A DNA stretch of 64,000 nucleotides, from the NCBI RefSeq assembly GCF_000189635.1, contig NW_002475958.1, positions 62,001 through 126,000 on the forward strand, read 5' to 3'. The notes below the pieces were generated by a model that searched no databases, was not told the origin of the DNA, and worked only from the letters and a program-made list of their open reading frames with translations. The position numbers and the translations under genes are program-made. Positions within the stretch are counted from its first letter, which is position 1. Every line of letters begins with the position of its first letter. Below, in pieces: positions 1 through 64,000 of the stretch. This DNA is from Tetrahymena thermophila SB210 (taxonomy: Eukaryota; Ciliophora; Oligohymenophorea; Hymenostomatida; Tetrahymenidae).

Positions 1-747
1 CCTTATTGTATTTTTTCTAAAATAAACATTAATGTTTTTGAACAAAGAATAACCAGATTACCAGAATGTATTTTATCCTATTGGCTTAAATGGGTTATTT
101 AAATCATTAGGGGATATAATATAATTGACATAATATAGCTAAAAGGCTACATCACTTAATTTTTATTGAATTACAGTTTAGTTTTGGCAATTAATTTCAC
201 AACTTTTAACTTAAATATAAAGCCTTTTATATTGCATAGCCCCAAACTAACCAGCTAAATTCATTTTGAAATTTAATGGAAAACAGTAGATATTACTAAA
301 CTTGAGCTATTTGAAGTAATCTACAGTTTGATTTACTTAAAAGTGATCTAATGTACAACGTTCCATTTTTATTGATTCGGCTACTGTTTTTTGATCGTAT
401 AAATTGGTTGTTTCATTATAAGTTTTGGTGGTTTCCAAAAGTTAAACTTCTAAATAATAAATTGACTCATCTAAAAAGTGAGCTAAGTTCTAATCCTATA
501 TACCCATAGCTAAAGTGTATTTCTTTTAATCAAAGACTACTTCATCAGGTTGCTAAACTAAATAATCTTAACTTACAATATTTGGGTTTGAATATTAAAA
601 GCACTAATCAAGAATATAAAATGAGTAAATGCAAACAATACTAACAATAATTATAGTAACTAAGCTTCCAAAAGCTGTTTTATGCTTTTAATTTTTTGAG
701 AGCATCATCTAAACAGGTATCCCAAATAAATCTAAGAATGAAAACAT
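1..747 (-). CDS. Membrane protein, N-terminal part (runs off the left edge)
   Basis: Read with TAA/TAG as Gln, the minus strand is open from the ATG at 747 to the window edge (249 codons, no TGA). The protein starts MFSFLDLFGIPVQMML and has one hydrophobic segment at about residues 29-47 (FGSLVTIIIVSIVCIYSFYI). A long, probably lumenal or extracellular region follows, with several Cys and N-glycosylation-type sites. The pattern NPFKPIGQNTFWQSGYSLF near the edge resembles a large ciliate family usually annotated only as putative transmembrane or cation-channel-family proteins; that resemblance is from memory and no function follows from it. The stop lies outside the window. Good codon quality and a sensible start make this a real gene; the product name stays open. 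Confidence 0.75.
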
Positions 748-1943
748 ATTTTTAAGAAAAATTTATTTATTAAACCAAAAACGTATTAATTTTTGTTTCT
801 TTTTTTATTTATTCTCTAAACTAAATCTCTTTGTTTGATTACAAAGAAAATCTATATAAATTTTTTAGACTTCTTTTTAAAAGATCGTCAGTTTAAACAA
901 TGTAAAACTTTAGGTACTATTTATTTTTTATTCCATATATAGATTTTAAGAATGCTATATACTTATTGAATAAATAATTAACCAAAGTTTTTTATGTAAA
1001 TAGTTTTTTTTAAAATAAAAATAATAACAAGTAGGCTGATCAAAAGTTAAATTGGGTTTATTGGTGAATTATTTTTTTTCTTATCTAATTTATTAATTTA
1101 AATTTCGTAGAAAAGTAAGTTGATAATAAAGAATATTTTAATTCATTCACTTCAATATTTTTTACTTTAAAATCTCTTAATATTTAAATTTTTAAATATT
1201 GCTATTCTCAGATAATTATTTCGATAGTAGGAAATTAATATTCACTATATTCTTATTTTACTCTATCTCTTACTGGGTAAAATAGTAAATATTATTTTAA
1301 AAATTTGAAGAAAATTTAATAATATTAGATTTAATCTGGCTTCTGACATTAAAAAATAAGTTATATTTAAATCCCTTCTAAAGTTAAATTTATTTTTTTA
1401 AAAATCAATAAAAAAATAATTAATAATTTTTTATTATTTAAAAACTGGTAATAAATGTAGAATCAATTTATTGAAAACTTAAAAATTGAAACTACAAAAG
1501 AATTTTATCATAAGAAAAGAGGTAGGTAAATGAGATCTTAATATATTAATTTATCTACTAAAATTAAAACAATTAATCCAAATTGTTTTAGTTCCAAATT
1601 TATTAATTGATTTATTGCTTTTAATTTATAAAATATCTTTTATTGAAGTTATAATTTAGTAAAATTTTATTTAATTTTGGTTATTTGTTTTTACTAAGAT
1701 AAATAACATTAAAAAAATATCTTCTATTATATACCAACTAAGTTAAAGCATCTATTAAGTATTTTTTTCAATTTTTTTGTCTCTATGAACCAGTTTTTAT
1801 ATTAATTAAATCTGTTTTTAATAATTCTAAAATCATAAAACAAACCAATTGCTTTATATTTTTTGATTTGAAACAAATTATTAATTATTTTTACAAAAAA
1901 CAAACAAATCAATTATTATTTAAACTTTAAGATAAACATAAAA
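748..1943. other. Intergenic, AT-rich
   Basis: No gene seen. The stretch lies between the divergent starts of the left-edge gene and A1. Its last ~200 bases (about 1730-1930) resemble the leaders of A2 and A5, including a phrase like aataattctaaaatcat and a run of CAAA/ACAA units shortly before the ATG. It therefore probably holds the A1 promoter and leader. Confidence 0.6.
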
Positions 1944-3534
1944 ATGGAAAAAAATATAATTAAGGGTCTAATATTCACTTTAGTTAAATTAAATACAGGA
2001 ATTCAATTCTATTTCTTTTATCAATACATAAATGTAAACTTCTTTGGTTAAACTTCCTTTTTACTAATTCTAATTCTTAAAATAAAAAAAGTAAGATTAA
2101 AAAAGCTACATCTACAGCTTCGTTAGCTTTTATGTTATAGAAAGAATATTTAGTTGGACTATTGAAATAAGTGCTCTAAATACAAAGAAATTAGAATCCC
2201 TTTTAATACTAATTCTTAATTTGGTATAATTGGAGGAGTTCTATTTCATGATTAACTATAACAGGCATAGTAAGTATTTAGAATAAGGTATAATAGGGTA
2301 AGGTGTAATTATATGCTTATTTAACATTCCTTTGTACATAATGAGTTTAGTTTGGGTTTTAAAAATCCAATATACACTTCTAAATGTGGCTTTTATTTCA
2401 ATTGTTCTCGTATTGCTATACGTAGGGCCATTTTCTGTAGCTTTTATCATGTTTATAGATGCTTAATAGTTTAATATTGATAATTTCTCAAAGATAAAAC
2501 TATGGGTTTTTTAATATTTATATTCTTACTTTCAATTTTTTACTTTTTTCTGGTCCCTTTGCTATATATGGAATTATTATAACTTTTAATACTATGTCTT
2601 AGTAGTTTACTGTGTGCTTATTGTTCTACAAATAAATTATTTATGGCTCCGTTTTAAAAATAACTTCTAAGCTTGCGATAAATATATCTTTTTTATTTTA
2701 ATCATTATCAAATAATTACTACATATTGTGCTTAGATATAGTAAGAAAAGGAATCAAGTGATTAACATTTTAAATAAAACTGGCTATAAAATGTATAATT
2801 CTATGATTATTTTTGAATCTTTGATTAAACTATATCTTTTAATAGCATTTTGGATTGTTTTTAAAACAAAAACTAATAATTAGCAGTTATATTCATTTTA
2901 AGTTACCGTTTTAGTGATGCTGATAATAAGTTTTTTAATCCTACTTTACTAAAGTATAATTAATGTATTAATAAGATAGTATATTTATAAAGAATTTATA
3001 GAATTGGATTCTATTCAAGAGTTTATTTAGCTAGATAAGAATAGTAAGGAGATTAAAAATAAAAGTATAAAACACATTTAAATATTTGATAATTTTTATA
3101 ATTAAGAGACTCATGGAATAAATATAATTAAAGATATTTTATTTGAGTATGAAGGTATAGAAATAACAGGAAAAGATTTTAATAAGAAAAAGATACAAAA
3201 CGATAAATATTATTACATTGTATAAGCTTAATTTCTAGTGAAAACATAATAAATTTTAGATGCCATTTAAACAAAGAAAGTGGTATCATAAATATAAAGT
3301 GTTCATTTAAATTTTTAAAATGACGAACAGTTATATGATTTATATAAATTTTGGATAAATCACTACATTGAAATAAGTCTCCATACAAACTTTGACAATA
3401 AATATTACAAATTAGTTACTGAAATTAAATAATAAATGTAATCTACTATTTCTTAACTGGTTACATATTAAAAATTAATTTTTCCTAAGATGATTGTAAA
3501 TCCTTATTACATTTATTATGATTTGTATGATTGA
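1944..3534 (+). CDS. Family A polytopic membrane protein, copy A1
   Basis: Exon 1 is 1944-2033 (30 codons), the intron 2034-2091 (58 nt, GTAAAC...AAAAG) and exon 2 2092-3534, ending at TGA: 510 residues. About nine hydrophobic segments are visible, near residues 7-27, 35-52, 66-84, 99-120, 126-152, 167-190, 196-214, 228-246, 268-287 and 298-320 (some may be re-entrant). A soluble, Lys/Gln/Asp-rich tail of about 180 residues follows and ends NPYYIYYDLYD. No signal peptide, catalytic motif or known transporter signature was recognised, so the function is unknown. The 58-nt intron is not a multiple of three; read through, it would look like a frameshift. It is the first of six co-oriented paralogs. 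Confidence 0.85.
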
Positions 3535-4626
3535 AATAAATATTTTTTTTAAAAATATTAATGTTAGTTTTTTGAGTTTTATTTTATTAAAGGAATATTT
3601 AGAAATTATTATTTTAATAGCATAATATTTATTTTTAAATATCAAATAAATAGCTAAATAATTTTTTTTATTTTAGTTAAGTTATTTTTATCAATAATCT
3701 ATCTATCTACTAAGTCATTTTTTACCACTTTGATTATTAAAATTTTTAAAAGTTTTTTTTCTTATTAAGCTCTTTCTATAAAATTGATAAAATTGTACTA
3801 AACTTTTAAAATCATAAAGAGTAAAAAAAACATAATTATTTTGAAATAAAACTAATAAGTTTTTTTTTCATTATCTGATATTAAATATTTACAAAATATA
3901 TTAAATCTATTTACTTCTCAAAGCTTAAACTTTTTATTGTTTCTTTTTATAATTTCTAACCCATATCAAATATTTTTTAATAAATTGTAAAAGATAAAAT
4001 ATTTTTGGGTTAATCAAATCAATTACATAATTATTCCAAAGTTTAGAATGTATTTTTAATTGGGTCATATTTCATCGACTTTACAGAATTTTACTATTCT
4101 TCTAGAATAATACATTTTAGAAATGTTTGAAATACAATTCTTATTATCCCCATCTACTTTCAAAAATTTTTAATTTTGCTTTAATTACTGCCTCCTAAAA
4201 AGTTTAAAAAAAAAGTACAATTAGAAAATTAATTGAATAAATGTAAATTATTTTATTTTTGAATTTCAATTAAAAAATTACTTTTAACTTATAAAGCTAG
4301 TATTTTATTCATGGCTATTATAAAATGCCAAAGGGTTTTAGTTCTTAATTTATAAAATTAGATTACAATATTTAGTTCTAATTTATTTAGATATTGAATT
4401 AAGAATATTTGATATTATCAAAATTTTGATCAGAATCTATGAAGTCAAATGATGTCAGTCTTTACTAATAATCTCTAATTATTACGAACAAAAAAAAGAT
4501 TTGATTAGAAAAACTTTTAATTTCTCAATTTATGAGCAAGATAATAATGAAGATGGTATTTTAAAAAATAATTAATTAATTTTTTAATAAAATCTTAGAA
4601 AAGAACAAATTAAAAAAACTATTTAA
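3535..4626. other. Intergenic between A1 and A6
   Basis: AT-rich, with TGA codons in all frames at short intervals. No gene or clear repeat was recognised. Confidence 0.55.
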
Positions 4627-6239
4627 ATGAGAGAATTTGATTTTAAGTGCCTATCATTTATAATTGTGAAGTTGCTTACAGCCATTCTGTTTTTCTTTTT
4701 TTATTAGTTTATAGAGGTAGTATTAGTTATCAAACGAATTTAATAACTTTTATTTTATAAAATTAGTAAAACAAAGGCTTTTATTTGTACACTTTTATAA
4801 GCTTTTATTTGATAGAAAGGCTTTTTAGCTATGTAGCTGAAATAATTAGTCTCTAAACAAACTTAAAATAATCACTAATAATCCTACCACTAAATTTAGT
4901 ATACCTTGAAGAAATATACTTCCTTATTAATCATGAATAGTATTAAGCTTATATTTAAGAAGGAATTTTAGCTTAAGCTTTGATATAATGCACATTTCAT
5001 ATTCCTCTATATATATTGTCATTTGTTTGGGTTTTAAATAACTCATTTACTATATCAAATGTTATTTTAATATCTATTCTAGCGCTTGGATTCCTTAACT
5101 TTCCTTTCTACATTAATTTCTAGATGATAATACCCTATTATTAACAGAGTATTAATGATAGTTAGTTATTTAGTTATCTCAAAAATCAATATATCTTCTC
5201 ATTTTTCAATTTTTACACTTATTTTTGGTCAGTTGCTTTGCTATTCAAATACAGGTAATATGGATTTTATATACTACCTATTAATTTCCTTACTACTATA
5301 ATTGCAATTCAGACTTTATGGAGAAGAATGACCAATATACAAGAATTGCACGGTTAAAATAAATACTATCTAGCATTCACAATATTTTTGAAATAAATGC
5401 TTTAAGTAACTTTTGATATATAGCTTGTGGATTAGACTGACCTTAGATTAGGAATTAAACAATATGGTATAAAAGTATTTAATTAGATGACTTTATAGGA
5501 GCTTTTTAATAAATTTTTACTATCTATATTCTTCACTGTTGCTTTTTGCTAAGGAGCATTTGAGAAGATGTCCATCAAATACTTTTTATATTTTATCTAT
5601 TTACTGCTCCTAATCAACACAGTTGTTTTAGGATACTCAGTTATTGTAAATATAATTAAATACTATTTGAACAATGAAGTAGTTGAATTTGATGAAATGG
5701 TTTAATTTGAAGATACACTCAATAAATAATACATATACAAAGACAAGAAAATTTAGTATATAAAAATATTTAGTATTTAATTTGATCAAAATGATACTAG
5801 ACGTCAAGAAATTATGCTTTAGCTCTTTCTATTTGAATTTAAAAATAGCGAAATCTTTAGTCTTTATGCTAACAGAGAGAAGTTGGTGTATGTTCTTTAA
5901 GATCAAATAGTGATTTTTGAGTATTTACTAACAGCTCAAACTATTTTCAAAATCATTTAAAATAGGAAGATATTACCTTAAATCAAAAGAATACACTTTA
6001 GAATTAAAGATTGCAATCTTTATAACTTTTATAGATATTTTATTTAAAACCATATAGACATATAAGTATTTACAAATCTTGATGAAGGTTATGAAAATCT
6101 ATGCCAATTTAAAAATAAAATACAGCTCAAAACTAAAACTTTTGTAGCATAAATAATTGCATTTTAAAATTTCTTGATGAGTTCAATGATTTCTGATCCC
6201 AAATAAATCCTTTATGACTTATTTGAAAATGATAAGTGA
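4627..6239 (+). CDS. Family A membrane protein, diverged copy A6
   Basis: Exon 1 is 4627-4716 (exactly 30 codons, as in its relatives), the intron 4717-4766 (50 nt, GTAGTA...ATTAG), exon 2 4767-6239; 520 residues. It starts MREFDFKCLSFIIVKLL. After the intron it keeps the family pattern: FISFYLIERLFSY matches FISFYVIERLFSW of A4, and the later IPLYILSFVWVL and YFWS segments also match. Elsewhere, and in the C-terminal tail, it differs strongly from the other five. It looks like the oldest branch of the array, or a copy under different constraint, although it sits between two much more similar copies. The membrane layout is the same; function unknown. Confidence 0.8.
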
Positions 6240-7480
6240 TATAATAATAAATATTTTGGTTAAATAATTAACCTAAACTCAAAGAATTAAATTGACTCTA
6301 ACTTGAGCGATTATATTTTATTAAAATTAATAAACAGATAAATTTTATTTAAAGAATTGTATTGGAGAGACCTGCCGGAAAAGATGTTTGTTTATACATT
6401 TCTGAATTAATAAATAACATTTTTATTTATTTATTTACATTATTAATCAATAAATTAAAATATAACAAAATAATGATATTTCATATGATATTTATTATTT
6501 ATTTTGCTAATTTTACTCATTCTTTTTTATAATTGTTTTATTATTTTGTTTTTATTAAATTATTGATACCATTTAATTAATTAATGCCTTTTTCTCAAAT
6601 TTTGAGCTTAAAAAAATTTTTTTACACATTTTCGAAAACATTTTATATTTACTTTCTATGATAATTATATTTATTTTGTAATGGATTTTTTGTTTATTTT
6701 TTACAATAAATAATTTCATCCAATAAAAAATTATTAAAAAATAAAGGTATTTAAAATAAATACATATTTTTGATTGTAAATATTTTTTTTTAATTTAATG
6801 AAAGTATATATATTTTGTAAACCAAAATATAAATTTAATTAATTAAATTTACATTTTGAATACATAAATATATTTTTTTATAAAACATAAAACCTAGAGT
6901 TTTATTTTATTATTAGAATATTGATTGTTTTGATTTAATTAAGGTGCAATCATATAAATTAAATATGGTTATCATGTATTAAAATATTAATTTTAAAATA
7001 AATACTGTAACATTTTAAAAATAAATTGTAGGATATTTATTGCTTATCAAACTAATAATTAAAGTATTTTAAGGGTTTTAAGAAATAAATGATCAGGGAT
7101 GAGTATTAATTAATAATGATTTAGATTATATAAATTTGTTAAATATAAATTTAATCACTAGTTTCTAAAATATTTTATTTAATGTTTTATTAATTAAACT
7201 ATTTTTAAAATAAAAAATATATGAGCTTTTAATTTAATAAAGTTTTCATTAATAAACATAAATTGAAATTTAAAAAATATCTTCCTTTATTATATAAATT
7301 AAGTTAAAGTATCTATCTAATCTTATTTGTCTCTATTAATCGGTTATCATATTAATCAAATCTCTTTTTAATAATTCTAAAATCATTTAGCTTTATGTTT
7401 TTTAATTAAAGTATTAATTATTTATAGAACAGACAAACAAACAAACAAATTATTATTGAAACTTTAAAATAAATATAAAA
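6240..7480. other. Intergenic with the leader of A2
   Basis: No gene seen. From about 7260 to 7480 it matches the leaders of A1 and A5 (phrases such as aagttaaagtatctat and aataattctaaaatcat). Just before the ATG is a short tandem of ACAA units at about 7430-7448. Confidence 0.6.
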
Positions 7481-9058
7481 ATGGAAAAAGATATAATTAA
7501 AGGATTAATTTTCATTTTAGTTAAGATAAATACAGGAATTCACTTCTATTTCTTTTATCAATATATAAATGTAAAATTCTATCTTTAAATTTACTTATTC
7601 TAATTCTTAAAATGTATAAAGTAATATTAAGAAGGCTACATCTACTGCTTCATTAGCTTTTATATTAGCGAAAGATTTTTTAGCTGGGCTTATAAATTAA
7701 GTTATCTTAAAACTAAATAAGAGTCCATTTTAATTTTAATACTTAGCTTAGCATAATTGGACGAGTTTTACTTCATCAAAGACTATGATATATTTTATAA
7801 GTATTTAGAAAAAGGTATAGTAACATAGAGTATAATTACATACTTATTTAACATTCCTTTGTCTTTTGTGAGTATATTTTGGGCTTTAAAAGCTTAATAT
7901 ATGCTTTTAAACGTGGTGCTCGTTTCAATTATTTTATTATTGATATACATTGGGCCATTCACTCTAGCTTTTATTATGTTTATGAGTTACTAGTAGTTTA
8001 ATATTGATAAATGGTCATTTAAGTTTTTTTTTTAATATTTGTATTCCTATTTTCACTTTTTTACTTACTTTTGGTCACTTTACTTAATATGGAATTATTA
8101 TAATCTTTAATACTATGTCTTGGTAGTATAAAGCGAGCTTATAGTTTTACTAATACATTATTTAAGGTTATGTTTAAACAATAACTTCTATACTTGCGAA
8201 AAATATTTCATTCTTATTATAATGATTATCAAATAATTGTTACATATTGTACTCAAGCTTAGAAAATAAAATCTAGAATTTATCTTATTAAATTAAATTG
8301 GAAACAAAATCAATAATTCTATGATTATTTTTGAATTTTTGATTAAGTTTTATCTTTTAATAACATTTTGGATTCTTTTATTAATACCAAATAATAATAT
8401 TAATTAGTAGCTATGTTCATTTAAAGTTACCATTTTAGTAATGTTAGTAATAAGTTTTTTAATCCTACTTTACTAAAGTATAAGCAATGTACTAATAAAA
8501 CAGTATATTTATAAAGAATATATAGAATTACATTCTATTCAAGAATTTATTTAGCTAGATAAGAATAGTAAGGATATAAAAAATAAAAATGTAAAATACA
8601 TTTAAATATTTGATATTTTTTATAACTAAGAGACTTATGGAATAAACATAATTAAGGATATTTTATTTGAGTATGAAAGCATAGAAATAATAGGAAGAGA
8701 CTTTAATAAGAAAAAAATAGAAAACAATAAATATTTTTACTATGTTTAAGCTGAGTTTATTGTGAAAGCATAATAACTTTTAGATGTTATTTAAACATAG
8801 AAAGTGACTTCAGATATATAAAGTGTTTATTTAAATCTATAAAATGACGAATATTTATCTGATTTATATAAAATTTGGATAGATCACAATATTTAAATAA
8901 GTCTTCATACAAACTACGACAATAAATATTAATAATTATTAATTAAAATCAATTAGTCAATGTAATCTGCCTTTTCCTAATTTGCCATATATTATAAATT
9001 TATTCTTCCTTAAATGATCACAAATCCTCACTATATTTATTATGATTTGTATGATTGA
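7481..9058 (+). CDS. Family A membrane protein, copy A2
   Basis: Exon 1 is 7481-7570 (30 codons), the intron 7571-7621 (51 nt) and exon 2 7622-9058; 508 residues, with no internal TGA. Topology and C-terminal end (PHYIYYDLYD) follow A1. The 51-nt intron is a multiple of three and contains no TGA in frame, so this copy alone could be misread as intronless; A1 and A6 show that it is an intron. Changes from A1 are spread over the protein, with the core motifs IPL, YFWSL and SFLILLYQS kept. Next downstream is the first family B gene, about 710 bases away. Confidence 0.85.
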
Positions 9059-9768
9059 ATGAAATATTTCTTTAAATCAGTTTTTGAGTTTTATTTTATC
9101 AAATTTAAATAATTTAAAAATATAATTTTGCCAAATAATTAAAATATAAAAATTCATTTTTAAAAACAAAAAATAAAAAACTTTTTATTTTTGAGATAGA
9201 CATCAAAATACTATATCAGGATTTTAGGATTTGCTTTTGATAATGAAAATTTAATATTTTGAAAATGAAATTTTATCAATTTAATAAAATGATTTTTTTA
9301 CTGTTAGTTAATAGAATATTTTTAAATGAAAGTATTAATTTAGTAAGATTTATTTAATGTTGATCTTTCCTATTGTATTAAAGTAACTAAAAACTGGAAC
9401 AAATTTTGTTTATTAATTAATTTTAGTAATTATTGATTCTGATTTGTATATTAACTGTTTTTAAAAAGTATTAATTTATATAAAATTTTTTTAAAAAAGA
9501 TTTAAAGTTTAATATTTCTATTACTTTTTTATAACATTTTTTAATAAATAAAATTATTTGAAAAAGCATCTTCTAATTCTTTTTGTCTTTAATTTTTTTA
9601 TTTTAAATTATTCAAAAGCATATTTAAAATTGATAATATTCTAATAAAAATCAAAATTTAATTATCAGACCTGTTACTGATCTTTATTTAGTTAAACATT
9701 AGGTTTTTGATATTCTAATTGATTTAACTAATATTTTATATAAATAAATATCCTAATAAATAAAAGAA
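9059..9768. other. Intergenic, upstream flank of family B
   Basis: No gene. From about 9450 on it is a repeated flank also found before the B pseudogene (from about 11,410) and before B3 (from about 18,260). It holds a short AT-rich phrase ending tatcctaataaat just before the B start codons. Confidence 0.6.
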
Positions 9769-11031
9769 ATGTAAGTATATTAAGACATTTAAGATATAGA
9801 AGAAGTAAGATAATTACATTTTAACTTTGAAAATGCAAAATGCTAGGAGAAGTGTTAAGTCATTCTTTAAAAAAAGCCTTATTTGTTTTAAGTTAGGACA
9901 TACTACGGATTCTTTTTAATGTATGATGATTTAAATGAATCTCTCAAGTAGTAATTGTAAGTTTACCAAGAAGCTCCATACTACTTTGAAAACACTTCAT
10001 ATATGTTGGATAACTTTATCTATTTCGAAAATAAAGGCAGAAGTTTGGCATAAAGGATTTTCAAATAATATAATGATTACTAAGGAGAAAAAAATGGCTT
10101 TTATTATATTTGCATAGCTTTACTTTATCTCATTTAATAAGATCATGAGAAATCTTATGAAATTTTAATTTCAAAATTAAATGATTATGATGATTAACCA
10201 ATGGTCTAAACTTGGTTTTATCATCAACTAGGGTGTCACTTCTAACATAAGACAAATCATGGAGATGATGAAGAAAATGAAAATGTATAAAAAACTCTGT
10301 TTTTTTTTGAAAAAGCATTAGAATTATAACCAAGAAATACAATGAATCTTTAAAATTTAGGAGTCTAATACAACTGTATAGCAACTCAAGAAGCCAGAGA
10401 AAAATCTCTTTAATATTATAAAAAAGCACTGGATATTTTTCCAGAAAATCAGTATGCACTTTGCAATTTTTCTAGTGCATTAGTTGATCTTGGTTATTAT
10501 GATTAAAGTTTTTAAATATTTGAAAAGTGTCTTAAAAACTTAAAACTTAATTCTTCTTTTTTTGAAATATTTTTGAGTCTGCTCTTAAATGAATTTGATA
10601 TGATAGACATTCAAAATTTTGATTAGATCTATAGAGAAGTTTGCTAAGGGATATTAACTTTAATTGAAATAGAACCAAATAATTAGTCTCTCTTTGAGAA
10701 TTTTTAACACATATAAATTCTCTCAATTAAATATTCTATACAACTTGAACATATGGACTTGTTTGAATAAATTGTTTCAGCCTTTAGAAAGAAAGATATA
10801 ATTTCATTAATTTAGCTCAATAAATTTATTATAGAATAATAATCAACATATTTAGATGGAGAAGAAGAAACAAAGAAATATCCTGTTCTAAAGATGACAA
10901 ACATTTTAATATAAAAAGAATTGGAGATTTCATATAAATTACTTCCTTTCATAGCTTATAAAAATATAATCTAGAATAATTTGCATTTTTAATAATCTTT
11001 CTCTCATTGGGATTTATACGTTGATTATTGA
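9769..11031 (+). CDS. Family B TPR-type protein, copy B1
   Basis: A single exon of 421 codons from ATG 9769 to TGA 11031, with TAA/TAG as Gln. The start MQVYQDIQDIEEVRQ is the first ATG in frame and is kept in the two other intact copies. Helical repeats fill residues of about 100-300. The best tetratricopeptide pair is FFEKALELQPRNTMNLQNLG followed by YYKKALDIFPENQYALCNFS and ALVDLGYYDQSFQIFEKCL, with the usual Gly/Ala/Pro spacing. There is no signal peptide or membrane segment, so a cytosolic protein-protein scaffold is the natural inference; its partner is unknown. Another frame is also open over much of 9830-10,500 but lacks the TPR pattern and the conservation between copies. Confidence 0.85.
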
Positions 11032-11572
11032 AATTTTTTTTATTTTATTAAGGCATTCAAGTAATTTTCTCATACTAAAAAATAATAGTTTATATATATT
11101 CTTTAAGTAAGAAAAATAAATTGTTTAGTTTTACAAAATATTTTCAGTTTTGTTTTTATAAATTTAACTTTCATTTTATTTGTCCTTTTTCCTTACTATT
11201 ACCATTTTTAAACAAACATAAACAATCAAATAAATTGATTATAAAGTACAAATAAACCTTATAAATATCATACTTATTTTTATTCTATTTTTCAAGGGCT
11301 ACAAGAATATACATTTAGTATTAAATTCTGACATAATTATACTTTTTTTTTCTATCACAAAATTTCAAATTTTGCCAAAGTTCTAATTCATTATTTTTAC
11401 AAAAATTTGTAATAAAGTATTAATTTATATAAAAAATTTTTTTTAAATTTTTAAAGTTTAGCATTCTATTACTTTTTATTATATTTTTAATAAATAAAAT
11501 ATCTTGAAATAATATCTAATTCTTCAGTCTTTGATTTTTTATTTTAAATTAATTCAAAAACATGAAAATGTA
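11032..11572. repeat. Downstream flank of B1 joined to the upstream flank of the B pseudogene
   Basis: No gene. Positions 11,032-11,400 resemble the sequence after the B pseudogene, B3 and B4 (phrases such as tttttccttactatta and cttatttttattctattttt). From about 11,410 the sequence instead resembles the flank upstream of B1. The B duplication unit is thus larger than the coding region, about 1.9 kb. Confidence 0.6.
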
Positions 11573-12320
11573 CAAAAAACTCTGTTTTTTTTTGAAAAAG
11601 CATTAGAATTATAACCAAGAAATACAATGAATCTTTCAAATATAGGAGTCTAATATCATAGAATAGGAACTCAAGAAGCCTACCAAAAATCTATTTAATA
11701 ATATAAAAAAGTAGAGAATTTTAATCCAGAAGATAACTTAACACTTTGCAATCATTCTTGTGTGTTAGCTGATCTTGGTTAGTTTAATTAAAGTTTTTAA
11801 ATATTAGAAAAGTGTCTTAAAAAGTAAAAATATAATTCTGGTTTGTAATTATATTTACGTTTGCTCATTAATCGATTTAATTAACTAGGAATTCAAAATA
11901 TTGATTAGATATTTAGAGAAGTTTGCTAAGGAATATTAACTTTAATTGAAATAGAAGCAAATAGTTAGTTTCTCTTTTATAATTTTTAATATTTATTAAT
12001 TTTATCAATTCAACATTCTTTTCAACTTGAACATATAGACTTGTCTGAATAAATTATTTCAGCCTTTAGAGGGGAAGATATAATTTCTTTAATTGAATTA
12101 AAACAATTTATGATAAACAGATAATTAATTAATTAAGGAAGGAAATGGAGAAGAATAAACAAAAATAGTTCCTGTTCAAAAGTTGTAACATATTTTAATA
12201 TAAAAATAATTGATGATTTCATAATAATTTCTTTCTTTAATAGCTTATAAAAAAATAATCTAGAATCATTTAAATTTCTAATAATCCTTTTCTAATTGGG
12301 ATTTACACATAGATAATTGA
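11573..12320 (+). pseudogene. Family B pseudogene: 5' half deleted and frameshifted
   Basis: The sequence enters family B homology in mid-gene at the equivalent of B1 position ~10,280 (first residues ENVQKTLFFFEKALELQPRN, identical to B1). Immediately before it lies the flank that normally precedes the start codon. An internal deletion of roughly 700-850 bases has therefore joined the upstream flank to the middle of the gene, near the junction caaaaacatgaaaatg. A second lesion lies at about 12,118-12,145, where a net gain of about 7 bases over B3 shifts the frame before the terminal third. The remnant still ends at the family's usual TGA position. With no start region and a shift, it is not expected to make a working protein. 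Confidence 0.85.
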
Positions 12321-13370
12321 ATGTTTGTTTATTTTTATTTTATTAAAACATTGAAATAATTTTTTCAAATTAAAAAATAAAAGTTTTAATTTTATTCAAA
12401 TAAGATTATTTATTTTTATAAAATATTTTAAGTTTTTTTATAAATTCAACTTTCAATTTTATTTGTCTTTTTTCCTTTCTATTATTAATCTCAAACAAAT
12501 TTAAAAATTGAATTGTATTTAAAAAAAATATAAGGCTTATAAATATCAAACTTATTTTTATTCTATTTTTCAATGGCTACAATACATGTTTAGTATTAAA
12601 TTCTGATATAATTATACTTTTTTTTATATCACAAAATTTCAAATTTTCACTAAGTTCTAATTCATAATTTTTATAAGATTTCAAATAAATTAGTTAGTAT
12701 AATTTGCAAACTATTATTAAATAAGTACTAATAAAGTGTAATAATTAAACAATCTTTTTGTTATTTAAATTTTTTAATTGTAAATATAATAAATTAATTA
12801 AGAGAAAGAGAATATTTAAAATTAATTTTTATAACTTTTATGCAAGTTGAATAAATTCAAAGATATCTCCCTCTAAATCCCTCAGATAAGGCAAAATAAG
12901 GAATTATCATATCTATAAAATACTACTATTGTCATTAACCAATTTGATTCTCAATAATCATCGAAATAAATATTATGTAATTTTTCAAATATAAATAACA
13001 CCAATTTTGCATTAAATAAATAAATTGATTTTTTTTAAATATATATTTTTAAATAGAAATTAAAGATTTTATTAAATTAACTTTAATCTACTTTAAATCT
13101 TAAAATTGGCCGGCCCCAGACCCAATCTAAAAAATTTAATGTATGCCACGTGGGCAGTTGTGTAATTTTCTATTATACATTTTTATTTAATAAAATTTAA
13201 TTTTAAAATAATAAATGCCATTCACTTATCTAGTCGTTTCCAAATGACGAAATTTTTGAATGACATTTTGCTGTATTTTTTAAATTTTAATATAAATTAT
13301 TTATAGAACAAACAAACAAAAAAAGAAACAAACAAACAAATAATTATTTAAACTTTCAATAAACATAAAA
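12321..13370. other. Intergenic with a GC-rich palindromic island
   Basis: The first ~400 bases are the family B downstream flank. The rest is AT-rich and gene-free apart from a sharp GC-rich patch at 13,107-13,160, described separately. The last ~70 bases before A3 carry tandem ACAA units. Confidence 0.6.
13107..13160. other. GC-rich island with two perfect 8-bp palindromes
   Basis: In DNA with very long runs of A and T, this short stretch holds GGCCGGCC (13,108-13,115), a C-rich run, and CCACGTGG (13,146-13,153) inside gccacgtgggc. An ATTGG...CCAAT pair (13,105-13,125) flanks the first palindrome. It lies about 220 bases upstream of A3 and is absent from the other A leaders. It could be a protein-binding site or a fragment of foreign or eliminated DNA; the sequence does not decide. 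Confidence 0.5.
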
Positions 13371-14966
13371 ATGGAAATAGAAATAATACACGGGTTCTTT
13401 TTTACTATGGTAAAGCTAAATTCAGGAATTCAATTCTACTTCTTTTATCAATATATAAATGTAAAATTCTATCATTAAATTTTCTTATTCTAATTTTTAA
13501 AATAAAAAAAGTAAGATTAAAAGAGCTACATCTATTGCTTCATTAGCTTTTATATTATAGAAAGGTTATTTAGTTGGATTACTGATATGTTTTTTATAAA
13601 AAGAAATAATTTAGAGTCTATTTTAATTTTAATACTTAATTTGGCTTAATTGGATGAGTTTTACTTCATGATTAGCTAAGATAGGCGTAGAGAGTATTTA
13701 GAAGAAGGAATATTAGAAAAGAGTGTAATTACATTCTTATTTGATATTCCTTTGTACCTAATGAGTATAGTTTGGGTTTTAAAAGTTTAATTTATGCCTT
13801 TAAATATGGTATTCGTTTCTATTCTTTTATTATTGATATACATTGGGCTATTTACTACAGCTTTATCTATAATAGGTAGCCTTGAGTTAAATATTTATAA
13901 ATTGTTTAGGTTTAAGTGTTGGTTTTTTTAATATTTGTACTCTTATTTTTAATTTTTTACTTACTTTTGGTCGCTTTGCTTAATATGGAATTATTATAAT
14001 TTGTAATATTATTTCTTGGCAGTATACAGCGTGCTTCTTGTTTTATTAATAAAGCATGTATGGCTCCGTTTATAAAATAACTTATAAACTATGGAAAAAT
14101 ATACCATTCTTATTATAATCATTATCAAATAATTGTTACATATAGTATTCAGATATAGAAAAAAGAAACATTCATCATTTAGCATTTAAAATAAATTTGG
14201 CTACAAAATCTTTAATTCTATGATTATTTTTGAATTATTGATTAAGCTTTATCTTTTAATAGCATTTTGGATTGTTTTTTAAAAAACAAATAATAATAAT
14301 AACAATAACAATTAGCAGCTATATTCATTTAAAATTACCGTTTTAATAATGATAGTAATAAGTTTTTTAATCCTTCTTTTTTAAAGTATTGATCAAGTAA
14401 TAATAAACCAGTATAAATATAAAGATTATATTGAATTAGAATCTATTCAAGAATTTATTAAATTCGATAAGAATAGTAAGGATATTAAAAATAATTATGT
14501 AAAATACATTTAAATATTTGATATTTTTTATAATGAAGAGACTTATGGAATAAGCATAATTAAGGATATTTTATTTGAGTATGAAAGCATAGAAATAATA
14601 GGAAGAGATTTTAATAAGAAAAAGATATTAAACAATAAATATTTTTACTCTGTTGAAATAGAGTTTATTATGAAAGCTTAATAAATTTTAGATGTTATTT
14701 AAACATAAAAAGTGATATCATAGATATAAAGTGTTTATTTAAAACTATAAAATGATGGATATTTATATGATTTATATAAATTTTGGATAGATAACTACAT
14801 AGAAATTAGTCTCTACTCAAATTACGACTATAGATTTTACTAATTAATAAATAATATCAAATAATAAATGTAATCTGCTATTTCCTAACTAATAATATAT
14901 TAAAAATTTATTTTTCCTTAAATGATCGTAAATCCTCACTTTGTTTATTATGATTTATATGATTGA
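13371..14966 (+). CDS. Family A membrane protein, copy A3
   Basis: Exon 1 is 13371-13460 (30 codons, MEIEIIHGFFFTMVKLN), the intron 13461-13511 (51 nt) and exon 2 13512-14966; 514 residues. It has the same membrane layout as A1 and ends PHFVYYDLYD. The loop before the last membrane segment holds a run of eight Asn then two Gln, written mostly as AAT repeats; the same loop is shorter in A1, A2 and A5, so this is a codon-repeat length polymorphism between paralogs. The segment after residue ~140 (LSIIGSLELNIYKL) is the most changed part. Function unknown. Confidence 0.85.
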
Positions 14967-15571
14967 ATGAAATACTTTTTAAAATCCTAATTTATGTTTT
15001 TTGAGTTTTATTTTGTTAAATTATAATAATTAAAAAATATTACATTAATTACAAAATAACTATTTTTCCAAATAACGAAATTTTTATTTAGATGTAGAGT
15101 ATGTATCTCAAAAATAAAAAAATTTTATTTTTTGTATTTAAAAATGAATTTTTATTTTCAGGATTTGCAAAAGATAATGAGAATTTAATATTTAGATTTT
15201 TTAAATGAAATTTAGAAATATAAAAATTTTTTAAATCAAATTTATAAAGTTATTTATTTTTTGCTTTTAGTTAATAGAATATTTTTGATGTAAGCATTAA
15301 TTTAGTAGGATTTATTTCATGTTAAGCTTTTCTATTGTTTCAAAATAACTAAATACTGGAACAAAATATCTTTTATGATAATTATAATTTAGTCTTTCTT
15401 CAAATTTCTCTTTTTTTCACATTCTTAGTCTATTTATCAATAAATATTAGTGATAATTTATTTTTCTGCTATTATAAATTAAAAAATCATAAAACTAATT
15501 TCTTAATATTTATTTTGAAACAAATTATTGATTATTAACACAACAAACTAAAAAGTTATTATTTAAGCAAA
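14967..15571. other. Intergenic between A3 and A4
   Basis: AT-rich. No gene was recognised. The final ~200 bases serve as the A4 leader, which keeps an aacaaac unit and the ttattatttaa phrase near the ATG. Confidence 0.55.
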
Positions 15572-17176
15572 ATGATAAGCACAGATATGGAAAGAAGTAT
15601 AATTAAAGGATTCATATTCACTTTTATTAAGCTAAATACAGGAATTTAATTTTATTTCTTTTATCAATATATCAATGTAACATTTTTGTTTTATTAAGTT
15701 ACTGTTTACTTATTCTAATTCTTAAAAATAAAAAAGTAAGATTAAAAAAGCTACATCTACAGTTTCATTAGTTTTTATGTTATAGAAAGACTATTTAGTT
15801 GGGCTATTGAAATTTTAGCTCTCAAAATAGACAAATTTGATTCCATTTTAATTTTAATACTTAATTTGGTATAATTGGAGGAGTTTTACTTCATGATTAA
15901 AGACGAAACACAAAGTAAGTATTTAAATTAAGGTATAATAGCTTAAAGTATAATAATATACTTATTTAACATACCTTTGTACTTAATGAGCATTATTTGG
16001 GTTTTAAAAGTCTAATTTATACCTCTAAACGTGGCATTGATTTCAATTGTTATCATGTTGCTATATGTTGGTCCATTTTCTGTAGCTTTTGTTATGATTA
16101 TAGATGACTAAAGATTTAATATTGATAATTTCTTAAAGATAAAGCTTTGGCCTTTATATTTATATTCATACTTTCAATTTTTTACTTTTTTCTGGTCCCT
16201 CTATTATATATGGAATTATTATAACTTTTAATACTATTTCTTGGTAGTATACAGTGTGCTTATTGCTCTACTAATAAATTGTTTATGGCTCCGATTATAA
16301 AATAACTTTTAAGCTTGCAATAAATAAATGCTTTTCTTAATAATCATTATCAAACAATTATTGCATATAGTGATAGGATAAAGATAGAATAAGAATTAAG
16401 TGATAAATGTTTTAAATAAAACTGGTTAAAAAATGTATAATTCTATGATTATTTTTGAATTCTTGATAAAGCTATATCTTCTAATAGCATTTTGTATTTC
16501 TTTTTAAACAATCAACAATTAGGACCATCTATACTCATTTTAAGTTGCCTTATTAATAATGCTGATAATTAGTTTTTTCATCCTATTTTACTAAACCATA
16601 ATTTAAGTATTAATCAAATAGTATTTTCAAAGAGAATTTTTAGAAATGGATTCTGTTTAAGAGTTTATTTAGCTTGATTAGAATAATAAGGACATTACAA
16701 ATAAAAATGTAAAATATATTTAAATATTTGATATTTTTTATAATTAAGAAGCTCATGGAGTAAATATTATCAAAAATATTTTATTTGAGTATGAAAGCAT
16801 AGAAATAATTGGAAGAGACTTTAGTAAGTAAAAGATATAAAATGATAAATATTATTACTCAGTGCAAACTTAATTTAAAGTGAAAATATAATAAATTTTA
16901 GATATAATTTAAACAAAGAAAGTAGTATCAGAAATATAAAGTGTTTATCTAAATCTTTAAAATGACTAATAATTATATGATTTATATAAAGTTTGGATAA
17001 ATAACAACATTTAAATTAGTCTTCATACAAACTATGATATTCAATATTTAGGATTAATAACTGGAATCAAATAATAAACTTGTTCTACTATTTGCTAACT
17101 TATTACATATTAAAAGCACATTTTTCCTCATATGATTGTAAATCCCTGTTAAACGTATTATGATTTGTATGATTGA
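15572..17176 (+). CDS. Family A membrane protein, copy A4
   Basis: Exon 1 is 15572-15676 (35 codons), the intron 15677-15736 (60 nt, GTAACA...AAAAG) and exon 2 15737-17176; 514 residues. The first ATG adds five residues (MISTD) in front of the family start MERSIIKGFIF; the second ATG at 15587 restores the usual 30-codon exon 1 and may be the real start. It is closest to A1 in the middle (GPFSVAF, KIKLW) and carries an unusual share of TAA codons, including one in exon 1. It ends PCQTYYDLYD. Same topology and unknown function as the other copies. Confidence 0.85.
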
Positions 17177-18566
17177 AAAAAAATATTATTAATTATAATT
17201 TCTGTAAAAATAGTTAGTTAAATTAAAAAGCTTCTACTTAAAAATATTTTTCTTTGTTGTGAAAATTAGCACAATTTATTATTCTTTTTTGCTCGATTCG
17301 ATATTGCAAGTTTTAATCTTTACATGTATTAAATTTTAATCATCTTTTTTTTGTTAAATTTATAATAAAAAATGTGTATTTTAGAAATGATACAATCAAA
17401 TATATTTCATATTAGTAACTCCTATCTCAATTTATTTTTTTTAGTAACTTATATGCTTCCGATTAAAATGTTTTTAATTAAAAGCTTCATAGCTTTACAC
17501 TTCTCTTAAAAATATTTTTTTTAAGAAATAAAAAAAATTATTCATTTTACAACATTATTATTTAAGCTCTCAATAGTAAAATTAAAATTATTAATATTTT
17601 CAAAATTACTTTTACTGATTTTATCATTGCTTTATCTACTCACCAAAGATTTATCAATAGATATCTAAAAGTGCGAGATATGATTTTGTTTTATCTATCT
17701 CTAAAATTAAATATAATAACTCATACTTACACTAATATAAAATTCCAAAATCTTAGAGTAGAATAATTTATTAGATTTTATTTAGATTAATCAAATTAAT
17801 CTTAAAGATGCTTGAATGATTATTTTTAATATTTTGACCACTTTATGGTACTTTCAATAGAGTAATTTTATAAGTTAAAGAAATTAATAACTAACATACA
17901 TTAATTACTTTAGTTATTTAAAAAGTAGTGTTAATGGTTTAATTTCTGAAAATTGTTATTAATAAAAATAATAAAATATTCTGTCAACATTAGTATTTTT
18001 ATTGATTCTTCTATTATTTAAGATTCTATATAAAATAGAAAATTTTATTTGCAATTCTAATAATTTTATTTAAATATAAATTAAAATTCAATTGTATGTT
18101 TGTCTTTTAGTTAATTTTGATATCAATAATTAATAATAAATTGAAATCTTAAAATTCTTAGTTTTTAGTATTTTAATGATGAAAATAAAATATTTTCTAG
18201 ATAGCACCTTCCTTATTAGATAGCTAATCCTAAAATAATTTTTTACGATTTATTAGAATTATTGATACTTTTTAAAAAGTATTAAATAAAAATTTTAAAA
18301 AAATATTCAAAGTTTATTACTTTTTTATTATATTTTAATAAATAAAATTATTTTAAATGAAAACTAAATCTTCAGACTCTGATTTTGTATTTTAAATAAT
18401 TCAAAAACATACTTAAAATTTTAATATCTAATTTAATTATCAGGCATATCCCTAATATTTATTTAGCTAAACATTAGATTTTTGATAATCTAAATGATTT
18501 AATTAATATTTATATAAATAAATATCCTAATAAATATTTTCAAAAAGATTAGAATAAATATAAGTA
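17177..18566. repeat. Repeat module C1 and the B3 leader
   Basis: From about 17,206 to 18,196 the sequence matches C2 and C3 (shared phrases: attattcttttttgctc, ttagaaatgatacaatcaaat, tttatctatctctaaaatt, tttgaccactttatg). No intact reading frame is conserved. A hydrophobic patch (IVKLKLLIF...LLLLILSLLYLLTKDLS, about 17,578-17,680) is also seen in C2, so this may be a decayed membrane-protein exon. From about 18,200 it passes into the B upstream flank. Confidence 0.6.
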
Positions 18567-19829
18567 ATGTAAGTAGATTAAGATAATTTATATATAGAAG
18601 AAGTAAGATAATTACATTTTAACTTTGACTATGCAAAATGTTAGGAGAGGTGTAAAGTCATTCTTGAAGAAAAACCTTATTTGTTTTAAGTTAGAACATA
18701 CTACGGATTCTTTTTAATATATGATGATTTAAATGAATCTCTCAAGTAGTAATTGTAAGTTTATCAAGAAGCTCCATACTACTTTGAAAACACTTCATAT
18801 TTGTTAGATAACATTTTCAGTAATTTCTAAAATAAAGGTAGAAGTTTGGTTTAAACTATTTTCAAATAATATAATGATTACTAAGGAGAAAAAAATGGCT
18901 TCTATTATATCTGCTTAGCATTAATTTATCGCATTTAAAAAGATAATGAAAAATCTTACGAAATTTTATTTTCTAAAGTGAATGATTATGATGATTAACC
19001 TATGGTCTAAACTTGGTTTTATCATCAACTTGGATGTCACTTCTTAAATATGACAAATCATGGAGAAGATGAAGAAAATGAAAATGTATAAAAATCTCTG
19101 AATTTTTTTAAAAAAGGGTTAGAATTATAACCAAGATCTACAATGAATCTTTAAAATTTAGGAGTCTAATACAATAGAATAGGAACTTAAGAAGCCTACA
19201 TATTATCTGTTTAATATTACAATGAAGCCCTAAATATTAATCCAGAAGATCACTATGCACTTTGCAATTTATCTTGTGTGTTAGTCGATCTTGGTTATCA
19301 TGCTTAAAGTTTTTAAATAATAGAAATGTGTTTTAAAAAGTTAAAATTTAATTTTGTTTTATAATAATATTTGAGTCTGCTCGTAAATCAATTTAATATG
19401 CTAGGAATTGAAAATATTGATTAGATATTTAGAGAAGTTTGCTAAGGGATATAAACTTTAATTGAAATAGAAGCAAATAATTAGTCTCAGTTTTTCATTT
19501 TTTTATACATATAAATTTTATCAATTCAACATTCTATACAACTTAAACATATAGACTTATTTGAATAAATTGTTTCAGCATTTAGAAGGGAAGATATAAT
19601 TTCTTTAATTTAGCTCAACAAATTTATGATAGAATAATAATTAATGGAAGATAATGGAGAAGAATAAACAAAGATAGTTCCTGTTCAAAAGTTGACAAAC
19701 ATTTTAATATAAAAAGAATTAATGATTTCATAATAATTGCTGTCTTTAATAGCATATAAAAATATAATCTAGAATAATTTACATTTCTAATAATCTTTCT
19801 CTCATTGGGATTTACACATTGATTATTGA
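18567..19829 (+). CDS. Family B TPR-type protein, copy B3
   Basis: Single exon, 421 codons, the same length as B1 and B4. It starts MQVDQDNLYIEEVRQLHFN and ends with the family C-terminus SFSHWDLHIDY before TGA 19829. TPR-like repeats sit at the same places (FKKGLELQPRSTMNLQNLG, YYNEALNINPEDHYALCNLS). It is closer to B4 than to B1, for instance in DNIF(S/C)NFQNKGRSLVQTIF where B1 has DNFIYFENKGRSLAQRIF. It is preceded by module C1, a pairing repeated at C3-B4, so C and B appear to have been copied together. No signal peptide or membrane segment. Confidence 0.85.
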
Positions 19830-20504
19830 AAGTTTTTTTTTATTTTATTAAGGCATTCAAGTAATTTTTTCAAACTAAAAAATAAGAGTTTATATTGGTT
19901 TTTTAAGTAAGTAAAATAAATTGTTTAGTTTTACAAAATATTTTCAGTTTGTTTTATTTTTATAATTTAACTTTCAATATTATTTGTCTTTTTTCCTTAC
20001 TATTATCAATTTCAAACAAGCATAAACAATCAAATAAACTGTATTAAAAATACATTTAAGCCTTATAAATATCATACTTATTTTTATTCTTTTTTTTCAA
20101 GATTTTAATTGTTTTAAGAAAAAAATTATTAGGGATAAATATTAATTAATAAGAATTTAGATTATATTAATTTTTTATATTTATATTTAATCACAAATTT
20201 CTAAAATATTTTTTTTTATTTTTTATAAATTGAACTTTTATTTTTAATTTAAAAAATATCTCAGCTAGAGTTTTTAATTTATTAAAGTTTAATTAATAAA
20301 AATAAATATCTTCCATTATTATATAAACTAAGTTAAAGTATCTATCAAACCTTATTTGTCTCTTTTAATCAGCTATGATATTAATCAAATTTTGTTTTTA
20401 ATAATTCTAAAATCATAGCCATATATTTTTTAATTTGAATATTAACTATAAATAGAAAAAACAAACAAATTATTATTGAAACTTTAAAATAAACAAACAT
20501 AAAA
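19830..20504. other. B3 downstream flank and A5 leader
   Basis: No gene. The first ~270 bases match the other family B downstream flanks. From about 20,300 on the sequence matches the A2 leader closely, up to a double aaacaaac unit just before the ATG. Confidence 0.6.
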
Positions 20505-22091
20505 ATGGAAAAAAATATTATTAAAGGATTCATTTTCACTATAGTTAAGCTAAATACAGGAATTCAATTCTATTTCTTTTATCAATATATAAACGTAAAA
20601 TTCTATCATTAAATTATCTTATTCTAATTTTTAAAATATTTAAAGGAAGATTAAAAAAGCTACATCTACTGCTTTATTAGCTTTTATATTATAGAAAGAT
20701 TATTTAGTTGGATTATAGAAATATCTTCTCTAAAAACAAATAAATTAGAGTCCATTTTAATTTTAATACTTAATTTGGCTTAGTTGGACGAGTTTTACTT
20801 CATGATTACCTATAAAATGCATAGTATGTATTTAGAAGAAGGTATAGTAGCATAGGGTGCAATTATATTCTTATTTAACATTCCTTTGTACTTGATGAGT
20901 ATAGTTTGGGTTTTAAAAGTTTAATATATTCTTCTAAACGTGGTTTTCATTTCAATTATTTTAATATTGATATACATTGCGCCATTTACAATAGCTTTTT
21001 TTAAATTTATGGATCCCATGTTTAATATTGATAAATTGTCAAAGTTAAAGATTTGGTTTTTTTAATATTCGTATTCCTATTTTTAATTTTTTACTTACTT
21101 TTGGTCACTTTGCTTAATATGGAATCATTATAATCTTTAATACTATGTCTTGGCAATTTTAAGTGTGCTTATTGTTTTACTAATTAAGCATTTATGGCTC
21201 CGTTTGAAAAATAACTTCTAAACTAGAGAAAAATATATGTTTTTGATTATAATCATTATCAAATAACTATTACATATAGTACTCAGTTATAGAAAAAAAA
21301 AGAATTAAGTATTTGACATTTTAAATAAAATTGGCTATAAAATATATAATTCTATGATTATTTTTGAGTTATTGATTAAGCTTTATCTTCTAATAGCATT
21401 TTGGATTGTATTTTAAACAACAAATAATAATAATAATTAGTAACTATATTCATTTAAAGTTACTATTTTAATATTGTTAGTAATAAGTTTTTTAATCCTA
21501 CTTTTTTAAAGTATATCTCAAGTGATAATGAAACAGTATATTTATAAAAAATATATAGAATTAGATTCTATGCTAGAATTTATTTAGCTAGATAAGAATA
21601 GTAAGGATATTAAAAATAAAAATATAAAATAAATTTAAATATTTGATACTTTTTATAACTAAGAGACTTATGGAATAAACATAATTAAGGATATTTTATT
21701 TGAGTATGAAAGCATAGAAATAATAGGAAGAGACTTTAATAAGAAAAAAATAGAAAACAATAAATATTTTTACTATGTTAAAATTGAGTTTATTGTGAAA
21801 GCAAAATAAATTTTAGATGTTATTTAAACATAAAAAGTGATATCATAGATATAAAGTGTTTATTTAAATCTATAAAATGATGAATATTTATATGATTTAT
21901 ATAAATTTTGGATAGATAACTACATAGAAATTAGTCTCTACTCAAATTACGACTATATATATTACTAATTAATAAATAATATCAAATAGTAAATGTAATC
22001 TGCTATTTCCTAACTAATAATATTTTAAAAATTTATTTTTCCTTAAATGATCATAAATCCTCACATTGTTTATTATGATTTGTATGATTGA
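20505..22091 (+). CDS. Family A membrane protein, copy A5
   Basis: Exon 1 is 20505-20594 (30 codons, MEKNIIKGFIFTIVKLN), the intron 20595-20645 (51 nt) and exon 2 20646-22091; 511 residues, no internal TGA. It is most similar to A3 in the C-terminal tail (YIEISLYSNYDY). Exon 2 begins with Glu where the others begin with Gln (GAA for TAA), a one-base change right at the splice acceptor. The Asn run before the last membrane segment is five residues long. It is the last family A copy in the window; module C2 follows. Confidence 0.85.
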
Positions 22092-23650
22092 ATGAAATAT
22101 CTGTCATCATCTTAATTTAAGTTTTTTGAGTTTTATTTTGTCAAATTTAAATAATTTAAAATATATTATAAACTTTATTTGTAAAACAATTATTTTCCTG
22201 TCAAGAGTGTTAGTGTCAATTTTATTATTCTTTTTTACTCAAATTCGATATAAGTAAGTTTTAAGATCTTTACAAGTTAGTTATAAATTTTAATCATCTT
22301 TTTTAAATTTAACACAAAAAATTGATGAATTTTATTTTATTTTGATAAATAACAGTTTTTTAATTTCATAAATCTAACAATAAGTGGTTACATATAATTA
22401 GTATTTTAGATATCCCTCTCTATTTAATTATAATAAAAAGTATATTTTAGAAATGATACAATCAAATAAACTTCATATTAGTAACTCCTATAACCATTTA
22501 TTTTTTTTAGTAGCTTATGTGCTTTTGTTAAAAGATTTTTAATTAAAAGCTTCATAGCTTTTCACTTCTAATAATGTTTTTATCTGAAATAAACAAATTT
22601 AATAATTTTATAACATTTTATAAACTTTTTTTTAATCTCTTGATAGTAAAATTACTATTATTAATATTTTCTTTTGCTATTTTACTGATATTATCTTTGC
22701 TTTACCAATTTACCAAAGATTTATCAGTAGATATCTATAAGTGGGAGATAAGACTTTGATTTATCTATCTCTAAAATTTAATATAATAACTCTTACTTAC
22801 ATTAATATAAAATATTTACAAAATATATTATTGAATCAGACATAAAATATAAGATGAACTAAGCTTTTTTATTTTTAAAATTTATATTTTTCCCATCTAC
22901 TTATTAGCTTTATATCATAAGATATACTATAAATACTTTAAAAATATAATTTTAATTGTGATGTTCTTTAACAATATTTTAAGTTTGGTTATGATTGGAT
23001 ATGACCTTTTAAAAAATCAAATTTGTAAATACCTTTTTTATTCCAAAACTTTAGTAAGGGATAATTTATAAGATTTAATAAATTAATCAAATTAATATTA
23101 AAGATACTTGAAAAATTATTTTAAATACTTTGACCACTTTATGATATTCTCAATAGAGTAATTTTTATAAGTTAAAGAAATTCAATAATTAGTATACATT
23201 AGTTTGTTATGTTATGTAAAAATCAGTGTCAACGGGTAAATTACTGAAAGTTATTATTTTTAAAATAGTAAAACATTCTTCATAAATTAGTATTTTTATT
23301 GATGATTATTCTATTATTTTATATTCTATTTAAAATAGAAAATTTTATTTACCATTCAAATAATTTTATTTCAAATATAAATAAAAATTCAATTAGTTTG
23401 TCCTTTAATTAATTAATATTGATGTCAATAATTTATAATAATATGAAATCTTAAAAATCTTAATTTTTAATATTTTACTGATGAGAATTAAAGTATTTTC
23501 GAGCCTATATTTTTTTGTAAATATATTAAATTAAGTGAAAGATAATATTTTAAATTAATTTTTATTACTTAAATCCAAGTTGAATAAATTCAAAAATATA
23601 TCCCTCAGAATCTCTCAGATTATAATTATAAATGAATATATTAATAAAAT

Positions 23651-23670
23651 TTAGGCTTTTATTAGCCTAA
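23651..23670. other. Perfect 7-bp hairpin with a 6-nt loop
   Basis: TTAGGCT, then tttatt, then AGCCTAA. It stands in a short stretch between modules C2 and C3 that is not part of either. It could shape an RNA end, but no gene reads into it. Confidence 0.5.
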
Positions 23671-25382
23671 AGGGTAAATCTATTATCTTTATTCATGATA
23701 AATATGTTGAAATATAGTAATATTAGAGATGTCTTACTGAACGCTATTTTCCTTTTATGAGAAAACGTCACCTATATTCCAAACACATATTATTATAGGA
23801 TGAAAGTCCTTTCTCTTGATTGTAGAAACAAACAAAATTTTGAAAAAAAAGAGAGTCATAATTTATGTAAAAATACTTAGTTGAATTAAAAAGCTTTCAC
23901 TAAAATTCTTTTTCTTGATTGTAAAGAGTATTAATGCAATTTTTGTATTCTTTTTTGCTCATCGATATAATTAAGTTTTTTAAATTTGATAAATAACATA
24001 TTTATAATTTCGAAAATTCAACAAGAAGTTGCTATATATAATTAGTATTTTAGATATATCTCTTAATTAATTATAATAAAATATGTATTTTAGAAATCAT
24101 ACTATCAAATAAACTTCATATTAGTAACTACTATCACAATTTATTTTTTTTAATAGCTAATATGCTTTTTATTAAAAGATTTTTAATTAATAACTTCATA
24201 GCTTTTCACTTTTCAAAAAATATTTTTTATCAGAAAGAAATAAACAAAGTTATTCATTTAAGAACATTTTTTAAACTTTTTATTTAAACTCTCTTAAGTA
24301 AAATTACTCTTATTCATATTTTTCTTGTTATTTTTACTGATGTTATCTTTGCTTTACCAATTCTAAAGATTTATGAAAATATGTCTATAAGTGGGAGATA
24401 AGATTTTGATTTATCTATCTCTAAAATTAAATATAATAACTTGTACTTACGCTAATATAAAATATTTAAATGAAAATATTTACAAAATATTTGATTTAAT
24501 CAGATATAAAATATAAGATAATATGCTTTTTATTTTTAAAATTATACATTTTTCCTATCAACTTATTAGCTTTATATAATGATATATACTATAAATACTT
24601 TAAAAATATAATTTTAATTGTAATATTCTTTAATAATGTTTTTAGTTTGGCTATGATTAGATATGACCTTTGAAAAAATCAAATTTTTAAATACCTTTTT
24701 TATTACAAAACATTAGAAAGGGAAAATTTATAAGATTTTATAAATTAATCAAATTAATCTTAAAGATGCTTGAAAAATTATTTTAAATACTTTGACCACT
24801 TTATGGTTTCTCATTTGAGTAATTTTTATAGGTAATAGAAATTCAATAAATAATATACATTAGTTTGTTTGGTTATGTAAAAACAGTGTTTAAGGTTTAA
24901 TGACTGAAAGTTATTATCTATAAAAACAGTAAAATATTCTGCAAATATTAGTATTTTTATTGATTCTTTAATTGTTTTAGATTCTATTTAAAATTTTTAA
25001 TTTTATTTAAGTATAAATGATAATAGAATTTTATGTTTTTCCTTTAATTAATATTGATGGAAATAATTTATAATAATTTGAAATCTTAAAAATCTTAATT
25101 TTTAGTATTTTAATGATGAGAATAAAAGTATTTTTAGATAGCACCTTTTTGGATGGCTAATCCTAAAATATTTTCTTAGGATTTATTTAAATATTGATAG
25201 TTTGTTTTTAAAAAGTATTAATTTAAAATTTTTTTAAAATATTAAAAGTTTAAAACTTTTTTAGTTTTTTTTTTAATATATAAAATTACTTTAAATTGCA
25301 AAATTCTTCAGTCTTTGATTTTTTATTTTAAATAATTCAAAAAAATACTTAAAATTCATAATATATAATATAATTATCTGGC

Positions 25383-26030
25383 CTAACCCTGATATTTATT
25401 TAGCTCAATATGATATTTTTGATATAGAGTAAAATGTCATTTCGATTTAAGTAAAGCTTTTTGTGGAATATTCTAATTTTAATTAAACATTTTGCATTTT
25501 TGTTTCAAGAATTTTCTAAATAAGTAAATGAAATATTTATTCGAATTTAAAAAAATTTTTAAAGATCATTAGTATAACCTATTGAATTTAAAAGACATTT
25601 AACTCTATTAATTGATTTAATATCTTATATAAATGAATAAATATCCTAATAAATGTTTTCAAAAAGATTAATTTATAATATATAATATAAATCATAATAT
25701 GATTATAAGACCTATCCCTGGTATTTATTTAGCTCAATTTTTGATAAAGAGTAAAATGCCATTTCGATTTAAGTAAGATAATTTACAAACTTTTTGGGGG
25801 AATGTTTTAACTTTGATTAAACATTTTGAATTTTTCGTTCAAGAAATTTCTAAGCATTTATTTACTTTAATTCATAAGTAAATGAAATATTAATTCGAAT
25901 TTAAACAAATTTTCAAAGATCATTAGTATAACCTATTGAATTAAAAAGGCATTTAACTCTACTTATTGATTTAATATCTTATATAAATGAATAAATATCC
26001 TAATAAATATTTTCAAAAAGTATGGAATAA
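25383..26030. repeat. Degenerate tandem duplication (~300-bp unit) upstream of B4
   Basis: The unit beginning near 25,389 (atatttatttagctca) recurs near 25,718. Shared phrases in the same order include agagtaaaatg, catttcgatttaagta, aaacattttg, aaagatcattagtataacc, cctattgaatt, catttaactcta, tgatttaatatcttatataaatga and tatcctaataaat. The second copy has an extra piece with tttcataagtaaatg-like sequence. The unit ends at the spot where the B gene starts, so the leader of B4 is doubled compared with B1 and B3. Confidence 0.75.
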
Positions 26031-26039
26031 ATATAAGTA

Positions 26040-27302
26040 ATGTAAGTATAGTAAGATATTTTAGATATAGAAGAAGTAAGATTATTACATTTTAACTCTG
26101 AATATGCAAAATGTTAGGAGAGGTGTAAAATCATTCTTTAATAAAAACCTTATTTGTATTAAGTTAGAACGTACTACGGATTCTTTTTAATGTATGATGA
26201 TTTAAGCGAATCTCTTAAATAGTAATTGTAAGTTTATCAAGAAGATCCATACTACTTTGAAAACACTTCATATTTGTTAGATAACATTTTCTGTAATTTC
26301 TAAAATAAAGGTAGAAGTTTGGTTTAAACTATTTTCAAATAATATTATGATTACTAAGGAGAAAAAAATGGCTTCTATTATATTTGCTTAGCATTAATTT
26401 ATCGCATTTAAAAAGGTAATGAAAAATCTTACCAAATTTTAATTTCAAAATTAAATGATTATGATGATTAACCTATGGTCTAAATTTGGTTTTATCATCA
26501 ACTCGGAGATATCTCCTAAAGTATTACAGATAGTAGAGATGATGTAAAAAAAGAAGATGTATAAAAATCTATATTTTTTTATGAAAAAGCTATAGAACTA
26601 TAACCAAGATCTTAAATGAATATTACAAATTTAGGAGTCTAATATCATATAATAGGAACTCAAGAAACCATAATAAAATCTATTTAATGTTTTTATAAAG
26701 CTCTGAATATTATTCCAGAAGATCACCATACACTTTGCAATTTATCTTCTGTGTTATAAGATGTTGGCCATTATGATTAAAGTTTTTAAATAATAAAAAT
26801 GTGTTTTAAAAAGTTAAAATTTAATTTTGTTTTATAATAATATTTAATTCTGCTCTTAAATCAATTTAATATGCTAGGAATTGAAAATATTGATTAGATA
26901 TTTAAAGAAGTTTGCTAAGGTTTATTAATTTTAATTAAAATAGAAGCAAATAATTAGTATCAGTTTATCATTTTTTTACACATATAGATTTTATCAATTC
27001 AACATTCTATACAACTTAAACATATAGACTTGTTTGAATAAATTGTTTCAGAATTTAGAAGGGAAGATATAATTTCTTTAATTGAGTTAAAAAAATTTAT
27101 GATAGAATAATAATTAATGGAAGATAATGGAGAAGAATAAACAAAGATAGTTCCTGTTCAAAAGTTGGCACATATTTTAATATAAAAAGAATTAATGATT
27201 TCATAATAATTACTGTCTTTAATAGCTTATAAAAATATAATCTAGAATAATTTGCATTTCTAATAATCTTTCTCTCATTGGGATTTACACATTGATAATT
27301 GA
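26040..27302 (+). CDS. Family B TPR-type protein, copy B4
   Basis: Single exon, 421 codons from ATG 26040 to TGA 27302. It starts MQVQQDILDIEEVRLLHFN. TPR units are recognisable (FYEKAIELQPRSQMNITNLG, YKALNIIPEDHHTLCNLSSV). The segment around residues 155-180 (GDISQSITDSRDDVKKEDVQ) differs from B1 and B3 (GCHFQHKTNHGDDEENENVQ type) while the frame and total length are kept. That region looks like the least constrained loop. The end is SFSHWDLHIDN. It lies at the right end of the repeat array, after module C3. Confidence 0.85.
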
Positions 27303-30297
27303 AAGTTTTTTTTTAATTTTATTAAGAGAGTAATTTTCTCAAACTAAAAAATAAAAGTTTTTGTTTATTTTTTAATCAAATAAAATTGTTTATTTTTACA
27401 AAATATTTTTAATTTTTTGTTTTTATAAACTTAACTTTCAATTTTATTTCGCTTTTTCCTTACTATTACGAATTTCAATCAAATATAAACAATTAAATTA
27501 AATACATATTAGCCTTATTGATATCACACTTATTTTTATTCTATTTTTCAAGGACTACAATAATATTTGTTTAATATTAAATTCTTATATAATTATATAT
27601 TTTTTTTTCCATAACAATATTTTTAATTTTGGGTCAATTCTAATTCATTATATTTATAAAAATTTGCAATAAATTAATTTTGCTTACTAATATTAAATAA
27701 AATATTTATAAAATATAATAATTAAATAATTTTTTTTTGTTATTTAATTATTTTCTTTGTAAATATAATAAATTTATTATGAGAAAGATAATATTTAAAA
27801 ATAAATTATATAAGCTAAATGGAAGTTGAATAAATTCAAGGAAATTTCCCTCAAAATCAGCTGCTATTTATCAAGAATTATTTTTCGGTAGCTTGTTTGG
27901 ATAATATTCTTCAGGTAAATTTTTTACAAGAAAATGGAAAGAAATGGATTTTATTATTACCTAGAACCACTTAAAAGAGAATTTAAATAAAATATTTTAC
28001 CTATTCTAACAAAAAATAGTAATTAGTTCACTAATTAGGAGTTTTAATTAAATATAAAAAACATTAAACACCTCTAAATATTAAATTCTAGATTTATAAG
28101 TTTCTGCTGAAATAGGTAATAAATAATAAAAAACATAATCTAGAATTCACTGTTACCCTTAAATATGATTGTAGTGTTTCTTCAGATCTACTGACTTATT
28201 CAGGATAGTATAGCTGAACAAAAACCTCTAGAAAAAAATTAAAAAAATAATAAATAAAACTTTAAAAAATAGAAGAAGATAATAAAATTTAGATAGCATA
28301 CATTAAATTTTTTAAATAAATAAGTCAAATTATCAACAAAGATTGTTTTTTTTTAAATTATCTAAGATAATAAACATTTAATAATTAAGATCAAAAAAAT
28401 TTAAAGATGATATTTAAATAACAGATAATAGCTTTTAAACAATAATTAAAATTTTTAAATCAGGATTTGCTTTCCAAAAAGAAATAGGAACATCAACAAA
28501 TAATTAAATAGGAATCTTTAAATATTATTTGAAGTAAAAAGGACGAATAAAATGATAGCTAAAATTAAATTCAAGACCAAAGTGAAGCGAGTCCTGATTA
28601 AATTCTCAATTTCTAAATCTTATTTAACAATGAATTTGATAAAACACAAAAATGAAAAGTATGAAATTATACATGTTGATCCTAAAAATAATATTAATTA
28701 ACCATAACTTATTTGAAATAGAAAAAGAAAAAATTAGGAATAATTTGAATTCTATGTAAATTATTTGACTTAAAAATAATTTTAAATACTTTAAATTGTG
28801 ATATAAATTAGTAAATTAATTATCCTAGGTAAAACACCAAAATAAAATAAAAAACTTTGTACTAATTAGTTTTATTATTAAAATAAGTAATATTCGTTTA
28901 AAAACTTTTATAATATTCACAACATTTTTTAATTATTTAAAATTTGATTTGAGTGATTTACTCAAGATTACATTATAACATCAAATAGAGTACTATTACC
29001 AAAGATTAATTGTAATTAAAATAGGGTGTTACATACATTGAATTCCAACCTCCTTGATTTGAAAATAAAATTATGAAATGATATAGTTAAGCTAAGCAAT
29101 GCTTAAATAATAAATATAAATATATTTATATTACTCACTTTAATACATGAAGCAATTCTAACAATAAACATTTCTTATGATAATTTAAGTAAAAATGTCT
29201 ACTAAACTCTGCCTTTATAAATTTGTAATTTTTATGAATTACACTTAAAAAAAGAATCAACATTTAGCAAATAGTTAAATATTGGTCATAATACGCAAAA
29301 ATAAATCGTACCATAAAAAATCTTACAGATTTTTATTTTAGGAAATTTAAATTCTTAATTTTGTAATAATTGATATCTAAAAGAAGTAATTGAAGTTAGA
29401 TTTCTTTAGAAGAAATTGGATTCATTAATTTATGCCATAACAAAAATAGATTGAAAACTCAATTTAATGAACCTTAAAATCCATAAAATTTGACGAAAAT
29501 GAAAAATAGCTTAGATTTATAAATAAGATAATGCATATTTTTTAACTTTAAAAATAGTTTTTAATTTTCAGATTATGCTACAAATAAATAATTAAATCTT
29601 AGCAGGGAAACAATTTTGTTAAATTTATTTAATATGCAAACATATTAATTATTATTACTTTAAGGAGAAAATAAATTTAGAAAAATTCTTTTATAACTAA
29701 ATAAAATTGTCCTCAACTCAAATCAACACAAAATGTGTAAACATAAATAAATAATATTCTTGAGTGATTAACTTTTTGAGATTACTTTTGTATTCTTGAT
29801 AAATAAATAGTAGATAATACTTTAAATACTTTACATGACACTAGATAGCATTAAGAGGAAAAGAATTTGTGTATACCACAGCACAACTAAAAAATTACTC
29901 TTCCTTTCATAAATTAGTTTCTAAAAATAATTTCTGTGATATAAATGAAATCAAAAATATCTCTTTGTCATCGTCATTTAGCGCAAAAAATTTTTAAGAG
30001 ACTGGAAAATAATTAAAGATTTTTAATTAAATAATGTGATGAGAAATCATAGGTTTTGTGTTTTGGAAATGTATTTTTGCTTCTATTAATAAATTTTTGA
30101 TCACCCACCTTAAGGAACAGACTTTTTAAGTCATAAATTTATTTGATATCACTACTTTTAAGATATATTACTTAATTCTTCATTTACATTAAACAAATCT
30201 GTGGAGTAAAACTTTTAAATGCGGTTAAGCTGTGATTAACAAAATAATAAATAAATTAAAAAAAAAAGTAGTTTAACTCAATAAAAAATTGATAAAA
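27303..30297. other. Long gene-poor stretch with possible gene relics
   Basis: Positions 27,303-27,700 are the family B downstream flank. Between about 27,950 and 28,760 several plus-strand pieces look coding under the ciliate code (for example SKKDEQNDSQNQIQDQSEAS at about 28,530-28,590, then FQILFNNEFDKTQK), but TGA codons and frame changes break them and no start or splice pattern joins them. I read this as a decayed gene, with low confidence. From 28,800 to 30,297 nothing was recognised apart from the presumed promoter of the next gene. Confidence 0.45.
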
Positions 30298-32130
30298 ATG
30301 AATTATTTCAACTTGGAAAACATTGAAAATCAATCTTCTAGAAGAAATAAGAAGATTACTCGCGTTGCTCTTCTTTCTTTACTTATCGTTGGTATGTTTG
30401 GAGCTATTCTTTACTTTAGCGAACCTAACAAAACTGTAGTTGTCCCCAACATGCTCTACATGGATTCTCAAAACAACGATTTAGTAATTACTACTTCTAG
30501 AAACATGACTGTCTGCAGCAGCCAAGGAGGTGATGGAATTCCTGATACTCATTAATAATGTACTGCCTATAACTCCATCTAAGATATAGTCGCACAAAAA
30601 GTTGAAGGAACCAACATGATTAATGTCTTCATTGCTTACAAGGATATTAGCTATAACACTGAATTTAACTCAACCGGTAACTATATTCCAGACCAATCTG
30701 AATTCAAGCCTTTCCTTGAAGATGAAGTAGATCTTGTTTTCAAAGCTACTCTTACTAACGATGGTACTCTTTTGGGATTATATGCTCCTAAAAACTTCAC
30801 TTACTCTGAACTTGTTGTCAGATTAACTGAAAGACTTATTGAATAGTACTTCCCCTAATTGAATGCTACTCTTTATCCTCAAGGACCTTCAATGCTTTTG
30901 GGTGCTTCCGAATAGTACGTTGAAAATAACTACCTCGGTCTCGTTGCTCCTACATTCTCATACTAACTTGTTGAAGATGATCACGTCATTCTTTCAAAGC
31001 AATACACTGATAAGAATTTTGTTCACTTCTAATACTCCCTCGGTGGCGATATCCCCTCTATTAATTTCTAATCTGACTTCACCATTAAGAACGGTTAAGT
31101 TGAAGTAAACAAGGAAGTCATGACTTTCAGAGTTAACAAATAAGAAAAGATTAAATTAAGAGAATCAGACAGCATCCCCATTAACAATTCTACTGAATAT
31201 ATTGAATTAATCGGTTAATCTAATTCCAAGATTGAAAGTCACTTAGAAATCCTAAGCACTACTCACAACCCTGAATTAGTTTCTGATCTCATCATCTACG
31301 AATTCAACAGAGGATTTGTTCAAATTGACTTGAGTTAAAACAGTGGTAAGATTGACGTCCTTAAGGGTGGTGAATAAGGTAGCTCCCTCTTAGCTGATGC
31401 TGAACCCATCATCCAAAAGAGCTACGATGTTTTCAGACACGCTATTGTTGGTAATGAAATATCCTTAAGTATTGATTACAAGAACTTCATTGACTACTCT
31501 GAAATTTCTTCCAGTATCTGGTTGAATGGTCTTCATATCTACACTATATATTCTACTAACATCGACCATCCTTGGTATGCTTGTGCTGATTTCAACAGAG
31601 GTGACAACAGAAACGAACACCTTAAAGTATTCGAAGTTATTTATCCTCTTCTTGGTGGTGTCCTTAACATTCCTATCAGTGCTTACGTTCAAGTTGACTT
31701 TGGCTGGAACTTTACTGTTGGTGCAAGTGGTGTTAACTGTAACATCGAATTCAAGCCTTATGTTAATCCTTCATTTGAAGTCACTGGTGCTGTTAGTGTC
31801 TGGAAGGTTGCAGAAGGTGGTGTTTTTGCTAGAGGAAACGTAGCCAATACTTATGTTGACTTCCTTCTTTAACTTGACAGAAAGGCTTTACAACTTCTTT
31901 TCACAGTTGATGCTAAATTGATCCCCTTTGAATATCACATTGGTGCTTTCTATTAATACATCAATTGCAGTATCAGAAAAATTATTCAAAACATTTTCAA
32001 ATTCAAGTGGGGTGAAGTTTGTTCTATGAGTGATAGACACGAAGTCCCTCTTCTTAACGGTCAACTTTTAGAAACTCTTTCATACAATCTTCACAGAGAA
32101 ACCAAGCCATTACTCCCTCCCTCTGCTTGA
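30298..32130 (+). CDS. Type II (single-pass) membrane protein, unknown function
   Basis: One exon, 610 residues, ATG 30298 to TGA 32130; a TTG three codons upstream is not needed. A basic N-terminus (SSRRNKKITR) precedes one membrane segment at residues 23-40, which fits a signal anchor with the rest outside or in the lumen. The large ectodomain has several NxS/T sites (NMT, NFT, NAT, NNST) and about seven Cys. Codon use differs sharply from the left half of the window: many C-ending codons (AAC, TTC, CTC, GTC), some CAA for Gln and few rare codons, as in highly expressed ciliate genes. Long beta-like stretches (IEFKPYVNPSFEVTGAVSVW) dominate the C-terminal half. No domain was recognised. Confidence 0.85.
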
Positions 32131-33005
32131 TCATAACAATTTTTAAAAAACTTAAAATGAATTTAAATAATTCTAATAAAATATAAAAAAAACATATGTG
32201 AATGCATTTGATTTATAATTCATGCTATTTTTTTATTTTTAATTGATGTCCAAACCAATAAAAATTCTTTCTTCTACCATTTTATAAGATACATTTCTTT
32301 AAATTTTTAATTAAATTTATTCTCGTCCAGTTTTTCTTACACTTATTGTATATTTATTTAATTGAAAAACAAAAGAATTTTTGAATTTCATGCAAAATCT
32401 GTTCAAAACATATTCTAATAAAGTTAAAAAATGTAAGTAACAAATAATTCCATAGATCAAAGATTGCTTATTGCACAAATTATATCTCTTTTTATCATAA
32501 AATATTCAAAACAAATTATATTTTTTAATTTTTTGAAAAAAAACATTAAAATGTTGAAAAGAATTTTTAAAAAAAAATAATAATTTAATCAAAATTTCAT
32601 AAAGTAATTAGAAAAAAATATATTCATTTAATTCTAGCTTTAGTAGCTAGCTTACTAAGATAGTAAAATTAATTAACTTCAAGAAATATTTTAAATGATT
32701 AATTTGTTCAGATATTTTAATAATATTTCATAACTTTTTTAAACGGATACTTTATATAAAATTTGTGAATTTACTAAATTTTTTAAAGAAATTTATAATC
32801 ATACCCATAGTAAATTATTTATTTTACTCAAACTAATATAGAGTTCACATAGTAATTCAAATATTATTCTATTCCCAATTACTTTTTTTTTTCAATTTTA
32901 ACAATATGGAGTGCATCATAATTCATTTGTAAACTCATTTATTAATTTTTGAGTAGCTAATCAAGGATATTATAATTTATTAAGAAGTTTTATCAAATAG
33001 AAGCA
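32131..33005. other. Intergenic between convergent genes
   Basis: AT-rich 3' region shared by the 30298 gene (plus) and the cysteine protease (minus). Nothing else recognised. Confidence 0.6.
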
Positions 33006-34138
33006 TCAGAAGGATTCAGCAGAAACTTCGGTTTATTCTTCAAGAAGAGGATAAGAAGCACAAGTGGCGACACCACACATGTTAACACCTCTTTGGATCT
33101 TGAAGTAACCTTCGTCACCCCAGAATTCACTCCAAGAGTTTTTAACGTACCAGTAATCAACACCATTTTCAGAACCGTATCCGACAGCTAAGACAGCGTG
33201 GTTAACAGTTTGAGGAGAGCTTGAACAGTCAGGATTGGAGTAGACACCAGACTTGTAAAGCTTGAAATCACCCATAACCTAGAAAGCAATAGATACAGGA
33301 CCAACGGTACCAACAGCTTGCTTCAATTAATCTTCATCACCTTAAGTAATGTTGAAAGAACCACCCCTAACTCTAGCACCAACAGTTTCAGGGCTGAATT
33401 AACATTCTTGATCTTGAGCAATATAGTAATATGAGTTTTCATAAGAAATACCACCATTGTATTTGATATATTCGAAAGCTTAAGAGGGTAAACCACCACT
33501 GCAACCATTGTTATTAAAAGCACCAGCGCAGTCAATCAATTGTTATTCAGAGAGAGAAGTAGGTTCGACGTCTATTTAAATTAAAAATATAAATTAATTA
33601 ATATTAAATACCAAAAATTAAAAAATTTTATACCTTCAAAAATGGCATAGTGAGATTCAATAGCTCCGGTAGTGGAGAAGGTCCAGCAAGAACCGCAATT
33701 TTGTTGATCCTTGACAGGGCTAACCTTGTTAAGGTCTTTCCAGTTAATGCTTTCAGGGACTTAAACGTTCTTCTTATTTTGGATCTTCATAGGCTTCTTA
33801 AGGGTGAGTTCAGCAGTAGCAGAGCAATCTTAAGAACCAAGATATTCAGTAACGAATTATTCATCGGACATGAAAGCAAAAGGTGAATCGATAGATAAAG
33901 TATAGGTAGCATTTACCTTTTTGTTGTGTTCTCTAACTCTTCTAACAGATTCCTTGAAGTGTTAGAATTCTAAATGTTCAACATTTAAATGAGGTCTGTA
34001 TAATCTAGCAAGAGATAAGACGTAGTCGTCGTGTAAGGGGAGGATATTATTTAAAAGACCTTCCTTAACTTCGAATTCTTAGGCTGCGGCAAAGCAGACG
34101 AAGATGGCTAATGTAATAAACAAAGCTTATTGTTTCAT
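33006..34138 (-). CDS. Secreted papain-family (C1A) cysteine protease, cathepsin L-like
   Basis: Exon 1 is 34138-33634, the intron 33633-33572 (62 nt, GTATAA...AATAG) and exon 2 33571-33006; 356 residues, exactly in phase. Residues 1-19 ([19 protein letters not shown]) are a signal peptide. A propeptide of about 110 residues follows, with a partial ERFNIN-like helix ([14 protein letters not shown]). The mature domain starts near [19 protein letters not shown]. All active-site residues are present: Gln145 and Cys151 in QQNCGSCW, His293 in [10 protein letters not shown] and Asn313 in [12 protein letters not shown] of the S2 region (NGCSGGLP) is present too. It is expected to work in phagosomes/lysosomes or outside the cell. 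Codons are of the highly expressed type. Confidence 0.95.
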
Positions 34139-35429
34139 TTCTCTTCAATTATTGCTTTTAATTTATCTTTGATTTATATTAATTATATATATTGAATTCT
34201 CACATATCCCCCTCCTTCCCTCAATTGAGTTTTAGATATTCTTTTATAATTTAAGTTTATTATATATGACTTTTAATTTCTTTTTGGATTCCTCTTTGTA
34301 AATTATTTATTCTTATGTATGCTTTCTTTTTTGTATTAAATATTTAGATTCAATTATTAATGATTTTTTGCTTAATCGCCAATTCCAATAAATATCAAAC
34401 AGTCTTCTTTTAATTAATATCTTTGATTATTAATCTTTTATTTCAAACACTAAAAATCAATCAATCTATCAATCATTTATTCCATAATCCATTTCTTTAT
34501 TGATTCATTCATTCAATCAATCAATTGTTTTCAATTTAACTTTGCTTGACTTTGTTTTTTCACTTTAATAGTCTCTTCTTGCAAGATCAAACAAATACTC
34601 CAAGCACTTTATATTTTACTTACCTTTTAGTTAGAGAATTTTGAATGCAAGTAAAATTATAATTGCTTGATTTAGTATGATTGATTTCATTTATTTATTT
34701 TTTTTGCTTGCTTATATCAATACTACATAATAAATAAGTAATTTATTTCATTTATTGATTTTATTAAAATACAAAAACTCTATTTAATTAAGCACAATTA
34801 AAGGCTTGTTTTTGTGTCAAATATTTCCTAATCTTTTACTAAATTAAGTTAATGAAATATATTCAAAAAAAAAAATATAATGCGAGTATTTTTTTTCTTT
34901 ACCATAACTTTTAAAAGTTATGCAAAGTTTCCAAACAATAAAAGAATTTCAAAAAATTCATTGAATAAATGTTTTTATTTTATCAACAACATTTTTTTAA
35001 AAATTATTACAAATATGTTTAAATCAGTCTATAAAGAAACAATTATAAAAATATGTATTGGAATTTTTAAATTTGTTAATAAAAAACAAAATTATTTTAA
35101 CCCAAATAAATAAAATTAATATCCATTTTTTATTTTTTTAATGGAAGGTTAAGAAATTGATTTTTGTACAAATAATAAATATTTATTATTGAATGATAAA
35201 GTTTAATTTTGATGAATTACTTTTATAATTTTTTAATAAGTAAAACTATTTCTTAAATTTTACAGTAGCATTTTAGATAGATGGTAAGTAGGTAGACATA
35301 TATATTAATTTATTTATTTAATTTGATAACTAATAGGCGAGAGAAAAAAATGATATATTAACGTAAATATCTCCCTTTTAATATTATTATTTTTCTTAAT
35401 TTAAAATAATAGCAAAATTGATAAAATTT
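34139..35429. other. Intergenic, tetranucleotide-rich promoter region of the protease
   Basis: No gene. Around 34,445-34,540 are runs of ATCA/ATTC units (atcaatcaatctatcaatca, attcattcaatcaatcaatt). A plus-strand frame at 34,880-35,113 is open but is only AT-rich Lys/Phe/Asn sequence without family features, so it is not called. Confidence 0.55.
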
Positions 35430-37712
35430 TCACTGATTTTGCTAGATAAGAACTTCTAAAATATTCTTAACTAATTTATTGGCTTATACCCTACCTACAG
35501 TGTTGCTCCAATTGTAGAATTGATTGAAATCAAATGTACTATATTGAGTAAGTTCAAAATATACAGCTAAATTTGTTTTAACTTCTTCAGTGTTAAATAT
35601 TCTATTAATGAAATAGCATAACAATATTTTCATAGCTATTCTATAAACTTTAGTACCATGTTCCTTATTTAAATTATATAATTTTTTGTGTAAATCAGCT
35701 AAGGTATTAAATGTTTCCATTAATGCCTTCCTATATGGTAACTTAAATTCTTCAAATGAATTTTCATTTATTTACATAAGAACTCCATCCTAATTTTGCA
35801 TTTCACTACCTAACTTCATATAATTTTTATGTAAATGAATAGCAGCTTGCTTTTCATCACTTACTACTTTTTTTAACAACTAAGCATACTCATTACTCAC
35901 AACAAAACTTTCCCAATCATTTTAGGGAAGTAAAAAAATATTTTCTTTTTATTCTAAAGAATATTTAAGTCTTTTAGCATAAAAATTCCAAGCTTTATTT
36001 ATAAAATAGCAAGTGAGTCCATCTTGACTTGATAATTCTCTAGAAAGAAGTTCTAAAGTATGAAATAGGAACTAATACTTTTCAATCTCATAATTATAAA
36101 GTTCTAATGATTTTTTGTAGATGCTTTGTTTCTATTTTATAAAATATTTAATTTAAGTTAGATTTAATTGATCTAAACTTAATCTAAATTATAAATTCAA
36201 TCATCAAATAAACATACATACAAATTTTGCTTCGCCTAAATTATTTTTCTACAATTAAAACTATCAATTAATGCATAAATAAATAAAATTACAAGTTTAA
36301 CTGCTGAAGAGGATCTAATATCGGAGTCTATATAATGTATATTTTCCTCATCTTTAAAATTTATACTCACTGCATTATCATCTTAATTTGATAGATCGGT
36401 CCTTTCATTTGTCTCAATCACAGTTTTTAAGCTTTTGTTTTCGCTTTATTTCTTTGTATCTTTAGTTTATTACTATATTATAAACGAAAAATTAAATAAA
36501 ATTAATGGTTCTGAAAGAATTTAATTTTGAACAAATTGAAAATAATTATTTTCATTCTTCTAATTAAATTTTAGCTATTTTGTCTTACGGATGATAAAAG
36601 CTCTTCTCCGTCAATCTAATCGTATGTGTCTTTAAGACTTTTTTAATTTTCTTCGAATCTTGTAGAATAAAATAGCTTAGATTAATTCTTATTCAAGTGT
36701 GAGAACTAAGGCCCATCCATTTTTTCTATCAGAGGATGACTCATTATTTAGAAAAAGTTTATACGTTATTTTTAATCATAAACAAACACTTTGGAGAAAA
36801 AATCTTTGATTTCAGGTGAGAGCTTGTCAGCCTTTTCTTTAGATTTAGGGAATTTTTGCACCCATCTATCTGTGTCATAAACTTTATCTTTACACTACCT
36901 TTCAATCATTTAAAATATAAATTACCCATAAAAAGGTAAGTGTCCAAAAACCATAACATAAAGCAAAACTCCTAGTGCCCATATATCTGCCTAAAAAAAA
37001 AAAAAAATTTAAGAATTTATTTTGTTTTAAAATAAATATTTTTAAAAACTAAATTATAGCTATTCAAAAAAATTTATTAAATGCTGAATCAATTCTTAAG
37101 TAATAAATTGGCTACTTTATAATCGTAGGGCTATTGCTAATGAAGTTCTGGAGGCATATACTCTGCTGTTCCACAGACTGTAGTAGTTAATTCATTAAAT
37201 CCTAGAGGTCTAGCAAACCCAAAATCACAGATTTTAGCAACATTGTTGTGAATTAGTATATTTTCTGGCTTTAAATCTCTATGCATATACCCTTTTTCAT
37301 GGATTGTTTTGAGTCCATTTAAGATTTAAGAAAAGTAGACTAATGCTTCATTTTCTGGTAAACCCTACCCATTTTTGGAGTGTAATAAATTAAATAGATT
37401 TCCTTCAGCACAATATTCCATAACAAAGAAATGAGCAAGATTAGTTTCAAAATAATCATATAATTTAACACAATTCACACAGTTAATGCTTTTCATAGAT
37501 TCTATTTCATTTTGAATATACTTTCTTAAGAATGGTCTATCTTTCATATATGACTTACTAATCATCTTCAATGCATAAGTTTTACCATCCTTTTCAGCTT
37601 TATAGACACTACCAAACGAGCCTTTTCCTAATCTTTCTACAATTTAATATCCTTCAATAATTGGCTCTTTGCTTGAACCTTGTTCAGGGCCTTTACCTTA
37701 CTTTTAATCCAT
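35430..37712 (-). CDS. ULK/ATG1-like serine/threonine protein kinase
   Basis: Four exons: 37712-37116, 36990-36589, 36472-36293 and 36131-35430, with introns of 125, 116 and 161 nt; 626 residues, all junctions in phase. Kinase domain at about residues 21-290: glycine loop [10 protein letters not shown], Lys49 in [15 protein letters not shown] with Asp146, DFGFARPL with Asp163, PPE in place of APE, and [19 protein letters not shown]. It is therefore predicted active. DFGFAR and the insert-free lobe suggest the ULK group. After a Lys/Asp/Asn linker comes an all-helical C-terminal region ([16 protein letters not shown]... [11 protein letters not shown]) that reappears in the pseudokinase at 48,608. 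It could act in autophagy or cilium control, as ULK kinases do elsewhere; this is inference. Confidence 0.88.
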
Positions 37713-38312
37713 TTCTTTGATTGGATATAACTTGTTCTTTCTGCTTTTTGCCTAGTAAATAAATAAATAGATATTATTTTTGAAATCTATTTATAAAATT
37801 GTTAACTTTAATTTTTTTGATTTTATTTTTCTTTTAATATATGATATATTTTAATTATATTTCAATCATCTACTCAATTTAAGCTAATTAATTAGAACTA
37901 CCTTGAATCCGAAATATAGAGTATGTATGTACATACATACATTGTTTTATTTTTATAATTAATAAACACTTTTATTTCCTCCATAATTATGTGAGAGTTT
38001 CAAGTGTGTATTTATCTACAAGTAAAAATCACTTTAAGAATAAATTGGAATCTATCAATCAATCAATCAGACACAGACAGACAGAATACGTAATAAATAA
38101 AAATGTTAAAAAATTCCACTAAAAATTTTGCTTTTTTTATAGATTTTTACTACTAAAGATTGATAGAAAATGAAGAAGAATCAAACTCTATTTTAAAAAA
38201 ATTTTAATAAAATAAGTCTCAGAAAATTTATATAAAAAACACGATATAAATTATATTTTAAAAGGAACTTCGAAATTAAATCAATATTTTAAATACTTTA
38301 TAAATAAAGTAT
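37713..38312. other. Intergenic with a 20-bp perfect palindrome
   Basis: Upstream region of the ULK-like kinase. It contains the palindromic microsatellite at 37,921-37,940 and ATCA/ACAG short tandem units at about 38,055-38,085. No gene. Confidence 0.6.
37921..37940. repeat. Palindromic GTAT/ATAC microsatellite
   Basis: GTATGTATGTACATACATAC equals its own reverse complement over 20 bases. It is two mirrored runs of a 4-base unit, about 210 bases upstream of the ULK-like kinase start. Confidence 0.8.
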
Positions 38313-40333
38313 TCATTTTGGATTTAAACCTAAAGATGTAAAATATTGTTGCAAAAGTTAAGAAACATCCTCATGCATCTCACCTTTATTTTCTTCATAA
38401 GTTTTTAAAATATAATCTTTGAAGTCTTGATGGAGATTTTCTTTTACTTCAATAACATTTTCATTTAAAATTTTTAAAATATTGACCAGTAGAGTTTATA
38501 TTTCTTCTGAAGACCCTTTCTAATGTTTTAATTTCTCTAAAATATAGCTTTAATAAATCTAATTTTCAAGTTGGCTCTTTTTAATTATGAAATAAAGGAA
38601 ACTCAACAAAAATTGTGAGTCGCAATTCTATTCATCTGCTTGTAAAACATAAATTATTTTTTCTTCGCGCAGTAAGTCCATAATTCTATCTGAAAATTCA
38701 TCATCTAAATTAAATAGAAAATATTTAGATAAATTAATTTAGAAAATTTAATTCAGGATGGATAGTAAAATTATTAAAATAATCAAAAAATTTAAAGGTA
38801 ATTCTAAAATTAGGATTTTTTAAATATTATTTACCACTTTTAGTCGCCAAAGTGAAGAAAATTATTCCTAAACTATTTAAATCCAAAGGATTTGTTTCAA
38901 AGTAATATAATATGTTTTCAAAAGTAAGTTTATCAAGAGCATCAGAGTAAGAATAAGCAAAGTAAATCTTGGCAATTTATTCTTAATTATAGTTAGGAAG
39001 ATAACTAAGCAAATATTGTTTGTATTTTTCAAGAATGTGAGCATCTAAGCATTTAGATTTCGAAAAAATAAAGAAAATTTAAGGGATATAATCCCTCTTC
39101 AAAGAGATCATATCACTTTCTGACAAGTCTTTAAGTTTTTATAGAGCGTATTCATATAATTCTAAGTTTTATCTTCCTTAATTGTAAACATCAAGGCACA
39201 TATCAAGCCATTAATTCATGTACAAGGGTTATCTATTTTCTACATCCTTTGAAAAATCAATTACATCTTTTTTATCAGTAGAATTTTTACTTTCTATCTA
39301 TTTTTAGATTTCTTTATCTTACTCAATTAATCTTTTTTCAAAGTAGATGCATACTTATTCAAAATATTCTGATCCAGACAAAAATATAACATGATCCATT
39401 ATTTGATACAACTTTTTTATTTAAAAAAAGTTATTTTTTAAAATAAAAAAAATACTCAATCAAACTCTTAAAAATAAGAATAATAAATTTCTATTAATAG
39501 AATTTGCAAAGATATTTTATTACTTTTTAAGGGCAGTAATAGTTGATGTCCTCTGTAATTTTCTCAGTCAAAAGATTAATTAGCTGTTCTAAGTCTTCAC
39601 TCATTTGTAGTTTTTAGTCTTTAGCATGTAAAAAAGCAAACTTTAGAAGAACACAGAAATATGCTGATAAATCTGGATGAAGTATTTCGAGCTATTATTT
39701 ATATTTTTATGCGTTTCTAGAAAGAATTTAAAAATTAAGATCTAAATGAGGATTTAATCCATCTTATTTGCTTTCTTCAGTCAAGAATGGCACTAAATAC
39801 AAGTATCCTATCTTAATTACTTCATTGATGTCTAATGAATCTATTTATGATTCTACAGATTTCCATATTGGCTCAATATATTTTCTAAATTCTTTATGAC
39901 TTATTACACGGTAGTTTGAAGCGATTAACTCAAAATAATCTTGTATTTTATAATTTTTTTCAGCAATAGCTTTCAAAAATATTTACAACCCTAGTTTTAT
40001 TTATGAGTGATGTGCTAAGTCTAGGGACTCTACAACTTTAGTGTACTAAGAAATGACTACAACACTTTCAACTATTTATTCCCATGACAATTTTTCTAAA
40101 TTTTCTTTTGTGTACAAGTTTAGAACATCTTCATATTCTATTTGTTTTCTATTATAAATATTCTTGCTGATTTCTGACAACTACTTTGAAAGACAAAAAG
40201 AGTAGTAAGGAATTCGGCATAAATTTTTATGTGCAGAAGTTATTTAGACTTATTATGTCAGGTTGGCTAAGACATATGAATTAGCTAAGATCTTTTACTG
40301 CTTATAAACTAAATTTGATATCTTTCTGATCAT
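38313..40333 (-). CDS. Predicted mitochondrial all-helical protein, unknown function
   Basis: Three exons fit in phase: 40333-39524 (270 codons), 39411-38835 and 38704-38313, with introns of 112 and 130 nt; 592 residues. The N-terminus MIRKISNLVYKQQKILANSY is rich in Lys/Arg and lacks acidic residues, as in mitochondrial presequences. The rest is helical with repeated patterns such as LSWEQIVESVVVISQYTK, INEVIKIGYLYLV and NQEQIAKIYFAYSYSDALDK. These recall the helical repeats of FAST-kinase/RAP-type organelle RNA proteins, but I see no RAP domain at the C-terminus (QYFTSLGLNPK). The first acceptor (AAAAAAG) is weak, so exon 2 might begin a few bases away. Function unknown. Confidence 0.75.
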
Positions 40334-40944
40334 TGATTTACTTAAGTAATACCTTTAATCTATCTAACAATTATTAATTTTTAATATTTAAGAATCTTGA
40401 TAAATTTTGTTAATTTAATATTTATCAGCTTTTAGTTTATTTTTTATTTAATGAAAATAATTAATCAAATAAATCAATCAACACTAGTGAATTAGTATGT
40501 ATTCTTATAGATTTAATTAAAATAAAAATGACTGAATATTTTGTAATAATTAATAATTTTTAAAATTAAAAGAGCTAGTTTGAATAAAATAAACAAATTC
40601 TTGTATTTTCTAAATGGCTAAAATTAATTGAGAGTTTTTTAGAAAATATGAATATCAGCTTTAATTTCGTAAATAAAAAAATAGGACACTATTGAGCATA
40701 AAATAATACCTAGTTGTATGTAAATTAATTCTTTATTACATTTTGAGTCTTAAGAAGTTAATTAAATCATTAATCTCCACTTGAATATAATCTTTTTATA
40801 ATTCATCTATTAGCTGAAGTTATTTTTAGAGATTTTATGTATTGTTAAAATATTGAGGAAAATAAATAAATAAATAATTAAATATCGATAGTTGACAAAT
40901 AACAATAATTTACATAAAATTAATAGGTATAATCTCCATTTCTG
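40334..40944. other. Divergent promoter region
   Basis: 611 bases between the mitochondrial-protein gene (minus) and the OSR1-like kinase (plus). AT-rich; no further feature seen. Confidence 0.6.
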
Positions 40945-42914
40945 ATGAATTAAAAATAAGATTCTTAATATCCATCTTCAGCAAGCGGTAAAAATTCTAT
41001 TACCAAAAGAATCTTATCTATGAGTTTTATTTTTTAAATCATTTATTTTATTTAAACAATAGATTATAAGCTCATTTCAGGTCTTGGCAGCGGATATTTT
41101 GGTATTGTAATTCGAAGAATCTATCAATTCAATATTTTATTTATTTTTCTGTAGCCCAATATGATTATTTGCAAGACTGTTAATTAATATTCCTGCAATA
41201 AAGCACTAGAATTATCTCTTATTTATCACATTAGCTAATATAAACTGTTAACTATTTAAAAAATAAAAGGTTTGGAAAGTATAGGTTCTGACAGGACCCC
41301 ATAAGGGTGAGTTTGTTGCTGTCAAAAAAATAGATATGGATAAGCAAACAGATAGCAAAATGGATGAAATCAGAGTAAAAATAGATATTTTATATTTGTT
41401 AATATACACAGTTTAAAAATGATATTAATATTCTATTCATAAATATCCAAAAGAAAAAAATGTTGCTTCTTAATGTACTTAATCATCCTAGTTTATTACC
41501 ATATAAAATAGCATTCGTTACAGGAAAAGAACTTTGGGTTGTTTTTAGCATAATGGATGGAGGCTCTATGGAGCTTCTACTAAAGAACATGTATACTTAA
41601 GGCATAAAGGATATCAATTTATTAGCAACTATAATAAAGGAAACATTATTAGGAATTGAATATTTGCATTAAAACAATTAAATTCATAGAGATATTAAGT
41701 CAGCGAATATACTACTTGATTCTGAAGGAAAAATAGCTCTTTCAGACTTTGGTCTAACTACTAAGCTAAAAAAAAATAAAAAACACAACACAGCTGTAGG
41801 ATCAGTTTGTTGGATGGCTCCAGAAGTCCTCGATGACAATATATTTTACGATACCAAAGCTGATATTTGGTCTTTAGGTATTACTGCATATGAATTAGCT
41901 TATGGAAAACCTCCCCATTCAGAATGCCCTACAATAAAGGTAGAAATCTTTTATAAAAGCATTTAATATAGAATATGTATTTTATTCTAATACAATTTTT
42001 CTTAAAAAAAGGCTGTTTTGAATATTTTGAATGAAGATCCACCTAGGTTAAATAAAGAAGACGGTTGGGAAGATTCTTTTTAGGAGTTTATTGAGGCTTG
42101 CTTACAAAAGGAACCAGCTCACAGGTAATTTAACTATTTATAAATAATATTGCAAATATTCTTTAAAAATTATCAAATTATTTAATTTTCAACTAAAAAA
42201 TAGAAAAACTGCTACAGAATTACTCTAAATGAAGTTCTTTAAGCTAGCAAAAAACAAAGAATATATTAAAGAAAAGATAATCAAAAAATTAGATCCATTA
42301 GATAAAAGAGTAGATTATTATTTAGCAAATTTAGTTAAAGATAGTTTTGTAAAAATCATTTTTTGAAAAATAGATTGATCCATAAGTAAAGACAATGGCA
42401 GAATAGGAATTAAAGACTAGTAAATCAGTATCTCAAAACAAAATATAGTAATTTAATATTAAGAATCTAGAAAGAATTGATTGCACAAATTTAAAAATTT
42501 TAAATTGAGAATTAACACAAGAAAAATAAATTTCAAATTATCTATCATTAAAATAATAAAGCTATTTAAAAAAATCAAAACTTAAATATTTTATTTGAAA
42601 ATTTTAATGTTCTAATTTAGAGAATATGTGTTAATTTATATTAATTTCCTAATAGATGGGATTTCACAGAATCTACTGAAAATCCTGATTACATGGGAGA
42701 TTTAGATACTCAAGAAGGAGATTCAAAAATTAATAAAAAAATGTAATAGTTTAATGCACATAGAAGTAAATAAGATTAATTTAAGTTTATAAATTATCTA
42801 ATTAATATTTACAATTAAGATGACTTAGCCTCTAAATAAAATGGAGAGAAGCCAAATTAAAAAAAATGTAGCGAAAATTATGATGAGTTTTAGTTAGGAG
42901 AAGAAGAAAAATGA
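40945..42914 (+). CDS. STE20-type protein kinase, OSR1/SPAK-like
   Basis: Eight exons: 40945-40987, 41063-41106, 41270-41374, 41454-41939, 42012-42124, 42204-42309, 42374-42447 and 42656-42914; 409 residues. A 25-nt intron (42349-42373) instead of 42310-42373 would also stay in frame and add 13 residues. Features: GLGSGYFGIVWKV glycine loop, Lys48 in VAVKKI, HRDIKSANIL (141-150), DFG (161-163), SVCWMAPEV activation end and DIWSLGITAYELAYGKPP. After the domain, FFKLAKNKEYIKEKI matches OSR1-type kinases, and WDFTES resembles their short aromatic-acidic motif. No C-terminal CCT docking domain is seen; the tail is Gln/Asp/Lys-rich. Relatives control ion transport and cell volume; that role here is inference. 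Confidence 0.85.
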
Positions 42915-43830
42915 ATAAAAAAATCCTTGTTATAATTATTAATTATGTTTATATAATGTATTTATTTTCTATCTATATTTTTTCCCTTTTCAAAAATAAA
43001 ACAAATAATAAATTATTTATGTAGCTAGTTAACTATAGACAATCTAATTTCTTCAAAATAAATATGACCTAATTTAATTAATTTCTTATCAAATATGTCG
43101 TAATATTTTTAAGTAAAAAAAATAATGGGATTTTATTTATGAGATTAAAAATTATTTGGTATAGATAAATAATTTTATTTCAAATAATTTAATCAAAAAC
43201 TTTGATTAAGTTTTTTTTTGGAAAAAATAAATTAAGATATGATTGAAAAATGAGTATTTATTTATTTTATAAGTAAGTAAATAAAACAAATTATATTGAA
43301 ATTCGTTTAAAAGAATATTTTATACTAATTTAATTAAAAGTTTTTATAATGATTATTAAAAATAAAACGCTCTTGATAAAACTGAATAGAATTTGATGAA
43401 ATTTAAATAATATTTAAAGTTAAAATGGTGGAAGATGAAAATCCATTTAATGTAACTAATTTTAAAGTAGAAACTTAAAACAAGTAGCTGAAATGATTAG
43501 CTTTCTTTCTATTATTTAACTTCAGCTCTTTTCTTAATAAATGATGATCAAATTTTTTTTTTTATGTAGACGCAATATTTGAACCTATGAAATCTGAATA
43601 AAATAATAGTCCTCTATTAAATAAAATTCTTCTCTGATAATTCAAATCGACAAAAATTAAAATAAAGAAATAGCTGCTTTTTCATATAATTATTTGATTT
43701 CATTTAAATTGGCAATTTGTTTAAAAAGAAAAAAGAATACCCTACGAAAGCAAACATAATTTATTTAAAATAATTCAAATATAATAGAAATATTCTAAAG
43801 TTCAACTATTTAAAATACACAACAAGCTAA
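42915..43830. other. Intergenic or 5' leader of the PB1 gene
   Basis: Contains an ATG at 43,425 with a short frame and a good-looking acceptor at 43,569 (tttttatgtag), but no phase joins these pieces to the PB1 exon. They may be untranslated leader exons. Confidence 0.5.
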
Positions 43831-45229
43831 ATGAAATTGGAATAGATGATCAATTATAAAGTTAGTTACGAAGACTAATTTAAAAGATTTTCTTTAAACG
43901 CCTCAAATACTAATTTTAAGGAATTTTGTGATAAGTGCATAAGAATTTTCAATATATAAGCAGACTAGACTATTTTAGTTAATTTTTATGTAAGAAGATA
44001 TTTTCTTTTCTTGATTTTTAAATAATTAATTACATTATTTTTAATAAAGGAAAATGACAAGCAACTCATCATAAGAAATGAAGTCGATTTTGCTCTTGCA
44101 GTGAATGCTAATATTCATAATAACAAATAAAAATCTATCTCATTTAAAATTTCTACTGTGCCCGCTGAAACCCAACTCAGTCAAAGTTAAGTTTTTGATT
44201 ATAAAATATAAGAATCTGTTAGTAAATAAGGGGACTCTAATAATATTGAATTTACCAAAGAAGGTACTTATTATATTTTAAATTAAATTATTCTTTTTTT
44301 TATGGCATCACATTAATATATCATTTTATAAATAATTAGAATTATAAACCATTCTAGAAAAGGGACTCAATGATCCTGATAGTGATAAGATTTTGAATTA
44401 GATAGCTGACTCTATTTCTCAATCACAAGAAGAAATCTAAATAAAATATTCTTCTCTAATGTACATAGCAGCTCTTTTAAAATAAAAGATCCTTAGAATC
44501 CGCTAATCCAAATATTAATATTAATAACAACAACAAAATTAAGAAATAAATTAAAATGAATTATAAAATTCTACTCATTAGAGTACATAAAATGATAATA
44601 TTTATGAAAGTGTGTGTAATTAAGATGGATCGTTTTTAAACAATACACAACTCAAAATTAAAAAACTGGAAGGAGCTGATATATTTGAAGAATTTAATGC
44701 ATCAATAACTTCTTCATAATAGAATTTAAAGTAAAGCTTTGAAAATATTTTTAATTAATTTAATCAAAGCATATAACTATTAACTTAATCTATGAAACAT
44801 TAAGTTAGAATAAATAATGATGATAAGATTTAAAAAAAATAATATTCTAATAACTTCGAATAAGGGGAAAATTAAAAAAATTAAAAAATAAATGCCCTTT
44901 CTTAATTTGCATTCCTTTCAGAATATGTTGATAACATCGATGAAAAGCTTGAGGCATAAGAAAAGCAATTGATAGAAGAATAAGATTGCGAAAACATTTT
45001 AATCACTAACCTGAAAGATAAAATTTAAGAACATGCTGAAACATTAAAAAGAGTATCAACAATTCAAAATAAAGAATCCCATCAATAAAAAACAAATTTA
45101 TTTGATAACATCATAAAGCAAGTAGATGATGGGCTTGATAATGAACTACGCGGCCCATTTGCAACAGAAAATTAGAAAACTTAATAAAATAATGATAGTA
45201 ATTACTAAAAGATCTACAACTCAAATTGA
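43831..45229 (+). CDS. PB1-domain protein with coiled-coil C-terminus
   Basis: Exons 43831-43989, 44050-44263 and 44340-45229 (introns 60 and 76 nt) give 420 residues in phase. The start is the first ATG of the open frame (MKLEQMINYKVSYEDQFKRF). Residues of about 7-85 fit a PB1 domain: a Lys in the first strand (YKVSY), then FKEFCDKCIRIFNI, then a reduced acidic OPCA-like stretch (YENDKQLIIRNEVDFALAV). PB1 domains make head-to-tail contacts between signalling or autophagy adaptors. The remaining ~330 residues are Gln/Asn/Glu-rich and helical (DIFEEFNASITSSQQNLKQS; YVDNIDEKLEAQEKQLIEEQ), consistent with a coiled-coil scaffold. No ZZ, UBA or kinase domain is seen. Partners unknown. Confidence 0.78.
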
Positions 45230-45897
45230 TTGATTATTAAGGAATTTAAATTTTTTTAAATTATGCCTTTTAATTCATTCAATAACATTTGATTCATTCA
45301 AAATAAATATAATTTACAGAATTAATCAAAGGTAAAGTCACTAATTAAAAACTAACTAACTCACTCACTTAACAATAACATAATCAAATAAATTTACAAT
45401 TATTTTCAAATCAAAATTAATTATATTATAAAATTTAATTTATTTTCTGTATATATATCATGTAAAAATTCTTAAAACAACCAATAACTGAACGTAAATA
45501 TTTTCGAAATAATTATTGATATGAGTTAGCTCTTGAGTAATTTATTTTTATCATTTTAGATAAAGTTAGTTAAAAATACAATAATAATTACTTTAGTATA
45601 GAAAAATCATTAATAGATACATAAACTTTTCTGATCAGATAGAAATTGAATTTTAAATTTTATTTAAATATTTTTTGGCTTGATAAATTTAGTTTTAAAT
45701 ACTTAAATATAATTTTATCCTTCAATTTAGAAATATTTATTTAAATTTATTTTAAGGAATAAAGTAAATTGTAATTTATATAGCTATTATAGAGTTTTCG
45801 TATCCCAAGATGCAATAAACATTTAATATATAAAAAATATTCTTTTTTATAAATACATTTATTAGAAATAATTTTGTTATTTATTAAAATAAGTTAA
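45230..45897. other. Intergenic between convergent genes
   Basis: 3' regions of the PB1 gene (plus) and the phosphatase (minus); AT-rich, nothing else recognised. Confidence 0.6.
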
Positions 45898-47897
45898 TCA
45901 TTAAATGTTTTTGTTTGATGATGAACTTATGTCTATAAAATTAATTTCAGATTTTATTTATCTCCTGCTTTAATACTCCGACTAATCATTTTTTATATGC
46001 TATCCTACTAATATATGCTCTGGTTTTGTTTAGAGACTCTTTTTTATTGTGCTACTATATGATATTTAAGAATTCTTTTTGTCTGAAAATTATTTTTCCT
46101 TTCCTTCTATAATACATGCAGTTCGATTAAATATTCTGTTAAAATATGAATTATCAATCATATCATGTAATACCATTTCATTTAGCCAAGCATTTAGGAA
46201 TTAATAAAGATTAAAAACTACTTAATTAGCACACTCTGTACTGAGAAAAGATCTTTAGATAAATAAATGATCTAATTCTTATCTCTTTCCAAGTACTGAT
46301 ATACATATTCTGAGTATAAATTAATTTATAATCTATATCGTTAAATTGTTTTTATGTAAATTCCTCAAAATAAATTCTAAAAACTTAGAGAGAATAGAGT
46401 ATTCATATCTTCCTAGTAATTAAACGATACTTTCATCAGCAAAAACTATTTCTATACTCTTTGACTCCTAAAGATATTCATTTAATTTTATCGCCGATTC
46501 ATTCTTAATAACCTAAAGGTTTTTCTAGTCAAAAAAATCTAGCAAAACTTGTGATAAAACTCTAACATCACTAAAATGAGAAAATTACCACTAAAAAGTA
46601 TTTATTTATTCCTAAAAATTATTAAAATAATAATTTTATTTACTTGTATAAAAAATCTGTTAAGCTTATATTTTTTAATTTAATTTAATTTAACTTGATT
46701 GAGAAATAATTTACTTTCAACAATGATATTTACTATTCCTGAACATTGCTCCATTATTGATTACCAAATATATCTTTGTTGTCTATATCATAGAAACTAT
46801 GACAAAGTTGGGTAGCATTTATTTTGTTATTTTCCATCAAAAATTCTAATCTATTAAGAATTTAATACATTATGTGAGGTTGATACCTTGATAATGTTTT
46901 TGTCTTACCAAAAACTAACTTTTCTTGAGCTTAAATTAATTGTTCAATTTTAATGAAATTTTTTTACTAAAAACTTATCCTACTGCTAATTATAACTTTT
47001 AAAATTTTATAAATTAATATATTAATGTATGTTCCTAATTAATTACATTCTTCAAACTTCTTTAAAAAAACAAGTTGTTTGGATTTGGTTAACCCACCAG
47101 CTCTCTTTGATCTAAATAAATCTCTAGACTCAACAGCTGTCATATTAAATTTAAGTATTAACCAGGATGCTATTAAAAGACCTGTTCTTCCAGTACCAGC
47201 ATGGCAATGAACTGAAATCTATTTAGAAAAACAACCGTTTTATCTTAAAAATAATAAATAATTCTTTAATTACCTTCATTCCTTAACTAATTATAAAATC
47301 TATATGCGTTAATATTTTGATCATATGGTCTAAACTTGTAACTTCCATATCAGTCCATCCAAAATTAAAATAGAAAATACCATCTATTCCATTTAATAAA
47401 AATTTATATTTTAAAAAGTGCAACTAATTCTATGAAAAACAAAATATTGAATTGATTGATATTGCTTACGATCTGTAAATTCTTCTGGCCTGTAAGTAAA
47501 ACCACTTTCTTTTATTATTTTATCACCACAATAAGGATGCTATTTATAGTAAGTTTTATTTAAAAAAATAAATTTGCTGCAGTTTCAAATATGTAGATAG
47601 AATTACTTCACCAGGTAATTACAAATTAAATACTGCCTTGATATGAGCATGCTAAAATTGTTCAATAATTCCATATTCTTTTATAATTCTTGAAGAAGGT
47701 CTTTGCATAGCTAAAATTTCAGGTGTTATCCAATCTGAATTAAGACCATGTATTGCATTTTTATGAGGATTTTTTAGATAATTTTCCTTAGAACAGCTCT
47801 TTCCACCACAAAACAAACATAAAAACTTAGATTTCTGAGAGAATTCTTCAACTTTTATTTTAGATTTTTCTAATGTCTTACTTCTTGCGGCGCTCAT
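45898..47897 (-). CDS. Dual-specificity protein phosphatase, PTPDC1-like
   Basis: Five exons in phase: 47897-47607, 47539-47470, 47383-47274, 47218-46734 and 46570-45898; 542 residues. The N-terminal block FCGGKSC... GLNSDWITPEILAMQRPSS, then FNLQLPGEHPYCG, ESGFTYRPEEFTDHGIFYFN and FGWTDMEVTSL, follow the order seen in the animal PTPDC1 family. The active-site loop is complete: HCHAGTGRTG (Cys and Arg of CX5R). The C-terminal ~270 residues are helical and not recognised. In human cells PTPDC1 has been linked to centrosomes and cilia, which would suit a ciliate; that role is inference here. Exon 4 reads on past the conserved domain without an intron. Confidence 0.9.
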
Positions 47898-48607
47898 TTT
47901 AATCTGTTTCAGTTAAAATCATACAATAATTAACTATAAAATAGCTTTATTATTTTTAAAACTTACATGTAAAAAAGTATATTGACTATTATGTATTAAA
48001 TTAAGTTTTTATATTTCTCAGTACAGCTTTGAAAGTATGATCAACTATTTTGGAATCTAACTATTTTTCTTCTACACTCCTTTTTATTTTTTAAGTTTTA
48101 ATAATATTTTTTACAAATTTTTTTTCTGGACAATATAAATTTATTAATATTATTAGAAAATTATGTTTGATAAAAAAAATACTAAATCTAATTCTTAATA
48201 CTCGAAATCTAATTACTTAATATGCAAATAATATATTAATGTATTAAATAAATATTATTTCTTCACCTTAAACATAAAATAAAAAAAAAACAGAAGAAAT
48301 ATAATGAAAATTACTCACTTACATAAATGATTTAAAAAAATAATTTTGTAAATAAGATATTCAATTTAAAATGAGCGAATTTTTTTCTTATCAATTCAAT
48401 CATTTGTAAAAAAAAAATAGATTTGTTAAAACTGATCTTTTTATAATTTCACATAAGTTAGAATATAAAATAAATTGTAAGTATAAAAATTAAAATAGAT
48501 AGATAGATAACTAGATTTATTGAAAAATATAATATGATCCAAGTAAGTTTAAATTTTGTAAACTAATTTGCATAACTTAAGCTAAATCCTAACTTAATAT
48601 CAATAAA
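47898..48607. other. Intergenic
   Basis: Upstream of the phosphatase and downstream of the pseudokinase, both on the minus strand. It contains a short GATA tandem (agatagatagata, about 48,498-48,510). No gene. Confidence 0.6.
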
Positions 48608-50835
48608 TCAGTTTTTATTTTTGTAAAAGTGCTATGGAATATTTTTAATTTGCAAATCTAATTCGTTGATATTCATATTTTCAATCCAATCATTAAAAGA
48701 ACTAAGTTAATAGCTCTTATATTCATTCATATATTGTGGGAATATATCTTATAGCCTATCATGAATAAAACACCTATTGGCGCTTGAGCAAATAATTAAT
48801 CTAAGTTAGAATCTCTTTAACTCAGCCACTGTGTCCTCTGATAGGTTTTTTTTTTCTTAAATAATTTTATCAATAGATGATTAGAAACTTGAAAGCACTT
48901 TTCTAAATGTTTTTTTGATATTATTTTTAAAATCCTCATTTCCACTAAGAGTGCGTACCACTTCTACTTAATCGCTTTGTGCAAGCTAGGAATTTTTAAC
49001 ACCAAGTATTTAAAGATAGCTATGGAGCAAGTCTACTTTCATCTTTTTAACAAAGTTACTCAAATACTATTTTTGATTCTTTAGATAAAAATTTAATAAG
49101 TTTGATGATTGAATTGCAATTTAAGTAAAGTTTACCTTTTTATGTTCTGAAATCTTCCATAAATGCCATATGTCAGAATAAAATAAGTTTGTATCTTCTG
49201 ATTATAAACTATCCTATCCAAAGTGAAGGGCGCATTTAGTCAAGAAATATTTTAAGATAATTTTTTGTTTGTATTTAAAATTTTGAGAGTCCAAAATCAA
49301 TTCAAGAGTTTGCATAATAAATTCATGCCTAATCAGATTAAATATTTTAAATGAAATTCAATTAAATAGACATTAGATGTAATTATAGTGTATAAAAAAA
49401 ATTAATAAATAAATAAATTTTTACCTAGAAAAATGAACTGAGTAATAATACTGCAATTGATTTATACTATTTATGTTATCTTTTATCAGCTTGGAACGAT
49501 CGTAATATGAAATCAGCATAGATACTTCTAATTGTGAATTTTCTATTGCTTATTAACTTTGTTAGTTATAAACGTAAATAGACTAATTTTTTGGATACTG
49601 ATTCATATAGTTTGCTATTGTTTTTTGATCAACTTCTTCACCTATACTTCCTTTAGATGAATTTTTAAACTCTACACCTTTTTTAGCTCCTTCTAGTTCC
49701 ATGTCATAAATATATTTTTTATCTTAAACTGATTCTTCAGTACTATCGTCTTGCTAATCATCACCAACTTCAGAGCTTTCCTTACGCTTTGATTCACGGA
49801 AGCTATCAGTACCAAGCTACTCGTAAATTTCTCTCTCCTTTTGTAAGTTTTATAGGTATCCAACTATATTTTTTTATTAGAAAGTTATATAAATAAAATT
49901 ATTTTTGATAAAGCTATATGATAAATATCGTTCATTATTGAAATAAAAATTGAGGTAAAAAGTTTCTTCTTGAGCTTACTTGTAAAAATAGGATCTTATG
50001 AAAGTTAAATATAAGACATTCTTTTAGCTTGCATAAATTCAAAGATTTTTGAGAAGAAGTTATTCAATTTTTCATAATGCTCTTAAATCTATAAGTAAAA
50101 TTCTTTGTTAGGTACTTGTTTGGGATCAGAGTCAAGATCAAGAATTTGCTTATCTTTTAACAACTTCTTTAGATTAAAGTTATTTTTAAGCGTATATTCT
50201 TCGATCTCTTACAAATCAACAAAAGGGAATTAGCCAAAAACTAGGACAAAAAATATTACACCGAGTGTCCAAATTTCACTTTTTAAATCAATTGTTCCCT
50301 TTCCTATCATTTCAGGAGGTAGATATTCATTAGCAAAATAATAATTAATTATTTTATCTATATAAAGTATCCTGTAATCGCAAACTGCCAAACTTTGCAT
50401 GTTATTTCTAAAATAAATATTTTCAAGTCTTAAATTCATATGATACTATCTCTTTTCGTGGAGGCGGCTAATACCTCTAAAAACATCACCCAATACCTTC
50501 ACTGCTAATTTCAAGTCAAGTCTGCTTAAGTTATTATTAAGCATGTATTCTAAAATATTTCCTTCTTCAAAATATTCAACTACAAAATATTTTTGCTATA
50601 AATTATGGAACACATCAATAATTTTCTATAAGTGATTATTGTAAACTCCATCATTTTTTTAAAACTTATCTAAAATCCACTCAACTTTGCTTTCAGTATC
50701 GTCATTGTCATTCTTGTTAAAAACTTTCAAAATGTACTTCCTTCCATCTCTTTCAACAAGGAAATTTTAAAAAAGAGTTCCTTTTCCTTTATGCTCTAAG
50801 ATATGATATCCCCTTAAGCTATTTTTTTCTTACAT
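48608..50835 (-). CDS. ULK-like pseudokinase with a shared helical C-terminal domain
   Basis: Exons 50835-49980, 49863-49425 and 49328-48608 (introns 116 and 96 nt); 671 residues in phase. The fold of a kinase is clear (GYHILEHKGKG, Lys37 in YILKVF, PPEMIGKG, EIWTLGVIFFVLVFGQFPF), but the catalytic parts are gone. HRD is HMN (residues 132-134), the catalytic-loop Lys is Arg (NLRLEN), DFG is DYR (153-155), and the third glycine of the loop is Gln. It should not phosphorylate normally. An acidic linker follows (SSEVGDDQQDDSTEESVQD), then a helical region (IKKTFRKVLSSFQSSIDKII... LSSFNDWIEN) that parallels the C-terminus of the ULK-like kinase at 35,430. A regulatory or scaffold role is likely. 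Confidence 0.88.
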
Positions 50836-52807
50836 TCTATAAAATATTAGTTTTTCACCTTAATTTATATAAAATTATAAAGTGCTTTTATTTTATGTAA
50901 AGTTTATTTCAAAAATCTGCTTTAGTCAGCAAAAATTAAACAAAATAATATAAATAATATCACATATCAAATGATAATTTTTTTTCTCCATTCATTTTAC
51001 TTAAACTAATCTCTAAATAATATTAATTAAGCTGATATGATTTCGATATTTTAGTAGTGTATTTATTAATTCCTAGTTCAAAACTTAAAATGTTAGTCAG
51101 TTGATTACTTATGTGCTAAATTAGATCGCTAATTTGTAAAAAAAAAAACTAACTATGTTTACTTGATTCTTAAATTAGCAAAAGATCAAATTAAACATAA
51201 TTTTTATTCAATTTATATCATTTTTTATATGAATCTATTAATATTAAATTCAAGCATTTTACTTTTTTATCATTTTAAATTTCACCATCCATAATAATCA
51301 CACATTTTTTTGCAAATAAGTAAATTAATCTATATTAGCTATTATTACCCTACAATTTTTTCAAGCTAGTATAAATTTTAAGTGATCAAACTTTATGAAT
51401 ATTTATTTTTATTTAATTTTTTTAAATTTAAAACAATATTCATTTTATAAACTAAAACAAAGTATTTTTACAATTAAAAAAAATATTTACAAACTTAAAA
51501 ATGTCCATTGCTACATAAATTAAAATTTAGTTAGTTTTAAAAATAAAATAAAAATAATTATGAAATTAAATTTTATACTGTAAATATTAATCATAAATAC
51601 TGAAAAAATGTGATCAATATCGATTTTGTTTGTAATTTTATTTGAGCTTTATGCTCTAATAGTGTTTTATTTTTTAATTTTCATTTCTTTTTATTTTAAT
51701 TTTTTTAATGATTTGTTAGTAATTTGTTTGCTTAATTTTCTTGATTTTTTATTTGTTATTAGATGCAAGATGATTTATTTATAATCTTTTTTTTAAATTT
51801 TTTAAATTTTTTATTTCTTATTTTTGAATTATTTGTTTATTTTATTTTTGTATTTTTTTATTTATTTTCTTTTTATTGAGTCTCTATCATGTCATCTAAT
51901 TTTATCTTAAAAAATACTTTTTATATATGTTAATATATGATTGCAAAAATTATTGAACTGGAGAGTTTTAGGCGGGCAAGGATTTTAATTTGCTTTGAAT
52001 TACTTAATCTTTTTTTACAGTATTTATTTACATTCTGTTAGCTCGAGTTATACTGTAAGTATTTAATATTTAAAAACTTTTTAAAAGATTATTGCATTAA
52101 AAACTAGTTCAAAGCAAATTCCAGTTCAATTTATTCAGCATTTTGGTGAAAAAAATTTATGAATTGAAAAAATCTTAAAATAATTTATTTTAAAAACTTA
52201 GGGTTGGAATGAATTAATTATAGCATTTATTTTGTAGAATTGAAATACTATTTTACCAAAGATGGATAAAAGTAAAAGTGAGTATTTATTTCTACATTTA
52301 AAATGGCCATAGAGCGTTTGATTTTTCAAACAAACACATAGGATTTAAAAACTTTTCCAAAATATTATTTTAAGATATTTGCTTCAATTTCTCTTGTTTT
52401 TATTTGATTTTGCTTTTTTTTTTTGAATTTTTTTCTTTTAGATATTTTTGAATTAATTATTTATTTATAATTTATTTTCCTCTTTTTTCTTATTTCAAAA
52501 ATTTCTTTTTGATAAATAGTTAGTAGTATCTTAAGAATTTTTTTTAGCATTATCAACTATTTTATTGGGGGTTGTTTTTGGTTGAATTTAATATATAAAT
52601 AAATCAATGTGCTCTCTTAATTTATATAATTTATCATTTGATTTATTAATTATTTATTATGTGATTTAGTTAGTTAAAAATGTATCAATAATTAAGATTG
52701 TATTTATAAGTAGACGAAAGCTTTTATATTTTAATTTTACGATCAAAAATTAATAATAATATTAGTCATATATTAATTTACTCTTTTTAGGATAGTTTTA
52801 AAATAAT
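50836..52807. other. Long gene-free stretch holding a foldback RNA candidate
   Basis: Almost 2 kb without a convincing frame. The only strong signal is the nested inverted repeat at 51,952-52,130. A short open piece at 52,260-52,280 (ATG GAT AAA AGT AAA AGT before a GT) might be a leader exon of the Cwc21-like gene, but that protein's own start is already typical. Confidence 0.55.
51952..52130. ncRNA. Candidate structured RNA: nested foldback with a one-sided bulge
   Basis: Four perfect stems are stacked. The outer stem pairs 51,952-51,962 with 52,120-52,130 (11 bp). The second pairs 51,988-51,999 with 52,108-52,119 (12 bp). The third pairs 52,005-52,013 with 52,083-52,091 (9 bp). The innermost pairs 52,015-52,023 with 52,050-52,058 (9 bp). 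On the 3' side the outer two arms are continuous (23 bases), while the 5' side carries a 25-base bulge with the GC-rich core ggcgggcaagg. GTTCAAAGC at 52,107-52,115 fits the pol III B-box pattern GWTCRANNC, and a short T-run starts at 52,141. The strand is unknown; the B box favours plus. No known RNA family was recognised, and a foldback DNA element is the alternative. Confidence 0.5.
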
Positions 52808-54374
52808 ATGTATAACGGAATTGGCTTATAAACTCCCAGAGGTTCTGGTACTTCTGGCTATATTTAGAGAAATCTCAGTCACTTTAAAAAAGATCTGAGA
52901 AGTAGAGATGATTTCCTTAAAAAACTGAAAGAAATTCATGTAAAATATATTATATTCTAGTTTAGGGATATTCATTTTTTAATTTTATCAATAGGAAAAA
53001 CCAATTGAAATCAGAAAGGCTAATCCTGAAATTATAGAACATGAAAAAAAGAGAGAAATTTAAGTAAAGTTAATGGAGTTAAGAGATAAATTAGAAGAAC
53101 TAGGGTAATTTTTTAATAAAACAAATATAATCATTTATAGATGAGCCATTTTTGAATTAATTATTAGAGAAAGTGAAGATAAAATATAAGAAAAATTAAA
53201 TAAGTTGGAAGAAAAGCTAAGAACTAAAATGGAAAAGGGCGAAATAGATTTGTAAAATATTTTTTAAAAAGGTTAACATTATTAATATTCGATTTTTAAT
53301 TTGAAAAAGAACAAAGAATGATCACTCGAAAACAGTAGCAAAATAAAATGAATATGAAAAAATGAAAAATGCATTTTAAATTGAGGAAAAATACACTTCA
53401 GGAAAAGCATTTGGTAAGGACTATTTAAAGATTTTATATATTTGAATATTAACTAATATTACAAAAATTAATTAGACTTTGATGGATAAAAGAGAGAGAA
53501 AATGGAGAGAGAATATGAAAAAGAAGTAAAGAAAACTGAAAGAATTAGAGATTATATTGAGAAAAAAATTGAAGAGAAAAGACAGAAAAAAAGAGAAGAA
53601 AAAGAAAAAAGGAAAGAAGAGAAGAAAAGACTTAAAGCTGAAAAAAAAGAGAAAAAAAATCTTATAAAAAAACGTAGTAAATCATCAAGCAGTAGTGGAA
53701 GCGAAGGTAGTAGTGATGAAGAAAAAGAAGATTAAAAACAATAAAAAATATAATCAAAGAGATATCAAAGTGAAAGTAGTTCACCAAAGAGACAAAATGA
53801 ATCAAAAAATAGATAAAAAAAAGATTCTAGAGAATATAATCGTTAAGCAAGATCAAATAGTTCTTTAAGTAGTGGAGAGGTTTCATCAGATAAAAAAGGA
53901 AAAGAAAGTAAATATTAAGATTCAAGACAAAGAGACTATAAGTCATCAGATAAGAATAAATAATCAGGAAGAAATAGAAGAAGCCCTTCATCTGACTATG
54001 ATAAGAGAAGAAATAAAAATGAAAGCATGAGACGTAAAGCATCTTTATCTGATGAAGAGAAAAATAATGATAAACCTTTGAGATAAAGAAGATAGTCTTC
54101 AAACTCTCCAAAGGAGATTAAAGATAAAAATAAACCTGAGAGAAAAAGAAAGGAATCATCCTAATCATCAGGCAGATCAAAATCATCTTCTAACGAATCT
54201 CTATCCGGCTAATCTAAATAGCAATCCTCCGAATAGGAGAGTGGTTAATAATCTTCCGCTTCCTCATTATCATCAACTCCTCAACGTAAAAGAAGATAAT
54301 CAAGAAGTAGATCTAGATCTCCTAAAAAAAGTGAATCAACTAAATAGTAGTAACAAAAAAGTTATAGAAAGTGA
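52808..54374 (+). CDS. Cwc21/SRRM2-like spliceosome-associated protein with SR-rich tail
   Basis: Exons 52808-52939, 52995-53104, 53168-53251, 53310-53413 and 53476-54374, with short introns of 55, 63, 58 and 62 nt; 442 residues in phase. The N-terminus [20 protein letters not shown] is the hallmark of Cwc21/SRm300, whose N-terminal end contacts the spliceosome core. The cwf21 helix follows (KKREIQVKLMELRDKLEELG, then EDKIQEKLNKLEEKLRTKM), and then KQNEYEKMKNAFQIEEKY and GKAFDFDGQ. The second half is a charged Lys/Glu coil followed by a long Ser/Arg/Lys/Gln-rich tail (RRQSRSRSRSPKKSES), as in the metazoan protein. It is nuclear and acts in pre-mRNA splicing. Its own gene carries four short introns. 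Confidence 0.93.
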
Positions 54375-54875
54375 GCAAATAATATTATATTAGGCTATAC
54401 ATACACTCATTTATTTATTAATTGATTGATTAATTTGTAGTAGAAACTATTAATAAAAACCAAATATAAAATATTTAAAATTTTAACTAGATTAAATAAT
54501 TTAGTTTAGTAATCTAAATATAGTTTAGCTAGCTATCTATCTGAGTTACTAACTTACTTATTTATTTATCCATTAATTCATTCTATCGTTCATTTATTAT
54601 ATGTAAATTTGATGTGCTGTATTTCATTCTGATAACTTTAAAGTTAAGAAAAATGGAAGCATTCTGGAATTATTATCTCCATTAAATTTGCTATGGTTAC
54701 CCTCACTTAACAAAGGAAGCTATTTTTTATTGTTAATAAATAAATGTTAAATATTTTTTTTTAGCTTATAACTTAGAAAGATTTTTGCAATCAGTAATAA
54801 GTTAACTTAGTATTTAGAGGGTCTTACATTTAAAGATATTAAATTTAGATAGAATTTTTATATGTTATAAAAAAC
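54375..54875. other. Intergenic between convergent genes
   Basis: 3' regions of the Cwc21-like gene (plus) and the hypothetical gene (minus). Simple-sequence stretches (attgattgatta, tatctatctgag) but no gene. Confidence 0.6.
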
Positions 54876-56380
54876 TCAAAAATTTTTTAATTATTAAACT
54901 TTAAATAGTAAAAAAATAGCTACCTTAAATACTGTTTCAAGCATATTTTTATTGCTTAGCTTGTACTTACATTATAATGAAAAGTAATTGAAATTTTCAA
55001 GGTGAAACTAAGCAGTTAGATTTGGAGCAAATTACAGTTTTTTGAACTTACACATGAAATTTATAGAAGTTCCATTTGTTTAATAAAAAGAATAGTCGTC
55101 TTCGTTAGCACTTGATTCTTTTTTTGCTTTGCATTGCCTATTTTACTTTTATATATTCAAACCAATGTCATAATTTTTAAATCTTTGGATGCTCGAATAC
55201 CAAATAGTATTTTCTAAATGATTACTTAAAAATATTGTTTTATTTACTCAATTTTTTAACAAACTAACTTACTATCCACTGCATAACTCAAAGACATCTT
55301 CATTTTAATACTTAAATGATAGCTCTTTAAATTTAATAGATTTTTCTTACAATACAAAAGATTGCCTAGAATTTAAAATGTGGCTATTTTTTAAATAATA
55401 AGTATTAAACTGCAAGTCTACATTTTTATTGTTCCTCTTTCCAAACACAGTCTATGTTTTTTGTTTAAGATGTTAGCTCATAAATTGAATTCCAGATATT
55501 TAATTAATAAATTACTTCAAAATATAGTTAATCAAAAGGATTTATAACATGAGTTATGTCTGCAGAAAATTCATGCAAGGCAGTTTTTTATTTAGAATCT
55601 TTTTACTAAATTGTACCTTCTAACTTTGATATTAACAAATATTAAAATTAATAATTGTTTTTTCAAATTTCTATGGAATATTTTACTCTGAAATCAATAT
55701 TATTTTAGCTAAACTCAATAGATGGTTTCATCTTAATTTCATTTAAATTTTTCAGCTAAAAGTTGAAAGAAAATTTTTTAATCTTAAAATACTGACTTGA
55801 TACAATATCCTATTCATAAAATTTAAAATAATTTTTTAAATAATATATTTATTAACAATTCAATTAATTAATTATACTTTTTATGTATATTTTGCTCTTA
55901 AACAATTTTTAGTAAAGTTTGTTATATCTGCTTCAAATTTCCACAAACTTGCTGTTAAACCAATATTTCCATATAAGTTAGATTGAATTTAACCATTTTT
56001 ATATTGCTCATACATGCTCAAATTTGCAGAAACTTTTGATTGCTATTTTATTAAAAATATAAGTATAAAAATCTCTTTTAATTCATTTTATATTGGTAAT
56101 TTTAAATCTTCTACCATCACCATTAACTTCTTTTTCAAATCTATTTTTAGAATTTAATTCGAATAGGAGTGAGGCCAATTTATTTCTTTCTTTAATTCTA
56201 ATTCATATTTTTTAAAAGTTAAGTTAGATTAACAAAACTTTAGTAATTTTAATTTTAAAACAAAGAAATATCATTTTTATAATTTTTGTCTTTATTAACT
56301 TTATAATCTTGCATTTGATGGAATTTGCACTTGTTCAAACACTTAATTCTCTTAAGCAAAGCCCTAATTAATTATCCCAT
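54876..56380 (-). CDS. Hypothetical protein, beta-strand-rich, multi-exon (boundaries uncertain)
   Basis: Several minus-strand blocks with good coding character end at TGA 54,876-54,878. Examples: YELELKKEINWPHSYSNQIL, LYGNIGLTASLWKFEADITN, IKKFSFNFQLKNLNEIKMKP, ALHEFSADITHVINPFDQLY, and near the end FCKFKK-like MCKFKKLQFAPNLTAQFHLE. They lie in different frames separated by AT-rich gaps, so at least three introns are needed; I could not fix every junction. ATG 56,380 is a candidate start, and an ATG near 56,275 is another. The alternating hydrophobic/polar pattern suggests beta strands of a barrel (a VDAC/Tom40-type outer membrane protein is one possibility, weakly supported). No domain was recognised. 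Confidence 0.55.
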
Positions 56381-56914
56381 TTTCTACTTCTTTAATTTAA
56401 CTGCTTGCTTGATTATTTTATTATTGATTTACTTATAGATTTATACTATCATCATTTTATGCGCTCATTTCTAAAAGTTTGTTTTTTTATTTTGTAAATA
56501 TAAGATAGGACTATAAAAATTAAATCTTTTTAGAATCTTATATAGATAAAATTGCATAACTACAATCAATGTTTATAAATGGAAAATACATATTATTTGA
56601 ATTAATTAAATGTTGTATTACAATCTTATAAAATATTTTAATCTTCATACAATTCTTAAAATTAATAAAGAATTATTTAAAAAATAACTGTTTTAAAATC
56701 AAAATAAAAATGAAAAAATCAATATATTTTAACCCTTCTTTCTAGAAAAGTTTTATCATAAATTTAATTTTTTATTTATTAATTAGTAGATAAAACTATT
56801 TTTTTAAAATATTTCAAAAAATAAATTGTTAATAATTTTACTAATAAGAATATAAAAAATGACTATTTTTTATCAAAGTTATTTAAAAATTGTTTTTTAT
56901 TTAATATTTTTGAG
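56381..56914. other. Intergenic
   Basis: Between two minus-strand genes. A plus-strand open frame at 56,859-57,053 overlaps the end of the next gene antisense and is not supported. Confidence 0.55.
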
Positions 56915-58138
56915 TCAATTAGTAAAAGTCATTTCTTCTTCGCCAATCCTGGTAAACTTATTTCCACTTTCTTTTTGTTCCTCCTTTTATTTGCTAGAGC
57001 ACAAACCTAATACAATAGTCAATAGTATAAGGAAAGCTTACAATAAAAAGTAAAAATCCAGATAATTATAAAGTTCTTTTGATTAGTTGTAAAATTTGTC
57101 AAATAAATCCTCTGTATAAAAGCAATTATTTTCTATTACAGAGTTTATATGACCATAATCATGCCTTATTAAATAGTAGTATAGTAAATTCACTAAAGAC
57201 CACTTTACATATTAAGTGAGAGAATCTAGATATATTACTTTATTAAACACAATTACCAATGGTGTTATTACAAGTATAACATTAAACCCAAATATTAACA
57301 TTGCTAAAGTAAAATCAATCATTTTTAAATTATAACTAGTGAAATATAGATTAACTTAATTAAAGTTTAGAACTTCTAATTAAGAGCATTCCTAGTCCAT
57401 CGGGTACTAATTTTCTTAAATTATTTAAAGTTTAAAAAGGTTTGGATTAGATTCAAATTGGCATAAACCTTCGTAGCTCATATACTTTTCTTTGCAAATA
57501 CTTTCCATATTATAAGATAAATTACCAGATGAGTGTAAAAATGGCAAATCCCCTTACTTTACCAAAGTTATTCCTACTAGAGGTGAAGAGTCTATTCTGT
57601 TTCTTTGAACAAAAAGTTTTGTTTTTGTATTACCATCTATTGGAATTTTTTCATAACCTTCAATAGATTCTTCTAAAGAAAATAAAATATTCGAAATAGG
57701 GCATAAATTTTAATTGTTTGGTGATAATTTTATTCCTTTATATTCACATTGATGTTACTTTTCTTAATCTTTATTACTCGGATTCTTTAAAGATGATGCA
57801 AAGCTATTATTAAAGTGGATTTCTTAACATATTTGGATAACTTAATTTTAATTATTTTAATCTTCAACAACTAGATATTATAATTTATATTCCTTTTTAT
57901 TATCTGAAATTAATCCTTCTACTACTTGTTCATTTTAATTGCAGATGCTTTGATGATCAATCACTCTTAAATTATGAATGTAATTCTTCTGTAGATTATG
58001 CTTTAACTGCTAAAGTTGTGAAGCTATGGTTTTAATATTTGTATTGTAAGCTTATGAATAGCATATCCATAAAGCTAATATAGAATTAAATATTATTATT
58101 AATGAAATAACAACGCAAGCTATCTTTGGAATTTTCAT
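56915..58138 (-). CDS. Membrane protein with three transmembrane segments, unknown function
   Basis: A single exon, 407 residues, from ATG 58138 to TGA 56915-56917. Residues 5-25 (KIACVVISLIIIFNSILALW) are a signal anchor or uncleaved signal. Then comes a ~250-residue region with about ten Cys and several NxS/T sites, which suggests an extracellular or lumenal domain held by disulfides. Two more membrane segments follow (DFTLAMLIFGFNVILVITPL and FYFLLQAFLILLTIVLGL), and a short charged cytosolic tail ends GEEEMTFTN. This resembles the layout of many ciliate surface proteins. No known family was recognised. Many Gln are written TAA/TAG, which hides the gene under the standard code. Confidence 0.82.
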
Positions 58139-58651
58139 CTTTTATACTTTTCAAACTCACCTATTCCTTAAATTTTATGCAATAAATTATCTAATTCTAA
58201 TTATTGAAAATAAAAGTTTTTTTAAAAAAGCGCTGAAGTAAATTGTTAAAGCATAATTTAAATAAAAGCAATAAAATTCTTTAACTATGATAATTTTAAA
58301 ATTTTTAATTTTTTATCTGTCATATTAGAAAAATAAATAGAAGAAATAAATGAACTTAGTACGCTCTTTCATTTTAACAAAGTAATCTTTATAATAAATT
58401 TAATTAAATTATTTTTATGTTTTATATTTAAACCTAAAGGTAAATTTCAACACATTAAATAAATACTTTTAAATTTAAAAAAATTTTCATAAATAAATTT
58501 AGAGAGGTTTTTGAATTTTAGAATTATTTTACTTGAGTTATTTGACAAAATTTCATGTAAAATATGAAGAAGTTGAATTTTTTAAATAAATAAATAATTT
58601 GTTGTAAATTTAATAATATTTTAATAATTTTGGTTAAGAGAATTTTATTTC
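58139..58651. other. Intergenic
   Basis: AT-rich spacer between two minus-strand genes. No feature. Confidence 0.6.
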
Positions 58652-61075
58652 TCAATTTTTTTCTAATTCCTCTCTCATTTTATCTCTTTCTAATTTTCTG
58701 CAATTAATGCATAGCTCAGAAGCTTATGTTCGCTTCATTAAAGTCCAATAAACTGAATAACAAAATGGTTCATTACAAGATTTACAAGAATCCGTTTTTA
58801 GTGTTGATACTCTCATCGAATTACATGCAGGACAATATTTTTCTCTACATTGTATTCTTCTTTCATACAAGAATCCAGCATTTATTTTGAATCCCTTTTT
58901 GCAGACATCACAAATTGTGCAAACCTTCTTATTTGGATTATCAGGTTTCACTATCTCATACTTAAAGAATTTCATATCGGTAGGTATTTCTTTTATTTGT
59001 GGATGAACTAATTAGAGTTACTTACAGAATTTATTACACTAATGAGTCATAAAAAATTTGAAAAATCCAGAATAACCCAGATTACCAAGACCGAAACGAT
59101 TTTGATCTAAACAGTGAATTTGAGGATCTGTAAGCATTCCACCAACTCCTTACAAGTCAACAATCATCAAATATCCTTCTGTGACTTGATATGAAAAATG
59201 TGAAAGTGCCTACGATAGTAACCCTGGTTCATCAAATTTTAAATCGCACCAACCTGAGTTATTGTTAAACTTTACATATTCACCAGGTATATAATTTTCT
59301 GCTTGATAAAACTTAAATGGATGGGCTGGATCAGTGAATTCGTAGATATAGCAATGTACGAAATTTTTCAAATTTTCTGTTGTGTTGACATGTTCTGAAA
59401 CTCTGTCATTAAATTGGTTTACAATATGCTAGCATATAAATTGACTTTCAAGATCTTTTATCATATCAGCTTTATTTAGTGTAGGGTCAGACTTGTGCTA
59501 CTTTTTGTTAAGCTTTACAACTAATTTTTAGTTAAGCAAAGTATCTTTCGCATAGAAAGCGTATCTCATAGCTCCTTCAGCAAAAGGAATTCTTGAGATT
59601 TAAAGTTTGGTTTTAATTTCAGAGTGTTAGACGAGAGGTTTTTTCCAATTGATAGGTACCCCAACATCTTATACAATAAAGTAGCTGTGACAAGTAGCTT
59701 CAAAATTCTGAGAAAAAATAGCCTCAGGAAATTGTTTCTATGGATAGACTTTAAGATTGATAACTTCTATATCACTTTTTGTTTCTTCTTAATCAGATTC
59801 TTCACTTTCATTAGCCTCTTTAATATTAAATCTTTTGAAAAAAGAGTCTTTTTACTGAGTATCTTATGCCTGGCAAATTTTGAGTGCTTTGTAAAAAGCA
59901 CTTTCAGGGTTTTCTTTGTTGTGGCGAGTATAAGACATGGAAAGAGTTTAAGTAGCTGTTTGAGTGACTATTTATCCAAACCCTTATGTGCTATACCCTA
60001 GATCAAGGATTTCTAAATCTTAGCCACAAACTTCTTTGTTATACTACTTAAATAACTCAAACATTTATTTGGTTTGATTTGTTATCTAAATAGCATATAA
60101 CTTAACTCCTTTTTTTATAAGATTCTTAAACTCCTATTTTAAATCAATTCCATCTGGGTCACCATCTGGATATCTATCGCTATAGTCATTATTATATTCT
60201 TTTCCATGAGCAGGACAATCTGCAATAAAAACTGCATATTTTGCTTAAGACTTCCACTATTAGAGGTTTGCATGCTTAAAACCACCTGCAACATCTTCTG
60301 GTGTATCTGAATTAGCAATAGCATTAACATTAATTAAGAATTTTTCAAATTCATCCATATCATCAGAGAAATTAAAAATGCTATATCTTTAGCTTACCCC
60401 ATAATCTCTGTACCCTATAAAGCTAATTCTAATGGATGTATTACCTTTATTTACATCTTTTATGGTAGCAATTATACATAAAATTTCATCTTTAACAGCT
60501 TATATCCAACTAGACATAGATCCAGTACAGTCCATTATAAACATTAAATCTAGTTCCATTCTTGGTAATATATTTTAGTAGATAGGTAAAAATTATTTCA
60601 TATCTTCACTTAGTTGATAAAAGTTAGAGATAAAATTTGCAGATTCTTAGCATTGATTGTAATGCGACTTAATGAGATCTTAGATTTTAACTGGAAGCTA
60701 TGAGTTGATAACGACATCTTTAGGTGGCTAAACTTATAAATTTTGTTTAACTTCTTCATCTTCTAATTCCTTTGGTACAGTAATTAAATTATTTTATTTT
60801 TTATCAGATTACAACTATTCAGGAGTTTAGTTTTTTGTAACAGAATTATCTAGAGATTTTTTATCTGTTTGAAGAGATTACTATTTATTAGGTGTAATAA
60901 ATTTATTTTCTTCAAGTGAGATGTGAAGAATCTGAATGGGGCATTTATCTCCATTTGGGCATCCGTTCAGCTTTTTACCATGTAAGAAAGGGCATTTATC
61001 AGCTTTTTTACAATTCCCTGTTAAGTGGAAAAAATGACAGTGTAATTTGTTGTTAGCTTTTTTTCTAAAATCCAT
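58652..61075 (-). CDS. CCCH finger + von Willebrand A + alpha-kinase fusion protein
   Basis: One exon, 807 residues, ATG 61075 to TGA 58652. Residues 13-32 form a canonical CCCH zinc finger (C-x8-C-x5-C-x3-H, CHFFHLTGNCKKADKCPFLH); a second (C39-x5-C45) looks incomplete. A von Willebrand A domain with the MIDAS start DCTGSMSSW (about residues 179-187) covers 175-360. An acidic linker leads to an alpha-kinase (MHCK/EF2K-type) domain at about 485-690: IPFAEGAMRYAFYAKD, LVVKLNKK, the loop DLQGVGGMLTDPQIH, and the zinc-module end GFFKFFMTHQCNKFCKQL. The C-terminus has four more Cys pairs (CTICDVC, CPAC, CKSC, CINC). A vWA + alpha-kinase protein (VwkA) is known in Dictyostelium; the CCCH finger in front is the unusual part. 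Substrate unknown. Confidence 0.92.
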
Positions 61076-62040
61076 ATCTTTATTATTATGATTCTATCAG
61101 AATAATAAATATTATAATAATTTAAATTTTATTTCTCATTTGAATATAAATTCATTGTGTCTACATAATAAAAACAAATTTTAACTTATAAGAATATATC
61201 AGGCATCGTCATAATAAGCATATAAATTTATTATAAAACATATTTAGCAAAAAAATTCTGATATACAATAATCTGAATAATATTAAAGAGTCTTATTAAT
61301 CAAAGTGTCTACTCTGTATCAGATATAAACAATTCTTTCACTAAAATTTTATAATATTTCTGTCTAATATACTAAATTCTAATTTTTTTATATTCTTTTA
61401 TAAAAGAATATAAAGAACTGTAACTATAATTTTTTTTTTTTTATTATTTAAAGTAGACTTTAATTTGCCTCAATAAAAAAATCATATGAAATTAAAAATT
61501 TTCTTAAATTCTGTTATTGATTGAGTGTTTTTAGCATAACTATCAACATTAGAGTATTTAATTAACAAAATATTTTTATAAAATAAAATAAATATTTTAA
61601 TTTTTTTTTTGATTTTCATAATATAGGTATTTATTCTAGTTAATAATATCTTTTTTCAAATTTTTAAGAGGGTTAAATTAACGAAACCCATAAATTCTAA
61701 TTTTTATTTTTTATTTATTATTTATTATTTAAATTGAAAATTTAAATTTGATACTTAAGAGTTCAATATTATTATTTTTTTAAGATAGTAAGAAATGATA
61801 AATATGTAATTTTTCTAAAGTAATAAGCTTAAATAAACAAACTCGTTACAAAAAAAATATTAAAATATCACTTTTTTTTACCAAAATATTTAATTTTTTT
61901 TAAAGATATTTAATTATTACTGAAAAATAAAAGGTTTTTTTTTTGGATTACAATTAAGTAAGCTAGTTGAAATAAACATAAAAAAACAAACTACAACAAT
62001 TTAAAAACTTATTAAATAATGAGATATTTAACTAGTAGTT
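61076..62040. other. Intergenic, very AT-rich
   Basis: Promoter side of the alpha-kinase gene and 3' side of the TPR gene. A short inverted repeat, tattcttttataaaagaata (about 61,390-61,410), is the only structure seen. No gene. Confidence 0.6.
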
Positions 62041-63543
62041 TCACAAAACTATTTTTGATTTTTCAATTGCAACTTTTTAAGCACTGAGAAGATTTTATAA
62101 ATGGTTATCAAGGATTTATCTAATATTGTTACTATTTTAATCTAAAGTATCTAACTACAAAGAATTAGATTACTATATCTCAAATTAATCTTATAAATTA
62201 ATTAATTCTTTTATTGTTGAACTGCATTCTTAAAGTTTTTGTTATCTTTCTTGACTTAATGCTAAAAGAGTTAAATTAATTACTTAGTCATATTTTGAAG
62301 CAACTGTTTAATCTAGAGGTTATTCAGATTGTTAAATTTGTTTAGCTTCTTAAGAGTGTTAAAGAGAGTCTTAATATTTTTAAATGTAGTAGCTAGCTAA
62401 GGCTGCTTCTTTGTGTAAAGAGAACAAGATGTTTTAATCTTAATCTTCATATTCTTCTTATAAGGCTAATTAGTATTATGTTAAAGCATTTTAGTAGTCT
62501 TACATTTTGGCATATGTATTACCTAATTCTAATAAACTCATTTGTATATATCTTCCTTCTTCCTTAAAAGCTCCATTAAACATTTTATAGGCAGTATTAA
62601 GATGGTTAACTCCATTTTTAACTTGTCCCATTTCTCTAAGACAAATACCTGCTCCATAATGAGTTAAAGCTAACTCTTTTTCCTCTTAGATTAGTAATCT
62701 TTCTTTCATTTTTATAGACCTCTCAAAATATAAGTAAGCATCTTTATATTATTAATATTAAAAGTAGGAGAAACCTAAGTTTGATAAAGTATTAGCTAAA
62801 ACTGGACTCATTCCTTTGATAAGAATTTCGTGAATTTCTAAAGATCTCCTCTAAAATTTAAACCCTTTTCTGTAATTCTTTTCAGCCAATAAGATTATAC
62901 CCATTAAATTTAGGGAGTAAGCTAAATCTAAAGATCCCATTTAGTAAATCTATTCCTACATTGTTATGGCCTTGTTACAATATTCTTAAGCTTTATGATA
63001 CTCTCCTAAATGGTAATAAACAGAAGCTATATTTGAAAGGGAAATAGCTATTTCAGGATGATACTCTTCTTCTGAATATATATTTTCTTTCAACTTTAGA
63101 GCTCTTTTATGAAAATCTAGAGCAAATTGGTAATGACCTAGATTGGCTAAAACACACCCACAGTTATTGAGTAGAGAAACCAAATCTAGAGTCTCTTAGT
63201 CTAGAGTATTTTATAGCTATTCAGCCTTTTTAGAATGCTGCTCCTAAAAAACTGGCTTAGTCTCCTTTTCATGGATTTCAAACTATATACATTCTTTTAA
63301 AAGTTCTATATTGGTTTCTTCCTGGCGTAGGATTTCTTCTATTTTGGATAGATTCAAGGTATCCTTCAAATTCTGTGATTTATTTCTAGGTTAGACAAAC
63401 TTTGTGATGTTAAGAAAAGTAGAATTTCCTATTCTTTTGTCAAATTTCTAAACAACAAGAAACTTATTGTGATCTAATCCGACATTAAACTTAAGCTTTT
63501 TATATAAAGAGACTGGTAAAGTAGAGAATATTTTTCTAATCAT
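62041..63543 (-). CDS. TPR protein, kinesin-light-chain type
   Basis: A single exon, 500 residues, ATG 63543 to TGA 62041-62043; no earlier in-frame ATG was found nearby. The N-terminus MIRKIFSTLPVSLYKKLKF is basic and amphipathic, and could be a mitochondrial presequence. From about residue 120 there are at least six 42-residue tetratricopeptide units of the kinesin-light-chain type, e.g. LNNCGCVLANLGHYQFALDF, ISLSNIASVYYHLGEYHKAQ, TLSNLGFSYFQYQQYKDAYL and LLELGNTYAKMQDYQNALTQ. It ends in a Gln-rich helix. Such repeats bind other proteins; no kinase, NB-ARC or other effector domain is attached. It is not related to the TPR family B. Confidence 0.87.
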
Positions 63544-64000
63544 ATTGGAATCGAAATAGATTTTGTTAACTTGGCTTAAAATATGGAACTATTGCTTTTT
63601 TATTGATTTATTATTTTTTATTTTTTTAATTATCTTTTAATTCTGATATGAAATTTTAGTATTTAAATAAAATATCTGTTTTAATTTTCTGATGAATGCT
63701 ACTAACATTAGCATAATTTGATATTATGTCATTTTATATCTATGCTGTTTAAAATTGATTCAAAACTTAGATATATTCAAGGGTATCAGTTTATAAATAA
63801 ATCTTTCATGAATTTAATATTTAATGATAAAATACTATCACTTATAAAATTTTAAAATATTTGATAAAAGTATTGAGTATTTAAGCATTATCAATAAAAT
63901 TTAAAATATATTTTTATTAAGCTTAACATATAAAAATATTTAATTCAACATTTGTAAAAAACAATATTATTTAAATTACTGATAAAAAGCATTAGAAGAA
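63544..64000. other. Intergenic, right end of window
   Basis: AT-rich upstream region of the TPR gene. Nothing else recognised up to the edge. Confidence 0.6.

What the first reader, a model, noticed from the sequence alone, without database searches (positions are those of the whole stretch)
51952..52130. Nested 41-bp foldback with a GC-rich one-sided bulge: possible unknown structured RNA
The sequence shows four perfect stems (11, 12, 9 and 9 bp) nested without conflict in 179 nt. The two outer ones match a continuous 23-base 3' arm, while the 5' arm is interrupted by a bulge of about 25 nt containing ggcgggcaagg, rare in this AT-rich DNA. A chance 23-bp match at this spacing is very unlikely. 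GTTCAAAGC fits the pol III B-box pattern and a T-run follows. It lies in a ~2-kb gene-free stretch. Whether it is a transcribed RNA, a leader structure of the Cwc21-like gene or a foldback DNA element is inference.
Basis: partly seen in the sequence, partly recalled or inferred. Interest (0 to 1): 0.75.

Follow-up and report, generated by a model that had tools for sequence, protein, structure and literature searches.

The report
Dispersed family of structured RNA-like units
The foldback looks like the front half of one member of a family of several dozen non-coding, folded RNA-like genes scattered over a Tetrahymena-like genome, all with the same promoter-like box and nearly all with the same short motif, whose transcripts and job still have to be shown.

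Summary
The foldback is real (stems of 11, 13, 9 and 9 bp) but alone only moderately unusual (z -2.7 as RNA, 3 of 200 shuffles as good). Its surroundings change the picture. A 22-bp box (51907-51928) that ends 23 bases before the first stem has 25 exact copies in the 101-Mb genome. In all 25, the next 400 nt hold AAAAACTT on the same strand, in 0 of 25 on the other; a second box variant, found without using the motif, gave 27 of 31 against 2 of 31. The 76 units collected share no body sequence and lack the upstream element of the U2 and telomerase RNA genes. Those tested are non-coding (47 units) and more structured than look-alike sites; 44 units scanned match no Rfam family. Best reading: a dispersed family of structured non-coding RNA genes with its own promoter and a repeated UUUAAAAACUUA motif; the window unit spans about 51907-52424. 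Transcription, strand and function are inferred. The pol III B-box, Cwc21-leader and mobile-element ideas are not supported. Overlap with Twi8p non-coding loci could not be tested.

The parts
51907..51928 (+). 22-bp core box TTAAAAAATACTTTTTATATAT (promoter-like; contains a TATA-like TTATATAT)
   Evidence: 25 exact copies in G000; the only 0-mismatch match in the window
51930..51943 (+). AT box TTAATATATGATTG directly behind the core, shared by a subset of units
   Evidence: looser core plus TWAATATADRATT: 11 places in G000 including this one, 0 in the reversed-pattern control
51960..51965 (+). GGAGAG, the counterpart of the GAGAGAATTT leader of other units (possible start region of the transcript)
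   Evidence: looser core followed within 3-33 nt by AGAGAR: 47 matches, some overlapping, against 2 in the reversed control (this window copy is not among them because its leader reads GGAGAGTTTT); leader k-mers of 47 units
51952..52130 (+). nested foldback of the finding: stems 11/13/9/9 bp
   Evidence: RNA fold z -2.73
51963..51986 (+). 5'-side bulge with AGGCGGGCAAGG
   Evidence: its 13-nt complement has no second exact match in G000
52072..52079 (+). AAAAACTT motif 1, in the 3'-side unpaired gap between stems 3 and 4
52099..52105 (+). AAAAACT (weaker motif copy); all but its last base lie in the 3'-side unpaired gap between stems 2 and 3
52192..52199 (+). AAAAACTT motif 2
52347..52354 (+). 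AAAAACTT motif 3; the three AAAAACTT form the only cluster of 3 within 300 nt on either strand of the 64-kb window
52414..52424 (+). T11 run at the likely 3' edge of the unit
   Evidence: T runs of 7 or more in 76 units peak at +300..+420, with a second peak at +60..+120
51907..52424 (+). whole unit as proposed (core box to T run); transcript limits inferred
   Evidence: composition of the unit and of 30 aligned loci

Best explanation
The foldback is the 5' domain of a non-coding RNA gene of about 0.45 kb, one of 76 dispersed units collected so far in this Tetrahymena-like macronuclear genome. A 22-bp AT box (TTAAAAAATACTTTTTATATAT, or a second form with ...TACTAATTATATA...) would set the start of transcription on the plus strand; the RNA would fold by long-range helices whose sequence differs from unit to unit and would show, in unpaired stretches between the helices, one to five copies of a shared motif UUUAAAAACUUA. 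The most likely working is that a common protein or processing complex recognises that motif while the helices position it, so the units work as one class of RNP or processed RNA whose variable parts specify each member. Shown here: box, motif, strand bias of the motif, structure above controls, no coding signal, no Rfam match. Inferred: transcription, start and end, polymerase, protein binding, function.
For: Core box: 25 exact sites. Motif-blind tests of AAAAACTT within 400 nt downstream: 25 of 25 exact-core loci, 15 of 21 one-mismatch loci, 5 of 44 two-mismatch loci (44 of 149 such sites were fetched), opposite strand 0/25, 0/21, 6/44; second core form 27 of 31, opposite strand 2 of 31. Control stretches of the same loci: 9 of 100. 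In 47 units AAAAACTT starts 75 times on the plus strand and 0 times on the minus strand between +100 and +399, and is predicted more unpaired than other A-rich 8-mers (0.61, n 80, against 0.43, n 519). Among the 168 8-mers of the same letters it leads (72 of 76 units); the next three are shifted overlaps of it. Fold z -1.75 in 45 motif-bearing units against -0.03 in 45 others; 29 further units -1.43. Strong helices in 27 of 47 units against 1 of 43 look-alike sites. Swap test: region +25..125 pairs better with the unit's own +200..350 than with that of other units (KS p 0.028 in 47 units, 0.0096 in 29 new ones; tail control 0.48 and 0.73). No coding signal in 47 units.
Against: No transcript data could be consulted, so transcription is not shown. 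Fold scores are better on the minus strand (45 units: mean z -2.99; 29 units: -2.26) and helices show no excess of G-T over A-C mismatches (22 against 19 at the threshold used for 27 of 47; 290 against 187 with a looser one, where composition alone predicts 1.46 to 1), so the structure signal does not itself say that the plus strand is the RNA and would also fit DNA-level inverted repeats. For the window unit the swap test is not significant (p 0.447) and its outer stem is lost when more downstream sequence is folded. No homologous units were found, so no compensatory changes could be counted. Upstream -60..0 is also GC-elevated without a conserved position, which a simple TATA promoter does not explain. 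The distance from box to leader varies, so the start site is uncertain.
Confidence: 0.6

Rival explanations
1. The units are precursor loci of Piwi-bound small RNAs: hairpin-bearing long non-coding RNAs that are diced or processed, of the kind reported for Twi8p in Tetrahymena. Then the family, or part of it, may already be known under that head.
For: A review (PMC7792047, passages read) reports that Tetrahymena small RNAs from non-coding RNA loci bind Twi8p and lower their target lncRNAs; from recall, the original abstract (Farley and Collins 2017) speaks of lncRNAs with a terminal hairpin. Helices here are mostly Watson-Crick (492 of 560 positions, by a finder that selects for it), differ between units and are strand-neutral, as dsRNA precursors can be.
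Against: Perfect stems in the window are short (9-13 bp) and the helices listed mostly close over tens to hundreds of nt; a single-stranded A5CUU motif in nearly all units is not needed for dicing (inference). The original paper is not held, so loci could not be compared.
Confidence: 0.2
2. The units are DNA-level elements (replication, chromatin or transcription control) with a directional binding site AAAAACTT, and the inverted repeats act as DNA or are by-products.
For: Structure is at least as good on the minus strand; no G-T excess; transcription not shown; four close pairs of units, 1.4-2.3 kb apart.
Against: The motif is almost strictly one-stranded and starts about 100 nt behind the box, units have G>C in the first part and T>A on that strand, long T runs towards the end, and the motif falls in predicted unpaired RNA, all as expected of transcripts.
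Confidence: 0.13
3. A leader or 5'-UTR exon of the downstream Cwc21-like gene, with the strong 5'-splice-like CTGTAAGTAT inside the foldback as exon end.
For: Same strand; CTGTAAGTAT lies inside the foldback and several T-rich AG sites follow (sequence).
Against: The box recurs at 75 other collected places, 71 of them with AAAAACTT, and bodies are unrelated; the unit ends about 380 nt before the start codon in 12-20% GC DNA. What lies downstream of the other units was not annotated.
Confidence: 0.04
4. Chance foldback or remains of a mobile element.
For: 3 of 200 shuffles fold as well; 9 of 912 stretches in the window are as good after GC correction.
Against: Chance does not give the box-motif association; a mobile family would share body sequence, which the units do not beyond AT-rich tails and leader.
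Confidence: 0.03

Closest known systems
Tetrahymena snRNA/snoRNA genes with an upstream sequence element (USE)
   Same: Short independently encoded RNA genes with a compact upstream box; two snoRNAs have the USE 98 and 118 bp upstream of the mature RNA, one with a longer precursor (PMC6315972, passages and section 3.2 read)
   Different: U2 and telomerase RNA genes of this genome carry CCATAAAA at about -60; it is absent from -80..+50 of all 76 units. Of 44 units scanned none matches an Rfam snRNA or snoRNA; C/D pattern 1 of 76, as in shuffles
Twi8p-associated non-coding RNA loci of Tetrahymena
   Same: Non-coding RNA loci of the same kind of genome (review passages; original paper recalled, not read)
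   Different: A shared box and an A5CUU motif are not known to me for those loci; overlap untested
Novel transcribed regions of T. thermophila RNA-seq (PMC3274533)
   Same: Intergenic transcripts of at least 300 bp; 1,237 regions, part of which (the passage speaks of a remaining 30%) may lack a long recognisable ORF (passages read)
   Different: That list was not compared; no class with a shared box is named in the passages read
Type 3 pol III genes (telomerase RNA)
   Same: Upstream box and T run at the end (telomerase RNA match ends in T8)
   Different: T runs of 7 or more inside +45..+245 in 17 of 47 units would be expected to stop pol III early; the T length that Tetrahymena pol III needs was not tested

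Membership tests
snRNA/snoRNA genes of Tetrahymena (USE type) | upstream element of the CCATAAAA kind, as before U2 and telomerase RNA genes of this genome | tested here: not met
   Present at about -60 before U2 and telomerase RNA; 0 of 76 units from -80 to +50 around the box, and none in window 51750-51960. That this is the published USE is an inference; its letters were not in the passages read.
box C/D snoRNA | RTGATGA ... CTGA at 30-100 nt | tested here: not met
   1 of 76 units, 1 of 76 shuffled
box H/ACA snoRNA | ANANNA and ACA with two hairpins | tested here: inconclusive
   loose pattern 60 of 76 units against 68 of 76 shuffled, uninformative in A-rich DNA
any Rfam family | covariance model above gathering score | tested here: not met
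   window 0; 51600-52500 at E<=10 only two chance-level matches outside the foldback, best E 2.8; L002-L004 0; 20 loci only two tRNAs in L019, 1.2-1.4 kb from the box; 20 loci 0 at E<=1. 44 of 76 units scanned in all.
pol III gene with internal promoter | B box GWTCRANNC (recalled pattern) | tested here: inconclusive
   one match in the foldback, but the pattern is at chance level in the window (4 found, 9.3 expected); A box not tested
Twi8p non-coding RNA loci | Twi8p-bound small RNAs from the locus | not testable with these tools
   paper not held, no small RNA data
mobile element family | homologous copies of the body | tested here: not met
   own-genome search with 51900-52200: one full match, the other three are the box region only (the tool skips simple repeats); 76 units all-against-all show no shared bodies beyond AT-rich tails, leader and one 27-nt antisense match

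The most novel reading that the evidence does not exclude
A previously undescribed class of at least several dozen (76 units collected) ciliate non-coding RNAs, each with its own long-range helices but all with the same dedicated promoter box and nearly all with a repeated single-stranded UUUAAAAACUUA motif, that is, an RNP family with an unknown partner protein and variable, perhaps target-specifying, domains.
Probability: 0.45. Interest if true: 0.87.

Novelty: new variant of a known kind. Interest (0 to 1): 0.76.

Why it matters
If the units are transcribed, a well-studied kind of model organism holds a whole class of structured RNAs that is easy to miss because the bodies share no sequence. 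One box and one motif make the class immediately testable: a pull-down with the motif could name a partner protein, and stranded RNA-seq can be read at 76 coordinates.

Tried and rejected
Rfam at gathering and loose thresholds gave nothing on the foldback. tRNA scan of the window: none. Guide hypothesis for the GC-rich bulge: its complement has no second exact match in the genome; the four one-mismatch places and the two-mismatch places were not followed. Coding: longest TGA-free frame in 47 units 100.5 codons on average, shuffles 98.5. Subtelomeric placement: not enriched (15 of 76 within 20 kb of a contig end, 12.3 expected). Strand from G-T against A-C mismatches: no signal. Paralogues for compensatory changes: none among the 76 bodies, nor in the four close pairs. 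Single swap map of 231 pairs of 50-nt stretches in the first 47 units: none passes t < -3, two pass t > 3; the pooled regions were chosen from that map, and the 29-unit set was not used for the choice. Membership of the first 47 used the motif itself (45 of 47; L037 and L064 were added for leader and GC), so motif counts on that set are circular; the motif-blind counts are 25/25, 15/21 and 27/31. In one search L037 and L064 still stood among the 45 'others'. Two of the 31 loci (L133, L143) were dropped from the later 76 because they lack even AAAAACT; L113 and L130 have AAAAACT only and were kept.

Literature: ten searches, of which I saw the listings, showed no title or abstract start that describes the box, motif or class; passages of three papers were read (PMC6315972, PMC3274533, PMC7792047). 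Andersen and Nielsen 2012, Farley and Collins 2017 and Couvillion 2009, the papers most likely to bear on it, are not held.

Full report
Observation. The 3' arm is continuous and the 5' arm has a 24-nt bulge with AGGCGGGCAAGG. Taken alone the foldback is moderately unusual: z -2.73 with 3 of 200 shuffles as good, z -3.99 and 0 of 200 on the minus strand, and 9 (plus) or 20 (minus) of 912 stretches of the window are as good after correction for GC. No Rfam family matches. The gene-free gap is real: a protein-kinase ORF (Pfam PF00069, E 1.4e-22) starts on the minus strand at 50835 and a short exon at 52808 reads [24 protein letters not shown]... with ciliate code, which I recall as Cwc21-like; Pfam gave no match for these 44 residues.

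The lead. A whole-genome search with 51900-52200 found the foldback once, and three other places that matched at 92-95% over 37-39 bp, all in the stretch just before the foldback. The pattern TWAAAAAATACTTTTTATATAT has 25 sites with no mismatch and 21 with one in 101 Mb; at two mismatches the count merges into background (195 sites in all at up to two, 163 for the reversed pattern). With TTAATATA added there are 5 sites against 0 in the control; with a looser core and TWAATATADRATT 11 against 0; with a leader AGAGAR 47 matches, some overlapping, against 2.

The motif. In the 25 exact-core loci the next 400 nt always hold AAAAACTT on the same strand; 0 of 25 hold it on the other strand, and 9 of 100 control stretches from the same loci hold it. 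One-mismatch loci: 15 of 21 and 0 of 21. Two-mismatch loci: 5 of 44 and 6 of 44; the five look like true units in leader or GC (44 of 149 such sites were fetched, in listing order). A second core form, TWAAAMAATACTAATTATATAK, has 34 sites at up to one mismatch against 2 in the control; of 31 loci examined without regard to the motif, 27 have AAAAACTT on the same strand and 2 on the other. Of the 168 8-mers of these letters the next most frequent ones, TAAAAACT, TTAAAAAC and AAAACTTA, are shifted overlaps of it. Aligned copies give TTWAAAAACTT(A/T); 46 of 47 units have one to five copies of AAAAACT within 700 nt. Between +100 and +399 there are 75 AAAAACTT on the plus and 0 on the minus strand in 47 units, between +22 and +599 83 and 3. 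The window unit has three, at 52072, 52192 and 52347, and one AAAAACT at 52099; this is the only cluster of three within 300 nt on either strand of the 64-kb window.

Structure. 45 motif-bearing units fold better than dinucleotide shuffles (mean z -1.75, 16 of 45 below -2), 45 other box-like sites do not (-0.03, 4 of 45); Mann-Whitney p 1.4e-7. A set of 29 further units gives -1.43, 9 of 29 below -2. GC-weighted inverted repeats above a fixed score occur in 27 of 47 units and 1 of 43 controls. A swap test, in which a unit's 5' part (+25..125) is paired with its own or with another unit's +200..350, favours own pairs in the first set (KS p 0.028; 6 of 47 at p<=0.05) and in the new set (0.0096; 3 of 29), not for the tail control (0.48, 0.73). 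So long-range closing is a modest but repeated family trait, though the window unit itself is not significant in this test (p 0.447). AAAAACTT is predicted unpaired (0.61) more than other A-rich 8-mers (0.43). In the fold of 51945-52145 the motif at 52072 lies wholly, and that at 52099 all but its last base, in 3'-side unpaired stretches between stems.

What speaks against a plain RNA reading. The minus strand folds better relative to its shuffles (means -2.99 and -2.26) and the helices have no excess of G-T over A-C mismatches (22 to 19; 290 to 187 with a looser finder, where composition predicts 1.46 to 1). Watson-Crick helices in G+T-richer DNA can give this, so it is not proof of minus-strand function, but it means that structure does not settle the strand. 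The strand is argued from the motif, the order box-leader-motif-T run and the composition bias. The minimum fold of 51945-52420 re-pairs the outer stem. The distance from box to leader varies, so the start site is not fixed by this evidence.

What it is not. No coding signal in 47 units. Not a snRNA or snoRNA gene of the kind seen in this genome: U2 and telomerase RNA genes have CCATAAAA at about -60, which none of the 76 units has between -80 and +50; this probably is the USE described for Tetrahymena snRNA/snoRNA genes in PMC6315972 (its letters were not in the passages read). No C/D pattern above chance. No Rfam match to any of 44 units scanned. Pol III is unlikely on the plus strand because T runs of six or more lie inside +45..+245 in 29 of 47 units, although nothing here shows how long a T run Tetrahymena pol III needs; the telomerase RNA match ends in T8. 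Not a repeat family: bodies are unrelated.

How it most likely works. Shown: a common box, a common strand-specific motif, excess structure, no coding signal. Inferred: the box drives transcription rightwards; the RNA folds by member-specific helices; the motif is displayed single-stranded and recognised by a shared factor, either a stable RNP protein or a processing or termination factor. I rate a non-coding RNA gene family at 0.6 and this docking idea within it at perhaps one in two. The main rival is a small RNA precursor class related to the Twi8p loci (review PMC7792047, passages read; original not held).

Novelty. The listings of ten literature searches, named under Tried and rejected, showed no such class. 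Because the transcript is unproved and one known class could not be compared, I file it as a new variant of a known kind (independently encoded structured RNA families) and put the stronger claim in the novel case.

Noticed in passing
L038 (unit at G000:C94:169157) and L062 (C411:92754): Two units share a 27-nt stretch, 96% identical, in opposite orientation (AAGTACTCAAGCAACCTTTATGATGTC in L038), E 5e-7; possible trans pairing of two RNAs or a shared hairpin.
   Followed up: partly
G000: C164 60400/62671, C182 12567/13935, C248 50716/52494, C278 403092/404526: Four pairs of units lie only 1.4-2.3 kb apart although the 76 units are otherwise spread over many contigs; the members of a pair are not similar in sequence.
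   Followed up: partly
76 units, +60..+120 and +300..+420 behind the box: T runs of seven or more on the plus strand have two peaks (22, and 27 and 28, per 60-nt bin) while A runs of that length are rare between +60 and +300 (5 in all); the early U run might pair with the A5 motif.
   Followed up: no
window 52053-52062: CTGTAAGTAT inside the foldback is a strong 5'-splice-site-like sequence on the plus strand.
   Followed up: no
G000:C329:199766-209036 and C3:47902-48695: Nine U2 snRNA matches on two contigs; five on C329 score 99-104 bits against 146-150 for the other four, and the four of these five that were read have altered 5' ends.
   Followed up: no
L019 109-182 and 256-329, minus strand: Two tRNA genes in tandem with equal scores, about 1.2-1.4 kb from the box of that unit.
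   Followed up: no
units, -80..-1 before the box: T-rich (45-51% T, 24-27% A) and GC-raised upstream stretch with TTCTTTTT and TTCCTA words but no fixed position; unexplained by a simple TATA promoter.
   Followed up: partly
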